NCBI RefSeq assembly: GCF_000764025.1 | Contig: NZ_KN234747.1 | Span: 62,001 to 126,000 of the forward strand | Origin: Pseudohaliea rubra DSM 19751 | GTDB lineage: Bacteria; Pseudomonadota; Gammaproteobacteria; Pseudomonadales; Halieaceae | Direction of reading: 5' to 3' | DNA length: 64,000 nucleotides | Shown: one piece after another, positions 1 through 64,000 of the stretch | Layout: the number at the start of each line of letters is the position of its first letter | Numbering within the stretch: the stretch's first letter is position 1 | The notes under the pieces: generated by a model | What the model was told of the DNA's origin: nothing | Databases searched by the model: none | What the model saw: only the letters and a program-made list of their open reading frames with translations | Position numbers and translations under genes: made by a program

Positions 1-4
1 ACCC

Positions 5-1888
5 ATGATCGCCGCCGATATGGTGGATTTCGTGCGCAGCGACCTTGTGGTTTTCGGCACCGCGATCATCGTGGTGATGTTGTTTGTGCTGGCCGCGGTA
101 TTCCGCCGGGTCCGCTGGACCTTGATACCGCTTCTGACCTGTAGCGTCACGGTGACCCTGATGCTCGGTCTGTTGGCCGCGCTGGACTGGCGCCTGACGG
201 TGATCTCGTCGAATTTTGTGGCGGTCCTCCTGATTATTACCCTCGCGATCGCCATTCACCTGGTGGTGCGCTACCGGGAGCTGCACGCCCTCAACCCCGA
301 GGGCGATCGGCGCCAGCGCGTTTGCGACACGGTGCGCTTGATGTTTGTACCCTGTGCCTACACCGCCATGACCACCATGGTTGCCTTTGTCTCCCTTGTG
401 GTCTCGGATATCCAGCCGGTGATCGACTTCGGCTGGATGATGACCCTCGGTATCGCCGTGGCCTTCCTGGTCTGCTTCACGCTGCTGCCCGCACTGATTC
501 TGCTCTGGCCCAAGGGCCGCCCGGTGCGCCATACCGGCGCCGACGCACCGCTGACACTGCACTTCGCCCGCTTTGCCGACCGGCACGGGCGCCCGGTCCT
601 CTGGGCCAGCGCCGCGCTGATCCTGGTCGTGGTGGCCGGCGTCTCGCAGCTGCGGGTGGAGAACCGCTTCATCGATTACTTCAAGGACACCACCGAGATC
701 TATCAGGGCATGGAGCTACTCGATTCGCGCCTCGGGGGCACCATTCCCCTGGACATCGTGCTCTCGGCACCGGACACGACGGCGCCGCTGCCGGGACTTG
801 CGCAGACCGGCGTTGGCGGCGGGGAGCCGCTGCAGGCTGATGATCCCTTCGCAGAGGATGCAGCGGGCTTTGCGGACCCGGAGCCGGCTGCTCCAGCGGC
901 TGCCGATGATCCTTTCGCCGGCGATGACCCCTTTGCGGCCGACGATCCCTTCGCCGCCGGGAGCGACCCCTTTGCCGGCAGCAGCGACAGCTTCGAGCCC
1001 AGCTACTGGTTCAGTCTTGAGGGCATGCGGACCATCGACGCCGCGCATGCGCTTGTGGCATCCCGGGAGGAAGCAGGCAAGGTACTGTCTCTGGCCACGA
1101 CCTTCAGCGTTGTGCGCAAGCTTCTCGGTGAGGACATCGGTAGTGTGGAGCTCGCCCTGATGCAGCGGAGTCTGCCGGACGACGTTGCCGGGCAGCTGGT
1201 CGCCCCCTATTTCAATGCGCAGCAGGAGGAGGCGCGCATAACGGTGCGGGTCAAGGAAACCAGCGAGACGCTGCGGCGGGACGAACTGCTCCGGGAGCTG
1301 TCGGCGGCGCTGGCTGATCTTCCCGCGCTTTCTGCCGAAGAAGTCCGTCTCACCGGCATGCTTGTGCTATACAACAATGTACTGCAGAGCCTATTCCGCT
1401 CCCAGATTCTCACCCTCGGCGTGGTTTTCCTGGCTATTCTCGCTATGTTCTGGGTGCTGTTCCGCTCTTTCTCCCTGGCCATGGTGGCCCTGGCGCCGAA
1501 TCTCCTCGCTGCAACGCTGGTCCTTGGCATCATGGGCCTTGCCGGTATTCCGCTGGACATCATGACCATTACCATCGCGGCGATCGTCGTGGGTATCGGC
1601 GTGGATGACTGCGTGCACTATGTGTATCGCTTCCGGGAGGAATTTCAGGTGGACCGGGACTACCTTGCCGCCATGTATCGCAGCCACAGTAGCATCGGCC
1701 GGGCCATGTACTACACGACGATCACGATCGTTATCGGGTTTTCCATGCTCACGCTGTCGAATTTCACCCCCAGCATCTACTTCGGGCTGCTGACGGTGCT
1801 TGCGATGACTGCGGCGGTGCTCGGTGCGCTGCTGCTCCTGCCGCGGCTTATCATCCTTTTTCGGCCGCTGGGACCGGAGGGCGCGTGA
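5..1888 (+). CDS. RND/MMPL-family exporter, C-terminal part (5' end probably outside window)
   Basis: Inner-membrane transporter of the RND superfamily (MMPL/SSD-like branch), probably moving lipids or hydrophobic compounds; substrate unknown. At least 627 residues are visible. A first block of membrane helices (about residues 15-170) is followed by a periplasmic domain (about 215-455) and a second block of helices (about 460-620) containing the acidic TM motif GIGVDDCVHYVYRF typical of this family. Complete relatives have a periplasmic loop ahead of the first helix block, and the frame is open to the window edge, so the Met at base 5 is probably internal. A low-complexity insert with five DPFA units lies at residues 279-326. 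The stop overlaps the next gene, so the three genes to 2738 look co-transcribed. Confidence 0.85.
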   Translation: MIAADMVDFVRSDLVVFGTAIIVVMLFVLAAVFRRVRWTLIPLLTCSVTVTLMLGLLAALDWRLTVISSNFVAVLLIITLAIAIHLVVRYRELHALNPEGDRRQRVCDTVRLMFVPCAYTAMTTMVAFVSLVVSDIQPVIDFGWMMTLGIAVAFLVCFTLLPALILLWPKGRPVRHTGADAPLTLHFARFADRHGRPVLWASAALILVVVAGVSQLRVENRFIDYFKDTTEIYQGMELLDSRLGGTIPLDIVLSAPDTTAPLPGLAQTGVGGGEPLQADDPFAEDAAGFADPEPAAPAAADDPFAGDDPFAADDPFAAGSDPFAGSSDSFEPSYWFSLEGMRTIDAAHALVASREEAGKVLSLATTFSVVRKLLGEDIGSVELALMQRSLPDDVAGQLVAPYFNAQQEEARITVRVKETSETLRRDELLRELSAALADLPALSAEEVRLTGMLVLYNNVLQSLFRSQILTLGVVFLAILAMFWVLFRSFSLAMVALAPNLLAATLVLGIMGLAGIPLDIMTITIAAIVVGIGVDDCVHYVYRFREEFQVDRDYLAAMYRSHSSIGRAMYYTTITIVIGFSMLTLSNFTPSIYFGLLTVLAMTAAVLGALLLLPRLIILFRPLGPEGA

Positions 1889-2145
1889 TGGTGTGCCGCT
1901 CCGGTTGCGGGGCCTGTTGCATTGCGCCGGCGATCACGCAGCCCTTCTACGGTATGCCTGCCGGCAAGCCTGCGGGCGTGCGCTGCGTGCACCTTGAAGA
2001 CGACCTGCGCTGCGCCTTGTTCGGGCAGCCCGAACGGCCGGCCTGCTGCGGGCGCTTCCTGGCCGAACCCGCCTTCTGCGGCGACAGCCGGGAGGAGGCG
2101 CTGCGCATTCTGACTGACCTGGAGGCGGAGAGCCTGCCGGCATGA
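1888..2145 (+). CDS. YkgJ-family cysteine-cluster protein
   Basis: Small 85-residue protein of the YkgJ-type CxxCxxCC family (UPF0153/putative zinc- or iron-chelating domain). The N-terminus has C-x3-C-x2-CC, followed by further cysteines near residues 35, 44 and 54-55 (ACC) and 64, which is the expected ligand spacing. The ATG at 1888 shares a base with the stop of the exporter; a GTG at 1885 would add one residue. The stop overlaps the next start by ATGA. The biochemical role of the family is not established; metal binding is an inference from the cysteines. Confidence 0.8.
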   Translation: MVCRSGCGACCIAPAITQPFYGMPAGKPAGVRCVHLEDDLRCALFGQPERPACCGRFLAEPAFCGDSREEALRILTDLEAESLPA

Positions 2146-2738
2146 GTGATCGTATGGAGCTTCCCCTCTTTCCCCTGTCCTCGGTGCTGGTGCCCCACGG
2201 TCGCATGGCGCTGCAGATCTTCGAGCAGCGCTACCTCGACCTGGTGCGCAGCTGCATGCGCGAGGGCACAGGCTTCGGCGTGCCCTGGCTGCGCGCCGGC
2301 CGGGAAGTCGCCGGCGGCGCGACGGAGCTCGCCGAAGTGGGCACCTATGCTCGCATCGTCGATTGGGATCAGCTGCCGAACGGGCTTCTCGGGCTGACTA
2401 TCGAGGGTGGGGAGCGCTTTACGCTGCACCGGCACTGGCGCCTGGCAAACGATCTGGCCATGGGGGAGGTCACCCTGGAGCCGCCGCTCGCGCCGGTGCC
2501 CATGAGCGAGCGCTGGGAGGGTTTGGCGCGGCTCCTCGAGGGGCTGGAAGCACATCCGCATGTGCAGCGCCTGGCGCCCTCCGTGGATCGGGAAAACGCT
2601 GGCCAGGTTGCCGGGACGCTGCTCCAGCTTCTGCCCCTGGAGGAAGCGGACAAATACCGGCTGCTGGGTCTGCCCTCCCCGGAGGCGCTGCTCGAGGAGC
2701 TTGACCGCCTGCTCAACGAGATCAGCGGCGCGGACTGA
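2142..2738 (+). CDS. Lon N-terminal (substrate-binding) domain protein
   Basis: A 198-residue cytoplasmic protein consisting only of the LON substrate-binding domain (PUA-like beta barrel plus helical part); no AAA+ or protease domain follows. It opens with LPLFPLSSVLVPHGRMALQI and IFEQRYLDLV, the conserved start of this family. Such stand-alone proteins are common in gammaproteobacteria; their role is unproven, possibly as binders of unfolded protein. Start fixed by the ATGA overlap with the preceding cysteine-cluster gene. The 3' end abuts the convergent rnt gene directly. Confidence 0.88.
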   Translation: MSDRMELPLFPLSSVLVPHGRMALQIFEQRYLDLVRSCMREGTGFGVPWLRAGREVAGGATELAEVGTYARIVDWDQLPNGLLGLTIEGGERFTLHRHWRLANDLAMGEVTLEPPLAPVPMSERWEGLARLLEGLEAHPHVQRLAPSVDRENAGQVAGTLLQLLPLEEADKYRLLGLPSPEALLEELDRLLNEISGAD

Positions 2739-3386
2739 TCACCCGGCCTCGGGCTGCGCCGGTGGTGGCCAGCCGCCCAGCTCCCGCCAGCGGTTGACGA
2801 TAGCGCAGAACAGCTCGGCGGTGCGCTCCGCATCATAGACAGCGGAGTGTGCCTCGCTGTTGTCGAAGGCGATGCCGGCGCCCGCGCAGGCTTTGGCCAG
2901 CACCGTCTGCCCGAAGGCAAGGCCGGCGAGGGTCGCCGTGTCGAAGTAGGAGAAGGGGTGGAAGGGGTTGCGCTTGATTTCGCAGCGTTCGACCGCCGCA
3001 TTGACGAAGCCGGCATCGAAGTGGGCGTTGTGGGCGACGAGGATGGCCCGGTTACAGCCCTGCTCGCGCAGTTCCCGCCGCACGGCCAGGAAGAGGTCAC
3101 CAAGGGCCTCGTGTTCATCCACGGCTTCCCGGAACGGGTGCCAGGGATCAATGCCCGTGAAATCCAGCGAGGCCTGCTCGATGTTGGCTCCCTCGAAGGG
3201 CTTCACGTGGTGGCTGACCGTGCGGTGTATCGCCAGGGTGCCATCCGGCGCCATGCGCAGCAGCGTGGCGGCGATCTCCAGGATTGCGTCGGTGCCCGCA
3301 TTGAAGCCGCCGGTTTCGATATCGACCACCACGGGGAGAAAGCCCCGGAAGCGCCCGGCGATCGGCGAGGCCACGGCGTCGCTCAT
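2739..3386 (-). CDS. rnt: ribonuclease T
   Basis: DEDDh 3'-5' exoribonuclease that trims the CCA end of tRNAs (end turnover) and the 3' ends of 5S/23S rRNA. Exo I motif [10 protein letters not shown] gives D22 and E24; Exo [11 protein letters not shown] gives the middle Asp; Exo III has the H-x4-D arrangement in [13 protein letters not shown]. Length 215 residues matches E. coli RNase T. The start codon overlaps the stop of pyrC (ATGA at 3383-3386), so the two are translated from one message, an arrangement seen in several gammaproteobacteria. Confidence 0.95.
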
Positions 3387-4444
3387 GCGACCTGCCAGGA
3401 CAGCGTTTCGCCCGCCCGGAGCGGGATCAGCTCGTCGTCGCCGAGGGCAAGGGATGGCGGCACGGCCAGCTCTCCCCGGGTCAGCGTGATCGTGTCGTCG
3501 TTGACCGGCAGGCGGTAGAAGGCCGGCCCGTGCAGCGAGGCGAAGCCCTCGAGGCGTTCGATGGCGCCGAGACTGTCGAACACCTCTGCATACAGCTCCA
3601 GGGATGCATGGGCCGTATAGACCCCGGCACAGCCACAGGGTGATTCCTTCGCCGTGCGCGTGTGCGGGGCGGAGTCCGTACCCAGGAAGAAGCGCGGGTT
3701 GCCGCTGCTGGCCGCTGCACGCAGCGCCTCCTGGTGCCGGGCCCGCTTGAGGATCGGCAGGCAGTAGTAGTGGGGCCGGATACCGCCGACCAGCATGTCG
3801 TTACGGTTGAGCAGCAGGTGATGGGCAGTGATGGTCGCCGCCACGCCTTCCCGGGCCTCGCTCACGAAAGCGACCGAGTCTGCGGTGGTGATGTGCTCCA
3901 GGACGACCCGCAGGCCCGGGAAGCGCTCGACAATCGGCGCCAGGTGCCGGTCGATGAACACCCGCTCGCGGTCGAAGATGTCGATATCCGCATCGGTGAC
4001 CTCACCGTGTACCAGTAGCGGCAGGTCCGCGGCTTCCATGGCCTCGAGCACCGGATAAAGGGCGTCCAGGGCGGCAACACCGGCCTCGGAGTTGGTGGTG
4101 GCTCCGGCGGGGTAGAGCTTCACCCCGTGAACGACGGGGCTCGCTGCGGCCCGACGGATCTCGTCGCTGCTGGTGCCGTCAGTCAGGTAGAGGGTCATGA
4201 GCGGCTCGAAACGCCGCGGCAGGCCCGCCATGGCCGCCTGGATGCGGGCATGGTAAGCCTCGGCCAGGGCCACGGTCGTGACCGGCGGTGTCAGGTTGGG
4301 CATCACGATGGCCCGGCCCATGTAGCGGGCCATGTCCTTGCAGGTTCGAGGCAGATCGTCACCGTCCCGGAGGTGGACGTGCCAGTCGTCCGGGCGGCGG
4401 AGGGTCAGGGTGGTCACGGCAGGGGCTTCACGGTCAGGGGACAC
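3383..4444 (-). CDS. pyrC: dihydroorotase (type II)
   Basis: Zinc amidohydrolase of de novo pyrimidine synthesis, converting carbamoyl-L-aspartate to dihydroorotate. H22 and H24 in [10 protein letters not shown] bind the binuclear metal site; GVKLYPAG holds the carboxylated Lys, LVHGEV and LEHITT give further His ligands, and LGTDSAPH the catalytic Asp. Length 353 residues is normal for the short type II enzyme. First gene of the pyrC-rnt pair, divergent from argG across a 117-base gap containing an 18-base GC-rich palindrome at 4483-4500. Confidence 0.96.
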
Positions 4445-4561
4445 GCTGCGATGCTACCGTAAACGCGGTGTCCCGGAAACTCGCGGGCCCTGGGGCCCGC
4501 TGGGCATCACTCCGCCGCAGCGGTACACTGCGCGCGGTTTTCAGAGGGAGGGAAACGGGCC

Positions 4562-5791
4562 ATGGCAGAGATCAGCAAGGTGGTGCTGGCCTACTCGGGC
4601 GGTCTCGATACGTCTGTGATCGTGCGCTGGCTGCAGGAGCGCTACGGTTGCGAGATCGTGACCTTTACCGCCGACATCGGCCAGGGCGAGGAAGTGGCGC
4701 CGGCCCGGGCGAAGGCCGAAGCCCTTGGCGTCCGGGAAATTTACATCGACGATCTGCGCGAGGAGTTTGCCCGGGACTTCGTTTTTCCCATGTTTCGCGC
4801 CAATACCGTATACGAGGGCGAGTACCTGCTGGGGACTTCCATCGCCCGACCGCTCATCGCCAAGCGCCTCATCGAGATCGCCAACGAGACCGGCGCCGAT
4901 GCGATCTCCCACGGCGCCACCGGCAAGGGCAATGACCAGGTCCGCTTCGAGCTGGGCGCCTACGCGCTCAAGCCCGGTATCCGTGTGATTGCACCGTGGC
5001 GGGAGTGGGAACTGGGCTCCCGGGAGTCTCTTATGGCCTACTGCAGGGAGCACGCGATCCCTGTGGATTTTGCCAGCCAGAAGAAAAAGTCACCGTACTC
5101 CATGGACGCCAATCTTCTGCACATTTCCTATGAAGGCGGTGTGCTTGAAGACCCCTGGAGCGAGTGCGAGGAAGACATGTGGCGCTGGAGTGTCAGCCCC
5201 GAGGCAGCTCCGGACCAGCCGACCTACCTCGAGCTCACTTACCGCGGTGGCGATATCGTCGCTGTCGACGGTGCGGCCATGACCCCGGCGCAGGTGGTCG
5301 AGCACCTCAACGCGGTCGGCGGTGCCAACGGCATCGGCCGCCTGGACATCGTAGAGAACCGCTACGTGGGCATGAAATCCCGGGGCTGCTACGAGACTCC
5401 CGGCGGCACCATCATGCTGCGCGCGCACCGGGCCATGGAGTCCCTGACCCTTGACCGGGAGGTGGCGCATCTGAAAGACGAACTTATGCCTCGTTACGCA
5501 GAGCTTATCTACAATGGTTACTGGTGGTCGCCGGAGCGGCAGATGCTGCAGGCGGCAATCGATCAGTCCCAGGCTCATGTCAACGGCGTCGTGCGTCTGA
5601 AGCTCTACAAGGGCAACGTCATCGTGGTGGGTCGCCAGTCGGCCACGGACAGCCTCTTCGACGAACATATTGCGACCTTCGAAGAGGATGCCGGGGCCTA
5701 CGACCAGGGCGACGCCGAGGGTTTCATCAAGCTCAACGCCCTTCGCCTGCGCATCGCCGCCGGCAAGGGACGGGGCGCTGGCGGGCACTGA
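4562..5791 (+). CDS. argG: argininosuccinate synthase
   Basis: ATP-dependent condensation of citrulline and aspartate to argininosuccinate in arginine synthesis. The PP-loop [11 protein letters not shown] is at residues 10-20; [15 protein letters not shown] and the [10 protein letters not shown]-like stretch ([14 protein letters not shown]) are class signatures. At 409 residues it is complete. An AGGGAGGG ribosome site precedes the ATG by about 7 bases. The following monooxygenase starts 3 bases after the stop, but a shared function is not evident. Confidence 0.97.
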
Positions 5792-5794
5792 CCG

Positions 5795-7291
5795 GTGACC
5801 ACCGCGACCGAACGCGTCGACGTCGTTATCGTCGGCGCCGGCCTCTCCGGCATCGGTGCCGCCTGGCATCTCCAACAGCACTGCCCGGAGCACGGGTACC
5901 TTATCCTGGAGGCCCGGGACGCCATCGGCGGGACCTGGGACCTGTTCCGCTATCCGGGCATCCGCTCCGACAGCGACATGCACACGCTCGGCTACAAGTT
6001 CCGGCCCTGGCGCGATGGCAAGGCCATTGCCGATGGCCCGGCGATCCGTTCCTACGTGCGCGACACGGCCCGGGAAGGCGGCATCGATTCGCATATCCGC
6101 TTCAGTCAGCGGCTGCTGGAGGCTCACTGGGACAGCGGCGCCGCCGAGTGGCGCCTCGTGATCGAGGATGGTAAGCGCGGCGGCCAGCGCGAATTGCGCG
6201 CCGGCTTCCTTCTCATGTGCGCCGGTTACTACCGCTACGACCGCGGCCACACCCCCGACTACCCTGGCCGAGACGACTATCGCGGTACGTTCATCCATCC
6301 GCAGTTCTGGCCAGAGGAGCTCGCTTACGCCGGTAAGCGTGTCGTTGTGATCGGCTCCGGGGCCACGGCCATGACGCTGGTGCCGGCGCTGGCGGAAAAG
6401 GCCGCTGAGGTGGTGATGCTGCAGCGTTCACCCACCTGGGTAATCTCGCGCCCGGCCCGGGACCGCCTGGCTAATGCCCTGCGCGCGTTCCTGCCCGACA
6501 CCTGGGCCTACGCGCTGACGCGGCTGAAGAACACGGCGCTGCAGCAATGGTTCTACCGCCGGAGCCGGGAGGCGCCCGAGAAGGTGCGGCGTGTGCTCCT
6601 GCGCCGCCTGCGCAAGGCCCTGGGGCCGGGTTACGATGTGGCCCGGCACTTCACCCCCAGCTACAACCCCTGGGACCAGCGACTCTGCCTGGTGCCCGAT
6701 GGCGATCTGTTCGAGGTGCTGCGCGCCGGCCGCGCCCGGGTGGTGACCGATACCATCGAGCGCCTGACCGAAGGCGGCGTCCGCCTGACCTCCGGCGAAG
6801 AGCTGCCGGCCGATATCATCGTCAGTGCTACCGGCCTTGAGGTGGAAGTGCTGGGCGGGGTGCGCTTCAGTGTCGATGGCGAGCCCGTGGATTTTGCCCG
6901 CACCTGGACCTACAAGGGCATCATGTGCAGCGGGGTGCCGAACCTCGTGTCCGTCTTCGGCTACATCAACGCCTCCTGGACACTGCGCGCGGACCTGACC
7001 GCGGAGTGGGCCTGCCGGTTGCTCAAACACCTGGACACCAACGGGTTTGCGGCTGCGACGCCGACGCTGCCGGCGGCGCTGGCGACCATGCCGGCGCGGG
7101 ACTGGATCGATGATTTCTCACCGGGGTATCTGGCGCGGGTCATGCACCGCTTCCCGCGGCAGGGGGACCGCGCGCCCTGGGTGAATCCGCAGGATTACCG
7201 CGCGGACCGGGCGTTGTTTCTGGAAGCGCCCATCGATGACGATGCGCTGATCTTCAGCCGTGCGGACCGCGGGGCGGACCGGGCGGCCTGA
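5795..7291 (+). CDS. flavin-containing monooxygenase (Baeyer-Villiger type)
   Basis: FAD- and NADPH-dependent monooxygenase of 498 residues, expected to oxygenate ketones or heteroatoms; substrate unknown. The FAD Rossmann motif VGAGLSGIGAAWHL lies at about residues 12-25, the NADPH motif VIGSGATAMTLVPALAEKA near 185-203, and between them YRGTFIHPQFWPEE (about 162-175), close to the family fingerprint F-x-G-x3-H-x3-W-P. GTWDLFRYPGIRSD is also typical. Start is the GTG three bases after argG. Probably cytoplasmic or loosely membrane-bound; it reads like the alkane- or steroid-associated ketone monooxygenases of marine bacteria. Confidence 0.9.
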   Translation: MTTATERVDVVIVGAGLSGIGAAWHLQQHCPEHGYLILEARDAIGGTWDLFRYPGIRSDSDMHTLGYKFRPWRDGKAIADGPAIRSYVRDTAREGGIDSHIRFSQRLLEAHWDSGAAEWRLVIEDGKRGGQRELRAGFLLMCAGYYRYDRGHTPDYPGRDDYRGTFIHPQFWPEELAYAGKRVVVIGSGATAMTLVPALAEKAAEVVMLQRSPTWVISRPARDRLANALRAFLPDTWAYALTRLKNTALQQWFYRRSREAPEKVRRVLLRRLRKALGPGYDVARHFTPSYNPWDQRLCLVPDGDLFEVLRAGRARVVTDTIERLTEGGVRLTSGEELPADIIVSATGLEVEVLGGVRFSVDGEPVDFARTWTYKGIMCSGVPNLVSVFGYINASWTLRADLTAEWACRLLKHLDTNGFAAATPTLPAALATMPARDWIDDFSPGYLARVMHRFPRQGDRAPWVNPQDYRADRALFLEAPIDDDALIFSRADRGADRAA

Positions 7292-7296
7292 GCCTC

Positions 7297-9153
7297 CTAG
7301 CCGCCCGGCGGCGCCTCACCGTCACCACTACCCGGCCCCTGGCCCGGATTCTCCCCCGGACCGCCGGGTGTGCCGCCGCCGTTCCCGGGCACCTCGCCGC
7401 CGCTTCCGGGGTTGTCGCCGGGGTTGCCGGGGATGTCGCCATCCTTGCCCGGATTTTTCGCTGCCGCAGGCGCGCTTGGCCCGGTACCGTTCAGGAAGCG
7501 CCCGTCCAGCTCGAAGAACAGCCGGGTGCCATCCACGAGCACGACTTCGTAGCCTTCTTCGCCGAGCCAGGCGCCCGCAGTAGCCCTGCCGGGAGCCTCG
7601 GCGGCCACCGCAGAGGCGACCGCGGCGGGTAGGGCCCTGTCGCCGGTCGCGGGCAGAGCCTGATCATCGCGGAAGGCAAGTTCGCCATCCAGCGCAAGGG
7701 GGAATTGGAAGGCCACCCGCTCGGCGCGGCCGTCGCCGTCGTCGTCGACGGTGCGCACCAGGGCGCCGACGCTGAGGTTGTCAAAGAACGCAGCGGCATC
7801 GATATCCGTAGCTACCGCGCTCTGGAAGCGGGCGCCATCGACGGCCACCGTAATTCCGAGGAGCGTTATCGTTGCCGGTGCCGTGAAGGCTTCTACCGGC
7901 GCTTGCAGCACCCGCGCCGGCGTTTCGGCACCGCGGTCGATACGCGTTGCCAGCAGGCTTCCGTTGCTGCGGAGCGCCTCCACTGCCACCTGGTCACCGC
8001 TGCGAAGGTCGGCAAGGGTCGGGAACGGCAGATCGTTCTGCCGGTCCTCGATAAGGGTCCTTCGATCCGTACTCAGCGTTACCACGGCGTTGGGCAGCTG
8101 CAGCGCCAGGGTACCGGCGTCGCTGTCGATGGCGTTGACGGCGCCGGCGAGGCGCAGCGTGCCCCGTCGCGCGGTGAGCGTCTGGGCGGCCAGGGCCTCA
8201 CCGTTCCAGCGGCCGGCGGCTTCCACGACAGCGCCGTCTTCGATGAGCAGCTCCGGCGGCAGGCGCTCGGCGTCGCCGGGCAGGACCGGGATACCGTTCA
8301 GCAGGAAGGTTCCGTCGCCCAGGCCGGCCACCCGGCCCTCCAGGCGCAGTGCCGCTCCTTCGCTGAGATCGTCGGCCGGCGTGCCTATGGCGCTGACCCG
8401 TGCTGCCCTCAGCACGCCGTCGCTGAGGCTGCCGCGAACCTGCACGCGCCGGCCGTCAGCCAGGCCCTCCGGCAGGCCTTCGAACATCGCCCCGGCCGCG
8501 TTTACGGGCTGCTCACCGAGGAGGAAGGTTGCGCCGTCGACCAGCGTGGCGGTGCCGGTAAGGATCGCTGTATCGGAGTCCGTCACAGCGCTCACGCGCG
8601 TGCCCCGCAGCCGCCCGTCGGCACCGGGCAGGCCATCGATGGCAACCTGCATGCCAGCTGTCAGGGCGGCGAAGTCCGTGCCCTCGAAGACGGTGCCATC
8701 CCGTTCCACAATTACCGCCGTGCCAAAGACACGCAGCTGCAGGCTCCTGTCGTTGCTGCCGCGTTCGAGGCTCGCCACGGGACCGCGCAAAGCGGTGCGT
8801 GCCGTCACCCGGTCCGCGCTGCCGTCGCCGTCGTCATCGCCAATACTGCCGCTCACGGACACGATCATGCCCAGGGTGAGCGCCGCTTCGCTCGCCGGCT
8901 CGCCGTCCACAGTGATTGTGGCCTGGTCGATGGCGAAGCGCTGGCCATTGACGAAAATGGAGCCGGAACCGGTGATCGTCCCGCTGGTGGATATCCCGCT
9001 GCCGCCGATGCCACCGCTGCTCCCCGGCGGTACCGGGTCAACGGCAGCCAGGCGGTCGCCATCACCGCCACCACCACCACCGCAGGCGGTGAGCAGGGTC
9101 ACAAGCGTCAGCAGGCAGGCTGCCGGGGCCGGTCGGGAGCGATGGCGGCTCAT
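7297..9153 (-). CDS. DUF5666 repeat lipoprotein (module copy 1)
   Basis: A 618-residue predicted lipoprotein: the signal sequence ends in the lipobox LLTAC (Cys24), followed by a Gly run. The mature part is a series of about six beta-rich units of roughly 60-75 residues (DUF5666-like), several ending in LLATRIDR- or LRGTRVS-type strands. Two DxDxDG segments (near residues 105-112 and 465-472) resemble calcium-binding loops. The last 50 or so residues are Gly/Pro/Asn/Asp-rich without hydrophobics. The ATG overlaps the stop of the DUF6502 gene upstream (ATGA, 9150-9153). Paralogue of the gene at 10056-11963. Function unknown; a surface-exposed structural or binding role is an inference. Confidence 0.8.
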   Translation of the reverse strand: MSRHRSRPAPAACLLTLVTLLTACGGGGGGDGDRLAAVDPVPPGSSGGIGGSGISTSGTITGSGSIFVNGQRFAIDQATITVDGEPASEAALTLGMIVSVSGSIGDDDGDGSADRVTARTALRGPVASLERGSNDRSLQLRVFGTAVIVERDGTVFEGTDFAALTAGMQVAIDGLPGADGRLRGTRVSAVTDSDTAILTGTATLVDGATFLLGEQPVNAAGAMFEGLPEGLADGRRVQVRGSLSDGVLRAARVSAIGTPADDLSEGAALRLEGRVAGLGDGTFLLNGIPVLPGDAERLPPELLIEDGAVVEAAGRWNGEALAAQTLTARRGTLRLAGAVNAIDSDAGTLALQLPNAVVTLSTDRRTLIEDRQNDLPFPTLADLRSGDQVAVEALRSNGSLLATRIDRGAETPARVLQAPVEAFTAPATITLLGITVAVDGARFQSAVATDIDAAAFFDNLSVGALVRTVDDDGDGRAERVAFQFPLALDGELAFRDDQALPATGDRALPAAVASAVAAEAPGRATAGAWLGEEGYEVVLVDGTRLFFELDGRFLNGTGPSAPAAAKNPGKDGDIPGNPGDNPGSGGEVPGNGGGTPGGPGENPGQGPGSGDGEAPPGG

Positions 9154-9968
9154 GGGGGTGACTCCCCGTCGAAAGAATCATCGTAGTAGTACACACCGAT
9201 GGCGACGTATCGTGCCACTGCATCCGGGTCCGCCGGGTCTATCTCGTGTTCCGTGAGCCAGTGGTGGTAGCGCTCCAGCAGTGCCTGGGACTGGGCGTTG
9301 GAAAAATGGCGAAACGCCGGGATCGAGGCCGCGTTGACGTTGGGGTTCGAGACCTTGCGCTGAAATACGCGGGCATCCCGCGGTGAAGCGAAGTTGTGGC
9401 CGATGGTGGCGACGAATTCCCCGCTGTCGGCGCCGAGCAGGGCGAGGTGCTCGGCCGGTGTGTCGGCGGGGATATAGGCCCGCTCCAGAAGTCGTACCCG
9501 ACCGTCAGCCACGGTGACGGTATTGCTGGTTTCCAGGATAGCGAGCATGGCCACCGTGGGAATGTCGCCACTGTAGTCCTTCACCAGGGTGGCGAAGCTG
9601 TCCTCCCCCTCGATGGGCAGCTCCGCCGGGCTGCCGTCGTGATGCCGGAAACGGTCATCGCCGGTCCAGCCGCTGACCACGCGGATTGCGCGGTTGTAGC
9701 GCAGGTCGCGTTCGCCGTCGTCGTCGATGACTTCGTCGCGGATGCGCTTGGTTTCCTTGCGGGTGAGACCCGTAAGGGCGGACACGGAGGAGATTGTGGG
9801 GCGCTTGCCTCTTGCTGCAACCTGACGGTAGGCCTCGTCCACCCAGGCTTTGCGCGCCAGCTCCATGAAGCTGCCCCAAGCCATGCCGTGCTGCATGAGT
9901 ACGCGCGATAGCGGACGCAGCAGACGATAGACTGCGTGACGAAGTATCTTTTGGGTAGCATTGCCCAC
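9150..9968 (-). CDS. DUF6502 family protein (module copy 1)
   Basis: A 272-residue protein with no signal peptide or membrane segment. It begins ILRHAVYRLLRPLSRVLMQHGMAWG and contains PTISSVSALTGLTRKETKRI (about residues 58-77), which looks like a helix-turn-helix, so a DNA-binding regulator is plausible but unproven. RVVSGW, LVKDYSGDIP and VFQRKVSN blocks are shared with its paralogue at 11960-12775. It is translationally coupled by a 4-base overlap to the lipoprotein gene downstream. Likely a member of family DUF6502, whose function is not known. Confidence 0.8.
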   Translation of the reverse strand: MGNATQKILRHAVYRLLRPLSRVLMQHGMAWGSFMELARKAWVDEAYRQVAARGKRPTISSVSALTGLTRKETKRIRDEVIDDDGERDLRYNRAIRVVSGWTGDDRFRHHDGSPAELPIEGEDSFATLVKDYSGDIPTVAMLAILETSNTVTVADGRVRLLERAYIPADTPAEHLALLGADSGEFVATIGHNFASPRDARVFQRKVSNPNVNAASIPAFRHFSNAQSQALLERYHHWLTEHEIDPADPDAVARYVAIGVYYYDDSFDGESPP

Positions 9969-10055
9969 AGCGACAACTTAGCCTGAGCGGGTAAAGAAGA
10001 AAAGGAACCGCATCACAGAATGCAGCCCGCGTCGCAGACTGCTTCGTTTAGTTGA

Positions 10056-11963
10056 TCAGTCTTCTGAGGCGTCTTCTTCCTCGCTCTCCTCCTCTACTTC
10101 GTTCTCCTCTACTTCGTCCTCCTCTGCTTCGTCCTCCTCTGCTTCGTCCGCGGCGCCGTCGTCATCTGCGCTGTCGTCGTCGGCATCGTCCGCATCGTCG
10201 TCATCGGCGCCGTCCTCGTCAATACCGTTATCATCCGCGCTGTCGTCGTCATCTTCGTTGCTGTCGATGTCGGCCTCGAGGAGGTTGCCGGCGAGATCGA
10301 AGGTCAACTCGATCCCGCTCACCAGTACCACCTCGTACTCGTCTTCGTCGCGGTAGGCGATGGCGATATCCCTGCCGGGGAAATTGGTCGCGATGCTGTC
10401 GAGAATGACCTGGGGCAGCTCAGCACCGGTGATCGGCTCATCATCATCGTCACGGAAATCCCGGTCGCCGTCGAGGACAGCTGCGAACTCGAACTCGACC
10501 TCGTCGGCGGTGCCGTCGTTGTTGTCGTCTTCGACCTTCACCAGGGCGCCGGGCTCAAGGTTTGCGTAGAAGGCCGCCGCGCCGATGTCGTCGTCGACTG
10601 CGTTCTCGAAGGCTGCACCGGTGGTGCTGAAGGTCACGCCCAGCAGGGTCAGGCTGCTGCCATTCATGAAGGCTTCTACCGGCGCCTGCAGCAGGCGCTC
10701 GACGTCGTCTTCGTCCCGGTCAATGCGGGTGGCGAGGAGCCGGGCGCCGTCCTGCACAGCCTCGGCCTCAAGATAGTCGCCGCTGCGCAGATCCTGGATC
10801 GTGAGAAATGGCAGGCCGTCCCGGTCATCATCGAACAACGTGCGGTTGTCCGTTGCCAGCTCGATGCTGCCGCCGGCGTAGCCCAGAGTGACGATACCTG
10901 TCGCGACATCGACGGCCGTCGCCGGTGCCTCCAGCTTGATGCGGCCGCGCCGGGCCTGCACGCGGCTGGCTACCAGTACGCTGCCGTCCCAGCTGCCGTC
11001 GACCTCGACAATGGCGCCGTTGCGGAGCGCGAGATCTGTGGGCTCCCGTACGGCGCTGGTAGCGTCGACGGGGACCCCGGCGACACTGAAGCTTGCATCG
11101 TCGAGGTAACCGGCCACGGCGCCTTCGACACGCGCGGCCTCGCCGGCCGTGAACCTTCCTCCGGGGCCGTCGTCGCGGCTGATGCGCTCAGCAACCAGCG
11201 TGCCGTCCTGCAGCGTGCCGCGTACTTCGACCCGCTGGCCGTCGGCAAGGGCGTCTTCCGGCAGGTTCTGGAGTGTTGCGTTGGCCGCGTCCACGGTGCG
11301 GTCACCGAGAAGGAAGGAGGTGCCGGCAAGGCCCGTCACCACTCCCTTCACAGAGACACTGCTCTGGCCCGGGAGGAAGTCGTCATCGCGATCGATGCGG
11401 GTTGCCCGGAGGCGCCCGTCTGCCGCCTCGTAGCCGGAGACCTCGACCACATCGCCGACGGCCAGGGTGGTGAAAGACACCCCGGCGAAGACCGTGCCGG
11501 TGCGTTCGGCAAGAACCCGGCGCCCCAGGATCGTCAGCTGCAGCGTGGTGCCGTCGGCGTTGAGCTCGAGGCTGTCGATGGGGCCCTTGAGCTCCGCCGC
11601 GAAGGTCACCCGCTCCGCGCTGCCGTTGGCGCCATCGTCGTCCACCGTGCCGGTCACCGTGACTACCATGCCGAGGCCGAGCTCAGCCTCGCTAGCGCTT
11701 TCACCGTTTACGGTGATTTCGGCCTCGTCGACCTCGAACCGCACGCCATTGACGAAGATGCTGCCGGTACCGTTGATGGTTCCGCTGCTGGTCAGGCCGG
11801 TGCCGCCGATGCCGCCGCCGCCGTCACCGGAGGGAGGCGGCGCGGCAGCCGCAAGGTCGCCGCCACCACCGCCGCCACCGCCACCGCCACCGCCACCGCC
11901 GCAGGCTACAATAAGGGCGAGGATAGTGGCACAGGCGGCCAGGCGCAGGGGGGCGGGGATCAT
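10056..11963 (-). CDS. DUF5666 repeat lipoprotein with acidic tail (module copy 2)
   Basis: A 635-residue predicted lipoprotein (lipobox ending in Cys21 of LIVAC, then 13 Gly). The repeat region aligns along most of its length with the copy at 7297-9153, including the shared N-terminal block GTGSIFVNG and unit ends such as LLATRIDRD. Asp-rich loops DDNNDGTADEVEF and similar resemble calcium sites. The C-terminal 70 or so residues are almost entirely Asp, Glu, Ala and Ser, quite unlike the Gly/Pro tail of copy 1. The ATG overlaps the stop of the DUF6502 gene (11960-11963). Exported; function unknown. Confidence 0.8.
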   Translation of the reverse strand: MIPAPLRLAACATILALIVACGGGGGGGGGGGGGGDLAAAAPPPSGDGGGGIGGTGLTSSGTINGTGSIFVNGVRFEVDEAEITVNGESASEAELGLGMVVTVTGTVDDDGANGSAERVTFAAELKGPIDSLELNADGTTLQLTILGRRVLAERTGTVFAGVSFTTLAVGDVVEVSGYEAADGRLRATRIDRDDDFLPGQSSVSVKGVVTGLAGTSFLLGDRTVDAANATLQNLPEDALADGQRVEVRGTLQDGTLVAERISRDDGPGGRFTAGEAARVEGAVAGYLDDASFSVAGVPVDATSAVREPTDLALRNGAIVEVDGSWDGSVLVASRVQARRGRIKLEAPATAVDVATGIVTLGYAGGSIELATDNRTLFDDDRDGLPFLTIQDLRSGDYLEAEAVQDGARLLATRIDRDEDDVERLLQAPVEAFMNGSSLTLLGVTFSTTGAAFENAVDDDIGAAAFYANLEPGALVKVEDDNNDGTADEVEFEFAAVLDGDRDFRDDDDEPITGAELPQVILDSIATNFPGRDIAIAYRDEDEYEVVLVSGIELTFDLAGNLLEADIDSNEDDDDSADDNGIDEDGADDDDADDADDDSADDDGAADEAEEDEAEEDEVEENEVEEESEEEDASED

Positions 11964-12775
11964 GATGCCGGTTCCTCGTCGATCTCGTCGTCATAATAAT
12001 AGATGCCGACAGCGACGTAGCGTGCGCGCTCGTCCTCGTCGGGGTCTACCTGGTGCTCGGAAAGCCATCGATGATACGTCTCGAGCAGGGCCTGGGATTG
12101 TTCGGTGGACAGGGCCCGGAAGGCCGGCAGGGCGCTCGCCCGGACGCTACTGTTGGAGACCTTGCGCTGGAACACGCGGCGCCCTTTCTCGCTGTTGATG
12201 TTGTGCCCAATGGTGCCGACGAGCTCGCCGACGTCCTTGCCGAGGATCTCGATATGTTCTACCGGTGTCTGCGTTGGCAGGTAGGCGCGCTCTCGCAGGA
12301 GCACGTGATCGTCCGCCAGCGTCGCCGTATTGCTGGCCTCGAGAATCGTCAGCATGGCGCTCGGGGGGATGTCGCCGCTGTAGTCCTTCACCAGCAGGGC
12401 GAAGCTGCGTGGACCTTCCAGGGGCAGGGCCGCCGGCTCGCCGCGGTCGTCGTGGAAGCGTGGATCCACCAGCCAGCCGCTGACGACGCGGATCGCCCGG
12501 TTGTAGCGGTGGGTCCGGTCGCTGTCGGCTTCCAGGTCGAGGTCATGGACCCGCCTGGCCTCTTTCCGGGTCAGCCCGGTCAGGGCGGACACGGCGGAGA
12601 TGCTCGGACGCTTGCCGAGGGCCTTCAGATGACGCAGCCCCTCGTCTGTGTAAGCCTTGCGCGCGAGTTCGGCAAAGGTGCCATAGGCCATACCGTGCCG
12701 CAGCAGTATGCGCACCAGGGGGCGTAGCAGCCGGTAGACGGCGTGACGAAGGGCGCTGGTGAGGGCGTCTGACAT
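11960..12775 (-). CDS. DUF6502 family protein (module copy 2)
   Basis: A 271-residue cytoplasmic protein, paralogous to 9150-9968 over its whole length (by eye well over half of positions agree). PSISAVSALTGLTRKEARRVHD (about residues 57-77) is a probable helix-turn-helix. First gene of the four-gene run of two modules; its start is divergent from the peroxiredoxin gene, and a 19-base near-palindrome lies in the gap at 12828-12846. Regulation of its lipoprotein partner is a reasonable but untested guess. Confidence 0.8.
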   Translation of the reverse strand: MSDALTSALRHAVYRLLRPLVRILLRHGMAYGTFAELARKAYTDEGLRHLKALGKRPSISAVSALTGLTRKEARRVHDLDLEADSDRTHRYNRAIRVVSGWLVDPRFHDDRGEPAALPLEGPRSFALLVKDYSGDIPPSAMLTILEASNTATLADDHVLLRERAYLPTQTPVEHIEILGKDVGELVGTIGHNINSEKGRRVFQRKVSNSSVRASALPAFRALSTEQSQALLETYHRWLSEHQVDPDEDERARYVAVGIYYYDDEIDEEPAS

Positions 12776-12827
12776 GTTGGGAATTTAATCCCAGCTGTGA
12801 CCGGCGTCAAGGTATGCAGCGCTTGTG

Positions 12828-12846
12828 ATCGATCGCTCCGATCAAT
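12828..12846. promoter_or_regulatory. near-perfect palindrome, possible operator
   Basis: ATCGATCG-CTC-CGATCAAT: eight-base arms that pair at seven positions, lying between the divergent DUF6502 gene (start 12775) and the peroxiredoxin gene (start 12968). The symmetry suggests a dimeric regulator, but I do not recognise the motif and it does not have the ATAG/CTAT spacing of an OxyR site. Confidence 0.35.
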
Positions 12847-12967
12847 CTTATCAGTATTTACCGTTTCACCGATGCATTACCTGTGCTTAGGCTATTGAAG
12901 TCTGTCCCGCTTGCCCCCATCTGATCTCCGGCAAGTTTTTTCATCCCTGTTCAAGGAGGATTCACCC

Positions 12968-13540
12968 ATGAGCACGCAAACCCGCGTACCGGAAGTTACC
13001 TTCAAGTGTCGCGTTCGCGACGAATCCATCGGCGGCGATAACCCCTACCGCTGGGAAGACAAGACCACGGCCGACATCTTCGGCGGCAAGAAGGTGGTCC
13101 TGTTCGCACTGCCCGGTGCCTTCACGCCGACCTGCTCCTCCAATCACCTGCCCCGTTACGACGAGCTCTACGAGGAGTTCAAGGCGCAGGGCGTGGACGA
13201 GGTTGTCTGTCTGTCCGTGAACGATGCTTTCGTCATGTTCAAGTGGGGCAACGAGCAGGGCAACAAGAACATCTTCCTGCTGCCCGACGGCAACGGTGAG
13301 TTCTCTCGCAAGATGGGCATGCTGGTCGACAAGTCCAACCTGGGCTTCGGCATGCGCTCCTGGCGCTACTCCATGCTGGTAAACGACGGCGTCATCGAGA
13401 AGCTGTTCGTTGAGCCGGACTACGGCGACAACTGCCCGACGGATCCCTTCGAGGTCTCCGATGCTGACACCATGCTCGCCTACCTCAAGGGCACGGAGTC
13501 TGCGGGCGTATCCGAGCCGCGCAAGGCGTTCGTCGGCTGA
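12968..13540 (+). CDS. peroxiredoxin (Prx5-like, redoxin family)
   Basis: Thiol peroxidase of 190 residues reducing H2O2 and organic hydroperoxides in the cytoplasm. The catalytic motif [14 protein letters not shown] contains the peroxidatic Cys (T-x2-C) in the Prx5 context; [19 protein letters not shown] is the conserved dimer-interface region. No glutaredoxin domain is fused. The ATG at 12968 is chosen because a strong AAGGAGGA ribosome site lies 6 bases before it. The gene is monocistronic, ending in a strong terminator 30 bases downstream. Confidence 0.93.
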
Positions 13541-13571
13541 CGCGACGTCGCACACTCCTGAAAGGTCCTTG

Positions 13572-13608
13572 AAACCCCGGGGCGCACAGGCGCCCCGGGG
13601 TTTTTTTT
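13572..13608 (+). terminator. rho-independent terminator of the peroxiredoxin gene
   Basis: Perfect 11-base stem (13575-13585 with 13590-13600), loop ACAG, followed by eight T. The AAA/TTT flanks extend the pairing. Textbook intrinsic terminator. Confidence 0.95.
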
Positions 13609-13686
13609 GGTTCATCGCAGCGTTCCGGGTGGCAGCCTTACCTGGCCGGGGCGCTGCTCGAGATGCATGCATCGCAATATTCCGGG

Positions 13687-13755
13687 CCGGCCGCGGGAGG
13701 GTGTCCCCACCAAGCGAATATCCTGGAGCGACTGGGGGCACCCTCCCGCAGCCGG
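13687..13755 (+). repeat. structured intergenic repeat, copy A
   Basis: A 69-base hairpin: 17-base arms (13687-13703 and 13739-13755) pair at 16 positions. The loop side carries ACCAAGCG and GGAGCGACTGGGGG, which recur in copy B at 55340-55414, while the outer stem bases differ between the copies yet remain paired. It sits between the peroxiredoxin terminator and the start of the propeller gene at 13898. The rest of this 357-base gap (13541-13897) shows no gene. It could be a REP-type repeat or a structured RNA. Confidence 0.65.
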
Positions 13756-13897
13756 TCCTACCGTCTTGGGTCTCTGCCGAACCCGAAGTACGCGAGGTGC
13801 CAGGGGTGACCGCATTTTCCGCCCCGGGGGACCTTTCGCTCAGGCCTGAGGATGCTACCATCCGGCTTTTTCCCTTTTCCGGCTCCGGAGTCGATGT

Positions 13898-16800
13898 ATG
13901 ATTCGACGTCTCACCACCGCTCTCTCCCTAGCCTGCCTCGTCGCCGCTGCGCCCCTGGCCGGCGCGGCCGAAGCACCAGGCAGCGCAGGGGAGGGTAACC
14001 CCTTCAGCGGCCTGGGCTGGCGCAACATCGGCCCCGCCTTTATGTCCGGGCGCATTGCCGATGTCGCCTGGGACCCCACGGACCACAGCGTGTGGTATGT
14101 GGGCGTGGGTTCCGGCGGCGTGTGGAAGACGAGCAACGCCGGCACCACCTGGACGCCGGTATTCGATGAGCAGCCTGTGTATTCCATCGGCTCCGTTGCC
14201 GTGGACCCGGGTAACCCGAGCCGGGTCTGGGTCGGCACGGGCGAGAACGTCGGCGGCCGCCACGTCGGCTTCGGCGACGGGATCTACCGCTCCGATGACG
14301 GGGGCAAGAGCTGGCAGAATATGGGGCTGGCCGAGTCCGAGCACATCTCGACGATTGTCGTTCACCCCGAGGACCCGGATACGGTCTGGGTCGCCGTGCA
14401 GGGGCCGCTCTGGTCCCCCGGCGGTGAGCGCGGGCTGTACATGACCACGGACGGTGGTGAGACCTGGGAAAAGACCCTCGGCGGTGGGGAATGGACCGGC
14501 GTTACCGACGTCGTTATCGACCCGCGCAACCCGGACGTGCTCTACGCCGCCACCTGGCAGCACCACCGCACCGTCGCGGCCTATATGGGCGGTGGGCCGG
14601 AGAGCGGCCTGCATCGCTCCGAGGACGGCGGCCGGACCTGGACCCGGCTCGAGAAAGGCCTGCCGGAAGGCAACATGGGCAAGATCGGCCTCGCCATCTC
14701 GCCGCAGGACCCGGACGTCGTCTACGCGGCGATTGAACTCGACCGCCGCACCGGGGGCGTCTGGCGCTCCGCTGACCGCGGTGCGTCCTGGGAGAAGGGC
14801 GCCGACGCCGTCGCCGGCGGCACGGGCCCGCACTACTATCAGGAACTTTACGCCAGCCCGCACCGCTTTGATGAGCTGTATCTCGTCGGGGTGCGGGTGC
14901 AGAAGTCCACGGACGGCGGCAAGTCCTTCGAGACCATGGCCACGCAGACGCAGCACAGCGATATCCACGCCATCAACTTTCATCCCGATGATCCCGAGTA
15001 CCTGATGATGGGGACGGACGGCGGCCTCTACGAGAGCTGGGACCGGGGCGAGACCTGGCGTTTCCTGGCTAACCTGCCGGTCACCCAGTATTACAAGCTC
15101 GCGCTCGATGACAGCGAGCCCTTCTACAACATCTACGGCGGTACCCAGGACAACAATACCCAGGGCGGCCCCGCGCGTACGGACAACGTCCACGGCATCC
15201 GCAACGCCGACTGGAAAGTGGTGCTGGGCGCCGATGGTCACCAGCCCGCCACAGAGCCGGGTAACCCGGACATCCTCTACGCCGAGTGGCAGCAGGGAAA
15301 CCTGAACCGTATCGACCTGACCACCGGCGAGACGGTCTACATCCAGCCACAGCCGGCCCCCGGGGACCCGCCGGAACGCTTCAACTGGGATTCACCGATC
15401 CTGGTCAGTCCGCACCAGCCCACGCGACTTTATTATGCCTCGCAGCGCGTCTGGCGCTCGGATGATCGCGGCGACAGCTGGACGGCCGTCTCCGGCGACC
15501 TCACCCGCAATGAGAAGCGCGTGGATCTGCCCCTGATGGAGCAGACCTGGGGCTGGGACGCGCCCTGGGACCTGTTCGCCATGTCCATGTATAACAGCAT
15601 CACCTCCCTGGCCGAGTCGCCGCTCGTCGAGGGCCTTCTCTATGCGGGCACCGACGACGGCCTGATCGCCGTCTCCGAGGATGGCGGTGAGAACTGGCGC
15701 CGGCTGGAGGTCGGCAAGCTGCCGGGCGTGCCGGAGCGCGCCTTCGTCAACGACATCCGTGCCGACCTGCACGATCCGGATACGGTGTACGTCGCGCTCG
15801 ACAACCACAAGTACGGCGACTTCGCGCCCTACCTGCTGGTGAGCCGGGACCGCGGCAAGAGCTGGAAGAGCATCGTCGGCGACCTGCCGGATAAGCACCT
15901 TGTGTGGCGCCTCGTGCAGGATCATGTGCGGTCGGAGCTGCTCTTTGCGGCGACGGAGTTCGGCGTCTTCTTCACTATCGACGCAGGCAGGCACTGGCAC
16001 GAGCTCGACGGCAACATGCCGACGATTCCGCTGCGTGACATCCAGATCCAGCGCCGTGAAAACGACCTGGTGGCAGCGAGCTTCGGCCGTGGCTTCTTCG
16101 TGCTCGATGACTACACGCCACTGCGCGAACTGACGCCGGAGATGCTCGAGGCTGAGGCGACCCTGTTCACGCCCCGCGATGCGGACTGGTACCACGAGCG
16201 CGGCGTGCTTGGCTCGACCCGCCGTGGCAGCCAGGGCGATGCGCTCTACGTGGCCGACAACCCGCCCTTCGGCGCGGTGCTGACCTATCATCTCGCCGAG
16301 GGTTTCGAGAGCCGTGAAGCGCAGCGCCAGGCGGATGAAAAGGCCCGCCGGGAGGCCGGCAAGGCGATCACCTTCCCCGCCTGGGAAGCACTCGAGGCGG
16401 AGCGCCGGCAAGCGGCTCCCGCGCTCGAGCTGGTTATCCGCGACGCCGACGGCACGGTGCTCCGCCGCGTGCCGGCACCGGCGGAGAAAGGCTTCCACCG
16501 TGTGGCCTGGGACCTGCGCCACCCGTATACGGGGTCCACTGAGACGCCGAACAACTGGCAGGGGCTGCCGCCGAGAGGCTTCCTGGTAGCGCCAGGGAAG
16601 TACAGCGCCGAATTGGTCCTGCAGAAGGACGGTGAAGCCCGCGCCCTCGCGGGGCCGGTCAGCTTCGCTGTGGAGCGCCTCTACGAGGGGGCACTTGAGG
16701 GCGCTCCCGTGGAGGAAGTCGCCGCCTTCTGGAAGGAAGTCGCTGCCGTTGAAGGCCAGTTCAGCGCCGCTCGCTATGCGCTCGAGGATGCGTTCGAGGC

Positions 16801-17179
16801 GGTCGATGCGCTCGAGACCGCCCTCGAGCGAACGCCCGCGGCCCCCGGCGAGCTCGACGGACAGCTGCACAATCTCCGTCAGCTTCTCTATGGCCTCGAC
16901 CAGGGGCTGAACGGGCACCGGTCGAAGCAGGCCATCGGTGCCGACGAGGTACACCGGGTCGGCAACTGGTTGGCGCACGCCAAGATGGGGGTGAGCAACT
17001 CCAGCTATGGCCCGACGCCGGCGCACCGGCAGTCCCTCGGCTATGCCCGGGAAGCCCTGGCGCCGCTGCGCGAACAGCTGAACGACATCCTTAAGAGGGA
17101 TCTGCCGTCCCTGCGCAGCGCGCTGCTCAACGCCGGTGCTCCCTGGAGCATGGGCCAGGTCGTCCCTTCCGGCGAGTGA
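13898..17179 (+). CDS. secreted VPS10/sortilin-type BNR beta-propeller protein
   Basis: A 1093-residue exported protein with a cleavable signal peptide (residues 1-24, ending AGA). Residues about 40-740 are beta-propeller blades with many Asp-box (BNR) motifs of the form S-x-D-x-G-x-T/S-W (e.g. SDDGGKSW, STDGGKSF, SEDGGENW, SRDRGKSW), as in sortilin/VPS10-like and glycosidase-like proteins. A C-terminal region of about 300 residues has a FlgD-like beta domain (VLRRVPAPAEKGFHRVAWDLR) and a helical end. Catalysis is not demonstrated for the family. The stop overlaps the GTG start of a TonB receptor gene, suggesting joint use of a ligand. Confidence 0.88.
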   Translation: MIRRLTTALSLACLVAAAPLAGAAEAPGSAGEGNPFSGLGWRNIGPAFMSGRIADVAWDPTDHSVWYVGVGSGGVWKTSNAGTTWTPVFDEQPVYSIGSVAVDPGNPSRVWVGTGENVGGRHVGFGDGIYRSDDGGKSWQNMGLAESEHISTIVVHPEDPDTVWVAVQGPLWSPGGERGLYMTTDGGETWEKTLGGGEWTGVTDVVIDPRNPDVLYAATWQHHRTVAAYMGGGPESGLHRSEDGGRTWTRLEKGLPEGNMGKIGLAISPQDPDVVYAAIELDRRTGGVWRSADRGASWEKGADAVAGGTGPHYYQELYASPHRFDELYLVGVRVQKSTDGGKSFETMATQTQHSDIHAINFHPDDPEYLMMGTDGGLYESWDRGETWRFLANLPVTQYYKLALDDSEPFYNIYGGTQDNNTQGGPARTDNVHGIRNADWKVVLGADGHQPATEPGNPDILYAEWQQGNLNRIDLTTGETVYIQPQPAPGDPPERFNWDSPILVSPHQPTRLYYASQRVWRSDDRGDSWTAVSGDLTRNEKRVDLPLMEQTWGWDAPWDLFAMSMYNSITSLAESPLVEGLLYAGTDDGLIAVSEDGGENWRRLEVGKLPGVPERAFVNDIRADLHDPDTVYVALDNHKYGDFAPYLLVSRDRGKSWKSIVGDLPDKHLVWRLVQDHVRSELLFAATEFGVFFTIDAGRHWHELDGNMPTIPLRDIQIQRRENDLVAASFGRGFFVLDDYTPLRELTPEMLEAEATLFTPRDADWYHERGVLGSTRRGSQGDALYVADNPPFGAVLTYHLAEGFESREAQRQADEKARREAGKAITFPAWEALEAERRQAAPALELVIRDADGTVLRRVPAPAEKGFHRVAWDLRHPYTGSTETPNNWQGLPPRGFLVAPGKYSAELVLQKDGEARALAGPVSFAVERLYEGALEGAPVEEVAAFWKEVAAVEGQFSAARYALEDAFEAVDALETALERTPAAPGELDGQLHNLRQLLYGLDQGLNGHRSKQAIGADEVHRVGNWLAHAKMGVSNSSYGPTPAHRQSLGYAREALAPLREQLNDILKRDLPSLRSALLNAGAPWSMGQVVPSGE

Positions 17180-19242
17180 ACAGGCGCCGCCGCCATCGCC
17201 TCTTCGGAGTGCGGTGGCTGGCTGCAGCAGTTTGCCTTGCTGCAGGCCGCGCGGTGGCCATGCCGGCGCCGGCGTTTGAGGTCGTCGAGGTGACCGCCCG
17301 CCGCCTGGCGTCGCCGGCGCAGAGCGCGAGTGTGGCGGTGGCACGCCGCGTGCCGGCGGCCGCGAGCGAGACGGCGCCGGTGCTGCCGTCGGATCTCTTC
17401 CGGGGCATGCCTGGCACTTTCGTCCAGCAGACCACTCCCGGGCAGGGGATTCCCATTGTCCGGGGCCTGAAGGGGAGCCAGGTGCTCCATCTCGTCGACG
17501 GTTTCCGTATCAATAACGCTTTCTATCGCAGCGCCCCCAACCAGTACCTGGGGCTGGTGCCCACTGCGGGTATTGCCGCGGTGGAGGTCGCGCGGGGTGC
17601 AGTCGCGACGCTCTACGGCAGCGACGCCATGGGCGGTGCCGTGCAGGTTGTGACCCGGCCGCCGGCCTTCGACCAGCCCCTCAGCGCTTTTGGCCGGGCC
17701 GCCTGGGTTTTCAGCGACGAGGGCCGGCAGGTCACGGCAGGCCTTGCCTAGGGAAACGCAGGCAACGCGGTGGAGCTGGCGGTGCAGTCGGTCGCCATCA
17801 GGGACCGCCGGACCGGAGGCGGTGACACCGTGCGCCCCAGCGGCTACGAGAGCCGTGGCGTTAACCTTATGACGCGGCATCGCCTTCCTGGCGGCGGGGA
17901 GTGGCGCCTGCTGGCGCAGCACGTCGCACAGCCATCGACGCCGCGGGTCGACGAGCTGGTGCCCGGTTTCGGCCAGCTGCTGCCGTCGTCTTCCCTGTTC
18001 GAGTTCTCACCGAACGAACGCAGCTTCCTCGGGCTGGTGCTGGAGCCGGCCGTGGACCGGCCCTGGGCAGATCACGCCCGGCTGCAGCTTGGCTGGCAGC
18101 GTATCAATGATGGCCGCAAGACCCGTGACTTCAGCAGTCCCCTGCTGTTCACGGAGCAGAACCGCAGCGACCTCTACAGCGCCTCCCTGGTGCTGGCGAA
18201 GCGCTGGACCGCCGGGCACCGCACGCGCTATGGCATGGACGTCACCGGTGACGAGGTACGCAGTGGCCGCCAGCTTACCGTCGGCGCCCGCCGGCCGGCC
18301 GCCGTTGCCCCGCGCTATCCCGACGGCTCGGAACTGGCCAGCGCGGCGCTTTTCGTCACCCACTCCTGGAGCCCCCGGCCCGCCACCGGCATAGAGCTCG
18401 GCGCACGCTACAGCCGCTACCGGGTCGACCTTGCGGCCACAGCGCCGGCTCCGGGAGTGCGGCTTGAGCCCGACAACCTCAGCCTGCAGTTCGGTCTGCG
18501 CCAGGAGCTGGTCGCGAGCCTCTCCCTCCTCGCGAACGTTTCCGAGGGGTTCCGCGTTCCCAACATCTTCGACTTGGGCACCCTGGGTCCGCGCCCGGGC
18601 AACCGTTTCAATGCAGCCAACCCCGACCTCGGTCCGGAGCAAGTGCTGAGCACGGACCTCGGCCTGCGCTGGGAGGGGGAGGATCTGCGTGCTGAGCTGT
18701 TTCTGTTCCGCCTTGACTACGAGGATCGCATTACCAGCGTGGAAACCGGTGCGACGTCGCCCACGGGGCGTTTTGTCGTCACCAGCGAGAACATCGGCCG
18801 TTCCCGCGTCCACGGCGCCGAGTTCGGGTTGTGGGCGCAGCTGTCACCACGGCTCGCTCTCGATGCCACGGCCAACTGGACCCGCGGTGAGGAGCGGCCC
18901 GGCGATGGCACCACGGCCCCTGGGGACCGGATTCCCCCCCTTTATGGACGGCTTGCGCTGGCCTGGGACCCGGCGGGCCCCTGGCGGGGCCGCGCCGTGC
19001 TGCAGTTCGCTGCTGAACAGGACCGGCTCGGCCCCCGGGATGTGCGCGACCCCCGCATCGACCCGAACGGCACCGATGGCTGGACCGTCTGGCATCTGCA
19101 GGCGCAGCGCGAGGTCGGCAAGCGCTGGACCGTGACCGTGGGTGTCGACAACGTCTTTGACAGCCGCTACCGGGAGCACGGCTCCGGCATCGATGCCCCG
19201 GGCCGGGGCCTGGTGTTCGCCTTGGAGGCGGGGCTGCCTTGA
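17176..19242 (+). pseudogene. TonB-dependent receptor interrupted by an in-frame TAG
   Basis: Outer-membrane receptor gene read in one frame across 688 codons, interrupted by TAG at 17749-17751. Before it: signal peptide (to about residue 28) and plug domain (IPIVRGLKGSQVLHLVDGFRI, then EVARGAVATLYGSDAMGGAV). After it, in the same frame, the beta-barrel continues (ELAVQSVAIRDRRTGG) to the C-terminal strand GRGLVFALEAGLP. Without the stop it would be a normal-length receptor, so a single base change (e.g. TAC or TAT Tyr to TAG) or a sequencing error explains it. GTG start overlaps the propeller gene stop. Confidence 0.85.
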
Positions 19243-19288
19243 GAGCTCTGCAAGCGTTCTGTTACCCGGCGACGCTATACTGTCGCCC

Positions 19289-20713
19289 ATGAACGAAGAC
19301 GAACTCAGCCCCCCGCCCGGCACGGCCCCGCGTATGGCTCGCGCATCCGTGCGCCCCTTGCAGACCCTCGACCTGCTCTCCCAGCGCGAGATGGCCAGCC
19401 TTGCCAACGCCGACGCCTCCAGCCACGAGCTGTTCCGGCGCTGTGCCCTGGCCATCCTGAACACGGATGGGGGGACGGACGATGCCCGCGCCGTTTACGA
19501 TGCCTACCGGGACTTCGCCATCGAGGTGGTGCCGGAACCCCGCGGCCTGCAGCTGGTACTGAGCAATGCACCGGCCCAGGCTTTTGTCGATGGCCGCATG
19601 ATTGCCGGCATCCGCAGCCACTTGTTCGCGGCGCTGCGCGACATCATCTTCACCGAGCACAAGCTCGCCGAGCAGCAGGCCTTCGATCTCAGCACGCCGG
19701 CGGGCATTACCGATGCCGTGTTCCGCATTCTGCGCAATGCCAACGTGGTGCGCAGCAACCTGCAGCCGCGCCTGGTGGTGTGCTGGGGCGGGCACTCGAT
19801 TCCCCGGGGGGAATACGACTACTCCAAGAACGTCGGCTATTCGCTCGGCCTTCGCGGCTTCGATATCTGCACCGGTTGCGGTGCCGGCGCCATGAAGGGG
19901 CCCATGAAGGGCGCCGCCATCGCCCACGCGAAGCAGCTGAATCGCGACGGCCGCTTTCTCGGTGTTTCGGAGCCGGGAATCATCGCCGCGGAGTCGCCGA
20001 ACGCCATCGTCAATGAGCTGGTCATTCTCCCGGATATCGAGAAGCGGCTGGAGGCTTTTGTGCGCATCGCCCATGGCCTCGTGATCTTCCCGGGCGGGGT
20101 CGGTACGGCGGAAGAGATCCTGTTTCTCCTCGGGATCAAGCTGCATCCGGACAACGCGGGCGTCGAGCTGCCGCTCATCTTCACGGGGCCGGCCGAGAGT
20201 GCCGGCTATTTCTGCGATATCGACCGCTTCCTGCGCAGCATCCTGGGTGACGAGGTTGCCGAGCACTACGAGATCATCACCGGCGATGCGCCGGCGGTGG
20301 CCCGCGCCATGAAGCGCGCCGTGAAGGGGGTGCGTCGCCAGCGCATCGAGCGCAGCGAGTCCTTCAGTTTCCACTGGAAGCTGCATATCCCGCCGGAGCT
20401 GCAGCAGCCCTTCGTGCCCAGCCACGAAAACATGGCCGCCCTGGCCCTGCACCGGGATCAGCCGCGGCACGTGCTCATTGCCGAACTGCGCCGGGCCTTC
20501 TCGGGCATCGTCGCCGGTAACGTCAAGGATTTCGGTGTGCGCGCCGTGGAGCGGCGGGGGCCCTACTGTCTTTACGGTGAGGGCGATGTGGTTGCCGGCC
20601 TCGGGGGCCTCCTTGAGGCCTTCGTCAGCCAGGGCCGCATGCGCATTGACCCTACGACCTACCGGCCCTGCTTCCGCTTCGGCGGGCCGCGGCCCGCGGA
20701 AGAGGCCCTGTGA
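19289..20713 (+). CDS. ppnN: pyrimidine/purine nucleotide 5'-monophosphate nucleosidase
   Basis: Cleaves the N-glycosidic bond of nucleoside monophosphates to base and ribose-5-phosphate; the E. coli enzyme is stimulated by (p)ppGpp. The LOG-family core motif PGGVGTAEEILFLLGI is present (about residues 270-285), preceded by TGCGAGAMKGPMKGA. The 474 residues include the extra N- and C-terminal regions of PpnN/YgdH, longer than plain LOG proteins. ATG at 19289 chosen because the protein then begins just upstream of the conserved helical N-terminus; the stop overlaps the next GTG (GTGA). Confidence 0.92.
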   Translation: MNEDELSPPPGTAPRMARASVRPLQTLDLLSQREMASLANADASSHELFRRCALAILNTDGGTDDARAVYDAYRDFAIEVVPEPRGLQLVLSNAPAQAFVDGRMIAGIRSHLFAALRDIIFTEHKLAEQQAFDLSTPAGITDAVFRILRNANVVRSNLQPRLVVCWGGHSIPRGEYDYSKNVGYSLGLRGFDICTGCGAGAMKGPMKGAAIAHAKQLNRDGRFLGVSEPGIIAAESPNAIVNELVILPDIEKRLEAFVRIAHGLVIFPGGVGTAEEILFLLGIKLHPDNAGVELPLIFTGPAESAGYFCDIDRFLRSILGDEVAEHYEIITGDAPAVARAMKRAVKGVRRQRIERSESFSFHWKLHIPPELQQPFVPSHENMAALALHRDQPRHVLIAELRRAFSGIVAGNVKDFGVRAVERRGPYCLYGEGDVVAGLGGLLEAFVSQGRMRIDPTTYRPCFRFGGPRPAEEAL

Positions 20714-21444
20714 ATACCCGCTGCACGGTGGGCGTGCTCGGTGGCCTCGGCCCGGCGGCGACCGTGGATTTCATGGCGCGGCTGATCGCGACTACGCCCG
20801 CGGCCACGGACCAGGAGCACCTGCGCCTCCTTGTGGACCACAATCCGACGCTGCCGAACCGCCACGATGCCGTCGCCGGCCGCTCGCCCAGCGTCGGCCC
20901 GGCCCTGGCCGCCATGGCCCGGGGCCTGGAGCGGGCGGGAGCAGACTGCCTGGTGATGGTCTGCAACACGGCGCACGCCTGGGAAGCGGATATCCGCGCG
21001 GCCGTGGACATCCCGTTCCTGTCGATCATCGATGCGACCGTGGATGCGCTGGACGAGCGCGCCCCGGCGCGGGTCGGGGTGATGGCTGCTGACGGCTGCC
21101 TCGAGGCCGGCCTCTATCAGCGGGCGCTGGCGGCCCGGGGCCGCGAGGCAGTGCTCTGGTCGCCTGCGGAGCAGGCAGCGTTCATGGCACTCGTCTACCG
21201 GGTCAAGGCGGGCGAGCGCGGTCCGGCCCTGACCACAGCCCTTGCTGCGCTCGCCGATGCGCTCGCGGCTCGCGGTGCGGAGGCGCTGATTGCCGCCTGT
21301 ACGGAGATCCCCCTGGTGCTGTCGCAGGGCGACGCACCGCTGCCGCTCTACGCCTCCACAGACCTGCTGGTAGCGCGCACCCTGGCTTTTGCCGATGCGA
21401 CGCCCGGCCCAGCCCCGGAACAAGGAGCCCTCGCCCATGGCTGA
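20710..21444 (+). CDS. aspartate/glutamate racemase family protein
   Basis: Cofactor-independent two-cysteine racemase, 244 residues, similar to YgeA/aspartate racemase. GVLGGLGPAATVDFMARL opens the domain; the catalytic pair is in MVCNTAH (near residue 81) and AACTEIPL (near 197). Produces or consumes a D-amino acid; broad-spectrum racemisation is known for YgeA, exact substrate here unknown. Coupled to ppnN by a 4-base overlap and overlaps the next gene's start by a few bases. Confidence 0.88.
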   Translation: MNTRCTVGVLGGLGPAATVDFMARLIATTPAATDQEHLRLLVDHNPTLPNRHDAVAGRSPSVGPALAAMARGLERAGADCLVMVCNTAHAWEADIRAAVDIPFLSIIDATVDALDERAPARVGVMAADGCLEAGLYQRALAARGREAVLWSPAEQAAFMALVYRVKAGERGPALTTALAALADALAARGAEALIAACTEIPLVLSQGDAPLPLYASTDLLVARTLAFADATPGPAPEQGALAHG

Positions 21445-22234
21445 CTGGAAATTCCTGGCGCTCGAGCGCCGGGAGCACGTCCTCACCGTTGCCTTCGATG
21501 CCGGCGGCCCGGTCAACGCGCTGAGCTTCGCCGTCCTCGAGGAGCTAGAGACCCTCGCCCGGGATATCGCCCGGGACAGCGATGTGCGCGCGGTCGTGCT
21601 CACGGGCCGGGCTCATACCTTCACCGGCGGTATGGACCTGGAGTCTGTGGCTGCGTTGGCCGACGCGGACCTCAGCCTTGCTGAGCGGCGTACGCGCCTG
21701 AAGCTCGGCCCGGCCGTCTGCGCGGCCTGGGAAGCAGTGGAGGCGATCACCATCGTTGCCATCGAGGGCTGGTGTGTGGGTGGTGGCCTGGCGCTTGCCG
21801 CGTCCTGCGACTGGCGCGTGGCGGCGGAAGACGCACACCTTTATGTACCTGAACTCCGCCTCGGCATGAACATGTCCTGGCAGAGCGTCCCGCGGTTGAC
21901 CAACCTGGTCGGGCCCGCCCGCGCAAAGCAGCTACTGGTGTTGGCGGAGCCGCTGCGCGCCGGTATCGCCCTCGACTGGGGCCTCGTCGATCGTCTTGCG
22001 GCGCCCGGCCGGGTGCGGGCGGAGGCCGAGGCGCTGGCCCGGCAGGTGGCGGGGATGCCGCCGGTCCCGGTGCGCATGGCCAAGCGTGCGGTCGATGCCT
22101 ATGCCAACGCGCTGGCCTCCACCGCGAGCTTCATGGACGCGGACCAGTTCCTCCTCGCCAGCGCCTCTGAAGACGCCAGCGAAGGGCTCAAGGCGTTCTT
22201 CGAAAAGCGGGCCCCGGACTTCACCGGCCGCTGA
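21437..22234 (+). CDS. enoyl-CoA hydratase/isomerase family protein
   Basis: Crotonase-fold protein of 265 residues. Oxyanion-hole segments are TGGMDLESVA and GWCVGGGLALAASCDWRVA, the latter the family signature. It probably acts on an acyl-CoA in fatty-acid or aromatic breakdown, but crotonase homologues vary widely in reaction. ATG at 21437 is preceded by AAGGAG at 21422-21427 and overlaps the racemase end by 8 bases, so the three genes from ppnN onward look like one transcript. Confidence 0.88.
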   Translation: MADWKFLALERREHVLTVAFDAGGPVNALSFAVLEELETLARDIARDSDVRAVVLTGRAHTFTGGMDLESVAALADADLSLAERRTRLKLGPAVCAAWEAVEAITIVAIEGWCVGGGLALAASCDWRVAAEDAHLYVPELRLGMNMSWQSVPRLTNLVGPARAKQLLVLAEPLRAGIALDWGLVDRLAAPGRVRAEAEALARQVAGMPPVPVRMAKRAVDAYANALASTASFMDADQFLLASASEDASEGLKAFFEKRAPDFTGR

Positions 22235-22292
22235 GCGTCCGGGGCGGGCCGGTTCCAGGGGAGCCCGCCATGGGTGTTACCCTGAGCGGTGC

Positions 22293-22976
22293 ATGCGATC
22301 TCCTGTCGCCGCCCTAGTGGGAGTGCTGGTCTGGCTCGACGTCGACCAGCAACTTCTCGAGTTATTGCGCTGGATCGACGGTCAGGGCCTGTGGTCCGCG
22401 CTCTGGTTCCTGGCAATCATGGCGCTCGTCGTTGTCTTCCTGCTCCCCGGGGTGCTGTTTACTACCGGAGCCGGCTTCGTGTTCGGCGTGCTGGAGGGCA
22501 CGCTCTACGTCGTGATCGGCACCACAATCGGCGCCTGCGTCGCTTTCCTCCTCGCCCGCTACGGTGCGGGAGCACGGGCCGGGGCGTTCATCCGCCGTCA
22601 CGCCGGACTGCACGCGGTGACCCGGGAGATGGAGGCGCACGACTTTGAGGTGGTGCTGCTTACCCGGCTCGTACCGTTCTTCCCCGGTAAGCTGTCCAAC
22701 TATTTCTTCGGACTGACAGGCTTTTCCTTCCGCAGCTACAGCCTTGGAACGTTCATCGGGCTCGTGCCCTTTTCCCTGCACAATGTCTATCTGGGCTCCC
22801 TGGCCGCAAACCTGGTCTCCGTCGACGATCAGGCCGTCGGTCGCACGCCGCTGGAGTGGAGTATCTACGGCATCGGCTTTGTTGCTACGGTGGTAGCCGT
22901 GGTCACGCTCAACCGCATTGCCCGCCGTGCCCTGGCACGCTTCCAGGCGCTGCCGGCAGAGGAGGTGAATCCATGA
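22293..22976 (+). CDS. TVP38/TMEM64 (DedA-like) membrane protein
   Basis: A 227-residue inner-membrane protein of the SNARE-associated/VTT family. Hydrophobic segments at about residues 6-16, 38-60, 65-90, 145-175 and 195-212; the conserved core is LPGVLFTTGAGFVFG and LTRLVPFFPGKLSNYFFGLTG. Family members affect membrane lipid handling; some DedA relatives flip phospholipids. First gene of a tight operon: its stop overlaps the glycosidase start (ATGA). Confidence 0.88.
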   Translation: MRSPVAALVGVLVWLDVDQQLLELLRWIDGQGLWSALWFLAIMALVVVFLLPGVLFTTGAGFVFGVLEGTLYVVIGTTIGACVAFLLARYGAGARAGAFIRRHAGLHAVTREMEAHDFEVVLLTRLVPFFPGKLSNYFFGLTGFSFRSYSLGTFIGLVPFSLHNVYLGSLAANLVSVDDQAVGRTPLEWSIYGIGFVATVVAVVTLNRIARRALARFQALPAEEVNP

Positions 22977-25207
22977 ACAGCTGGCGCTGGGCGCCGTTGC
23001 GCTATCTTATCCGCAAGGCGGCGACGAGCCAGGGCTTTCTCGACCCGATCGAGATCCTCGGCCGGCTCCGTGGTCTTGCCCAGCCGTCGGAGGTGGGGGA
23101 GCCCATCGAACTGCTCCGCGCGGGGGTGGTGTTTCATGCCCGGGGGCTTATCAACAGCAAAGTGATCCAGCACAATCTTGATTGGGTCTGGCCCTACTGG
23201 GCGGAGCGGCAGTACGACCCGCGGGACCGCTCCTTTCTGCCCCGGGCCTTCTCGGTCACCCACGTCAATCTGACCCATCGCAACTGGACGGCGGTGGGGT
23301 ACCCGGATTGCGATGCGCTCCCGGTGGTGGATCCGGCTGGACTGCTGACACCATTCCTCGACGGCTGGTCGCTCGATGTCTGGGTGCTGGCCGACGACGG
23401 GCGTCGCTTGCTGCCCTCCCGCTGCAGCGATGTCGAGCAGCGCTATGATCTCGACGGCGGTGCTGCCGTAGAGACGCGCAGCGTTCGCGATGGGCTTGAG
23501 CTCTCGCTCCGCGCTGAGGTACGCCTGGAAGCGGCGCGGCCGGTTTGCCGCCTGCATGCCCGGGCGAGCAACAGCGGCGCCGGCGGCGCGCGCCTCCTGC
23601 TGGTGCTTCGCCCCCAGAATGCTGAGGGGGTGAGCTTCATCAATCAGATCGCCCTTGAGGACGCTCTGTGGCGCGTGAACGGTGAGGCGGCGGTGACCTT
23701 GGAGCCGGCGCCGGTTACGCACCACACCGCGACCTATCAGGAGGGGGACGTACTGTTCAAGCTCGAGGGCGCCGACCCCGGTGCGGCCACCGTTGATTGC
23801 CCCGTAGGCCTGGCCAGCGCGGCGGCGGTCTATCCGTTCGATGACGCCATGGCGGTCACCGCGACGATTCCGCTGGCTGAGGCCGACCCTGCGCGGCCAC
23901 TGCTCCCCGATGCCTGGGCGGGGGAGCGGGACCGGGCCTGTCGGCTCGAGTGCCCGGATGCGCACTACCGCTTTCTCTATGACGCCGCGATTACCTCGCT
24001 GGTGCTGCACACGCCGGAAGAGGCCTACCCCGGGCCCTACACTTACAAGCGTTTCTGGTTTCGCGATGCGACCTTCATCATTCACGCGCTCCTTGCGGTT
24101 GGTCTGGAGGCGCGGGCCCGCCGTGCCATTGAATGTTTCTTCGACCGACAGACGCCGCTGGGCTATTTCCGGTCGCAGGAAGGGGAGTGGGACTCCAACG
24201 GGGAGGTGCTCTGGCTTCTCGACCGCTATCGGCGCTTCCAGGGTGGGGCGCTGCCGGCACACTGGCGGGAGCCGGTTGATCGCGCCGCCCGCTGGATCAG
24301 CCGCAAGTGCCTGCCGGAGAGCCCCCTGACACCCCACGCGGGGCTGTTGCCAGCGGGCTTCAGCGCTGAGCACCTGGGGCCGAATGACTATTATTACTGG
24401 GACGATTTCTGGAGTATCGCCGGACTTCGCGCCGCGGCGGAGATGCTCGCTGACGACCCCGATGCGGCCCGCCGGGCCGCGTCTGCCGGGGATCGCCTGG
24501 CGGCCGCGGTGGAACGCAGCCTGGCCAGCGCCCGGGAAAGGCTCGGCCGCCCCGCCATGCCAGCGGCGCCCTACCGGCGCCTCGACGCCGGGGCCATCGG
24601 CTCCGTGGCCGCCGGTTACCCGCTGCAGTTGTTCGCCCCCAGCGATGAGCGGCTCCTGGACTGCGTGGCCTATCTGCTCGAGCGGTGCTTCGTGGACGGT
24701 GCTTTTTTTCAGGACATGATCCATTCCGGGCAGAACGCCTATTTGACGCTGCAGGTGGCTCAGGTGTTCCTGCGCGCCGGCGACCCGCGCTACCTCGAGC
24801 TTATGGACGCCGTTGCCAGGCTCGCCAGCCCCACGGGCCAGTGGCCGGAGGCGATTCACCCGCAGACCGGTGGCGGCTGCATGGGTGACGGCCACCACGT
24901 CTGGGCGGCGGCGGAGTGGGTGCTCATGGTTCGCAACTGCTTCCTGCGCGAGGAGGGCGATACGCTGGTAATAGCCGGCGGCATCCCCGAACGCTGGCTG
25001 GCGACCGGGGAGCCGCTCGCCTTCGGTCCCGCGCCCACCACCTTCGGTACGGTCACCGTGCGTCTTTCCCACGAAAAAGGCGGCCGCGTCCGGGTGTGCT
25101 GGGAGCCGCGCTGGCACCGTGAGCCGCCGGTGCTGCGTGTGGCGTTGCCGGGCTATCGGGTCTGCGAGCCCGGTGAGGACGGCGCTCTCCTGGAACCGCT
25201 GACCTGA
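22973..25207 (+). CDS. amylo-alpha-1,6-glucosidase/MGH1-like glycoside hydrolase
   Basis: A 744-residue protein without signal peptide. The N-terminal half (to about residue 320) is beta-rich; the C-terminal half is an (alpha/alpha)6 barrel with RFWFRDATFIIHALL and GYFRSQEGEWDSNGEVLW, which carry the probable acidic catalytic residues of this clan (GH15/63/133-like). Substrate probably an alpha-glucan or a glucosylated small molecule or lipid; not known. It is locked between a TVP38 membrane gene (ATGA overlap) and a GT4 glycosyltransferase (12-base gap), so the three probably build or recycle one glycoconjugate. Confidence 0.8.
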   Translation: MNSWRWAPLRYLIRKAATSQGFLDPIEILGRLRGLAQPSEVGEPIELLRAGVVFHARGLINSKVIQHNLDWVWPYWAERQYDPRDRSFLPRAFSVTHVNLTHRNWTAVGYPDCDALPVVDPAGLLTPFLDGWSLDVWVLADDGRRLLPSRCSDVEQRYDLDGGAAVETRSVRDGLELSLRAEVRLEAARPVCRLHARASNSGAGGARLLLVLRPQNAEGVSFINQIALEDALWRVNGEAAVTLEPAPVTHHTATYQEGDVLFKLEGADPGAATVDCPVGLASAAAVYPFDDAMAVTATIPLAEADPARPLLPDAWAGERDRACRLECPDAHYRFLYDAAITSLVLHTPEEAYPGPYTYKRFWFRDATFIIHALLAVGLEARARRAIECFFDRQTPLGYFRSQEGEWDSNGEVLWLLDRYRRFQGGALPAHWREPVDRAARWISRKCLPESPLTPHAGLLPAGFSAEHLGPNDYYYWDDFWSIAGLRAAAEMLADDPDAARRAASAGDRLAAAVERSLASARERLGRPAMPAAPYRRLDAGAIGSVAAGYPLQLFAPSDERLLDCVAYLLERCFVDGAFFQDMIHSGQNAYLTLQVAQVFLRAGDPRYLELMDAVARLASPTGQWPEAIHPQTGGGCMGDGHHVWAAAEWVLMVRNCFLREEGDTLVIAGGIPERWLATGEPLAFGPAPTTFGTVTVRLSHEKGGRVRVCWEPRWHREPPVLRVALPGYRVCEPGEDGALLEPLT

Positions 25208-25219
25208 GAGGTCGCCCTT

Positions 25220-26494
25220 ATGAATATCGCCCTGTTCACCAACACCTTCACGCCCCATGTGGGTGGCGTCGCCCGCTCCGTAGCCGCCTTCCGCGATGAG
25301 TTCCGCCGCGCCGGGCACCGGACTCTCGTGGTGGCGCCGACCTTTCCAGCCATGCCGCCGGAAGAGGACGTGGTGCGCGTGCCGGCGCTGCAGAACTTCA
25401 ATGCCAGCGACTTTTCTGTGGCGCTACCCCTGCCGAAGGGACTGAACGCGACCCTGGAAGCTTTCAAACCCGACGTGATCCACGCGCAGCATCCGTTCCT
25501 GCTAGGTATGACCGCCTTGCGCGCCGCCCGGACGTTCGCGGTGCCGCTGGTCTTCACGCACCACACGCGCTACGAGGAATACACGCACTACGTGCCAGTG
25601 GATTCGCCGGCGCTGAACACCTTCGTGATTGAACTCGCCACCCGCTATGCGAATCTTGCGGACCGGGTCATCGCCCCCAGTGAGAGTATCCGCGATCTGC
25701 TCGTGGAGCGCGGCGTGACCAGTCCGGTGCAGGTCATCCCCACCGGGGTCTATGTGGAGCATTTTGCCCGCGGTAACCGCGAGGCGGCGCGACGGCGCTG
25801 GTGCCTGCCCGCTGGCGCCTTCGTGGTCGGCCATATGGGGCGGTTGGCGGAGGAGAAGAACATTGGCTTTCTTGCCGCCGCAGTGGCGGGGTTCCTGGCG
25901 CGGGACGAAGGGGCCTATTTTCTGGTGGTCGGCAGCGGAGATGCGGAGGATGCGCTCTGTGCCCCCTTCCGCGCTGCCGGGCTCGAGAACCGGCTGCTGT
26001 GCTGCGGTGTCCTTGAGGGTCAGGCGCTTGCCGACGCCTTGAACGCGATGGATGTGTTCGCCTTTGCCTCGCAGAGCGAGACTCAGGGTATGGTGCTTAC
26101 GGAAGCCATGGCCGCCGGGCTGCCGGTAGTGGCACTCGATGCGCCTGGGGCCCGGGAGGTGGTGCGCGACGGCGAGAACGGCAGGCTGCTGACACAGGCA
26201 GAGCAGAGCGTCTTTGCCGATGCGCTGCGGTGGGTGCAGGCGCGGCTAGAGACGAATGGTGATGCCCTCGCAGGCTGCGCCCGGGCGACCGCGGAAGCTT
26301 TCTCCATGAAGCGCAGCGCAGACAAGGCCATCGCCTGCTACCGGGAGCTACATCGTTCCAGCGGTGCGGAGCGGGTAGAGCAGGAGGACCTCTGGCACCA
26401 GGTACGCAACCGCATCCGCGCTGAGCTGGAAATCCTGGGGAGCCTGACCGCAGCCGGTGATGAGGCGCTGGAGGGACTACAGAAGCCTGAGTAG
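25220..26494 (+). CDS. GT4-family glycosyltransferase
   Basis: Retaining GT-B glycosyltransferase, 424 residues. N-terminal acceptor domain starts MNIALFTNTFTPHVGGVARSV; C-terminal donor domain has GRLAEEKN and the E-x7-E motif in SETQGMVLTEAMAAGLPVVA. Resembles glycosyltransferases that glucosylate diacylglycerol, but the acceptor is not identifiable. Last gene of the TVP38-glycosidase-GT4 operon. An unusual C-terminal extension of about 45 residues (QEDLWHQVRNRIRAELEIL) is helical and charged. Confidence 0.9.
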   Translation: MNIALFTNTFTPHVGGVARSVAAFRDEFRRAGHRTLVVAPTFPAMPPEEDVVRVPALQNFNASDFSVALPLPKGLNATLEAFKPDVIHAQHPFLLGMTALRAARTFAVPLVFTHHTRYEEYTHYVPVDSPALNTFVIELATRYANLADRVIAPSESIRDLLVERGVTSPVQVIPTGVYVEHFARGNREAARRRWCLPAGAFVVGHMGRLAEEKNIGFLAAAVAGFLARDEGAYFLVVGSGDAEDALCAPFRAAGLENRLLCCGVLEGQALADALNAMDVFAFASQSETQGMVLTEAMAAGLPVVALDAPGAREVVRDGENGRLLTQAEQSVFADALRWVQARLETNGDALAGCARATAEAFSMKRSADKAIACYRELHRSSGAERVEQEDLWHQVRNRIRAELEILGSLTAAGDEALEGLQKPE

Positions 26495-26522
26495 CCCCGG
26501 TCCAGTCGCCGGCGCGGGCCGC

Positions 26523-27557
26523 TCAGTCGGCGTTCAGGTTGTACTTCATGATGCCGCCGTGGCGGCCGTCCTTGTCCCGCTCCAGGTCGAAGACGTCTTC
26601 GGCGGGAACCTGCATCTGGCTCCGCACTGCCCTGATGGCTTCGCGGTCGCGCTCATCCAGGGTGATGCGGAACAGATCGGCGTAGCGGTCCAGGTGCGCG
26701 GCATTGCGTGCGCCGATGATCACCGCGGCGACCCGGGGCTGGTCCAGCACCCAGCGTGAGGCTACCGTGGCGATGCTGGTGCCGTGGCGCCCGGCGATCG
26801 TCTCGAGGGCCTGCAAAAGTGCCTGGAACAGTGCCCAGCCGCCGGCCTCGTCGATCATCAGTTTGTACTTGATGAGCGAGCGGTTGCTGAGGTCCGCAGG
26901 CTCGGGCTGGCCGAGCCAGCGCTCGCTGAGGAAGCCGCCAGCGAGGGTACCGTAGCAGAGCAGGTGCATGTCGCGCTCGGCGCAAAGACCGAGCAGGGCC
27001 TTCTCCGGTCGGGGATCGAGGAGCGAAAACTGTACCTGGGTGGTGGCGAGGTCGATGCCTGCGTCGGCCAGCTCCCGGGTTTTTTCCGTGTTGAAGTTGG
27101 TCAACGACAGCAGCTCGATCTTGCCCGCCTGCTGGAGTTCCTTCAGCCAGTGGGCGGTCTCTACCCAGCCGGGCACGGCGTAGTTCCACCAGTGGAACTG
27201 CACCATGTCGAGTCTTTCCTGGTTCAGCCTCGCCAGGGATCGGTCGATGATCGTCTCGACATCACCCTTCTTCAGTCGTCCGAGGGTGTCGTAATCGGGT
27301 ACGTATTTGGTGTGCACGCGCACCGGCCAGGGACTCTGGCGCTTGCGATTCTCGGCGATGAAAGCGCCGATAAGTTCCTCTACTCCGGTGTAGATGTCGG
27401 CGCAGTCAAAGGTATCAATGCCGCGCTCGACGAAGGCGAACATGTCGGCCACCGGGTCGCGGGAAAGGGCTTCGCTGTGGCCGTCGGAAAGCTGCCAGCC
27501 GCCCTTGATCACCCGGGAGATGGTATAGCCCCCGGCGAGGGGGTGGCGGTCTATCAC
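26523..27557 (-). CDS. aldo/keto reductase
   Basis: NADPH-dependent (beta/alpha)8 oxidoreductase of about 344 residues. Recognisable blocks are IKGGWQLSDGHSE, DTFDCADIYTGVEELIG (catalytic Asp and Tyr), the Lys in VHTKYVPD, the His-containing VQFHWWNY and the C-terminal cofactor segment VIIGARNAAHLDRYADLF. Start taken as GTG at 27557, which overlaps the stop of the TIGR04076 gene (GTGA); the frame is open further upstream but only within that gene. Substrate unknown. Confidence 0.88.
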   Translation of the reverse strand: MIDRHPLAGGYTISRVIKGGWQLSDGHSEALSRDPVADMFAFVERGIDTFDCADIYTGVEELIGAFIAENRKRQSPWPVRVHTKYVPDYDTLGRLKKGDVETIIDRSLARLNQERLDMVQFHWWNYAVPGWVETAHWLKELQQAGKIELLSLTNFNTEKTRELADAGIDLATTQVQFSLLDPRPEKALLGLCAERDMHLLCYGTLAGGFLSERWLGQPEPADLSNRSLIKYKLMIDEAGGWALFQALLQALETIAGRHGTSIATVASRWVLDQPRVAAVIIGARNAAHLDRYADLFRITLDERDREAIRAVRSQMQVPAEDVFDLERDKDGRHGGIMKYNLNAD

Positions 27558-27907
27558 TCCTTCCACGGGTTGTCCTCCGGCAGGGGCTCGATGGTGGTGT
27601 CGTCGCGGCGGAAGGTCTGGCGGCCGATCCGGCTGATGCGGAAGCGGGCGCCGCAATGCGGGTCCGGGCAGGCGATCACGTGGTCCGTCGCCATCCAGTC
27701 GTACTCGTTGAGGGGGCGCTGCTTCGGCGGCAGCAGCGGCAGCAGAGCCGCCAGGGCATAAAGTGAGAACGGCGTGTCCCGGTCCATGTAGATGTTCTCT
27801 CCGCGAACCTCGAAGCCGCTGCCTGCCTTATGGCTGCAGACAAAGGGGCGGTCGCCCTCGATGGTCTCCACCCGCAGGTCGTAGAGCGTGAAAGCGTGTT
27901 CGCTCAT
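27554..27907 (-). CDS. TIGR04076 family protein
   Basis: A 117-residue soluble protein. Conserved features of this small family are visible: YDLRVETIEG, CSHKAGSGFEV, YALAALLPLLPPKQRPL, DWMATDHVIACPDPHCGARFRI. The CPDP-x2-C pair could bind metal. Members often sit next to aldo/keto reductases, as here (4-base overlaps on both sides). No function is established. Confidence 0.82.
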   Translation of the reverse strand: MSEHAFTLYDLRVETIEGDRPFVCSHKAGSGFEVRGENIYMDRDTPFSLYALAALLPLLPPKQRPLNEYDWMATDHVIACPDPHCGARFRISRIGRQTFRRDDTTIEPLPEDNPWKE

Positions 27908-28656
27908 GGCCGCGCCCCCTCCCCGGAGACGACGCTGAGGCGCTTACCGCCGGGCAGTGTCAGGGTCTTGCCGTCGAAGGTCGTTGCCAGGGTTACATCC
28001 CGGTAGTTGCGCACCTCCGCGCCGTCGCTTTCTGCCCAGCGGATTACCGTCAGGGAGAGTGCCTCGCCGTCGCGGCGATAGGTGCCGTAGCCGGTCACGG
28101 CGCTTTCCGCATTGCCGCTGACGAGGATAAAGTGCCCGTTGGCAAAGGCCAGGGCGCCTGCGGCAAGGGGGTAGATGGTGGCATCTGCCGCGTCGCCGAG
28201 GCGGCGGAAGGTCTGCAGCGTGCTCGTGCCGCCACCGAAGCGGATCGCAAGCGTGTCGCCGTCGCGGCGCACGGAGATATCGTGCTCGAGGGCGCCGATG
28301 GCTGTCAGCGGAAGCTCACCGGTGGGGTCCAGGCTGAGGGTGGGGTCCGAGGTCATGCGCAGGCCCGCGCCGCCGGGCCCGTAGGGGCCGGCGTGGGCCA
28401 TGGCGCTCTGCTCCGCGAAGGGCTCACCGTTGAAAATGCTCTGCTGCAGAAAGGTGCCATCCTTGAAGAGAATGACGCCGGTAAGCGGCAGCGACTGTCC
28501 GTCTCCGGTCACCAGGCTGCGGTAGGCCCAGAGGCCTTCGACGGCGTCCATGACCGCGTCTGCAGCGCGCGCCTGCGGCTGCGCCATGGCGGCGAGGAGA
28601 GCGAGGCAGAGCGCGGGCAGAGCGGCAAGCCGGCGGCGATGGGGCCGTTTATCCAT
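27904..28656 (-). CDS. exported protein of unknown function
   Basis: A 250-residue protein with an Arg-rich n-region and cleavable signal peptide (about residues 1-31, ending ARA). The mature part is beta-rich with repeated LTVIRWAE-, TLTLPGG-type strands, suggesting a lipocalin/META-like barrel. ATG at 28656 chosen because an AGAGGA ribosome site precedes it and the signal peptide begins there. First gene of the three-gene operon with TIGR04076 and the aldo/keto reductase; no further function can be read. Confidence 0.7.
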   Translation of the reverse strand: MDKRPHRRRLAALPALCLALLAAMAQPQARAADAVMDAVEGLWAYRSLVTGDGQSLPLTGVILFKDGTFLQQSIFNGEPFAEQSAMAHAGPYGPGGAGLRMTSDPTLSLDPTGELPLTAIGALEHDISVRRDGDTLAIRFGGGTSTLQTFRRLGDAADATIYPLAAGALAFANGHFILVSGNAESAVTGYGTYRRDGEALSLTVIRWAESDGAEVRNYRDVTLATTFDGKTLTLPGGKRLSVVSGEGARP

Positions 28657-28853
28657 GGGAGAGGTCCTCTTTTCTCTTGCGCAGGCGACGCGGGAGTTTA
28701 CCACGGGACCGGCGCCGCCTTGTGACATCCTGCCTTTCAGGAGGGTGTCTTTGCATGCCTCCTCGGCCTATTATCGGCGCTGGCTGCGCCTGCCTCGAGG
28801 GGAGGGGGCGCCCGTTACAAGCAGGCTTGGATCCACTCAGGGGAGATCGGGAC

Positions 28854-31097
28854 ATGAATAGGGATGGATATTCCGTAGTAGCAAGTACTCGGCGAACGCT
28901 GGTCCTGGCGGTACTGGCCGCCACCGCGGGGCCGGCCCTGGCGCAAAACGCGGCGCCGCTGGAAGAGATCGTAGTGACTGCGCAGCAGCGGGAGGCCAGC
29001 CTGCAGGACGTGCCCATCGCCATCTCTGCCTTTGGCGAAGAGGCGATCCAGAAAAACATGTTCCGGGATGTGACCGACTTCGTTGCGCGCGTGCCGAATG
29101 CCAGCTTCATCAGTAACGGCGCGCGCTCCCGGCGCGAGATCAGCATGCGCGGCGTTACCAACTTCGTCAACGCGAACCAGGCGCGGCGCACCGCGACCTT
29201 CGGCTTTTACATGGATGGCTTCAACCTCGCCAGCAGCAGTATCAACCCCCCGATCATGGATATCCAGCGAATCGAGGTACTGCGGGGTCCGCAGTCGACC
29301 TACTTCGGCGCCAACGCCCTCGGCGGCGGTATCAGCGTGACTACCAATGCGCCGACCACGGAGGCGGTCGAAGGCTCGCTGATGGTCGACTACGGCCGCT
29401 TTGACACCATGGACCTCGAGGGTGTCCTCAACATCCCGCTTATCAAGGACAAGCTGGCCGCCCGCATCAACTACAAGGACTTCAGCACCGACGGCAACAT
29501 CCGCAACATCAACGCGCAGGGCGGTGGCAACGACGCTGACTACGAGTACATCCGCGCCGCCGTCCTCTGGACGCCCACGGATCGGCTCTCGGTCACCGTG
29601 AACTACAGCGATGCCTCCGAAGACGTGGGCATGCGCGAGGGTGTGCCGTCCGGCGTGTTCTCGACCTTCGCCGGCGATGTCCTCTACGCCAACTTCCCGG
29701 ATCTGAATGGCGATGGCCTTGCGGATCCGGATCCGGACGGCGTTGGGTTCTTTCCTGAGAACGAGGACAAGGTGAACTTCAACGCGCCGCAGAGTGTGGG
29801 CACCGATTTTGAATACTGGATCGGCCGCGTCGACTACGACTTCGACAGCATGCGCTTCACCAGCATCACCGGCTACATGGAGTCTGACTTCTTCCTGCGC
29901 GGCGATATCGACGGTGGCTCCGGTGACTTTTTCCGTGAGTTCCGCACGATTCCCCGGGAAAGCCTGACCCAGGAATTCCGCCTGCAGAGCTCGGGAGATT
30001 CGCGCCTGGAGTGGAATATCGGCCTCTACTACGCCGAGGATGAAGGCTTCATCGATAACAAGACGTTCGTGGGCGCCGCCCAGCCCTTCGGCCTGCCCGA
30101 GGGCTTCCTCATCGACAGCGAGGAGTCCTACAGTGAAACGGAGATCTACGCGGTCTTCGGCCAGGTCGACTTCGCCGTGACGGATCAGCTCACGGTGACC
30201 TTCGGCGGACGCTACAGCGAGGAGAAAATCTTCACGGATATTTCCGGTTTCGGTGGCGGCCTGTCGCAGGAGCTGACCGTGGACGATACCTTCGAGGATT
30301 TTTCCCCGATGGTTGCCGCCCGCTATGACCTGAGCGAAGACGCATCGGTTTACGCCACTATCGCGAAAGGTTTCAAGTCCGGCGGCGTTCAGGTCAGTCC
30401 GCTGCCCGGGGCCGAAACCTACGACCCGGAGGAGCTCTGGAACTATGAGCTCGGCTATAAGGCGGATCTCCTCGGGCGCACGCTGCGGATCAATGCGGCA
30501 CTGTTCTATATGGACTGGACGGACCTGCAGACGGCGTTCCAGCAGGCCGGCCTCAACGAGAATGGCGACTTCATCATCTTCGGGGGTATCGACAACGCCG
30601 ATTCGGCCGAGTCCTACGGGGCCGAGCTCTCTGTGACGGCGGCGCCCACCGCGGGGCTGCTCCTGAACCTCAACGTTGGTTATCTGCAGGCGGAGTACAA
30701 CGAGTTCACCGCCTTTATCGACGGCGAGAACCGGGTCCTCGATGGCTTTACAATCCCCAACTCGCCGGAGTGGACCGTTTCTGCGGACGCCGAATACACC
30801 GTCGCCCTGCGCGAGGGACTGGACGCGGTCTTCCGCGGCGAGTACGTCTTCCGCGACAGTCTGCGTTCAACCACGGCAGCGCTGATCCAGGAGGGCTTCC
30901 CCTGGGAGGTGCCGAGCTATGATGTCTTCAACCTGCGGGTGGGCCTCGAGCACGAGCGGTATACGCTGACGGCCTACGTGGAGAATCTTTTCGACAATAC
31001 CTTCTTCACCAACGCCTACCAGAAGGCGTTCTCCGGGGGGCTGCACATCGAGCCCGGCGTGCAGCGCTACGGCGTACGGCTTCGCTACCGCTTTTGA
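28854..31097 (+). CDS. TonB-dependent receptor
   Basis: Outer-membrane receptor of 747 residues: signal peptide ending ALAQ (about residue 31), TonB box region EEIVVTAQQRE, plug domain (VPNASFISNGARSRREISMRGV; IQRIEVLRGPQSTYFGANALGGGISV), then a 22-strand barrel ending in GVRLRYRF with the C-terminal Phe needed for BAM. QREASLQDVPIAISAF is typical of the large receptor group of sphingomonads and marine gammaproteobacteria that import siderophores, sterols or other organics. ATG at 28854 fits the signal peptide. An exported amidohydrolase follows at 106 bases and may act on the imported or a related compound. Confidence 0.93.
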   Translation: MNRDGYSVVASTRRTLVLAVLAATAGPALAQNAAPLEEIVVTAQQREASLQDVPIAISAFGEEAIQKNMFRDVTDFVARVPNASFISNGARSRREISMRGVTNFVNANQARRTATFGFYMDGFNLASSSINPPIMDIQRIEVLRGPQSTYFGANALGGGISVTTNAPTTEAVEGSLMVDYGRFDTMDLEGVLNIPLIKDKLAARINYKDFSTDGNIRNINAQGGGNDADYEYIRAAVLWTPTDRLSVTVNYSDASEDVGMREGVPSGVFSTFAGDVLYANFPDLNGDGLADPDPDGVGFFPENEDKVNFNAPQSVGTDFEYWIGRVDYDFDSMRFTSITGYMESDFFLRGDIDGGSGDFFREFRTIPRESLTQEFRLQSSGDSRLEWNIGLYYAEDEGFIDNKTFVGAAQPFGLPEGFLIDSEESYSETEIYAVFGQVDFAVTDQLTVTFGGRYSEEKIFTDISGFGGGLSQELTVDDTFEDFSPMVAARYDLSEDASVYATIAKGFKSGGVQVSPLPGAETYDPEELWNYELGYKADLLGRTLRINAALFYMDWTDLQTAFQQAGLNENGDFIIFGGIDNADSAESYGAELSVTAAPTAGLLLNLNVGYLQAEYNEFTAFIDGENRVLDGFTIPNSPEWTVSADAEYTVALREGLDAVFRGEYVFRDSLRSTTAALIQEGFPWEVPSYDVFNLRVGLEHERYTLTAYVENLFDNTFFTNAYQKAFSGGLHIEPGVQRYGVRLRYRF

Positions 31098-31202
31098 TCG
31101 TCCTCGCCGCAGCCCGGCGCCGCTCCGCCGGCGCCGTCCTCAGGCCGTGGTTGCCCTGACGGCGGCGCCCGCCGCCCCGATGCCCCGAAAAAGGATCGAA
31201 CT

Positions 31203-32486
31203 ATGAACAGCAAGCACTTTGTTTCCGCTCTTATGCTGGTTGCCCAGGGTGTGCTCGCCGGGGCCGCCGACGCCGCCGTGACCGCCCTTGTGGGCGGCAC
31301 GGTGGTGGACCTCGGCGGCGGGCCGGCGCTGGAGGATGCCGTTGTGCTCGTCGATGGAGACCGCATCAGCGCCATCGGCGCCCGCGGTACCGTGGACATT
31401 CCCGCGGAGGCTGAGCGCGTGGACGCCGCGGGCAAATGGCTGGTGCCCGGGCTTATGAATATGCACGTGCATCTCGGTCTGGTGCTGCCGGGCAAGATGG
31501 CTGCTGAGCTTGCCGGCGAGACCGATGCGGCGCTTGCCCTTCGCATGGCCGCCGCCGCGCGGGAAATCCTGCAGGCGGGCGTCACTACCATCCGCACGCC
31601 CGGTGATACGCGCCACGCCGAACTCGCCCTGGACCGCTCGATCCGCAAGGGCGAATCCCAGGGCCCGCGCATTCACGCCGCCGGCGAGGCGCTGGTGATC
31701 ACCGGGGGCCACGGCTCCGAGCCCGGCGTGCTGTACGCGGACGGGCCCGACGAGCTCACGAAAGCGGCGCGGCAGCAGATCAGTCTCGGTGCCAAGTGGG
31801 TGAAGATCCTCATCTCCGGCGGCATCGCCACGGACGGTGGTGCCATCGCCGAGGCGCTCATGACGCCCGAAGAAATCAACGCGGTGGTAGACGCGGCTCA
31901 CCGCTTCGGCGCGAAGGTCGCCGCGCACTCGGGCTCTTCCGCGGCGACCAGCGTGGCTGTGGACGCGGGTATCGACAGCGTCGAACACGGCTACACGCTG
32001 GACCGCAAGGTGCTGCGCAAGATGCACAAGGCTGGCACCTGGCTGGTGCCGACGATTGTCGTCAGCCAACCGGCCACGGCGCCGTTCTTTGAGCGTATCG
32101 GCTCGCCCCAGTGGTACCTGGATCGCCGGAACTCCGTGGGCAAGCTGCACTGGGAAGCGCTGAAGACGGCCATCGAGGAGGACGTCAACATTGCCCTGGG
32201 TACGGACCAACTCCCGCACGAGCCGAACGACGGCACGACGGCCACGGTGCGCGAGGCCGAGTACTACGTGGAGGCGGGCATGACGCCGCTCGACGCGCTT
32301 CGTGCAGCCACGATCGAACCGGCGCGCATGCTCGGCGCCGACGATGAGAGCGGCTCCCTCGCGGTGGGCAAGTACGCAGATATTGTCGCACTGCGGGCTG
32401 ACCCCCTTGCCGATATCGGTGCCCTGCGTACGATCAACTTCGTCATGAAGGGCGGCATTGTCTACCGTAATGATGACGCGCGCTGA
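31203..32486 (+). CDS. exported metal-dependent amidohydrolase
   Basis: Amidohydrolase-superfamily enzyme of 427 residues with signal peptide (about residues 1-25, ADA-A). Metal-site residues are NMHVHLG (HxH), the Lys in KWVKILISGG, AAHSGSS, VEHGYTL and LGTDQLPHEPNDG (catalytic Asp). Close to periplasmic imidazolonepropionase-like or Xaa-Pro/carboxypeptidase (Sgx9260-like) amidohydrolases that cleave N-acyl or peptide bonds. Follows the TonB receptor on the same strand and probably shares its transcript. Confidence 0.88.
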   Translation: MNSKHFVSALMLVAQGVLAGAADAAVTALVGGTVVDLGGGPALEDAVVLVDGDRISAIGARGTVDIPAEAERVDAAGKWLVPGLMNMHVHLGLVLPGKMAAELAGETDAALALRMAAAAREILQAGVTTIRTPGDTRHAELALDRSIRKGESQGPRIHAAGEALVITGGHGSEPGVLYADGPDELTKAARQQISLGAKWVKILISGGIATDGGAIAEALMTPEEINAVVDAAHRFGAKVAAHSGSSAATSVAVDAGIDSVEHGYTLDRKVLRKMHKAGTWLVPTIVVSQPATAPFFERIGSPQWYLDRRNSVGKLHWEALKTAIEEDVNIALGTDQLPHEPNDGTTATVREAEYYVEAGMTPLDALRAATIEPARMLGADDESGSLAVGKYADIVALRADPLADIGALRTINFVMKGGIVYRNDDAR

Positions 32487-32534
32487 GGTCTCCGCACGCA
32501 CGCGTCGCCGCAGCCTGGGCATGAGTCGCCGGCT

Positions 32535-33842
32535 GTGAGGGGGCTGCTTCGTGCTCTCGGTAACTTTGTCGGACCCGCGGCCGTCATGGCTGCGGGCACC
32601 ATGGGTGCCGGGGCGATCGCTTCCTTCCTGCTCGCCGGCGCCTGGTTCCGCTACGATCTGCTCTGGGTGCTCCTGCCACTCCTGCCGTTGTTTGTGGTCT
32701 CCGCAGACAGCGCCTCGCGCATTGGCGCGCTCAATCCCGCCACCGGCATCCTCACCCTGGTGCGCGAGCGGCTGAACCCGGCGCTCGCGTGGGTCATCCT
32801 TGCGCTGATCGTGCCGGTGCACTTTCTGGTGACCATGGGTCAGGTCTCGGTAATGAGTTCCGCCTTCACTTCGCTGATCGGCCTTGCTCCCGGAGCGGGC
32901 GGGCGGCTGCCCGTGGCCCTGGAGGTCCTCCTCTCGGTGACGCTGGCGGCCGGCGTGCTCTGGCTCGTGTTCTCCCGTGGCTATGACCGCATGCAGAGGG
33001 TCATGTCTTTCCTTATGGTGCTCATGTTCCTCTGCTTTCTCACTGTCGCCCTGCGCGGGCTCAGCGAATGGCGGGCGATCCTCGACGGTTTCCTGCCCGC
33101 TCTCCCGCCGGACCTCCCGGTGCCCGGCAGCGCGGAACCGCGGGTCGCGACGAGTTCCCTGATCGCAATGGTCGGCGCTGCCATCGCGCCGGCGGCGTTG
33201 CTGGGTCTGCCCTATCTGTGCGCGGATGCCGGCAGCGGCCGCGCGCAGCTGACCCGCGCGTTCTGGCAGGCGGTGCTGAACCTGGGCTTCGTCTTCGGCG
33301 CCTACGCTTTTTTCGTGCTTGTCGCCGGCGCTTTCGCTCTCTACCCCCTGGCGGACCACGCCAGCTTCGCCGACGTGGCCCAGGCCTCCGCGGTGCTGCG
33401 CGCCGCACTCCCGGAGCGCCTGGCCTTCCTCGGGCCGGTGATCTTCTCGCTGGGCCTGTTCACGGCCGCCATGACGACTCTTGTGGTCGCAGCCCAGGTG
33501 ACGATCTACTTCATCCTCGATATGGCCCGCCAGCCCTGGCGCTTCTCTGCCGACAACCGCCGCTACCACCAGCTGCTGACCGTGTTCGTGCTCGGGGCGG
33601 CGGCCCTGGCGCCTTTCTGGGACTTCCCGGCCCTGCTTAAAGTCATCCTGCTCATGGGCGTCAACGTCGTGGTCATTCCGCTGGTTTACGTGATCGTGCT
33701 GGTCCTCGCCAATAGCCGCGTGGTCATGGGGGAATTCCGCGCTGAATGGTGGCGCAACCTGTTCCTCGCCCTGGGGCTCGGCGTCTCTGTCGCTCTTGCT
33801 ATCGACAAGGCACCGCTCTATTTCCGGACGCTCTTCGGCTGA
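32535..33842 (+). CDS. Nramp-like membrane transporter lacking the metal-binding motifs
   Basis: Inner-membrane protein of 435 residues with about eleven helices and the LeuT-fold layout of Nramp proteins. TM1 aligns with the Nramp consensus starting at G13-P14, but the metal-binding DPGN is replaced by GAGA (residues 24-27), and in TM6 the MPH motif is replaced by APA (about residues 218-221, GAAIAPAALLGLPYL). It may transport Mg2+, another ion or an organic solute rather than Mn2+/Fe2+. GTG start at 32535, 48 bases after the amidohydrolase. Confidence 0.75.
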   Translation: MRGLLRALGNFVGPAAVMAAGTMGAGAIASFLLAGAWFRYDLLWVLLPLLPLFVVSADSASRIGALNPATGILTLVRERLNPALAWVILALIVPVHFLVTMGQVSVMSSAFTSLIGLAPGAGGRLPVALEVLLSVTLAAGVLWLVFSRGYDRMQRVMSFLMVLMFLCFLTVALRGLSEWRAILDGFLPALPPDLPVPGSAEPRVATSSLIAMVGAAIAPAALLGLPYLCADAGSGRAQLTRAFWQAVLNLGFVFGAYAFFVLVAGAFALYPLADHASFADVAQASAVLRAALPERLAFLGPVIFSLGLFTAAMTTLVVAAQVTIYFILDMARQPWRFSADNRRYHQLLTVFVLGAAALAPFWDFPALLKVILLMGVNVVVIPLVYVIVLVLANSRVVMGEFRAEWWRNLFLALGLGVSVALAIDKAPLYFRTLFG

Positions 33843-33917
33843 GGGGGGCCGGGCGCCCGTAGGTGTCTGCATCTTTGCTATGCTTCGCGTCGCCTTTGCA
33901 GACAGGAACGCTTTGAC

Positions 33918-34346
33918 ATGGAACAGGACTGGCTCTTCGGGCTCGCCGGCGGTCTTCTTATCGGCCTTGGCGCAGCGCTTTATCTTCTTGGTAACGGCCG
34001 CATCATGGGCGCCTCCGGTATCATCGGCGGCCTCGTGGATCGCAGCGGCTGGTCATCCTGGGCCGAGCGGTTGGTCTTCCTCGCCGGTGTATTCCTGCTT
34101 CCGGTGCTGCTGGTGCCGACCCTGGACCGCCAGGCATCGACCCACCTCACCGGTAACTGGTTCGTGGTGGTGGCTGCGGGCCTGCTGGTCGGCGTCGGCA
34201 CGCGTATTGCCAACGGTTGCACCTCCGGTCATGGCGTCTGCGGGATTTCGCGGCTGTCGCTGCGCGGTATCGTGGCGACGGTGCTCTACATCGTCGCCGG
34301 CGGTGTCACGCTGCTCGCCCTTCGCCACAGCCTGGGGGTGATCTGA
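33918..34346 (+). CDS. YeeE/YedE-type transporter, N-terminal half protein
   Basis: A 142-residue membrane protein with four helices. NGRIMGASGIIGGL and ANGCTSGHGVCGISRLSLRG carry the conserved cysteines of the YeeE/YedE family (thiosulfate-uptake TsuA relatives). The usual single long protein is here split in two genes; the second half starts on the overlapping TGATG at 34344-34348. Likely imports a sulfur compound such as thiosulfate. Confidence 0.88.
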   Translation: MEQDWLFGLAGGLLIGLGAALYLLGNGRIMGASGIIGGLVDRSGWSSWAERLVFLAGVFLLPVLLVPTLDRQASTHLTGNWFVVVAAGLLVGVGTRIANGCTSGHGVCGISRLSLRGIVATVLYIVAGGVTLLALRHSLGVI

Positions 34347-34771
34347 TGCGCCTCTTCCTCGCCTTCCTCGCCGGCGGACTCTTCGGTGGCGGGCTGCTGA
34401 TTTCCGGCATGACCGATACCCGCAAGGTCCAGGGCTGGCTGGACGTTTTCGGCGCCTGGGATCCGACTCTGGCCTTTGTCATGGGGGGCGCCATCATCCC
34501 CATGGCCGTCGCCTGGCGCTTCACCCGGCGCGGTGCGCCGCTCGTGGGCGGCAGCTTCCCGGCGCCACCGGAGCCGGTTTTCGATCGCCGGCTCATCGTC
34601 GGCTCCCTGCTCTTCGGCGCCGGCTGGGGCCTCGCCGGCCTCTGCCCCGGGCCGTCCATCGCGTCCCTGAGCTATGGCGGTATTGGCGGCCTGGTGTTTT
34701 TCCTTGCGATGCTCGCCGGCATGGCAGTCGCGCCCGCGGTGGGTCGGGCGCTGGGCGGCACCCGCGCATGA
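34346..34771 (+). CDS. YeeE/YedE-type transporter, C-terminal half protein (DUF6691)
   Basis: A 141-residue membrane protein, partner of the preceding gene. FGGGLLISGMTDTRKVQGWLDVFGAWDPTLAF and GLAGLCPGPSIASLSYGG (with the conserved Cys) are typical of the DUF6691 half. Start overlaps the stop of the first half; its own stop overlaps the next gene by ATGA. Together the two halves should form one channel-like permease. Confidence 0.88.
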   Translation: MRLFLAFLAGGLFGGGLLISGMTDTRKVQGWLDVFGAWDPTLAFVMGGAIIPMAVAWRFTRRGAPLVGGSFPAPPEPVFDRRLIVGSLLFGAGWGLAGLCPGPSIASLSYGGIGGLVFFLAMLAGMAVAPAVGRALGGTRA

Positions 34772-35112
34772 GCACGCTATCGCCCCGCGAAACAGCGTTT
34801 CTTCGCCGGCGCGAGCGCCTGCTACGCTACTGGCCCTGGGTCGGGGGCGGCCTGCTCTGGCTCCTGGGCTGCCTTTTGCTCTGGCTCTGGTTCGAGGTGC
34901 CTTACCTGGTGAATCCGCGGGCCCTCGCGCGCGCCGTGGAGGCCGGAGAGCTGTCCGAGCAAACGATCCTCATGCTGGCGACGATGCTGCCGGTGGTTTT
35001 CCTTACCCTGCTCCTTGCCGTCGCTCTGTTCCTCGCCATGCTGCTCGCGGTTTTTGGCCGCGAGCGCCGGCTTCTGCGCCTGCTGCGGCGTCACCACGAG
35101 AAAGACGAATAA
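34768..35112 (+). CDS. small two-helix membrane protein of unknown function
   Basis: A 114-residue protein with two strong membrane segments (about residues 23-43 and 68-92) and Arg-rich ends (FLRRRERLLRYW and RERRLLRLLRRHH). I do not recognise a family. It is coupled by ATGA to the YeeE/YedE pair, so an accessory role in that transporter is possible. Confidence 0.65.
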   Translation: MSTLSPRETAFLRRRERLLRYWPWVGGGLLWLLGCLLLWLWFEVPYLVNPRALARAVEAGELSEQTILMLATMLPVVFLTLLLAVALFLAMLLAVFGRERRLLRLLRRHHEKDE

Positions 35113-35258
35113 CCATGACGTAATGGCTTGGGAGCCTTCGGGCCCTGTTTATCGGCGCTCTGTTTGTAGGGGCCATGGTCCTGTTCGGCCTCCAGCGCGC
35201 CGCCGGGCCTGCCCGGGCCGCTGAGCCAGCGCGGGAGGACGGCGCCGCGCCGGTTGCC

Positions 35259-36071
35259 TCACGGCAGCTTGTTGTAGTCTGCGCGCACCCGCTCGAGGCG
35301 CTCTTCTACCATGGGTCGGAAATCCGGGTGTGTGAAGACGTAGAAGGTGCCTTCGGCCATGGCGTCGATAGCGCGCTGGATCAGCGTGTCTACCGGAAGG
35401 CCCTCAGCCTCGATGAGCTCGGCGATGGGATTCATGCCGGACTGCGCGTCCGCGGCGCGTCTGGCATCCGGATGATTGCGTCCGCTTTCGGCGATGCGGG
35501 TCTTGATCCAGGCAGGGCAGAGCACGGAGACACCGATGTTGCTCTGCGCCAGCTCCTGGCGCAGGCTCTCCGAATAACCTACGACGGCAAACTTGGTGGC
35601 GTTGTAGGGGCCGAAGCCCGCGTTTGCGACATGGCCTGCCAGGGAAGCGGTGTTCATCACGTGGCAGGGTTCATCGAGGGCCTGCATCGACGGCAGGAAG
35701 TACTCTACGCCGTAGGCGACGCCCAGCAGGTTTACATTCACCACCCACTGCCAGTCGCGTATCGGGGTCTGCCCTGCCGGAGAGAGTGTGCCGACACCGG
35801 CATTGTTGAACAGGAAGTTGACCTTGCCGAGGGTGGTCAGCGTTTCCTCGGCGACGCGGGCATAGGCGTCGGGATCGCCGACGTCGAGCACCGTACCGTG
35901 AGCTTCGATGCCTTCGCTGCGGAGCGTTTCCACGCTGCTGTCCAGTACCCGTGCTTCGATGTCTGCGAGCATCACCTGCATGCCGCGGCGGCCGAGTTCC
36001 CGTGCCATGGCCAGGCCGATGCCCGAGGCGCCGCCGGTGATGAAGCCGGTTGTGTTGCTGAATGCTTTCAT
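35259..36071 (-). CDS. short-chain dehydrogenase/reductase
   Basis: NAD(P)-dependent Rossmann-fold oxidoreductase of 270 residues. TGGASGIGLAMA (about residues 13-24) binds the cofactor, DV near residue 63-64 contacts adenine, NNAG is at about 89-92, and the catalytic Ser, Tyr and Lys lie in NTASLAGH and YNATK. An Asp after the second strand (LADIEAR) favours NAD. Substrate unknown. It is monocistronic, with no obvious partner. Confidence 0.9.
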   Translation of the reverse strand: MKAFSNTTGFITGGASGIGLAMARELGRRGMQVMLADIEARVLDSSVETLRSEGIEAHGTVLDVGDPDAYARVAEETLTTLGKVNFLFNNAGVGTLSPAGQTPIRDWQWVVNVNLLGVAYGVEYFLPSMQALDEPCHVMNTASLAGHVANAGFGPYNATKFAVVGYSESLRQELAQSNIGVSVLCPAWIKTRIAESGRNHPDARRAADAQSGMNPIAELIEAEGLPVDTLIQRAIDAMAEGTFYVFTHPDFRPMVEERLERVRADYNKLP

Positions 36072-36149
36072 TATTTCTCCGCGTGGGTTTTTTCAAGCCC
36101 CGTATTTTATCACCTGGCTCCAGCCCGCAGGCAGGGGGTCCGGCGGGCG

Positions 36150-37541
36150 CTAGCGCAGGCGCCGGGCGCGCAGGCTGCGGCCCTTGACCTTGCCCTCAGC
36201 CAGGAAGCGTAGCGCCTGCTTCGCCACGCTCCGATCAACGGCCACAAAGCTGCGCGTGTCGAGGATGTCGATCCTGCCAATATCGTCTCCGGCCAGCCCG
36301 GCCTCGCCCGTGAGCGCACCGAGCAGGTCACCGGGACGCAGCTTCTGCTTTCGCCCGGCGTTGAGTTCAAGGGTTGCCATTTTTCCCGCAAGCCTGAAGC
36401 TGCTATCCCGGTCGAGGGAGGCGGGGGTGTCCCGCAGGCAGGGTGTGCCAAGCTGCCCTTCGATCGGCGCCAGGCGCCGCTGCTCGGCTTCAGTGAACAG
36501 CGACAGGGCCAGCCCCTTCTCTCCGGCGCGGCCGGTGCGTCCGATGCGGTGCACATAGACCTCAGGGTCGCGCGGCAGCTCGTAGTTGAAGACCGCCTCC
36601 AGCAGTTTGATATCGAGCCCGCGGGCGGCCACATCGGTCGCGACCAGCACCGGGCAGCTGTTGTTCGCGAACTGTGCCAGCACCTCATCGCGCTCGCGCT
36701 GCTCGAGGTCGCCGTGAATCGCGAGCGATTCAATGCGGTGCTCCTTCAGCAGTTCATTCACTGCCGTGCACTGTTTGCGGGTGTGGCAGAACACCAGCGC
36801 CGACGTCGGTCGGTAGTGCTGGAACAGTGCCAGCAGCGCAGCGTTTCGCTCCTGTGTCCTGACCTGGTAGAAAAGCTGCTCAATCACCTGCGGGCGGTGA
36901 ACGGCCTCCACCGTTGCGCTCACCGGCGCCTTCTGGATTTTTCGACTGATCGCTGCGATGGCGTCCGGGTAGGTCGCGGAAAACAGCAGGGTCTGCCTCT
37001 TTTTCGGTGTCTCGGCGATGATGGCGTCCATGGCATCAGCGAAGCCCATGGCCAGCATACGGTCCGCTTCGTCGAGAACCAGCATTCGCAGCCCGTCGAG
37101 CTTGAGGTTGCCCTTCTGCAGATGGTCCAGGACGCGCCCCGGCGTACCCACGACCACGTGGGCGCCATGCGCCAGCGAACCTTTCTGCGGGCCGAAGGGT
37201 TTGCCGCCTACCAGTGACAGCAGCTTGCAATTGGGCACCGCCCGCGCCAGACGCCGCAGTTCCCCGGTGACCTGGTCGGCGAGTTCCCGGGTCGGGCATA
37301 GCACCAGGGCCTGGGTGGCGAGGCTCCGGGGGTTGATCCGTTCAAGGAGGCCGATACCGAAGGCGGCGGTCTTACCGCTGCCGGTCTTGGCTTTGGCGAT
37401 CACGTCCTTGCCGGCGAGTACCGCTGGCAGGCTGGCTGCCTGGATGGGTGTCATGGACAGATAGCCCAGCCTTTCCAGGTTGGACCGCTGTGCCGGGGAA
37501 ACGGCAAGGGAGCCGAAGCCGTCATCGGTTGCTCTGGTCAT
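36150..37541 (-). CDS. dbpA: ATP-dependent RNA helicase DbpA
   Basis: DEAD-box helicase acting in assembly of the 50S ribosomal subunit, recruited by hairpin 92 of 23S rRNA. All motifs are present: Q motif region (YLSMTPIQAASLPAVL), AKTGSGKTAAF, PTRELADQ, VLDEADRML, FSAT, HRIGRTGRAG. The C-terminal RRM-like DbpA domain (GRKQKLRPGDLLGALTGEAG to the basic end) identifies DbpA rather than RhlE. Length 463 residues is normal. Confidence 0.95.
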   Translation of the reverse strand: MTRATDDGFGSLAVSPAQRSNLERLGYLSMTPIQAASLPAVLAGKDVIAKAKTGSGKTAAFGIGLLERINPRSLATQALVLCPTRELADQVTGELRRLARAVPNCKLLSLVGGKPFGPQKGSLAHGAHVVVGTPGRVLDHLQKGNLKLDGLRMLVLDEADRMLAMGFADAMDAIIAETPKKRQTLLFSATYPDAIAAISRKIQKAPVSATVEAVHRPQVIEQLFYQVRTQERNAALLALFQHYRPTSALVFCHTRKQCTAVNELLKEHRIESLAIHGDLEQRERDEVLAQFANNSCPVLVATDVAARGLDIKLLEAVFNYELPRDPEVYVHRIGRTGRAGEKGLALSLFTEAEQRRLAPIEGQLGTPCLRDTPASLDRDSSFRLAGKMATLELNAGRKQKLRPGDLLGALTGEAGLAGDDIGRIDILDTRSFVAVDRSVAKQALRFLAEGKVKGRSLRARRLR

Positions 37542-37693
37542 ATGCTGGCGTTGCCCGTGGTCTGATTGCTGGATGCTGCTTCCGTGCAGCTGTAGCCGGC
37601 AATCTACACTATCCTCCGGAGGACTGCGCTGGGGTCCGCAAGTGAATCAAGCCGGCTTTCGGGGTGGCGCGGCAGGCAGACAGCAGGCTGATG

Positions 37694-37716
37694 AAAAAGG
37701 CCCCCTGTGGGGGGCC
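37694..37716 (-). terminator. rho-independent terminator of the DUF4168 gene
   Basis: On the minus strand a 7-base GGCCCCC/GGGGGCC stem with loop CACA is followed by five T, 30 bases after the stop of the DUF4168 gene. Confidence 0.85.
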
Positions 37717-37745
37717 GTGAGTGCTGGCGTGGGGTGCCCCCGGGG

Positions 37746-38132
37746 TCAGCCGCCCTGCATCAGGTTCAGGCGCTCGCGGAGTTCAGGGTTCGCCTGCATG
37801 GCTGCGGCGATCTGGTTGAACTCATCGACGGTGAGCCCGAAGGACTCCACTGCATTCACCATGGACTGGGACGCCTCCTCCTGCAGGGCCTGGGCCTCTT
37901 CGGTGCTTTCGGCCTTGGGCAGCGCCTGCTGGTACTCCTGGCGGATTTCAGCGATCTTGCCGGAGGCCTTCTGGAACAGTGCCAGGTCTGAATCGCTCAC
38001 CTCGGCGGTCTGTTGTTGCGCCCGGGGCGGCGCAGTATTGCCCTGGCCCTGCGCGGCGTTGTACTGGGCGCTGGCCAGGGGCACGGCGCCGAGGCTTAGG
38101 GCGAGAACGAGGGAAGTCGCTTTGAACGTCAT
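37746..38132 (-). CDS. DUF4168 domain exported protein
   Basis: A 128-residue exported protein: signal peptide to about residue 23 (LASAQ), a Gln/Asn/Ala-rich linker, then the helical DUF4168 domain (LALFQKASGKIAEIRQEY to the end, with TVDEFNQIAAAMQANPELRERL). ATG at 38132 is preceded by AAGGAGG. Monocistronic with its own terminator. Role unknown; probably periplasmic. Confidence 0.85.
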   Translation of the reverse strand: MTFKATSLVLALSLGAVPLASAQYNAAQGQGNTAPPRAQQQTAEVSDSDLALFQKASGKIAEIRQEYQQALPKAESTEEAQALQEEASQSMVNAVESFGLTVDEFNQIAAAMQANPELRERLNLMQGG

Positions 38133-38298
38133 AGAGTTCCTCCTTGTTGGATTGTAGACGCACCCTGCCGCTTTCAAGGGTCGTGCCAGCACATACCCTG
38201 CACTCTCGTAACACGCTGTATTCACGAGATAAAAAATTAATTCAGGGGTGACTGCGGTGCCTTGCCGGTGGCCAGTCAGGCATAGTTGATGTATCTTT

Positions 38299-38907
38299 TT
38301 GATACGTTTTTTCAGAAAGTCTGACAAAATGACACAGTATGCCATCCCGGGTCGTTCCCTCAACAGCCTCCAGCTCACACTTATCTTCTCCGTTGCGCTG
38401 CCGCTGATTCTGCTCTCTGCCCTGGCCACGCGTGTGATTCTCAGCGAGCTCAACGCCTCCCGGGAGCAGTCCCTGAAAGGGGACCTCGCGCTCGTCGCCC
38501 GGGCGATCCACGGACCGGTCAATGAGGCCCTCCATCGGGGCAGCCGTGCCAGCCTGGAAGCGAGCCTGGATTCCGTCTTTTCCCTGGGCCGGGTCTATGG
38601 GGCCTCGGTCTATGACCGGGAGGGGCGGCGTATCGCCGCGGCCGGCGCCACGGAGCGCGACATGGCCGACAGCCGCATCACCCGCCGGCTGTCCAGCTCC
38701 GGCGAGACCCAGGAGGACTACCGGGAGATCGATGGTGAGGAGGTGTTCTCGCACTTTTTGCCGCTGTTCGATGCTCACGGCCAGGCCAGCGGTTTCATCC
38801 AGCTAAGCCGGCGCGAAACAGATTTCCAGGCGGCGCTTCAGCAGCTTACCTGGGCCGTGTGGGCCGGCTGGCGCGGGGTTTTGCGCACGAGCTGGGGGCG
38901 CCGCTGA
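38299..38907 (+). CDS. sensor histidine kinase, N-terminal membrane sensor fragment (gene disrupted)
   Basis: First 185 or so residues of a membrane sensor kinase: TM1 (about residues 22-46, LQLTLIFSVALPLILLSALAT) and a periplasmic domain of about 140 residues (GRVYGASVYDREGRRIAAAG). After LQQLTWAVWAGW, where TM2 should begin, the frame runs into a stop at 38907, while the kinase part continues in another frame from about 38845. TM2 and HAMP are missing in every frame, so an out-of-frame internal deletion is the simplest explanation. ATG at 38329 is an alternative start. Confidence 0.7.
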   Translation: MIRFFRKSDKMTQYAIPGRSLNSLQLTLIFSVALPLILLSALATRVILSELNASREQSLKGDLALVARAIHGPVNEALHRGSRASLEASLDSVFSLGRVYGASVYDREGRRIAAAGATERDMADSRITRRLSSSGETQEDYREIDGEEVFSHFLPLFDAHGQASGFIQLSRRETDFQAALQQLTWAVWAGWRGVLRTSWGRR

Positions 38908-39515
38908 GCGTGATCGAAGGCCGGGCCCGACGCATCGCCCGGCGCAGCCCGGATGCGGAGCCGGACCTGCAGGCGCTGCGGTTGCAGGTGCAGCGGGTCG
39001 AGGCCCTGGTCCAGGATCTCCTCGATTACACCGGTGGTGCTCCGCGCGGTCGCGTAGACCGCTTTCCGGCGCGGGTCCTCGCCGAAACCGCCCTGCAGAC
39101 GCTGCGCCAGGAGGCCGGTGACGGCGCGCCGCGCCTGACGCTGGCAGCGGGCACCGGCAGCGACGCGCTGCTCCGGGCCGACGAGCGCCGCCTTGAACTC
39201 GCGCTCCTGAACATCCTCCGCAACGCCCGCCAGGCGGCGGCGGGCGTCGTCACCCTCGCCGTTCACGGTGACGGTGACGGGATCGTTTTCGAGGTGCGTG
39301 ATGACGGCCCGGGTCTGACCGCGGCGCCGGAGGTGCTGCTGCAGCCCTTCTGGAGCTCCAAGCCCTCGGGCGAGGGCTCAGGCCTCGGTCTTGCCATCAG
39401 CGCGGCCATCGTCGAGGAGCACGGCGGCAGCCTCAGCCTGCGCAATGGCGACAAGGGCGCTATCGTCACCCTGCGCATGCCCTGTGATGGCGGGCTGGCG
39501 GGGGGTGAGCTATGA
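38859..39515 (+). CDS. sensor histidine kinase, cytoplasmic kinase core (gene disrupted)
   Basis: The catalytic part of the kinase begun at 38299. H-box FAHELGAPLSVIEGRA (His near residue 10 from the GTG at 38859), N-box LLNILRNARQAA, G1 DDGPGL and G2 GEGSGLGLAI are all intact, so a 218-residue soluble kinase could still be made from the GTG at 38859 or by frameshifting. The stop overlaps the response regulator start by ATGA (39512-39515), so these form one two-component operon. Whether it still responds to any signal is doubtful without the link to the sensor domain. Confidence 0.75.
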   Translation: MGRLARGFAHELGAPLSVIEGRARRIARRSPDAEPDLQALRLQVQRVEALVQDLLDYTGGAPRGRVDRFPARVLAETALQTLRQEAGDGAPRLTLAAGTGSDALLRADERRLELALLNILRNARQAAAGVVTLAVHGDGDGIVFEVRDDGPGLTAAPEVLLQPFWSSKPSGEGSGLGLAISAAIVEEHGGSLSLRNGDKGAIVTLRMPCDGGLAGGEL

Positions 39516-40873
39516 CTGGCGAGCCCGTACTGCTGGTGGAGGACGATGCGGAGCTGCGCAAGCTGCTCTGTGAGGAACTGGAGGGTGAGGGCCTCGTGCC
39601 GCTGCCGGCGGCGGACCTCGCCGCGGCGAAGGCGTTGCTCGCCGAGCAGCCCGTGGCGCTGGTAATCAGTGACCTGCGGCTCCCGGACGGCGAAGGCACG
39701 GCGCTGCTGCCGCTCCTCGACCGGCTCACGCCGCGGCCGGCCATGCTGCTGATCACGGCCTTCGGTACCGTGCGCCAGGCCGTTGATGCACTGCGTGCCG
39801 GGGCGGACGATTTCCTGACCAAGCCGCTGGACTTCGACCACCTGCAGCTCACCGTGCGCCGGCTGCTGGCGGCGCGGGCCCGGGACCGGGAGCTGGACCG
39901 CTACCGGGAGCTGCTGGCCATGCCCAATTTCCATGGTCTCTATGGCAGCAGCGAGGCGATGCAGGGTTTCTTCGAACGGCTGCGGCGGGTGGCCCGGGCC
40001 CAGGGACCGGTGCTGCTGCTCGGTGAGAGCGGCACCGGCAAGGAGCTGGCGGCGCGGGCCGTGCACGCGGAGAGTGGCCGGCACGATGGCCCCTTCCTGG
40101 CGGTGAACTGCGGGGCCATCCCCGGCGAGCTGCTCGAGAGCGAGTTCTTCGGTCATTTATCCGGTGCCTTTACCGGCGCCCGCAGCCGGCGGCCGGGGCT
40201 GCTGCAGGAGGCCGACGGTGGCACGCTGTTCCTGGACGAGATCGGCGAGATGCCTTCGGCACTGCAGGCCAAGCTCCTGCGCGTGCTCGAAGATGGCAGC
40301 TTCCGCGCCGTGGGCAGCGACCAGGAGCAGAAGGTGGATGTGCGCATCGTGGCCGCCACGCACCGGGATATCGAGGCGGCGGTGGCCGAGGGCAGCTTCC
40401 GCGAGGACCTTTACTATCGCCTTGAGACCTTTGCGCTGCGGCTGCCGCCGCTGCGCGAGCGTGGCGAGGACTGGTTGGCGCTGACCCGTTTCTTCCTCAC
40501 CCGCTTGCGGCAGGAGACCGGTTCGGCGGTGACCGGTCTCAGTCCGGCGGCCCTGGATCTGCTCGCGACCTACCCCTTTCCCGGCAATGTGCGGGAGCTG
40601 CAGAACATCCTCGAGCGGGCCGTGGCCTTCTGCGACGGACGGCAGCTTGAGCCCGAACACCTGCCGGCACGGGTGCAGGAGCGCTCCGCGGTGCCCGGGC
40701 CGGCGCCCGGCGCCCCCTGGGACGACTGGCCGACCCTGGACACACTGCAGCAACGCTACCTGCACCGGGTGCTCGAGCACGTGGCCGGTAACAAGCAGCA
40801 GGCGGCGCGTATCCTCGGCGTGACCCGGCGCACGCTGTACCGCTGGCTCGAGGACCATGGGCCCGCCGGCTGA
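39512..40873 (+). CDS. NtrC-family sigma-54-dependent response regulator
   Basis: Transcription activator of 453 residues. Receiver domain (residues 5-120) with acidic pocket VEDD, phospho-Asp in VISDLRLPDG and Lys in LTKPLDFD; AAA+ domain with Walker A GESGTGKE, the sigma-54 contact loop GAFTGA and Walker B GGTLFLDEIGEM; C-terminal Fis-type helix-turn-helix NKQQAARILGVTRRTLYRWLE. All functional residues are present. Coupled to the disrupted kinase gene upstream; targets unknown. Confidence 0.93.
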   Translation: MTGEPVLLVEDDAELRKLLCEELEGEGLVPLPAADLAAAKALLAEQPVALVISDLRLPDGEGTALLPLLDRLTPRPAMLLITAFGTVRQAVDALRAGADDFLTKPLDFDHLQLTVRRLLAARARDRELDRYRELLAMPNFHGLYGSSEAMQGFFERLRRVARAQGPVLLLGESGTGKELAARAVHAESGRHDGPFLAVNCGAIPGELLESEFFGHLSGAFTGARSRRPGLLQEADGGTLFLDEIGEMPSALQAKLLRVLEDGSFRAVGSDQEQKVDVRIVAATHRDIEAAVAEGSFREDLYYRLETFALRLPPLRERGEDWLALTRFFLTRLRQETGSAVTGLSPAALDLLATYPFPGNVRELQNILERAVAFCDGRQLEPEHLPARVQERSAVPGPAPGAPWDDWPTLDTLQQRYLHRVLEHVAGNKQQAARILGVTRRTLYRWLEDHGPAG

Positions 40874-40892
40874 CCGTGGGCGGCGCCGGGGC

Positions 40893-43800
40893 TTAGTGAA
40901 AGTCGCGGGATTGCACGCCGAGTCCGTTCAGCTCCTCGGTCATGTCGAACAGCGCCCCGGCCATCACGTGGATCACACCGTCGCGCACCTCCACAGTGCC
41001 CTTCACCAGCAGCAGCCGCGCGTTCATGAGGGCGGCGCGAAAGCGCTCCTGCACGCGAGGCCAGACCACTACGTTGGCGTTGCCGGTCTCGTCTTCCAGG
41101 GTGAGGAAGACGACGCCGGAGGCCGTGCCCGGCCGCTGCCGGCAGGTGACCAGCCCGGCGATACGCACGAAGCGGCCGCTGTTGAGGGTGGCGAGGTCCG
41201 CCTGGCGCTTACAGCGGTCGAAAGGTGCGCGGTCGCGGAGCAGGGCGAGCGGATGGCTGCGCAGCGTGAGGGACAGGGCGCGGTAGTCGGCGAGCACTTC
41301 CTCGGCCACGCCGGGGGCAGGCAGGGCGACGGCGTCGTCCAGGGCAGTGACTGACTCGGCGGCCTCATAGGCGAGGAGCGGTTTCGATGCCTCCATGGCG
41401 AGTACCTGCCACTGCGCCTGGCGCCGGTGGCCGCTGAGGTGGGCCAGGGCATCGGCGGCGACCAGCGCCTGCAGATCGCCCTTGTTGAGTCGCGCGCGGC
41501 GGCGTAGATCCGCCACCTGGGTGAAGGGGCCGTTCCGGCGCGCTTCTGCCAGCCGCGTGGCGCCCTCCCGGGACAGGCCCTTCACCAGCCGCAGGCCGAG
41601 ACGGATCGGGCCGCGGGCTGGCTGCGGGTCGGCCTGGTCCAGCACAAGCTGGTGATCCCAGTCGCTCGCGTTCACGTCTACGGGCAGCACCAGCACGCCG
41701 TGACGGCGCGCGTCCTGCAGCAGCTGCGAGGGGGTGTAGAAGCCCATGGGCTGGCTGTTCAAGAGGCCCACGTAGAACGCCGCCGGGTGGTGGCACTTGA
41801 GCCAGGCGGAGACGTAGGCCAGCAGCGCAAAGCTCGCCGAGTGCGATTCCGGGAAGCCGTAGCCGCCGAAGCCCTTGATCTGGTCGAACAGCCGCTGGGC
41901 GAAGCCCTGGTCGTAGCCGCGCGCGATCATGCCTTCGGTCAGCTTCTGCTCGAAGCTGAGCAGCTTGCTGTCCTTGCCCCAGTTGGTGATGGCCCGGCGC
42001 AGAGCGTCGGCCTCGCCGCCGCTGAAGCCCGCGGCAACCATGGCCAGGCGGATCACCTGCTCCTGGAAGATGGGTACGCCGAGGGTGCTTTCCAGCACGC
42101 CGCGGATGGCGTCGTCCGGGTAGCTGACCGGCTCCAGCCCCTGGCGCCGGCGCAGGTAGGGATGGACCATGTCGCCCTGGATCGGCCCCGGGCGAACGAT
42201 GGCGATCTCGATCACCAGGTCGTAGAAGCAGGCGGGCTTCAGCCGCGGCAGCATGGTCATCTGCGCCCGGGACTCGATCTGGAACACACCGATAGAGTCC
42301 GCCTGCTGCAGCATGCGGTAGGTGGCTGCGTCTTCCCGCGGCACGTCGGCGATGCTCGTGATGCGCGCCTGGTAGCCGCCGACCAGTTCCAGACTCTTGC
42401 GTATCGCCGAGAGCATGCCGAGCGCGAGGATGTCGACCTTGAGAAGCCCCAGGGCCTCGATGTCCTCCTTGTCCCACTGGATCACCGTGCGTTCGGGCAT
42501 CGACGCGTTCTCCACGGGCACCAGGTTCGACAGCGGCCCCCGCGAGATGACGAAGCCGCCCACGTGCTGTGACAGGTGCCGAGGGAAGCCGAGCAGCTCC
42601 TGCACCAGCGTGTAGAACAGCTGCGCCGTGCGGCCCTGCCCGGTCACGCCCTGTTCCTCGAAGCGCTTTTCCAGGTCCCGGGTCTTGTCCCACCAGGCGA
42701 GAGACCTCGCCAGGTCTTCGACAAATATCGGATCCAGCCCCAGGGCCTTGCCGACGTCGCGCACGGCGCTGCGCGCCCGGTAGGTGATCACCGTGGCGGC
42801 GAGTGCCGCCCGGCGGCGGCCGTACTTCTCGTAGATGTACTGGATGACCTCCTCGCGGCGCTCGTGCTCGAAGTCCACGTCGATGTCCGGCGGCTCGTCG
42901 CGCTCGCGGGAGATGAAGCGCTCGAAGAGCAGGGACACCTGCTCCGGCGACACCTCGGTGATGTGCAGGCAGTAGCAGACCACGGAGTTCGCCGCCGAGC
43001 CGCGCCCCTGGCATAGGATGTTCCGCTCCCGGGCGAAGCGGACCACGTCGTGCACGGTGAGAAAGTAGTACTCGTATTCGAGTTCGTGGATGAGGGCGAG
43101 CTCGTTGTCGATGCGCTCGCGGATTGCCGCCGGCGTGCCCCGCGGCCAGCGCGACCGCTCGCCGGCGGCGACCAGCTCGCGAAGGTAGCCCGTCGCCGTG
43201 TGGCCCGGGGGCACCAGCTCCTCCGGGTACTCGTAGCGCAGCTCACCCAGGCTGAAGCTGCAGCGGGTCGCGATGCGTGCCGTCTCGGCCAGCAGCTCCT
43301 CGGGGTAGAGTGCCTGCAGCTGTCCGATACTGCGCAGGTGCTGCTGGGCATTGGGCAGGCGCCGGCGCCCCAGGCGCTCCACGGAGGTGTTGTGGAAGAG
43401 CGCCGTCATCACATCGTGCAGCGGCTTGCGCTGCGCCGTGTGCATGCGCACATCACCGCAGGCCACCAGCGGCAGCCCGAGTTCGGCCCCGAGCCGGTTG
43501 AGGGCGAGGTAGCGCGCCACCTCGCCGTTGCCGAGGAGGTAGTGCACCCCCAGCCACACCCGCCCGGGGCACAGGCGCGCCAGCTGCCGGCCATAGCCGC
43601 GGGTTTCTTCGCCTGAATCTTCCGGCAGCCAGAGTAGCAGGCAGCGCTTCAAGTGGAAGATCACGTCCCGCAGCGTCGCCCGGTACTGCCCCTTGGGGCT
43701 GCGCCGCCGCGCCAGGCTGATCAACCCCGACAGCTCCCCGTAGGCCGCCCGCGACGGCGCCAGCGCCACCAGCCGCACCCCCTCGACGAGATTGAACTCG

Positions 43801-44003
43801 CTGCCGATGATCAGCGGCAGGCCGCATGCCTTCGCCGCGACGTGAGCCTTTACTGCGCCTGCGAGCGAGCATTCATCGGTGATCGCCAGGCCGCCGTAGC
43901 CCAGGGCTGCCGCGCGCTGCACCAGCTCCTGCGGGTGCGAGGCGCCGCGGAGGAAGCTGTAGCAGCTGAGGCAGTGGAGTTCGATGTAGGCGCTGGGTGG
44001 CAT
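40893..44003 (-). CDS. dnaE2: error-prone DNA polymerase DnaE2
   Basis: C-family translesion polymerase of 1036 residues. PHP domain at the N-terminus (ELHCLSCYSFLRGASHPQEL), catalytic Asp motif in DIDVDFEHERREEVIQYIYEKYGR, HhH and OB domains at the end, finishing in SRDFH as DnaE2 proteins do. ATG at 44003 is chosen because the frame upstream reaches only a TTG at 44090 that abuts the LexA box. In most bacteria dnaE2 is last in an imuA-imuB-dnaE2 operon; here nothing resembling imuA or imuB lies upstream or downstream in the window. Confidence 0.95.
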   Translation of the reverse strand: MPPSAYIELHCLSCYSFLRGASHPQELVQRAAALGYGGLAITDECSLAGAVKAHVAAKACGLPLIIGSEFNLVEGVRLVALAPSRAAYGELSGLISLARRRSPKGQYRATLRDVIFHLKRCLLLWLPEDSGEETRGYGRQLARLCPGRVWLGVHYLLGNGEVARYLALNRLGAELGLPLVACGDVRMHTAQRKPLHDVMTALFHNTSVERLGRRRLPNAQQHLRSIGQLQALYPEELLAETARIATRCSFSLGELRYEYPEELVPPGHTATGYLRELVAAGERSRWPRGTPAAIRERIDNELALIHELEYEYYFLTVHDVVRFARERNILCQGRGSAANSVVCYCLHITEVSPEQVSLLFERFISRERDEPPDIDVDFEHERREEVIQYIYEKYGRRRAALAATVITYRARSAVRDVGKALGLDPIFVEDLARSLAWWDKTRDLEKRFEEQGVTGQGRTAQLFYTLVQELLGFPRHLSQHVGGFVISRGPLSNLVPVENASMPERTVIQWDKEDIEALGLLKVDILALGMLSAIRKSLELVGGYQARITSIADVPREDAATYRMLQQADSIGVFQIESRAQMTMLPRLKPACFYDLVIEIAIVRPGPIQGDMVHPYLRRRQGLEPVSYPDDAIRGVLESTLGVPIFQEQVIRLAMVAAGFSGGEADALRRAITNWGKDSKLLSFEQKLTEGMIARGYDQGFAQRLFDQIKGFGGYGFPESHSASFALLAYVSAWLKCHHPAAFYVGLLNSQPMGFYTPSQLLQDARRHGVLVLPVDVNASDWDHQLVLDQADPQPARGPIRLGLRLVKGLSREGATRLAEARRNGPFTQVADLRRRARLNKGDLQALVAADALAHLSGHRRQAQWQVLAMEASKPLLAYEAAESVTALDDAVALPAPGVAEEVLADYRALSLTLRSHPLALLRDRAPFDRCKRQADLATLNSGRFVRIAGLVTCRQRPGTASGVVFLTLEDETGNANVVVWPRVQERFRAALMNARLLLVKGTVEVRDGVIHVMAGALFDMTEELNGLGVQSRDFH

Positions 44004-44091
44004 GAGCTGGACGGTAGTCTCACATTCCGTGGCAGGGTCGGGGATTAACTTCGCGGTGAGCCTGCGCGGGCACGGCACGCCGTGAGCCAAA

Positions 44092-44111
44092 TACTGTATA
44101 TTTATACAGTA
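44092..44111. promoter_or_regulatory. LexA (SOS) box
   Basis: TA-CTGT-N8-ACAG-TA with an all-A/T centre, matching the E. coli LexA consensus at every conserved position. It lies 88 bases before the dnaE2 ATG and about 245 bases from the divergent sbtA-like gene. Expected to repress dnaE2 until DNA damage. Confidence 0.92.
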
Positions 44112-44356
44112 TTGCTGTGCAAGGTGCCGATGATCTCGTGGCGAGGTTGCTCATGCCTTGAGTGCAGGGGTAGCATCAGCTGCGATCAGATGGTGACCTG
44201 TGAGGTCTGTCCTGAAGCTGGGGCTGCCGGGAAGGCGCGGTCGATGGTGCTCAGCGTTGCGGGGGCGCTGAGGGCGTTCCTGCACGGCAAGACTGGGCCC
44301 GGGATGTTCCTGTCCGTGAACGGTCGTGGAAAGCACGACACAAGCAGCGAAGTCTC

Positions 44357-45382
44357 ATGAAGGTGCTTGCCATGAGTGGTACATTTTTCGCTAACCTGAC
44401 CTCCCCCCCGTTGCTTTTCTTTTGTCTTGGTCTGCTTGCCACCTTTGCACGCTCGGACCTCGATATTCCCAACCCGGTCGCGAAAGCTGTTTCCATTTAC
44501 CTGTTGCTCGCTATTGGCTTCAAGGGCGGTGTCGCGCTGTCCGAGAGTCCTTTCTCTGTCGATGTGCTGCTGGCGCTGGGCGCAGCGCTGCTGCTTGCTG
44601 CGGCTGTTCCGGTGTTCGTCTACTTCATGATCTCGCGCTGGTTCGATGCTGCCGATGCCGCCGCCGTTGCCGCCACCTACGGCTCGATCAGCGCCGTGAC
44701 CTTTGTCACGGCAACCCATTACCTCGATAGTCTCGGCATAGCCTGGGGCGGGCATTTTGTAGCCGCCATGGCGTTGATGGAGGCGCCGGCGATTGTTGTC
44801 GGGCTCTATCTTTATCGACGAAGCGCTGGCAAGGGCACAGAAGCGGGTGCCGGGGGCGTCGAGGAAACGACACTGTCGGAGCTTCTGCGGGAGGCTTTTC
44901 TCAATGGGTCGGTAGTCCTGATCCTCGGTAGCCTCCTGATCGGCTGGGTCAATGGCAAAGACGGGATGGATCAGCTCGCTCCCTTCGTCAAGGCGCCTTT
45001 CGTCGGGATGCTCTGTATCTTTTTGCTGGATATGGGGCTGGTGGCCGCGCGCCGGCTTCGTGACCTGCAAGCCGCCAGTAGCCAGGAGCAGTCCGTTCCG
45101 CTGACGTCCATGGTGGGCTTTGCAGTGCTGTTACCCGCGTTGAACGGTAGCGTCGCCCTGCTCCTGGCCGTGCTGGCCGGTATGTCCGAGGGTGATGCCC
45201 TGCTCCTGACGATTCTCGGTGCCAGCGCCTCCTACATCGCCGTGCCCGCGGCGATGCGTCTGGCGCTGCCCGCGGCCAACCCCGGTATCTACCTCACCAT
45301 GGCCCTCGCTGTGACCTTTCCACTCAATATCATTCTCGGGATCCCGCTTTTCCATCTGATCATCCAGATTATCGCCAACTGA
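44357..45382 (+). CDS. SbtA-like sodium-dependent bicarbonate transporter
   Basis: Inner-membrane protein of 341 residues, about ten helices in two inverted halves, with the SbtA-family features FKGGVALSESPF, the TYGSISAVTFVTA motif in the first half and LLTILGASASYIAVPAAMRLALP in the second. SbtA proteins of cyanobacteria are Na+/HCO3- symporters. The next gene, 22 bases downstream, is a PII-like protein, the regulator normally paired with SbtA. ATG at 44372 is an alternative start. Confidence 0.88.
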   Translation: MKVLAMSGTFFANLTSPPLLFFCLGLLATFARSDLDIPNPVAKAVSIYLLLAIGFKGGVALSESPFSVDVLLALGAALLLAAAVPVFVYFMISRWFDAADAAAVAATYGSISAVTFVTATHYLDSLGIAWGGHFVAAMALMEAPAIVVGLYLYRRSAGKGTEAGAGGVEETTLSELLREAFLNGSVVLILGSLLIGWVNGKDGMDQLAPFVKAPFVGMLCIFLLDMGLVAARRLRDLQAASSQEQSVPLTSMVGFAVLLPALNGSVALLLAVLAGMSEGDALLLTILGASASYIAVPAAMRLALPAANPGIYLTMALAVTFPLNIILGIPLFHLIIQIIAN

Positions 45383-45404
45383 CCTACGACCAGAGGACTG
45401 CGCC

Positions 45405-45701
45405 ATGCACCCCTGCAAACGCATAGAAATTATCGTTGAGCGATCACAGATCGATCGGTTGGGCAGGCTCCTGGCCGCGGCTGGCGCCCCGGACTACACC
45501 CTTATTCATCACGCGGGTGGTCATGGCGACAGGGGCCATCGCCGTGCTGACGACGTTACCGACACAGACGAAAACTGCGTATTCATTCTCGCCGTCGAGC
45601 AGGATGAGGTTGTGGCTGCTGTTGTGGAAGGCGTAAAGCCGATCCTGCAACGGGTCGGCGGCACATGCCTGGTAACGGAGGCCGTCTGGACAGGCAGCTA
45701 G
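45405..45701 (+). CDS. SbtB-like PII family protein
   Basis: A 98-residue PII-fold protein: RIEIIVERSQIDRLGRLLAAAG, the shortened T-loop (ADDVTDTDENCVFI) and the B-loop/C-terminal VKPILQRVGGTCLVTEAVW. In cyanobacteria SbtB binds adenine nucleotides including cAMP and gates SbtA. The C-terminal CGPxGC redox switch of some cyanobacterial SbtB proteins is absent. Pairing with the SbtA-like gene supports the call. Confidence 0.82.
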   Translation: MHPCKRIEIIVERSQIDRLGRLLAAAGAPDYTLIHHAGGHGDRGHRRADDVTDTDENCVFILAVEQDEVVAAVVEGVKPILQRVGGTCLVTEAVWTGS

Positions 45702-46011
45702 GGTGGCCACAGCTCGACCGACGGAGTGAGCAACACCCTTTCTGTCATTTCGGTCACCCGCCAGGGCGCGCTTGGAAATACCGTCCTGCGCCCGAAAGAA
45801 TAACCGGGTGGCTCCGCTCTTTCCCGCCACCGAGAAATTACACAAGGAGGGATGCACTACCGGACGTAGCTGCGGAGTCTGCTGCATAACAAGGCGGGGC
45901 GGCGGGACACGCGTTCCACTCGTGACGATACTTATTATCGGGTAACGTTCCCGCGGAAACCTCGCTTTGAACTGATGGTTCCCGCACTCGGTGCGCCAGG
46001 CCTTATGCCCT
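45702..46011. other. 310-base gap without a recognised gene
   Basis: No credible reading frame, terminator or repeat seen. It contains a 14-base near-palindrome at 45947-45960 (GTTCCCG/CGGAAAC) and an AAGGAGGG at 45845-45852 that is not followed by a plausible gene. Confidence 0.5.
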
Positions 46012-46341
46012 ATGAGAAAGACGGACAGGAAAACCGACAATGCCATCCGCAAGGTCCTGACGGACGCCTGCGAACTCGCGCGGGGACACCACGAAGGCTT
46101 CGAATGGCTCACGCATTTCGTAAACTATGACGATCTTCCCGGTTCTTTGTCCGTCGTGTGTGTCTACGATACCAGGGCAAACCTGGCCAGAGCCGACAGG
46201 GAGGGCATGCGTGCCCTGGTCAGGGAAAAGCTGGCGGCGATCGATATCCGGCTGAGCGATAGCCGGCGGCAGGTAGGTTTCGATAGTGAAGAGGCCTGTC
46301 AGGAAGAAAATCGCGGCAAGTGGAAGGAGCGTTTCAGCTAG
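46012..46341 (+). CDS. conserved small protein of unknown function
   Basis: A 109-residue soluble protein beginning MRKTDRKTDNAIRKVLTDACELA, with FEWLTHFVNYDDLPGSLSVVCVYDT in the middle. Similar proteins occur in marine gammaproteobacteria and are sometimes labelled Fis-type regulators, but no helix-turn-helix is evident. ATG at 46012 preferred over a GTG at 45991. Confidence 0.65.
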   Translation: MRKTDRKTDNAIRKVLTDACELARGHHEGFEWLTHFVNYDDLPGSLSVVCVYDTRANLARADREGMRALVREKLAAIDIRLSDSRRQVGFDSEEACQEENRGKWKERFS

Positions 46342-46533
46342 CGCTTCCCTCTGAGCTGCAGGCCGGCTCTGCACTGCACGGCGGCAGCCATGCCCGCTTT
46401 TTCGTGCGGGTCCATCAGTCTGACCGGCGGCGTCTGGTAAGCACCCGCAGGCCAAGCCGCGATATTTTTCCGGTTTCCGTACAAACCCACCCCCGACGCG
46501 TAGACTGGTTTTACGATGACCAGGAGATCGGGA

Positions 46534-47589
46534 ATGATCCAATCCGTAAACGGCAGCGGTGGAGGCCCTTCGGGCCCACCGGACCTGTTCGAATTATTGA
46601 AGAAATTCACCAGCGGCGGCCCTCCGGGTGGTCGTGCCGCTGGCCTTTTTGTCGGCATCATTGCACTCGTGCTACTGGCCTGGGGTGTCCTGACCTGTTT
46701 TTACACGGTGCAGCCGGAGGAGCGGGCCGTGGTCAAGCGCTTCGGTTCCGTCACGGGCATCACCGATCCGGGCCTGCACTTCAGGCTGCCCTTCGGCATC
46801 GACCAGATCCAGTGGGTGGCGACCGAGCGCGTGCTCAAACAGGAGTTCGGCTTTCGCACCCGGGATACCCGCCAGGGCGAGCGCTCCAGCTACAGCGAGG
46901 CCCAGTTCGAGGACGAGTCCCTGATGCTCACCGGCGATCTCAACATGATCGACGTGGAGTGGGTGGTGCAGTATCGCATCGATGACCCCATCAAGTTTCT
47001 CTACGAGATGCGCGAGCCCACGCGCACCCTGCGCGATATTTCCGAGTCGGTCATGCGCCGGATTGTCGGGAACATGCTCGGCTCCGAGGTTTTGACGATC
47101 GGCCGCGTGGAGATTCAGCAGAAGGCCGGGGAGGAGATCCAGGAAATCATGGACCAGTACGATGCCGGCATTCGAATCAGCACCGTCGAAATGCAGGACG
47201 TGGTGCCGCCCCCGGCTGTACAGCCAGCCTTTAACGAGGTCAACGAGGCGCGCCAGGAGCGGGAGCGGATGATCAACGAAGCGCAGAAGCGCGTTAACCA
47301 GGAAATCCCCAACGCCGAGGGTGCTGCTCTGCGCACCGTGGCCGAGGCCAAGGGTTATGCGACGGAACGGGTCAACCGGGCCGACGGCGAGAGCATCCGC
47401 TTCAGTGCCGTGCTGGCCGAGTACCAGCAGGCGCCCACGGTGACGCGCACGCGGTTGTATCTGGAAACCCTGAACGAGGTGCTGCCGGGGATCGGCCAGC
47501 TGCTGGTCGTGCAGGAGGGACAGGTGGGTCCGTTCCCCCTGCTCGACGTGAACCGGTCAGAGACGCGTGCCTCCGGGGGTGACCAATGA
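46534..47589 (+). CDS. hflK: FtsH protease modulator HflK
   Basis: Membrane-anchored SPFH/prohibitin-family protein of 351 residues which with HflC forms the periplasmic cage around FtsH and modulates its proteolysis. N-terminal Gly/Pro-rich cytoplasmic segment, one TM helix (about residues 40-60), SPFH domain (TVQPEERAVVKRFGSV), then a long coiled coil (NEARQERERMINEAQKRVNQ). ATG at 46534 has an AGGAG site 7 bases upstream; an ATG at 46516 is the alternative. Stop overlaps hflC (ATGA). Confidence 0.95.
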   Translation: MIQSVNGSGGGPSGPPDLFELLKKFTSGGPPGGRAAGLFVGIIALVLLAWGVLTCFYTVQPEERAVVKRFGSVTGITDPGLHFRLPFGIDQIQWVATERVLKQEFGFRTRDTRQGERSSYSEAQFEDESLMLTGDLNMIDVEWVVQYRIDDPIKFLYEMREPTRTLRDISESVMRRIVGNMLGSEVLTIGRVEIQQKAGEEIQEIMDQYDAGIRISTVEMQDVVPPPAVQPAFNEVNEARQERERMINEAQKRVNQEIPNAEGAALRTVAEAKGYATERVNRADGESIRFSAVLAEYQQAPTVTRTRLYLETLNEVLPGIGQLLVVQEGQVGPFPLLDVNRSETRASGGDQ

Positions 47590-48527
47590 AAACCACACTG
47601 CTTGCGATCGTCGCCGCCCTGGCTGTCCTGCTCGGCTACGTGACGCTCTACACCGTCGACGAGGCGGAACAGGCCATCGTGGTCCAGTTCGGTGAACCGA
47701 TCGGCGACGTGATCAACGAGCCGGGGCTGAAGGTCAAGCTGCCCTGGCAGAAGGTGCGTTTTTTCGACAAGCGCCTGCTGGTCTGGGATGGCGACGTTAC
47801 GCAGATCCCCACCCTGGGCCGGGAGTTTATCCTTGTGGATACCACCGCGCGCTGGCGCATCACCGACCCGCTGCTGTTCCTCACCAGCGTCCGGGACGAA
47901 GCCGGCGCACGCACGCGCCTCGATGACATTGTCGACTCGGTAGTGCGCGACATGGTGTCGTCCACGGAGCTCGAAGAGATCGTCCGCTCGAAGGACTGGG
48001 AGGTCGATGTCGATGAGCTGGATGACCCCGCGCTCGCCGAGCGCAGTGACGTCAACCTGCAGAAGCAGCCCAAGCTGGGTCGTGAGCTGCTGGAGACGGG
48101 GATCCTGGAGCGGGCCAGGGATTCCATGCCGGCCCTGGGCATCGAGCTGGACGATGTGCGTATCAAGCGGGTTAATTATATTGAATCTGTGCGCCGGCAG
48201 GTGGAAAGCCGCATGACCGCAGAGCGCCAGTCCATCGCGGAGCGTTTCCGCTCCGAGGGCCGCGGCCGCAGCCAGGAAATCCTCGGCAACATGGAGCGCG
48301 ATCTTCGGCGTATCCGCTCCGAGGCGGCCCGCGATGCCGAGAAGATCCGCGGCGAGGCCGATGCGGAAGCTACCCGGATCTACGGTGAGGCCTTCGGTGC
48401 CGACGCGGAGTTCTATGCGTTCTTCCGCACCCTTGAGAGCTACCGGGCCCTGGGCGAAAACAGCACACTCATGCTCAAAGCGGATTCCGACTTCTTCCGC
48501 TTCCTGGAAGAGGCGCAGCTGCAGTAG
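47586..48527 (+). CDS. hflC: FtsH protease modulator HflC
   Basis: Partner of HflK, 313 residues: N-terminal TM helix (residues 3-22), SPFH domain (YTVDEAEQAIVVQFGEPIGDV), coiled coil with MTAERQSIAERFRSEGRGRSQEI. Complete and coupled to hflK by a 4-base overlap. The hfq-hflX genes that often precede hflKC are not in this position. Confidence 0.95.
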   Translation: MKTTLLAIVAALAVLLGYVTLYTVDEAEQAIVVQFGEPIGDVINEPGLKVKLPWQKVRFFDKRLLVWDGDVTQIPTLGREFILVDTTARWRITDPLLFLTSVRDEAGARTRLDDIVDSVVRDMVSSTELEEIVRSKDWEVDVDELDDPALAERSDVNLQKQPKLGRELLETGILERARDSMPALGIELDDVRIKRVNYIESVRRQVESRMTAERQSIAERFRSEGRGRSQEILGNMERDLRRIRSEAARDAEKIRGEADAEATRIYGEAFGADAEFYAFFRTLESYRALGENSTLMLKADSDFFRFLEEAQLQ

Positions 48528-48664
48528 CCGGAGCCCGCCAGCGCGCGCGAGCGGCTGCAATCAGCGTCGCGAGCGCGCCGGGCCTTTGACAGCGGTGGTG
48601 GGGACTGTGAGAAGGTCGGGGGATTGTTTGCGCTGACCCGTCCCGACGGGTCCTTGAGGTCTCT

Positions 48665-49936
48665 ATGAGGCAGCTCTCCAGCACGGTCTATGCACTGTTC
48701 GGGGCGGCGCTGGTCGCCATCAGCTACGGGCTTGCGCGCTTTGCCTTCGGTCTCTTCGTGCCGCCGATCCGTGACGACCTTGCGTTGGCGTCTGATGTGG
48801 TCGGTGTCATCGGTGCGCTCCCCCTGGTGAGTTTCGTGCTCGCAGCGCTGGTCGCGCCCCTTGTCGCCGATCGCCTCGGTGCCCGCTATGCCGCCATGCT
48901 CGCCGGAACCGTCGGCGTGGGTGGGCTGGCGTTGATCAGCCGGGCGTCCGATGCACTGCTGCTCGGCGCCGGTGTATTTGCCTGCGGCATCTTCACCGGC
49001 CTCATGATGCCCGCGCTCACCGCCGGCATGCAGGCGATGGTGGATCGCTCCATGCATGGCCGTACCAGCTCGGTAATGAATGCGGGCACCAGTATCGGGG
49101 TGATGGTCGCTGTGCCGGTCGCCCTTTTCCTCGCCGGCGACTGGCGCCTCGCCTACAGCGGCTTCGCCGTCCTTGCGGCCCTCGGTGTGCTGGCGGCCGG
49201 TATCTGGCTGCCGGCGGTCTCGCGCATTACGCCGGCGGATGCCGCGCCGCCGCCCCCGGTCACTGCCTTGCAGTGGTGGCGGCTGTCCCGGCTGTCGCTC
49301 TTCGCCTTCATCATGGGCTTTGTCTCGGCCGCTTACTGGGTCTTTGCGCCGGACCTCGTGGTAGCTACGGAGGCATTGCCGCCCGCGGCCACCGGTGCGC
49401 TCTGGCTGGCGGTGGGGCTGGCCGGGCTCGGCGGGGCCGCAGTGGCGGACCTCGCCGATCGCAACAACCCCGCGATCACCCAGGCGCTCATGCTCATGAT
49501 GCTGGCCGCGAGCCTGTCGCTGCTGGCGGCAAGTCCGGGGCAGATCGTGCTGGCGGTGTTCTCCGCCATGGTCTTTGGGCTCGCTTACATGAGCCTCACC
49601 GGGCTCTACCTGATGACCGGAATCCGACTCCTGCCCGGGCGCCTGTCTCTGGGGCCGGTGCTGCCCTTCATGGCCGTTGCTCTTGGCCAGGCCGCGGGCT
49701 CCCCGGTCGTCGGTGTCCTGGTCGGCTACCTGGGCTATACCGACGCCTTCTCCCTCTTCGCCGTGCTGGGAATCATCGCGGCGCTGTTGTCGCCGCTGTA
49801 TCCGCGCCTCATCGACTACGGCCCGGTGGACGACGGCGGAGATCTGACCGGCCTCCAGGCCGCCTACGACCAGCAACTGCGGGACGAGGCCGGTGAGCCG
49901 CTGCAGGTCGTGGCCACCGGTGTGCTCCGGGAGTAA
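48665..49936 (+). CDS. MFS transporter
   Basis: Inner-membrane major facilitator of 423 residues with twelve predicted helices. The motif after TM2, APLVADRLGARYAAML, is the usual MFS motif A (G-x3-D-R-x-G-x-R-R-like). The family relation is to YbfB-like/aromatic or sugar efflux carriers; substrate unknown. Monocistronic. Confidence 0.88.
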   Translation: MRQLSSTVYALFGAALVAISYGLARFAFGLFVPPIRDDLALASDVVGVIGALPLVSFVLAALVAPLVADRLGARYAAMLAGTVGVGGLALISRASDALLLGAGVFACGIFTGLMMPALTAGMQAMVDRSMHGRTSSVMNAGTSIGVMVAVPVALFLAGDWRLAYSGFAVLAALGVLAAGIWLPAVSRITPADAAPPPPVTALQWWRLSRLSLFAFIMGFVSAAYWVFAPDLVVATEALPPAATGALWLAVGLAGLGGAAVADLADRNNPAITQALMLMMLAASLSLLAASPGQIVLAVFSAMVFGLAYMSLTGLYLMTGIRLLPGRLSLGPVLPFMAVALGQAAGSPVVGVLVGYLGYTDAFSLFAVLGIIAALLSPLYPRLIDYGPVDDGGDLTGLQAAYDQQLRDEAGEPLQVVATGVLRE

Positions 49937-50056
49937 CCGTGCCCTCCTGGTGCACCGGCGGAAGGGCCGGATGCGCTATCCTTTGGGGCAAAGCCATGAC
50001 GACCAGCGCACCCTGCCAGGCCCGGCAGGCACCGCTGCGGAGCAGGAGACGAACGT

Positions 50057-50449
50057 ATGGTGAAGGGACCTGGCAACACGTTTGATGAAGCAGGCTTCTG
50101 GGCCAAGCTCCGGCGGCAGGGGGCACAGGCCGGGCGAGAGGTGATCGAGAAGGCCCTCTGGCTCTACTACGCCGCCGAGGCCCCGGGGACGCCGGCCTGG
50201 GCGCGCTCGGTGATCTATGGCGCTCTGGCCTACCTCGTTTTCCCTGCCGATGCGATCCCGGACGCTTTGCCGGCGGTGGGGTTCAGCGATGATCTCGGCG
50301 TCCTCGCGGCCGCTGTCACTACTGTGGCCCTGTTCATCGACGACGAGGTTCGTCGGAGGGCCGGCGCGACCCTGGAGCGATGGTTCGGGCGCCGAAGCCG
50401 CCAGGGCCTGCCGATGCTTTGTGCGTTGACGGAGCGCGATGTGCCATGA
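50057..50449 (+). CDS. YkvA-family (DUF1232) membrane protein
   Basis: A 130-residue protein with the DUF1232 signature SVIYGALAYLVFPADAIPDALPAVGFSDDLGVLAAAV (positions about 54-90), containing one or two membrane segments and the conserved P-x-D-x-I-P-D. Function of the family is unknown; the same domain is found in bacterial and plant membrane proteins. Confidence 0.85.
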   Translation: MVKGPGNTFDEAGFWAKLRRQGAQAGREVIEKALWLYYAAEAPGTPAWARSVIYGALAYLVFPADAIPDALPAVGFSDDLGVLAAAVTTVALFIDDEVRRRAGATLERWFGRRSRQGLPMLCALTERDVP

Positions 50450-50471
50450 ACCTCCAGGGGCCGGTGGGCAG

Positions 50472-51134
50472 CTAGCGCTCTTTCAGCCCCGCCTGCTTCA
50501 GGCGCCAGAGCAGCAGCTCCAGCCGGTCCTGGCCGAAGAAGGGTTCGCCGCGGAAGGCGCAGGTGGGCACGCCCCAGTGGCCGGCCGCATCGTGGGCGGC
50601 CTGGTTTTCCTCGATGATGGCTTCGAGCCGGTCGCTTTCGGCCTCGACCTGCGCGTCCATCGCAGTGAGGTCGAAGCCGGCGCGGGCGGAGGCCCGGGCC
50701 AGGTGCTCGCCCTCGTGCCAGTCCTTGGTGCTCCCCCAGATTACCCGCGCGATCTCGTCGGCGAAGGCGATGCCGTCACCCTGCTCCGCAGCCAGGGCGC
50801 CCAGGCGCGTCAGGCGGTGTATGTAGGGCTGCTCCTCGCCGGTCTGCCGCACGCCGTTGTCGTCGACATACTGGTTGACCGGGTCCGGGTCCGGCCAGCT
50901 GATCGGGAGGTCCAGGTATTCGGCGCAGCGCACGAGGTCGGTGAGAAAGTAGCCGAGCCACTGCGGATGCTGGTTGTGAAAGAACTCGGGGGTGCGTATC
51001 GCCAGCGGGTACACCGGCCGGAAGTTCACCGTGAGGTCGTAGCGTGCCTGCCAGTCGCGCAGGCGGGGGGTTGCCAGGTAGGACCAGGGGCTGCGGAAGG
51101 ACCAGAAGACGTCGATTTCCAGGGGCTCGCTCAT
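50472..51134 (-). CDS. 2-hydroxychromene-2-carboxylate isomerase/DsbA-like protein
   Basis: Thioredoxin-fold kappa-GST-like protein of 220 residues. IDVFWSFRSPWSYLATPRL places a Ser at the position of the catalytic residue that binds glutathione in the isomerase; GVPTCAFRGEPFFGQDRLELLLWRL is the typical end. True relatives act in naphthalene breakdown, but no such pathway is visible, so the substrate is open. ATG at 51134 chosen over a longer frame to 51188 because the conserved fold begins there. Confidence 0.85.
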   Translation of the reverse strand: MSEPLEIDVFWSFRSPWSYLATPRLRDWQARYDLTVNFRPVYPLAIRTPEFFHNQHPQWLGYFLTDLVRCAEYLDLPISWPDPDPVNQYVDDNGVRQTGEEQPYIHRLTRLGALAAEQGDGIAFADEIARVIWGSTKDWHEGEHLARASARAGFDLTAMDAQVEAESDRLEAIIEENQAAHDAAGHWGVPTCAFRGEPFFGQDRLELLLWRLKQAGLKER

Positions 51135-51352
51135 GGCGTTTCTCGCGACTTTTTTTGTCAATCCGACCATAGCATGGAACCGCGTCAACGGTGGTGCGCT
51201 TGGTGGCGTGTGATGGCGTGTACGCAGAAACCTTGCAGGGCACGCCGGGAGACCGAATTGAAATTAGCATTGCAGAATGCAATAAACTCCTAGGCAGCGG
51301 TGTGCGCCTCCAGTAGCATGGAGAATCGCTCAGGGCCTGATGGAGGTCTGCC

Positions 51353-51724
51353 ATGCTTTCCCGTTTTCTGATCGTACTTCAAGTGATCATCTTCCTGGCT
51401 GCCACGGCAGCGGTGCCTGCCCGGGCGGCGGTCGTCGGCAACGGTGACTACTTTGCCCCGGCGCGCGCCGGGCAAGCGCTGGGGGCCGCCGGCGCTGCGC
51501 TTGCCCGTGCGGACGTGCAGGCCCAGCTGACGGCGCTCGGTGTTGATCCGCAGGATGCCCGTGCCCGGGTGGCAGCGCTGTCACCCGCAGAGCTGGCCCA
51601 GCTGAATGCACGCTTTGACGAGCTGCCCGCGGGCAGCAGTATCCTCGGGCTCGTCGGCGCTGTCTTCGTAGTGCTGCTGATCCTCGAACTCGTCGGTGTC
51701 ACTGACGTTTTCAGCGGCGTATAG
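51353..51724 (+). CDS. PA2779-family exported membrane protein
   Basis: A 123-residue protein with signal peptide or first TM (residues 5-26) and a C-terminal TM (about 97-115). LARADVQAQLTALGVDPQDARARVAALSPAEL and the ending SILGLVGAVFVVLLILELVGVTDVF are hallmarks of the PA2779 family. It is always found beside a PA2778-type cysteine peptidase, as here. Function of the pair is unknown. Confidence 0.87.
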   Translation: MLSRFLIVLQVIIFLAATAAVPARAAVVGNGDYFAPARAGQALGAAGAALARADVQAQLTALGVDPQDARARVAALSPAELAQLNARFDELPAGSSILGLVGAVFVVLLILELVGVTDVFSGV

Positions 51725-52709
51725 GGGCAGGCGCCTGCGCCGTGGGGTGCGCCCCGCGGCGGTTTTCTCCCTCCTGCTGACGCTTGTGGCCGGTTGCAGC
51801 CTCTCGCCGGCACGGCCCCCTGCGGGCGCCGATGCCTCGGTCGAGCTCGCCGCCGTTCCCTTCTTTCCCCAGGCGCGCTACCAGTGTGGTCCGGCGGCGC
51901 TGGCGACGGTTCTGGCGGCGACCAGCCTGCCGGTGACCGCCGACGCTCTGGTCGATGCTGTCTACCTGCCCGGCCGCGAAGGGAGCCTTCAGGCCGAGCT
52001 GGCGGCCGCGGCCCGCCGTCATGGTCGCGTGCCATTCCCGGTAGCGGCCAGCGAGGAAGCACTCGTGGCGGAACTGAGCGCGGGGCACCCGGTATTGATC
52101 CTGCAGAACCTCGGCCTCGACAGCCTGCCGCGGTGGCACTATGCGGTGGTCGTCGGCTATCGGGTCGACACTGCGCAATGGGTCCTGCGCTCCGGGCGCG
52201 AGCGCCGCAGGCTGGAGGGCGTGCGCGCGTTCCGCAGGCACTGGGAGGGTGGGGCTCGCTGGGGCCTGGTCGTGTTGCCGCCGGGGCAGTTGCCCGCGGT
52301 GGCGACGCCGCGGGTTGTCGCCGGTTCCCTGGCTGCCGCCGAGCCCTTGCTTGGTGCTGGTGCTACCCTTGCCGGTTGGGAGGCAGCGCTCGCCCGCTGG
52401 CCTGCTGACGCGGACCTGGCCTTCGGCGCCGGCAACAGCTTTCGGGCCGCGGAACTTCCCGGCGAGGCCTTTATTCACTACCAGCGGGCCCTGGCCATCG
52501 ACCCGCAGCACGCCGCCACGCGCAACAATCTTGCCGACCTGCTGCTGGCCCAGGGTTGCGCCGGGCAGGCGCGGGCGGCGCTGGCGCCCGCGCTGAAAGC
52601 GGTTGGCGCCGATGATCCGCTCGGCCCTGTGCTGGCCGCCACGGCGCAGCAGATCGAGGTAGCTGCTGGCGGCAGCTGCAAGCTGCCGGGAGACCTTGCG
52701 GCGGAGTAG
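51696..52709 (+). CDS. PA2778-family C39-like cysteine peptidase with TPR
   Basis: Exported protein of up to 337 residues: lipoprotein-type signal (LVAGC), papain-like C39 domain with catalytic Cys in RYQCGPAALATVL and His in LPRWHYAVVVGY, then a TPR-like helical region (FIHYQRALAIDPQHAATRNNLADLLLAQG). Two GTG starts are possible: 51696, overlapping the PA2779 gene by 29 bases, or 51747 just upstream of the signal peptide. Probably processes or traffics a substrate together with its PA2779 partner in the envelope. Confidence 0.85.
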   Translation: MSLTFSAAYRGRRLRRGVRPAAVFSLLLTLVAGCSLSPARPPAGADASVELAAVPFFPQARYQCGPAALATVLAATSLPVTADALVDAVYLPGREGSLQAELAAAARRHGRVPFPVAASEEALVAELSAGHPVLILQNLGLDSLPRWHYAVVVGYRVDTAQWVLRSGRERRRLEGVRAFRRHWEGGARWGLVVLPPGQLPAVATPRVVAGSLAAAEPLLGAGATLAGWEAALARWPADADLAFGAGNSFRAAELPGEAFIHYQRALAIDPQHAATRNNLADLLLAQGCAGQARAALAPALKAVGADDPLGPVLAATAQQIEVAAGGSCKLPGDLAAE

Positions 52710-52735
52710 CCGCCAGGGCGTTTGCAGCGATCCTT

Positions 52736-53539
52736 TCAGTGGTCGGCTGCCGCCGGGTCCTGGCGGTAAAAGAGCGCGAGCTGGGCGTATACGCGGGGGA
52801 AGCTGGCCTGCAGCCGTGCCGGTGTCTCGAAGAACGCCTCCGAGAGCACGGCGAAGAACTCGCCGGGCGATTCCGCTGCATAGGGATCGATAGCGGTCGC
52901 CTCGCCCGCAGCCACCGCGTCACGAAGGGCCTCGTAGGCAGCACTGAAAGCCTCGGTCCAGGCAGCGGGATCCATGCCCCGGTGCAGCGGCGGCATGCCG
53001 TTGGGGCCGCCGCTCAGCATGTCGAGCTTATGGGCGACTTCGTGGATGATGATGCCGCCATCCAGGTCGCCGCCGGGGCCAGCCCGGGCTATGTCACCCC
53101 AGGACAGAATGACCGGCCCCTGTTCCCAGGCTTCGCCGGCGAGTTCCTGGCGGCTCTCGTGCAGCACGCCGGCGTCGTCGACCTCCCGATGGTCGACGAG
53201 GAAGGTGTCCGGGTAGACGATGACGGTGCGCCAGCCGCCGTAGGCTTCTAGCCCCAGCTCAAGGATGGGCAGGCAGGCCTGGGCCGCGATGGCCGTGCAC
53301 AGGTGCTCGTCAAGCGCCTGATCGCCGGCGCCGACCATGGTCTTCTCAGCAAGGAAAAGGCCGGCGAGTCTGCGCAGGCGCGGGCGCTGCTCACGATCCA
53401 GGTAGCCCAGGACCGGCAGGCGACGGCACGCGTCGTGCCAGGTGCTGTAGCCGATGCGGGTGCGGCGGAGCAGCCGGGCGCGCTTTGCGCGGGTAAAGCG
53501 GTGGCGAAAGCGGGCGAACATGGCTTGTGGTGCGGTCAC
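52736..53539 (-). CDS. mtfA: MtfA-family zinc peptidase
   Basis: Cytoplasmic metalloprotein of up to 267 residues. Zinc motif HEVAHKLDML with the downstream Glu in SPGEFFAVLSEAFFE is that of MtfA, which in E. coli has aminopeptidase activity and binds the Mlc repressor, linking it to glucose PTS control. WEQGPVILSWGDI is also conserved. The ATG at 53521 is an alternative start. Convergent with the C39 peptidase gene. Confidence 0.9.
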   Translation of the reverse strand: MTAPQAMFARFRHRFTRAKRARLLRRTRIGYSTWHDACRRLPVLGYLDREQRPRLRRLAGLFLAEKTMVGAGDQALDEHLCTAIAAQACLPILELGLEAYGGWRTVIVYPDTFLVDHREVDDAGVLHESRQELAGEAWEQGPVILSWGDIARAGPGGDLDGGIIIHEVAHKLDMLSGGPNGMPPLHRGMDPAAWTEAFSAAYEALRDAVAAGEATAIDPYAAESPGEFFAVLSEAFFETPARLQASFPRVYAQLALFYRQDPAAADH

Positions 53540-53657
53540 GGCCGGAATGGTCAGTGAACGATAACAGGTTCCCGCGCCGTTGTGCCTTGCTGGCGGCTCC
53601 GCCAGGGTTCCGCTAGAGTCACCGCTCAGTCATCGTATTCTCTCGAGGAGTTACAGC

Positions 53658-54800
53658 ATGGTCAGCTTACGCTACCTCCTGTGCACGTTCGCGCTGCTTC
53701 CGGTCCTGGCCTGCGCCGAGGCCGGAGGGCCCTTCGAGCGCGAGGTCATCACCGATTTCGACGAGCCCTGGGCGCTGGTTTTCCTGCCCGGGGGGCGCAT
53801 GCTGGTCACCGAGAAGAAAGGTAATCTGTTCGTCGTGTCCCGGGACGGCGCGAAGGCGGGGCCGGTCAGTGGGGTTCCCGATGTCGCCTACGGCGGCCAG
53901 GGCGGGCTCGGCGATGTCGCCCTGCATCCGGACTTCGCCGACAACAGCCTGGTCTATCTCAGCTATGCCGAGGCCGGCACGGGCGACACGCGCGGCGCCG
54001 CCGTCGCCCGCGGGGTGCTGGACGTCAGTGGCCGCCGCCCTGCGCTCCGGAACCTGGAGGTGATCTGGCGCCAGTACCCGAAGGTGCTGGGCTACGGCCA
54101 CTACGGCCACCGGCTGCTTTTTGATGATGACGGCTACCTGTGGATCTCCTCCGGCGACCGGCAGAAATTCACCCCGGCGCAGGATATGCAGGCCAACCTC
54201 GGCAAGATGATCCGTCTCCACGACGACGGTTCCGTGCCCGCGGACAACCCCTTTGTGGACTACCGCAGCGAGGAGCCCCTGGTCGATGATGCTGCCGTCT
54301 ATGGCGAGATCTGGTCTGTCGGGTATCGCAATCCGCTGGGCATTGCTGTCGATGGGGACGGCCGGCTCTGGGAACTCGAAATGGGCCCGGCCGGCGGCGA
54401 CGAACTCAATCTGGTCCAGCGCGGCGCCAACTACGGCTACCCGGTCGTTTCCAACGGCGACCACTACGACGGGCGCCCCATGCCCGACCACGACACGCGG
54501 CCTGAGTTCGAGGCGCCCAAAGCCTGGTGGACCCCGGTCATCTCGCCCGGTGACCTCATGATCTACCGCGGCGACCTGTTCCCGGGCTGGCGCGGTGATG
54601 CGCTGGCCGCCGGTCTGTCGTCGCAGGCCATTGTCCGCATCCACCTCGGGGAAGACAGCGCGGAAGAGGTGGCACGCTACCCCATGGGGGCGCGGATCCG
54701 TAGCGTTGTCGAGGGGCCGGAGGGCGACCTCTGGGTCCTCGAGGACGAGCGCGGCAGCAGCCAGGGGCGCCTGCTCCGGCTGACGCCCGCCGGCGGCTGA
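53658..54800 (+). CDS. PQQ-dependent sugar dehydrogenase (Gdh/HhoA-type)
   Basis: Exported six-bladed propeller of 380 residues, soluble aldose sugar dehydrogenase family. Signal peptide to about residue 20; DEPWALVFLPGGRMLVTEK, YGGQGGLGDVALHPDF, GYGHYGHRLLFDDDGYLWIS, SVGYRNPLGIAVD and the end GDLWVLEDE are diagnostic, including the His of the active site in GHYGHR. Oxidises aldoses with PQQ in the periplasm; whether this cell makes PQQ cannot be seen here. ATG at 53658 follows GAGGAG. Confidence 0.9.
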   Translation: MVSLRYLLCTFALLPVLACAEAGGPFEREVITDFDEPWALVFLPGGRMLVTEKKGNLFVVSRDGAKAGPVSGVPDVAYGGQGGLGDVALHPDFADNSLVYLSYAEAGTGDTRGAAVARGVLDVSGRRPALRNLEVIWRQYPKVLGYGHYGHRLLFDDDGYLWISSGDRQKFTPAQDMQANLGKMIRLHDDGSVPADNPFVDYRSEEPLVDDAAVYGEIWSVGYRNPLGIAVDGDGRLWELEMGPAGGDELNLVQRGANYGYPVVSNGDHYDGRPMPDHDTRPEFEAPKAWWTPVISPGDLMIYRGDLFPGWRGDALAAGLSSQAIVRIHLGEDSAEEVARYPMGARIRSVVEGPEGDLWVLEDERGSSQGRLLRLTPAGG

Positions 54801-54882
54801 ACCGGTCGAGGCAGCGGCTGCGCCGATGTGGCCCGTGCTGTCGGCCGACAGAGACTGTTGCTAACAAGGAGATTGATCGACC

Positions 54883-55290
54883 ATGGATGCAGTGCAAGTC
54901 AGTACCGAGCCGGACCCGCTGGCCCCCTACCGGATTTCGCAGGCCTTTCGTGTCGGCGATCTGGTAATTACCTCGGGCCAGGCAGCCATCGACAGGGATG
55001 GCAACCTGGTTGGCGCTGGCGACTTCGCCGCGCAGGCGGAGCAGGTGTTCGCGAACCTGGCGGAGGTGCTGGAAGCCGGTGGCTCGAGCCTGGCCCGGGT
55101 TATCAAGGTCACCATTTACCTCACGGACATGGCGCGCTTTCCCGACGTGGTCGCCCTCCGCGAGCGCTACTTCACGCCGCCCTATCCGGCGGACACAATC
55201 GTGGAGGTCAAGGCCCTGGCCCTGCCCGAGCTGGAGATCGAAATCGAGGCCACGGCGCTGGCGGCGGGCAGCACCCTCGCTGCGAAGTGA
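54883..55290 (+). CDS. RidA family enamine/imine deaminase
   Basis: Trimeric cytoplasmic protein of 135 residues that hydrolyses reactive 2-aminoacrylate-type imines. YRISQAFRVGDLVITSGQAAIDRDGNLVGAGDFAAQAEQVF and the segment ARVIKVTIYLTDM, which contains the substrate-binding Arg position, are typical of RidA-group proteins. Good ribosome site AAGGAG before the ATG. Subgroup not assignable. Confidence 0.9.
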   Translation: MDAVQVSTEPDPLAPYRISQAFRVGDLVITSGQAAIDRDGNLVGAGDFAAQAEQVFANLAEVLEAGGSSLARVIKVTIYLTDMARFPDVVALRERYFTPPYPADTIVEVKALALPELEIEIEATALAAGSTLAAK

Positions 55291-55339
55291 GCCCGGTGCT
55301 CAGTGATTTCCTGGCGTGGCGCGTGCTCCCGCCACGGTC

Positions 55340-55414
55340 GGGGCGGGTGGTGGAGGGTGCTCCGACCAAGCGTGTATCGGGGAGCGACTGGGGGTACCCT
55401 CCATCAGCCGCCCC
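55340..55414 (+). repeat. structured intergenic repeat, copy B
   Basis: A 75-base hairpin with 19-base arms (55340-55358 and 55396-55414) pairing at 17 positions plus one G-U. The inner part (GGAGGGTG, ACCAAGCG, GGAGCGACTGGGGG) matches copy A at 13687-13755, whereas the outer stem uses different paired bases. It lies 29 bases upstream of the AlkB start. Confidence 0.65.
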
Positions 55415-55443
55415 GAAAATCGGCGATGAGCCATAATTGTGCC

Positions 55444-56058
55444 ATGGATCTTTTCCCGGAAGCCTCATCGGAGGTGATCAGTGCCCCCGGTGCTTCGCTG
55501 CTGCTGCACCGCGGCGTGGCGCTGGGTCTCTCCAGCGATGCTCTGCTCGATGAGCTGGTGCGCGATAGCGCGTGGCGGACCGGCGACGTGGTGCTCTTCG
55601 GCAGGCGCTACCGGCAGCCGCGGCTGTTCGCCTGGTATGGCGATCCCGGCGCGAGCTATCGCTATTCGGGGACCACACTCGAGCCCCTGCCCTGGACACG
55701 GCGCCTCGACGACCTGCGCCGGCGCATGGAGATGCTCGCCGACGCGCCCTTCAACAGCGTGCTGCTCAACTACTACCGGGATCAGCAGGATGCCATGGGC
55801 CTGCACGCGGACGATGAGCCGGAACTCGGCGACCGGCCCGTGATCGCGTCCCTGAGCCTGGGCGCGCCGCGGCCCTTCCGCCTGAAGCATCGCCACGACA
55901 AGACGGTGAAAGCGCTGAAGCTGCCACTGCCCCCGGGCAGCGTGCTGGTGATGGCGGGGGATACGCAGGTGAACTGGAAGCACGAGCTGCCGCGGCAGGC
56001 GCGACCCTGCGGGCCGCGGGTCAATCTCACTTTCCGTTACATCTACCTGTCCCGCTAA
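55444..56058 (+). CDS. AlkB-family 2-oxoglutarate/Fe(II) dioxygenase
   Basis: Probable DNA/RNA repair dioxygenase of 204 residues that removes alkyl groups from bases. FNSVLLNYYRDQQDAMGLHADDEPELG carries the iron-binding H-x-D, WKHELP the distal His, and RVNLTFRYI the 2-oxoglutarate-binding Arg. IASLSLGAPRPFRLKHR is typical. It lacks the N-terminal extension of E. coli AlkB. ATG at 55444; an ATG at 55429 is alternative. Ends convergently with the CHAD gene with a 4-base overlap. Confidence 0.93.
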   Translation: MDLFPEASSEVISAPGASLLLHRGVALGLSSDALLDELVRDSAWRTGDVVLFGRRYRQPRLFAWYGDPGASYRYSGTTLEPLPWTRRLDDLRRRMEMLADAPFNSVLLNYYRDQQDAMGLHADDEPELGDRPVIASLSLGAPRPFRLKHRHDKTVKALKLPLPPGSVLVMAGDTQVNWKHELPRQARPCGPRVNLTFRYIYLSR

Positions 56059-57575
56059 CGGTGCCAGCGCTCCTGCAGCCTGCCCCAGGCGCGGCGCGCC
56101 TTTGCCAGCTGCTTGCGCCTGGCCGTCTTTTTCAGCACCGGTAGCCGGGCCTGCCTCCGGGCCAGAGCACGGGCCAGGGCCGGGTCGTCGAGGGTGAGCC
56201 GCTGTCCGGCGAGGTTGTCGGCATCGTTGAGGACGCCCAGCGCATCCTGCAGCCGCCCCAGGGTCTTCAGCAGCCCGTCGGGCGGCGGTGCCTTCGGGTC
56301 GAGGGCGGCGATCTCCAGCATGTAGCGCAGGACCTTCAGGTCCTTGCGCAGGCGGTGGCGGGCGGCAGCGTCGAGTCTGCCGAACCCCTTGCCGTGGCGC
56401 TTCACTCTCGACCATTGCGCGTCCAGCGCTGGTCCGAGCGCCCCGGCCAGTGGCTGTCGCAGGCGCTTGCGGCGGCTTTTGCCGTGCGGGTTCCAGCCGC
56501 CCTCGTCCACGAGGCGAAGAAGCGTTATTGCAAAGCCGGTAGCGCTGGCCTCTCGCAGCGCTTCGCGGACTTCCGCGCGCACGGCATCCCGGCGCGCGCA
56601 AAGGGCGGCATCGAGTTCGTCGTCGTGGCCGGCCTCGAGCAGCAGCGCCGTGAGTACGTCCGCGTCACGCAGGGGCGCGAGGAGGCGCCCGAGATCCCGG
56701 GCGCGGCGCGCCATGCCGTCGCAGCCTCCCTTGCGCAGCAGGCCGTCCGTTGTCCGCAGCAGGGCGCGCAGGCGGCGCAGGGCCACGCGGAGCTGGTGCG
56801 GGCCTTCGGGGTCGTCGCGGGTGAACACGATATAGAGGTTCTCGGCGATGCTGTGCGCCAGCTGCGCCAGCATGGCTTCCACGGCGGCTTCCGACGTGCG
56901 TTGCGGGCCGAGTGCCGAGGGATTGCTGTGGTTCACGGCGGCGCGCAGCGGCTCGCCGCCGGCGGCGAGGGTGAAGCCGCGGGCGGCCTTGCTCGGCTGT
57001 ACCAGGCGGACGGGCTCTCCGTCGAGGAGGGTCTGCGCCCAGGACCAGGCCGGCCTGGCGCCGCCGTCGATGCACTCGATTTCCACTTCGCAGAAAGGAT
57101 CGACCACGTCTCCGGCGCTCACCGAACCGCGGTCAAAGGCAAGTTCCACTCGTCCCTCGCCGGTTTCCAGCAGCCGGGTGGTGCGCTGGATATCCGAGCG
57201 GCATACCGGCTGCAGGGCGGCGCCGGCGAGGGCGGCTTCGAGGGCGCGGTGCACGGCGCGCTGAGAGATGCGCGTGAGTGAGGGTTCCGGGCCGTCGGCA
57301 GGATCGGTGACTTCCGTTACCCGCTGCAGCCCCGGCAGAGCCAGGCGCGCTGCCTTGATGGTCTGCTCCCAGCGGCCGCCGCTGCGCCGCATGCGGAGGA
57401 ACAGGCCCGCCTCCATGAGGCGGAGATCGCCGGCATCGTAGTAGATCGAGACAAGCCTGCGCGTGCTCGCCCGGCCAACGGTGGCCGGGCGCAGGGACCT
57501 GTGCCGCCGCAGCCGCGCCAGGGTCGCGGGGTCGACACCCGCCTTGAACTCGACTTCTTCGTGCTTCTTGCCCAT
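56055..57575 (-). CDS. CYTH and CHAD domain protein
   Basis: A 506-residue cytoplasmic protein. The N-terminal CYTH (triphosphate tunnel) domain starts EEVEFKAGVD and shows the alternating acidic and basic strands (LFLRMRRSGGRWEQTIKA, FCEVEIECIDGG). The C-terminal CHAD helical domain has many conserved His/Arg/Lys positions (HQLRVALRRLRALLRT, HRLRKDLKVLRYMLE, LQDALGVLNDADNL). CHAD binds polyphosphate, CYTH often hydrolyses triphosphate, so inorganic polyphosphate handling is the likely role. ATG at 57575; ATG at 57593 is alternative. Confidence 0.92.
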   Translation of the reverse strand: MGKKHEEVEFKAGVDPATLARLRRHRSLRPATVGRASTRRLVSIYYDAGDLRLMEAGLFLRMRRSGGRWEQTIKAARLALPGLQRVTEVTDPADGPEPSLTRISQRAVHRALEAALAGAALQPVCRSDIQRTTRLLETGEGRVELAFDRGSVSAGDVVDPFCEVEIECIDGGARPAWSWAQTLLDGEPVRLVQPSKAARGFTLAAGGEPLRAAVNHSNPSALGPQRTSEAAVEAMLAQLAHSIAENLYIVFTRDDPEGPHQLRVALRRLRALLRTTDGLLRKGGCDGMARRARDLGRLLAPLRDADVLTALLLEAGHDDELDAALCARRDAVRAEVREALREASATGFAITLLRLVDEGGWNPHGKSRRKRLRQPLAGALGPALDAQWSRVKRHGKGFGRLDAAARHRLRKDLKVLRYMLEIAALDPKAPPPDGLLKTLGRLQDALGVLNDADNLAGQRLTLDDPALARALARRQARLPVLKKTARRKQLAKARRAWGRLQERWHR

Positions 57576-57697
57576 GCGCCTACGATCCGCCATGACCGCC
57601 GGAAAATCCAGTGGCAGCGGACCGGTTCGGCGGGCCGGGGCTGTATACTCTCTGGTCAAGGAGGGACCATGATACAACGGCAGGCCCTGGGCCACTG

Positions 57698-58891
57698 ATG
57701 GACAACCTGGCGACGTCTCCCCAGCTGCTGCTCACGCTCGGCGGGGTTTTCCTTCTGGGGCTGGTCACTTCGACGATCGGCCGGCGCACCTTCCTGCCCC
57801 GGGTGACGCTCCTGCTCCTGTTCGGTGTGCTCATTGGCGATGCGGGGCTGGGCCTGATTCCCCCGGAGGTCGGCGAGCTTTTCCCGGTAGTGGCGGACAT
57901 GGCCCTGGTCATGGTCGGTTTTCTTCTTGGTGGCCAGCTCACGCCGGGGCAGCTGCGCAGCACGAGCGCGGAGGTGCTCGCCGTTTCCCTCTCCGCTGCG
58001 CTGGTGACCGCTGCCATGGTCTGCGCCGGACTCTGGGCCCTTGGTCTGCCGTTGCCGGTTGCACTGCTGCTCGGCTGCATTGCCTCGGCAACGGACGCGG
58101 CTTCGGTCTTCGATGTGGTACAGGAGACGGGCAGCGAGAGCCGCTTCAGCCGCGGGCTCCTCGCCATGGTGGCCCTGGACGATGTCTGGGCGCTGGTGCT
58201 GTTCAGCGCCGGCATGGCCGTGGCGACGGCAGCCATGGGGGCCGTGGGGGAAACGGGTTTCGTGCTCACGGCGCTGCGCGATGTCTTCGGGGCGCTGTTC
58301 CTCGGTGGCGCTCTGGGCGTGCCTGCCGCCTACCTCACCGGTCGTGTGCGCCCGGGGCAGCCGGTGCTTTCGGAAGCCGTGGGCCTGGTCTTTCTCTGCG
58401 GGGGCCTCGCGCTCTGGCTTGAGGTGTCGTTCCTCATTGCCGCCATGACCCTCGGGGCCGTGATCGCCAACCTCGCCCGGCACCACGAGTATCCTTTTCA
58501 CGCCATCGAGGACATCGAAAACCCGGTACTGCTGCTGTTCTTTGTGCTCGCCGGGGCCAGTCTGGATGTCGCGGCCCTGGTGCAGCTCGGGATCATCGGC
58601 GTCAGCTACCTCGGGTTGCGCTCCCTGGGCAAGGTGGTCGGTGCACGGCTCGGTGGCCTCGCCGTTGCCCTCGACGGTCGCACGGCCCGGCAGCTGGGCT
58701 ATGCCCTGCTGCCACAGGCGGGGGTTGCCATTGGCATGGCGCTGGTCGCTGCCAACCACCTGCCGGAGTACCGGACCCTGTTGCTGACTCTGGTGATCAG
58801 CTCCACGGTGTTCTTTGAAATTGTCGGCCCCGTGTTCTCCCGCCGCGCGGTGCTTCGGGGCCGGCTGCACGAGCCCCGTCCCCGCTCTTGA
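57698..58891 (+). CDS. CPA2-family cation:proton antiporter
   Basis: Inner-membrane Na+(K+)/H+ antiporter of 397 residues with about twelve helices. The unwound-helix motif SATDAASVFDV (near residue 132) and the acidic pair ALDDVWALVLF (near 160) are the ion- and proton-binding elements of the CPA family. No C-terminal TrkA domain is present. Likely serves salt and pH homeostasis. Start ATG 57698. Confidence 0.9.
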   Translation: MDNLATSPQLLLTLGGVFLLGLVTSTIGRRTFLPRVTLLLLFGVLIGDAGLGLIPPEVGELFPVVADMALVMVGFLLGGQLTPGQLRSTSAEVLAVSLSAALVTAAMVCAGLWALGLPLPVALLLGCIASATDAASVFDVVQETGSESRFSRGLLAMVALDDVWALVLFSAGMAVATAAMGAVGETGFVLTALRDVFGALFLGGALGVPAAYLTGRVRPGQPVLSEAVGLVFLCGGLALWLEVSFLIAAMTLGAVIANLARHHEYPFHAIEDIENPVLLLFFVLAGASLDVAALVQLGIIGVSYLGLRSLGKVVGARLGGLAVALDGRTARQLGYALLPQAGVAIGMALVAANHLPEYRTLLLTLVISSTVFFEIVGPVFSRRAVLRGRLHEPRPRS

Positions 58892-58957
58892 GCGATATCA
58901 ACGGGCGCCGGTGGCACGGGCGTTATACTGTTACATCGAAGTTGCCGGGAGTCCTTC

Positions 58958-59491
58958 ATGTTGTGTCGCCTGTATGCGGTCTGTGTGGCTGTTGTTCTTG
59001 CCGGTTGCACCGGCATGCCCGACGGTGTGGAGCCGGTCAGCGGTTTCGAGGCGGAGCGCTACCTGGGTCGCTGGTACGAGATCGCGCGGCTGGACCACAG
59101 CTTCGAGCGTGGGCTCGATGGCGTGAATGCCAACTACAGCTTTAACGATGATGGATCGGTACGGGTCCTCAACCGGGGCTTTGATGTCGAAGAGGGGGGC
59201 TGGGACGAGGCCGAGGGCGTTGCCCGCTTCGTCCAGGATTCGTCAGTCGGGCACCTCAAGGTATCCTTCTTCGGTCCCTTTTACGGCTCCTACGTGGTCT
59301 TCGAGCTGGATAAGGCCGACTACCAGTACGCCTTCGTGTCCGGCTTCAACCGCTCCTACCTCTGGCTGCTGGCGCGTACGCCGACGGTAGATGAAGCGCT
59401 CAAGCGGCGTTTCGTCACAAGTGCCGAGGCGCTGGGGTTCGCGACGGAGGACCTGGTCTGGGTCGATCAGTCGAGGAATGAGACACCCTGA
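58958..59491 (+). CDS. bacterial lipocalin lipoprotein (Blc-like)
   Basis: Outer-membrane lipoprotein of 177 residues: lipobox LAGC (Cys17) with Thr at +2, so outer-membrane sorting is expected. YLGRWYEIARLDHSFERGL is the lipocalin signature and matches Blc; VFELDKADYQYAFVSGFNRSYLWLLARTP is the second conserved block. Binds lysophospholipids or fatty acids in relatives. Confidence 0.93.
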   Translation: MLCRLYAVCVAVVLAGCTGMPDGVEPVSGFEAERYLGRWYEIARLDHSFERGLDGVNANYSFNDDGSVRVLNRGFDVEEGGWDEAEGVARFVQDSSVGHLKVSFFGPFYGSYVVFELDKADYQYAFVSGFNRSYLWLLARTPTVDEALKRRFVTSAEALGFATEDLVWVDQSRNETP

Positions 59492-59562
59492 TGCAGGGTG
59501 AGGGGGCCGCCCGTCCCGCTTTACGGGGCTGGTTGCGTGGCCGGGCGCGGGCGGCCGGACAG

Positions 59563-59913
59563 TCAGATGGCGCCGTCAGAAGGTTCCATCAGCTGCCACT
59601 GGCCGTGCCCGTTGTCGCGCTCGATATAGCGGTATTTCACTGCGGCGCCGTGCGGCGCATCGGTGATGTCATCGGTGCTCGGTGCCTTGAACTGCACGCG
59701 GCGGCTGCGGCTGCTGCGGCTCATGTCGCAGGGGGCGGCGTCGCCGGCCTCGGCGCTGCGGAACTTCACGTAGACATCGCGGCCGAGCTGAGCGGCCTTG
59801 CGCTTGTCGACGCTGCCTTCGAGGATGCAATCCTGGGTAATCTCGGCATGGGCGCTGCCGGCCAGAAGGGGTAGGGCCAGCGCGCTGAGAATGCTCAGTG
59901 TTTTCGTTTTCAT
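59563..59913 (-). CDS. small exported protein of unknown function
   Basis: A 116-residue exported protein with signal peptide (about residues 1-23, AHAE), two Cys (CILEG, PCDMS) that could form a disulphide, and basic stretches SRSSRSRRVQF. ATG at 59913 is preceded by AAGGAG. Two phosphate-box-like direct repeats lie in its upstream region. No family recognised. Confidence 0.65.
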   Translation of the reverse strand: MKTKTLSILSALALPLLAGSAHAEITQDCILEGSVDKRKAAQLGRDVYVKFRSAEAGDAAPCDMSRSSRSRRVQFKAPSTDDITDAPHGAAVKYRYIERDNGHGQWQLMEPSDGAI

Positions 59914-59950
59914 GGTCAGGCTCCTTCGCCTCACGGCGATATTCACGTCC

Positions 59951-59968
59951 CTGTAACATTAATGTAAC
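59951..59968. promoter_or_regulatory. Pho-box-like direct repeat 1
   Basis: CTGTAAC-ATTA-ATGTAAC: two 7-base repeats with a 4-base A/T spacer, the spacing of a PhoB box. Reads on the + strand, opposite to the gene it precedes (59563-59913, -). Confidence 0.3.
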
Positions 59969-60024
59969 GATGCCATGCTAGGCACTGGCTGAAACACTAC
60001 CGCGCGCTCCGGCAAAAGGCAAAT

Positions 60025-60042
60025 TTGTAACCATTTTGTCAT
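60025..60042. promoter_or_regulatory. Pho-box-like direct repeat 2
   Basis: TTGTAAC-CATT-TTGTCAT followed by AAAA: again 7-4-7 spacing, the second repeat agreeing at six of seven bases with the PhoB half-site CTGTCAT. Same orientation as element 1. Confidence 0.3.
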
Positions 60043-60075
60043 AAAAGGTTCATAGAAGGCTGCGCGCGGAGGATG

Positions 60076-60390
60076 TCAGGAGGGAACGGGCAGGTGCCCC
60101 TCCGCCGTGACCCGGGAGACCCAGTAGCGTAGCCGCTCGCGGCCGCAGCTTGCCGAAAGGTGCTCGAGCAGCGGCGGCAGGTCCAGGGCTTCTACCAGAA
60201 CCTCGAAGCGGTCGAACTCACGGTAACCCGCCACCTGTTCGGGGATACTGAAATGGCTGTGCTCGCGGCTGAAGCCGAGGGCCGGCAGCAGCGTGAAGCC
60301 GGAGAGGTCGTCCCGGCTCATCAGTGCATCAACGAAGTCGTCGCGGCGTTCCCGGGGGGCGAGAAGGGTGAGGAGTCTTGGATCAGTCAT
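60076..60390 (-). CDS. DUF3240 family protein
   Basis: A 104-residue cytoplasmic PII-like protein (LLTLLAPRERRDDFVDALM; SREHSHFSIPEQVAGYREFDRFEVLVE). DUF3240 genes regularly follow CusA/CzcA metal-pump genes, as here with an 8-base overlap; metal sensing is supposed but not shown. Confidence 0.87.
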   Translation of the reverse strand: MTDPRLLTLLAPRERRDDFVDALMSRDDLSGFTLLPALGFSREHSHFSIPEQVAGYREFDRFEVLVEALDLPPLLEHLSASCGRERLRYWVSRVTAEGHLPVPS

Positions 60391-63300
60391 GGCGCTTGCC
60401 CTCCGCGAACTGGTAGAACACCGGTAGCAGGTAGAGCGTGGTGAGGGTGGAGGTCAGTAGCCCGCCGATCACCACGATGGCCAGTGGCCGCTGGATTTCC
60501 GTCCCCGGGCCGCTGGCGAAGACCAGGGGCAGCAGGCCGAACATGGCAGTGGTCGCGGTCATGAGGATCGGCCGCAGCCGCTGTCTGGCACCGCGCAGGA
60601 TCCGCTCCTCCAGGTCCAGGGCTGCGCTACGCAGCTGCTCGAAGTAGCTGAGCATCACTACGCCGTTGAGGATCGCCACCCCGAGGAGCGCGATAAGACC
60701 GACGGACGCGGGCACGGACAGGTACTCGCCGCTGGCGAACAGCGCCATGATCCCGCCCATGAGGGCGAAGGGAACATTGCCCAGGATCAGGCCGGCCCGG
60801 ACCAGGGAGCGGAAAGTCGTGAACAGGATGATCAGGATCAGGGCGAGTGCCACCGGGATCACCAGCAACAGGTTGCGCATGGCGCGCTGCTGGTTCTCGA
60901 ACTCGCCACCGAAGGCGACGCTGTAGCCCGGCGGCAGGGGCGCCTGCGCCGCGAGTCGGGCGCGGAGGTCGTCGACGAAGCCGACGACATCGCGCCCGGA
61001 GACGTTCAGGGTAATGGCACCGAAGCGTCGGCCCTGCTCTCGCTCGATGCGCAGCGGTCCCTCCTCATAGCTGACGCTGGCCACCGCTGACAGCGGCGCA
61101 ACGCTGCCGTCAGGCAGCACCACGGGCTGCCGGGCGAGGGCGGTCGGGCTTGCCGGTCGCCCGAGGGCGTCGGCAGCTGCGGCGAACAGCACCGGCGTCC
61201 GCCGCCGGCCCTCCATGATCTCGGAGACTTTTAGCCCCTCGAGCTGGGCCCTGAGCCGGTCAGCGAGGGCCTCGGTGTCAAGGCCGTGGCGCGCGGCGAC
61301 TTCGCCGCGCACGCGCACGGCGATAAACTTGCCGCCCTCGGTGACGGTCGCCTTTACGTCCACGGCTCCCTCCACCTCTCGCGCCACGGCCGCGCTGCGC
61401 TCGACGAGGTCAGCAAGAGTGGCGAGGTCATCGCCGAAAATCTTGATGGCCACATCGCCGCTCGAACCCGTGAGCATCTCCGAAACGCGCATCTGGATCG
61501 GCTGGGTGAAGGTGGTATTGATCCCCGGAAAGCGTTCGAGCGCTGCGCGGATAGCGTCCTCGATGGCGGCCTTGTCCGGTACTGACCACGCCTCCCGGGG
61601 GGCCAGCTCCATGAATACGTCGGTCTCGTTGAGGCCCATCGGGTCCAGGCCCAGTTCATCGGAGCCGGTGCGCGCCACGATCTGGCGGAGCTCCGGCACC
61701 TGGGCAAGCAGGGCCTTTTCAACCTGCTTGTCCAGGGCCACGGAGGCTTCCAGGGAAATACTCGGTGACTTCTTCAGCTGGACGATGATATCGCCCTCGT
61801 CCATGACGGGCATGAAGGTCTTGCCCATGATGGCGGCGAGGATGGCACTGATGACCAGCAGTACCGTTAGGGCGGCAGCCAGGGGCCAGGGCCGCCGCAG
61901 CACCCGGCGCAGGGTCGCCGTGTAGCCGGCCTGCAGCCGCAGCACGAAGCGCGGCACCCTGGCCGCGTCTGCGGTCAACAGCAGTGAGGCCAGGATCGGT
62001 ACGAGCGTGAGGGCGAGGGCCAGCGCGGCCAGCATGGCGAATACGATAGTGAGAGCCACGGGGGCGAACAGCTTGCCCTCGAGACCTGTCAGCGTCAGCA
62101 GTGGCGAGAAGACGATGAGGACGATCAGTGTGCCGGAGACCACCGGCGTCGCCACTTCCCTGGTAGCCCGATAGATCACGTGCAGCCGCGGCAGTGGCGC
62201 GTCTTCGGCGAGGCGGGTGACCGCATTCTCTACCACCACCACGGACGCGTCGACGATCATGCCGATGGCGATCACCAGGCCGCCAAGGCTCATGAGGTTG
62301 GCGGTGAGCCCCGTGAGGTCCATGAGCAGGAAGGTCGCCAGGGCCGCCAGCGGCAGCGACAGGGAGACCACCAGCGCGGCCCGAAGGTTGCCGAGGAACA
62401 GGGCGAGGAGACCGATTACAAGGAGTACGGCCTGCACCAGGGCGCTGGTGATGGTGCCGATGGCCGTATCGATGAGGCGCGCGCGGTCGTAGAAGACATT
62501 CAGTTCCGTACCGGGCGGCAGGCTTCGCTCCAGCTCGGCCAGCTTCGCCTTGACCCCCTCGACCACGGCGCCGGTGTTGGCGTCCTTGAGGGCGATGACC
62601 AGCGCCTGGGCCGTCTCGGCGCCGTCTCGGGTGACCGCGCCATAGCGGGCCAGGTGGCCGATGTCGATGTCGGTAAGGTCCTCCAGTCGGTAGACTGCGC
62701 CGTCCGGTGCGGGCACCGGTAGCGCGGCGAGGTCCCTTCCATTGCGCAGGCGGCCCCCTGTGCGCACCACCAGTACGTCGTTGCCCTGCACGATGCGACC
62801 GGCACCGACGTTGCGGTTGTTGTTGGTGATGGCGCGGCGCAGGTCCTCGAGGCCGAGACCAAGCTGCGCCAGCCGGTTGCTGTCCGGCGTGACCTGGTAG
62901 CTTCGGACGTAGCCGCCCAGGCTGTTCACGTCGGCGACGCCGGTCACCGTACGCAGTACCGGCCGGATCTCCCAGTCGAGGAGCTGGCGCTTTTCCGTCA
63001 GGTTCAGGTCCGGGTTCTCCAGCGTGAACATGAACATCTCGGAGAGCGGCGTGCTCATGGCCGCCACGCCGCCTTCCACGGTCGCGGGCAGCCGGTCGCG
63101 GACCCTGGCGAGGCGCTCCCCCACCTGCTGCCTGGCCCAGTAGATGTCCGTGCCCTCGACGAAATCCAGGGTGATCGAGGCGATGGCGTACTTCGTGGTG
63201 GAGCGGAGCATCGCCTGGCGGGGAATGCCGAGGAGCTCCGTTTCGATCGGGTAGGTCACCCGGCGCTCGATCTCCTCGGCGGTCATGCCGGGCGCCTTGA

Positions 63301-63451
63301 GGACGATCTTGACCTGGGTCGGTGCAATGTCCGGAAAGGCATCGATGGGCAGCTGCAGCCAGGCGCGCAGGCCGAGGCCGGTCACGGCCAGGGCCAGCAC
63401 CGCCACGAAGAGACGCTGGGTGAGAGAAAAGTGGACGACGGCAGGCAGCAT
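60383..63451 (-). CDS. heavy-metal RND efflux pump (CusA/CzcA family)
   Basis: Inner-membrane proton-driven pump of 1022 residues, twelve TM helices and two large periplasmic loops. FPDIAPTQVKIVLKAPGMTAEEIERRVTYPIE at the start and the TM4 segment MSLGGLVIAIGMIVDASVVVVEN place it in the HME group; the A-I-G-x3-D-x4-E pattern resembles CusA (Cu/Ag) more than the DFG pattern of CzcA. Export specificity is therefore uncertain. Start overlaps the adaptor stop by one base; with DUF3240 it forms one operon. Confidence 0.92.
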   Translation of the reverse strand: MLPAVVHFSLTQRLFVAVLALAVTGLGLRAWLQLPIDAFPDIAPTQVKIVLKAPGMTAEEIERRVTYPIETELLGIPRQAMLRSTTKYAIASITLDFVEGTDIYWARQQVGERLARVRDRLPATVEGGVAAMSTPLSEMFMFTLENPDLNLTEKRQLLDWEIRPVLRTVTGVADVNSLGGYVRSYQVTPDSNRLAQLGLGLEDLRRAITNNNRNVGAGRIVQGNDVLVVRTGGRLRNGRDLAALPVPAPDGAVYRLEDLTDIDIGHLARYGAVTRDGAETAQALVIALKDANTGAVVEGVKAKLAELERSLPPGTELNVFYDRARLIDTAIGTITSALVQAVLLVIGLLALFLGNLRAALVVSLSLPLAALATFLLMDLTGLTANLMSLGGLVIAIGMIVDASVVVVENAVTRLAEDAPLPRLHVIYRATREVATPVVSGTLIVLIVFSPLLTLTGLEGKLFAPVALTIVFAMLAALALALTLVPILASLLLTADAARVPRFVLRLQAGYTATLRRVLRRPWPLAAALTVLLVISAILAAIMGKTFMPVMDEGDIIVQLKKSPSISLEASVALDKQVEKALLAQVPELRQIVARTGSDELGLDPMGLNETDVFMELAPREAWSVPDKAAIEDAIRAALERFPGINTTFTQPIQMRVSEMLTGSSGDVAIKIFGDDLATLADLVERSAAVAREVEGAVDVKATVTEGGKFIAVRVRGEVAARHGLDTEALADRLRAQLEGLKVSEIMEGRRRTPVLFAAAADALGRPASPTALARQPVVLPDGSVAPLSAVASVSYEEGPLRIEREQGRRFGAITLNVSGRDVVGFVDDLRARLAAQAPLPPGYSVAFGGEFENQQRAMRNLLLVIPVALALILIILFTTFRSLVRAGLILGNVPFALMGGIMALFASGEYLSVPASVGLIALLGVAILNGVVMLSYFEQLRSAALDLEERILRGARQRLRPILMTATTAMFGLLPLVFASGPGTEIQRPLAIVVIGGLLTSTLTTLYLLPVFYQFAEGKRHD

Positions 63452-64000
63452 CAGTCACTCCCCAGACCGAGAAGGATGCCCTGAACGGCGCTCACGGAGC
63501 TGAGCAGCACCGGACCTGCAGTGATCTCCGGGTCCCGGGCGACGGCATAGCCTCCGGCGGTATCGGCGAGCACCGTCACCGGCCGGGCCTGCAGCCGGTC
63601 GCCGGTGCGAACGAAGACATGGGGCGCCCGCTGCCACTGGAATACTGCGGCGCGGGGCAGCTCAAGGGCGTCGGCGCCATAGGAGGGGCGCACGCTGAGC
63701 ACGGTCCCCGGGATCCGGCGACAGTCGCCGGCCAGGGGCGCGCTCCAGGCAGCGACGAAGAAGCCGTCTGCGGCGCGGTCGAGGCTATCGATCGCCAGCT
63801 GACATCCGTCTATGGTCAAACTGCGCAGATCGACCGCGCGGTCTACGGGTACTTCTACCTGCAGGCGTAGCGCGTTGTCCGGAATGACCGAGAACAGCAC
63901 CGCCCGCTCCTCCCTGGCGGGGGCACGCGAGTCGAAATGCAGCATGCCGTCGATCGGGGCCCCGACAAGCAGCGTGTCCTCGTCGTCTTCCGGCAGGAGC
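63451..64000 (-). CDS. RND efflux periplasmic adaptor, C-terminal part (cut by window end)
   Basis: The frame is open to the window edge and in-frame residues upstream of the Met at 63945 continue the protein (LVGAPIDG), so the gene starts outside the window. The visible part is the barrel-sandwich end and beta-barrel/membrane-proximal domain of an HlyD/CusB-type membrane fusion protein (LRLQVEVPVDRAVDL; RAAVFQWQRAPHVFV). Partner of the pump gene downstream, to which it is coupled. Confidence 0.87.
   Translation of the reverse strand, partial: LLPEDDEDTLLVGAPIDGMLHFDSRAPAREERAVLFSVIPDNALRLQVEVPVDRAVDLRSLTIDGCQLAIDSLDRAADGFFVAAWSAPLAGDCRRIPGTVLSVRPSYGADALELPRAAVFQWQRAPHVFVRTGDRLQARPVTVLADTAGGYAVARDPEITAGPVLLSSVSAVQGILLGLGSD

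Follow-up and report, generated by a model that had tools for sequence, protein, structure and literature searches.

The window analysed here is a 64,000-nucleotide stretch of the Pseudohaliea rubra DSM 19751 genome, which carries on its minus strand (7297-12775) two DUF6502-DUF5666 gene pairs in tandem, i.e., four genes (Table 1). In both pairs the DUF6502 gene overlaps the DUF5666 gene by ATGA. The tandem arrangement, the overlaps and the 87-base spacing, all listed in the initial annotation, were borne out by the coordinates and by Pfam. The DUF6502 proteins match PF20112 (copy a, E 1.1e-51, 175.7 bits; copy b, E 5.7e-46, 157 bits) and the DUF5666 proteins match PF18914 (copy a, E 3.6e-43, six stretches, 146.1 bits; copy b, E 7.5e-33, four stretches, 113.1 bits), in each case above the curated cut-off of 27 bits. 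Pfam gives the function of both families as unknown and mentions neither a tag nor an operator nor a HetR-like fold. Since the gap between the pairs is devoid of an operator-type palindrome, the four genes probably constitute a single operon.

Table 1. Features of the tandem DUF6502-DUF5666 locus (window coordinates).
Feature	Position	Strand	Description
Inverted repeat TGATCG-N7-CGATCA	12826-12844	-	upstream of promoter; arms kept in L228
-35 box TTGACG	12805-12810	-	17 bases ahead of -10 box; read in the sequence
Candidate palindromic operator CTGGGATTAAATTCCCAA	12777-12794	-	core GGG-N8-CCC at 12779-12792
TTGGGAATATATTCCCAA			DNA bearing the candidate DUF6502 operator
-10 box TAAATT	12782-12787	-	inside the operator palindrome; ATG 3 bases after palindrome
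DUF6502 a	12775-11960	-	271 aa; candidate HetR-like DNA-binding regulator (Pfam, AlphaFold, fold searches)
DUF6502 a, predicted regions			HTH, residues ~59-77; winged helix, 125-160; hood-like part, ~165-264; FQRKV segment, 202-206
DUF5666 a	11963-10056	-	635 aa; lipoprotein, DUF5666 repeats, acidic tail
Tag GGIGGTG	11796-11816	-	shortly past DUF5666 a lipobox; putative ligand sequence
Inter-pair gap	9969-10055	-	87 bases; without operator-type palindrome
DUF6502 b	9968-9150	-	272 aa, GTG start
DUF5666 b	9153-7297	-	618 aa; lipoprotein, DUF5666 repeats
Tag GGIGGSG	8995-9015	-	shortly past DUF5666 b lipobox

DUF5666 a has a sub-threshold PepSY-like match and, in NCBIfam, only weak IHF-like matches far below the cut-off. 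Run against the sequences of the PDB, the DUF6502 profile returned a single match attributable to chance (E 0.2). A defence system and a phage origin were considered and rejected: PADLOC gave no match for the four proteins, and one single-protein scan revealed no relative in viral contigs.

The association of the two families extends well beyond this locus. In a sample of 369 genomes drawn from the window's class, DUF6502 occurs in 99, DUF5666 in 94 and both in 83, compared with 25 expected (Fisher 3e-53), which disposes of the objection that they might co-occur no more often than by chance. A DUF5666 ORF lies directly downstream on the same strand for 90 of 139 DUF6502 ORFs in the loci examined, a total that includes a few fragments of one gene, and a start codon is available at the exact -4 (ATGA) position in 49 of these 90. 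DUF6502 was also found in a second set of loci, from named Gammaproteobacteria, Nitrospirota and others; the two sets partly overlap and some genomes are identical. DUF5666 is present in 78 and the tag described below in 75 of 80 named loci, rates that do not represent a fair sample because these are the best 80 of 374 and close to the query. No third gene is commonly shared in the neighborhood, the next families occurring in at most 17 loci. The duplication itself is old. The window copies are just 62% (DUF6502) and 46% (DUF5666) identical, which excludes a recent assembly duplicate, a caveat attached to the initial annotation, and the same tandem layout is present in a Halieaceae MAG (L228) with approximately 75% DNA identity across 5.4 kb.

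The exported protein encoded after DUF6502 carries a short glycine-rich tag, GG[I/V]xG[T/S]G, just past its signal peptide. Where a DUF5666 gene comes directly after DUF6502, the tag is present in 82 of 89 cases (one match, in L076, sits too far inside the protein), but in none of 22 unlinked DUF5666 genes and none of 16 located directly upstream of DUF6502, sets that hold a few genes cut at the 5' end (L079, L119, L277). The background among other ORFs of at least 150 aa is 37/2137. The pattern was broadened after first inspection, and the search was run on stop-to-stop frames, so that residues before the true start were included in test and control alike. DUF5666 is not an obligatory partner, as it is the tag and not the domain that follows DUF6502: 17 of 40 non-DUF5666 proteins in the downstream place have it, after removal of three spurious matches (L121, L137, L138) among 20, and the smallest tagged partners are lipoproteins of 56 and 60 aa unrelated to DUF5666. 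The proposed pairing with DUF5666 thus held but was too narrowly drawn, since any exported protein with the N-terminal tag serves. Lipoproteins as well as ordinary exported proteins without a lipobox carry the tag, and in some partners it is repeated. Divergent DUF6502 members have neither tag nor partner. In 176 genes the wobble bases of the tag's glycine codons match background and serine is encoded by both AGY and TCN codons, which rules out a DNA or RNA element and indicates that the tag is conserved as a peptide.

Upstream of 106 of 215 DUF6502 genes lies a palindrome, TTGGGA-N6-TCCCAA in its family form, in which a TTGACA-type promoter has its -10 box. For other genes the count is 66 of 1765 (Fisher 1e-68), and for shuffles the rate is 9.3%; roughly half of the DUF6502 genes are without the strict operator. 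A TTGAC-like -35 element occurs at the correct offset in 54 of 97 sites (one and three at two control offsets), the ATG follows 3-5 bases past the palindrome in 72 of the 97, and the family logo places TTGAC at the same offset as the -35 box of the window. Of 20 unlinked DUF5666 genes, 14 likewise have the palindrome upstream. These 20 were chosen among the matches listed (three more, in G300, G214 and G154, were left out), and for them the search spanned 250 bases, compared with only 190 in the control for the DUF6502 palindrome count. The window operator is one of four places in its genome at no more than one mismatch, and the same 18-mer recurs without change ahead of the genome's unlinked DUF5666 gene. 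In Rubrivivax albus the palindrome is located ahead of the unlinked DUF5666 gene, and in Motilimonas pumila at two paralogous exported DUF6929 genes. Across four whole genomes, at no more than one mismatch, it was no commoner than its reversed control (17 vs 18). The assignment of the palindrome as operator of the DUF6502 family is well supported. Four points are established by sequence statistics: the two families are linked, a tag exists that is confined to the gene after DUF6502, the palindrome comes with a promoter, and unlinked genes have the palindrome too.

As first proposed, DUF6502 is a cytoplasmic helix-turn-helix protein, and structure prediction suggests a more specific relationship. 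For AlphaFold models of two DUF6502 members, HetR was the top structural match in both fold searches. With the whole model it occupied ranks 1-3 of 530 chains (Z 7.4, 7.3 and 6.5), and with the C-terminal half of the other member ranks 1, 2, 3 and 5 of 858. Both searches used predicted monomers. In the second, the HetR hood aligns with 81 residues of the DUF6502 C-terminal half (3.5 A, Z 5.6), and among the matches listed only those to HetR reach beyond the winged helix. Fold matches with Z below 8 and a whole-chain rmsd above 10 A, as obtained here, can arise by chance, and the Foldseek E-values were 0.10 and 0.22, with none below 0.001. Kinship at the sequence level was not found: hhalign against a HetR profile built from two sequences gave a probability of 0.1-0.2%, with a score equaled or exceeded by 46 of 100 shuffles and 63 of 150 unrelated proteins, and a Pfam scan of DUF6502 at E up to 0.1 recovered no HetR family (Peptidase_S48, HetR_C). 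Further HetR sequences sought in plasmids and viral contigs were not found.

It is possible, although not the reading we favor, that the likeness reflects convergence or chance, in which case DUF6502 would be a tandem winged-helix regulator unrelated to HetR and responding to another ligand; the silent sequence profiles and middling structural scores speak for this. Against this, models of two different members each put HetR first, and only HetR extended past the winged helix among the C-terminal matches. Moreover, both systems join a G[S/T]G-core motif within an exported protein to a palindrome with GGG/CCC half-sites ahead of the regulator's own gene; HetR binds GGGN5CCC, and the hetR and patS promoters are among its targets (PMC4649674). 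The domain order predicted for DUF6502 would likewise match that of HetR, running from an N-terminal HTH through a winged-helix-like part to a hood-like domain at the C terminus. The HetR hood and flap folds have been termed novel (PMC4649674, PMC12756182). These models suggest a HetR-like fold of DUF6502 that includes the peptide-binding hood, from which we infer kinship to HetR.

HetR with PatS, HetN and PatX, which patterns heterocysts and filaments in cyanobacteria, is the closest known system. Differences from it concern spacing, ligand and distribution. The DUF6502 palindrome is GGG-N8-CCC instead of GGG-N5-CCC, the tag lacks the two arginines of HetR ligands and resides mostly on large lipoproteins, the putative ligand gene is translationally coupled directly downstream, and, in a survey outside cyanobacteria, DUF6502 occurs in Proteobacteria and Nitrospirota whereas HetR belongs to filamentous cyanobacteria. 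One locus (L132) has DUF6502 followed by an exported DUF5666 protein with 18 terminal copies of RGSGVR, which resembles RGSGR. Matched by order, the strand of the HetR hood that pairs with PatS6 corresponds to the conserved FQRKV of DUF6502, making this segment a candidate ligand pocket. Among 171 tagged cases its pattern [QED][RLM]xV is unbroken in 163, compared with 19 of the 32 counted as untagged (Fisher 3e-7); in the latter set at least L058, L066, L160 and L259 do have the tag. LQ[LM]S variants pair with a tag whose x is not glycine in 8/8 cases, and the four residues preceding the tag covary with the beta-3 segment while the tag core does not.

Taking these data together, we regard it as probable that DUF6502 is a HetR-like autoregulator with the tag of the downstream exported protein as its ligand. 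DUF6502 would bind TTGGGA-N6-TCCCAA in the promoter of its own operon and, as the palindrome includes the -10 box, would most likely act as a repressor; the two regulator-lipoprotein pairs of the window would then be transcribed as one repressed unit. Unlinked genes for exported proteins bearing the same palindrome would be controlled in trans. The C-terminal hood-like domain would recognize, as its cognate ligand, the N-terminal tag of the next-translated gene product, and binding of the tag would alter DNA binding by DUF6502, similar to the effect of the RG[S/T]GR peptides of PatS and PatX on HetR. The initial expectation that the products of this conserved pair work together is very probably correct, with DUF6502 as the regulator given the operator evidence. 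Of the two roles envisaged, regulator or chaperone, the latter has no evidence of its own.

The ligand may reach DUF6502 either as unexported precursor or as a peptide cut outside and then taken up. If the former applied exclusively, DUF6502 would bind the tag of a nascent or stalled chain in the cytoplasm and report export capacity, no free peptide being involved. ATGA coupling and one-to-one pairing favor action near the site of synthesis, and the tag adjoins the signal peptide, but PatX, the nearest analogue, has an RGTGR motif, is Sec-exported and needs both export and cutting to act (PMC12756182); we consider sensing of the precursor alone somewhat unlikely. It is tempting, if speculative and on balance doubtful, to extend the autoregulator model by analogy to a HetR-PatX-type circuit across Proteobacteria and Nitrospirota, in which every DUF6502 copy is matched with a tagged exported protein of its own as ligand precursor, the peptide is freed at the cell surface and acts from cell to cell, and the regulon comprises exported proteins, among them surface lipoproteins and multiheme cytochromes.

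Alternatively, DUF6502 might autoregulate its operon while the tag directs export, sorting, anchoring or processing by an envelope machine. Lipoprotein sorting signals and pheromones cut from lipoprotein signal peptides are short sequences near the lipobox that act independently of the remainder of the protein, and the tag occupies the usual place of such a signal, immediately after the lipobox or signal peptide; some partners carry it more than once. It differs from such signals in being tied to the gene of an adjacent cytoplasmic regulator and in occurring not just on lipoproteins but also on ordinary exported proteins without a lipobox. Unlinked and upstream DUF5666 proteins lack it despite similar signal peptides; its presence depends on adjacency to DUF6502, something that sorting machinery of a general kind could do without, and no other family is common nearby. 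A sorting role is improbable. A dedicated chaperone or maturation factor of the lipoprotein, as tight translational coupling and one-to-one pairing might suggest, is very unlikely, considering the two predicted HTH or winged-helix units of DUF6502, the palindrome before its gene and before unlinked genes, and the unlinked DUF5666 proteins of the same genomes that do without DUF6502.

The doubled pair of the window appears to be one case of a widespread bacterial circuit that is apparently undescribed in the papers searched. Until now HetR has been viewed as a specialty of filamentous cyanobacteria. A HetR-like nature of DUF6502 would mean that non-differentiating bacteria, some of which are in culture (Haliea, Motilimonas, Rubrivivax), possess a peptide-sensing regulator whose possible homologues number in the thousands. 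A role would also be assigned to two families that so far lack a known function. The circuit breaks down into parts open to testing, namely the regulator with its promoter, the putative ligand sequence and the targets, and confinement of the tag to the gene behind the regulator offers a direct route to ligand-receptor pairs. Should the circuit reading hold true, heterocyst patterning by HetR would have branched off from an older device of general use in bacteria.

The four genes of the tandem lie on the minus strand in the order DUF6502, DUF5666, DUF6502, DUF5666, as described in the initial annotation. Each DUF5666 start overlaps the stop of the preceding DUF6502 gene in the sequence ATGA, and the two pairs lie 87 bases apart. 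The copies are 62% (DUF6502) and 46% (DUF5666) identical, and the tandem block recurs with its flanks on a Halieaceae MAG contig (L228). Thus, the duplication is genuine and old rather than recent, which disposes of the concern that the second copy might be a recent assembly artefact. Beyond the tandem, no further DUF6502 gene was found in the P. rubra genome; a single unlinked DUF5666 gene is located on contig C52.

The two families co-occur far more often than by chance. Among 369 genomes from the class of P. rubra, DUF6502 was present in 99, DUF5666 in 94 and both in 83, against 25 expected. In 131 regions fetched around DUF6502 matches, 90 of the 139 DUF6502 ORFs were directly followed on the same strand by a DUF5666 ORF, and 16 were directly preceded by one. 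For the best 80 of 374 loci in named genomes (Gammaproteobacteria, Nitrospira and other Nitrospirota, Thermodesulfovibrio, a Deltaproteobacteria MAG, Rubrivivax), DUF5666 was found downstream in 78 of 80 cases with sufficient sequence. Tandems of two pairs are rare, the commonest multiple arrangement being DUF5666-DUF6502-DUF5666.

The promoter region of the window operon contains an inverted repeat, CTGGGATTAAATTCCCAA, 3 bases upstream of the ATG, for which the family consensus is TTTGGGA-N6-TCCCAAA. Its core, GGG[A/T]N6[A/T]CCC, is found upstream of 106 of 215 DUF6502 genes; the corresponding figures are 66 of 1765 for the remaining genes of these loci and 9.3% for shuffled upstream sequences. 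A logo of 97 non-redundant cases displays TTGAC at -18 and TATA-T within the palindrome; this corresponds to a sigma-70 promoter with a 17-base spacer, and that of the window (TTGACG-N17-TAAATT) fits the family pattern exactly. Since the palindrome covers the -10 box and the ATG follows it by 3-5 bases in 72 of the 97 cases, it sits where a repressor could act, and transcripts probably lack a leader. The gap between the two pairs is devoid of an operator-type site, and both are thus probably transcribed as a single operon. We consider it very likely that DUF6502 binds DNA at this palindrome.

Exact palindromes (TTGGGA-N6-TCCCAA) are scarce in whole genomes, with one each in Haliea salexigens and H. 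alexandrii, two in Rubrivivax albus and three in Motilimonas pumila. One site precedes DUF6502 in each of these four cultured species; in R. albus the second site lies upstream of the unlinked DUF5666 gene, whereas in M. pumila the remaining two precede exported DUF6929 paralogues that are 39% identical. When one mismatch was allowed, the same genomes yielded 17 palindromes versus 18 for the reversed control, and such weaker sites should therefore not be trusted. P. rubra has four sites with at most one mismatch, two of which are an identical 18-mer, located before the operon and before the unlinked DUF5666 gene. Among the matches listed, the core was present upstream of 14 of 20 unlinked DUF5666 genes scored; one of the six lacking it (L269) comes from a genome in which DUF6502 was not found.

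Many of the exported partners carry a short peptide tag, GG[I/V]xG[T/S]G, placed directly after the signal peptide or lipobox and repeated in several of them. It occurs in 82 of 89 DUF5666 genes downstream of DUF6502 and in none of 16 directly upstream. Among the matches listed, it is likewise absent from 22 unlinked DUF5666 genes, with one near miss (GGIGGTA) in a lipoprotein gene that has the operator palindrome (L267; genome G186, 81% complete, DUF6502 not found); P. rubra's own unlinked gene lacks it. Thus, the tag follows the position behind DUF6502 and not the DUF5666 domain. The proposed pairing therefore holds as a genuine linkage but does not concern DUF5666 as such, because unrelated partners are tagged as well: after removal of three spurious matches, the tag was found in 17 of 40 places with no DUF5666 downstream of DUF6502. 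These partners are mutually unrelated (fibronectin and Calx-beta proteins, one DUF4397-like protein, unnamed families). Two are mini-lipoproteins of 56 and 60 amino acids (L100, L109), ATGA-coupled to DUF6502, with at least two cysteines and no domain, the tag being their sole recognisable feature. Selection on the tag acts at the peptide level since third bases of its glycine codons vary as much as elsewhere. At one locus (L085) a thiS-like gene, whose product ends in GGG, follows DUF6502 in place of a tagged protein. In a search of published papers, DUF6502 was named in no paper found, and the string GIGGTG in a single, unrelated one.

The AlphaFold model of the first DUF6502 protein (mean pLDDT 87) retrieved HetR, the cyanobacterial patterning regulator, as first PDB match in Foldseek (E 0.10, probability 0.69). 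In a second comparison with 530 chains, HetR took ranks 1-3 with end-to-end alignments (Z 7.4, 7.3, 6.5; rmsd 10.4-11.0 A). When the C-terminal half of a different member (L184) was modelled on its own (pLDDT 83), HetR again came first in Foldseek and held ranks 1, 2, 3 and 5 of 858 chains in the second comparison, its hood being aligned across 81 residues at 3.5 A. Among the matches listed, HetR alone aligned beyond the winged helix. Fold scores were middling, and hhalign against a HetR profile of two sequences only remained at shuffle level. Based on the models, a HetR-like fold is probable.

HetR binds GGGN5CCC and leaves DNA on binding RGSGR/RGTGR peptides of PatS/PatX, which pair with strand beta-3 of its hood, as described in PMC4649674; PatX is reported to be Sec-exported and cleaved outside the cytoplasm (PMC12756182, PMC7761841). 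DUF6502 therefore shares with that system the predicted fold, a GGG/CCC palindrome and an exported protein bearing a G[S/T]G peptide. FQRKV, the DUF6502 segment corresponding in position to beta-3, belongs to the best-conserved parts of the protein and is preserved in 163 of 171 tagged versus 19 of 32 untagged cases; the DUF6502 of L132, whose coupled DUF5666 protein carries RGSGVR repeats, reads FERQV. Variants with LQ[LM]S are accompanied, in 8 of 8 cases, by a tag with a residue other than glycine at x. Covariation with the hood was stronger for the four residues preceding the tag than for a control segment taken from these proteins (beta-3: p 0.008, 0.0006, 0.08, 0.13, shared ancestry being partly removed; control: p not under 0.27), and no covariation above control was found between tag core and hood.

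Features in the window, in fetched loci of other genomes (L) and on a P. rubra contig (C)
Feature	Position	Strand	Observation
DUF5666 a	window 10056-11963	minus	EF-hand-like loop DDNNDGTADEVE, spotted by eye; PepSY-like match, 27.1 bits, just below the 28.3-bit cut-off; long acidic tail
Second inverted repeat, TGATCG-N7-CGATCA	window 12826-12844		upstream of promoter; arms kept in L228, spacer differs
Exported DUF6929 paralogues, M. pumila	L284:2730-4220; L285:2926-3915		exact operator palindrome upstream of both
Exported multiheme cytochrome c genes	L202:2974-5424; L240:13264-15219		strict palindromes ~60 bases upstream; two different phyla
One-mismatch palindrome (L289)	C49:14023-14040		8 bases upstream of type IV pilin-like gene; likely a chance match in view of the control counts
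Tagged mini-lipoproteins	L100:6286-6456; L109:5310-5492		
Exported DUF5666-type protein after DUF6502 (genome G368)	L132:4435-5538	minus	C-terminal 18 tandem RGSGVR units, resembling PatS pentapeptide RGSGR
Exported protein behind two DUF6502 genes	L151:6426-7019		consists of GISVGD repeats; may represent another type of ligand

It is likely that the tag is the ligand of DUF6502, and the explanation with all its parts taken jointly is reasonably probable because these parts are not independent. DUF6502 is thus probably a HetR-like, autoregulated regulator whose cognate partner is a tagged exported protein, and the window's tandem is such a unit of regulator and tagged partner, duplicated locally.
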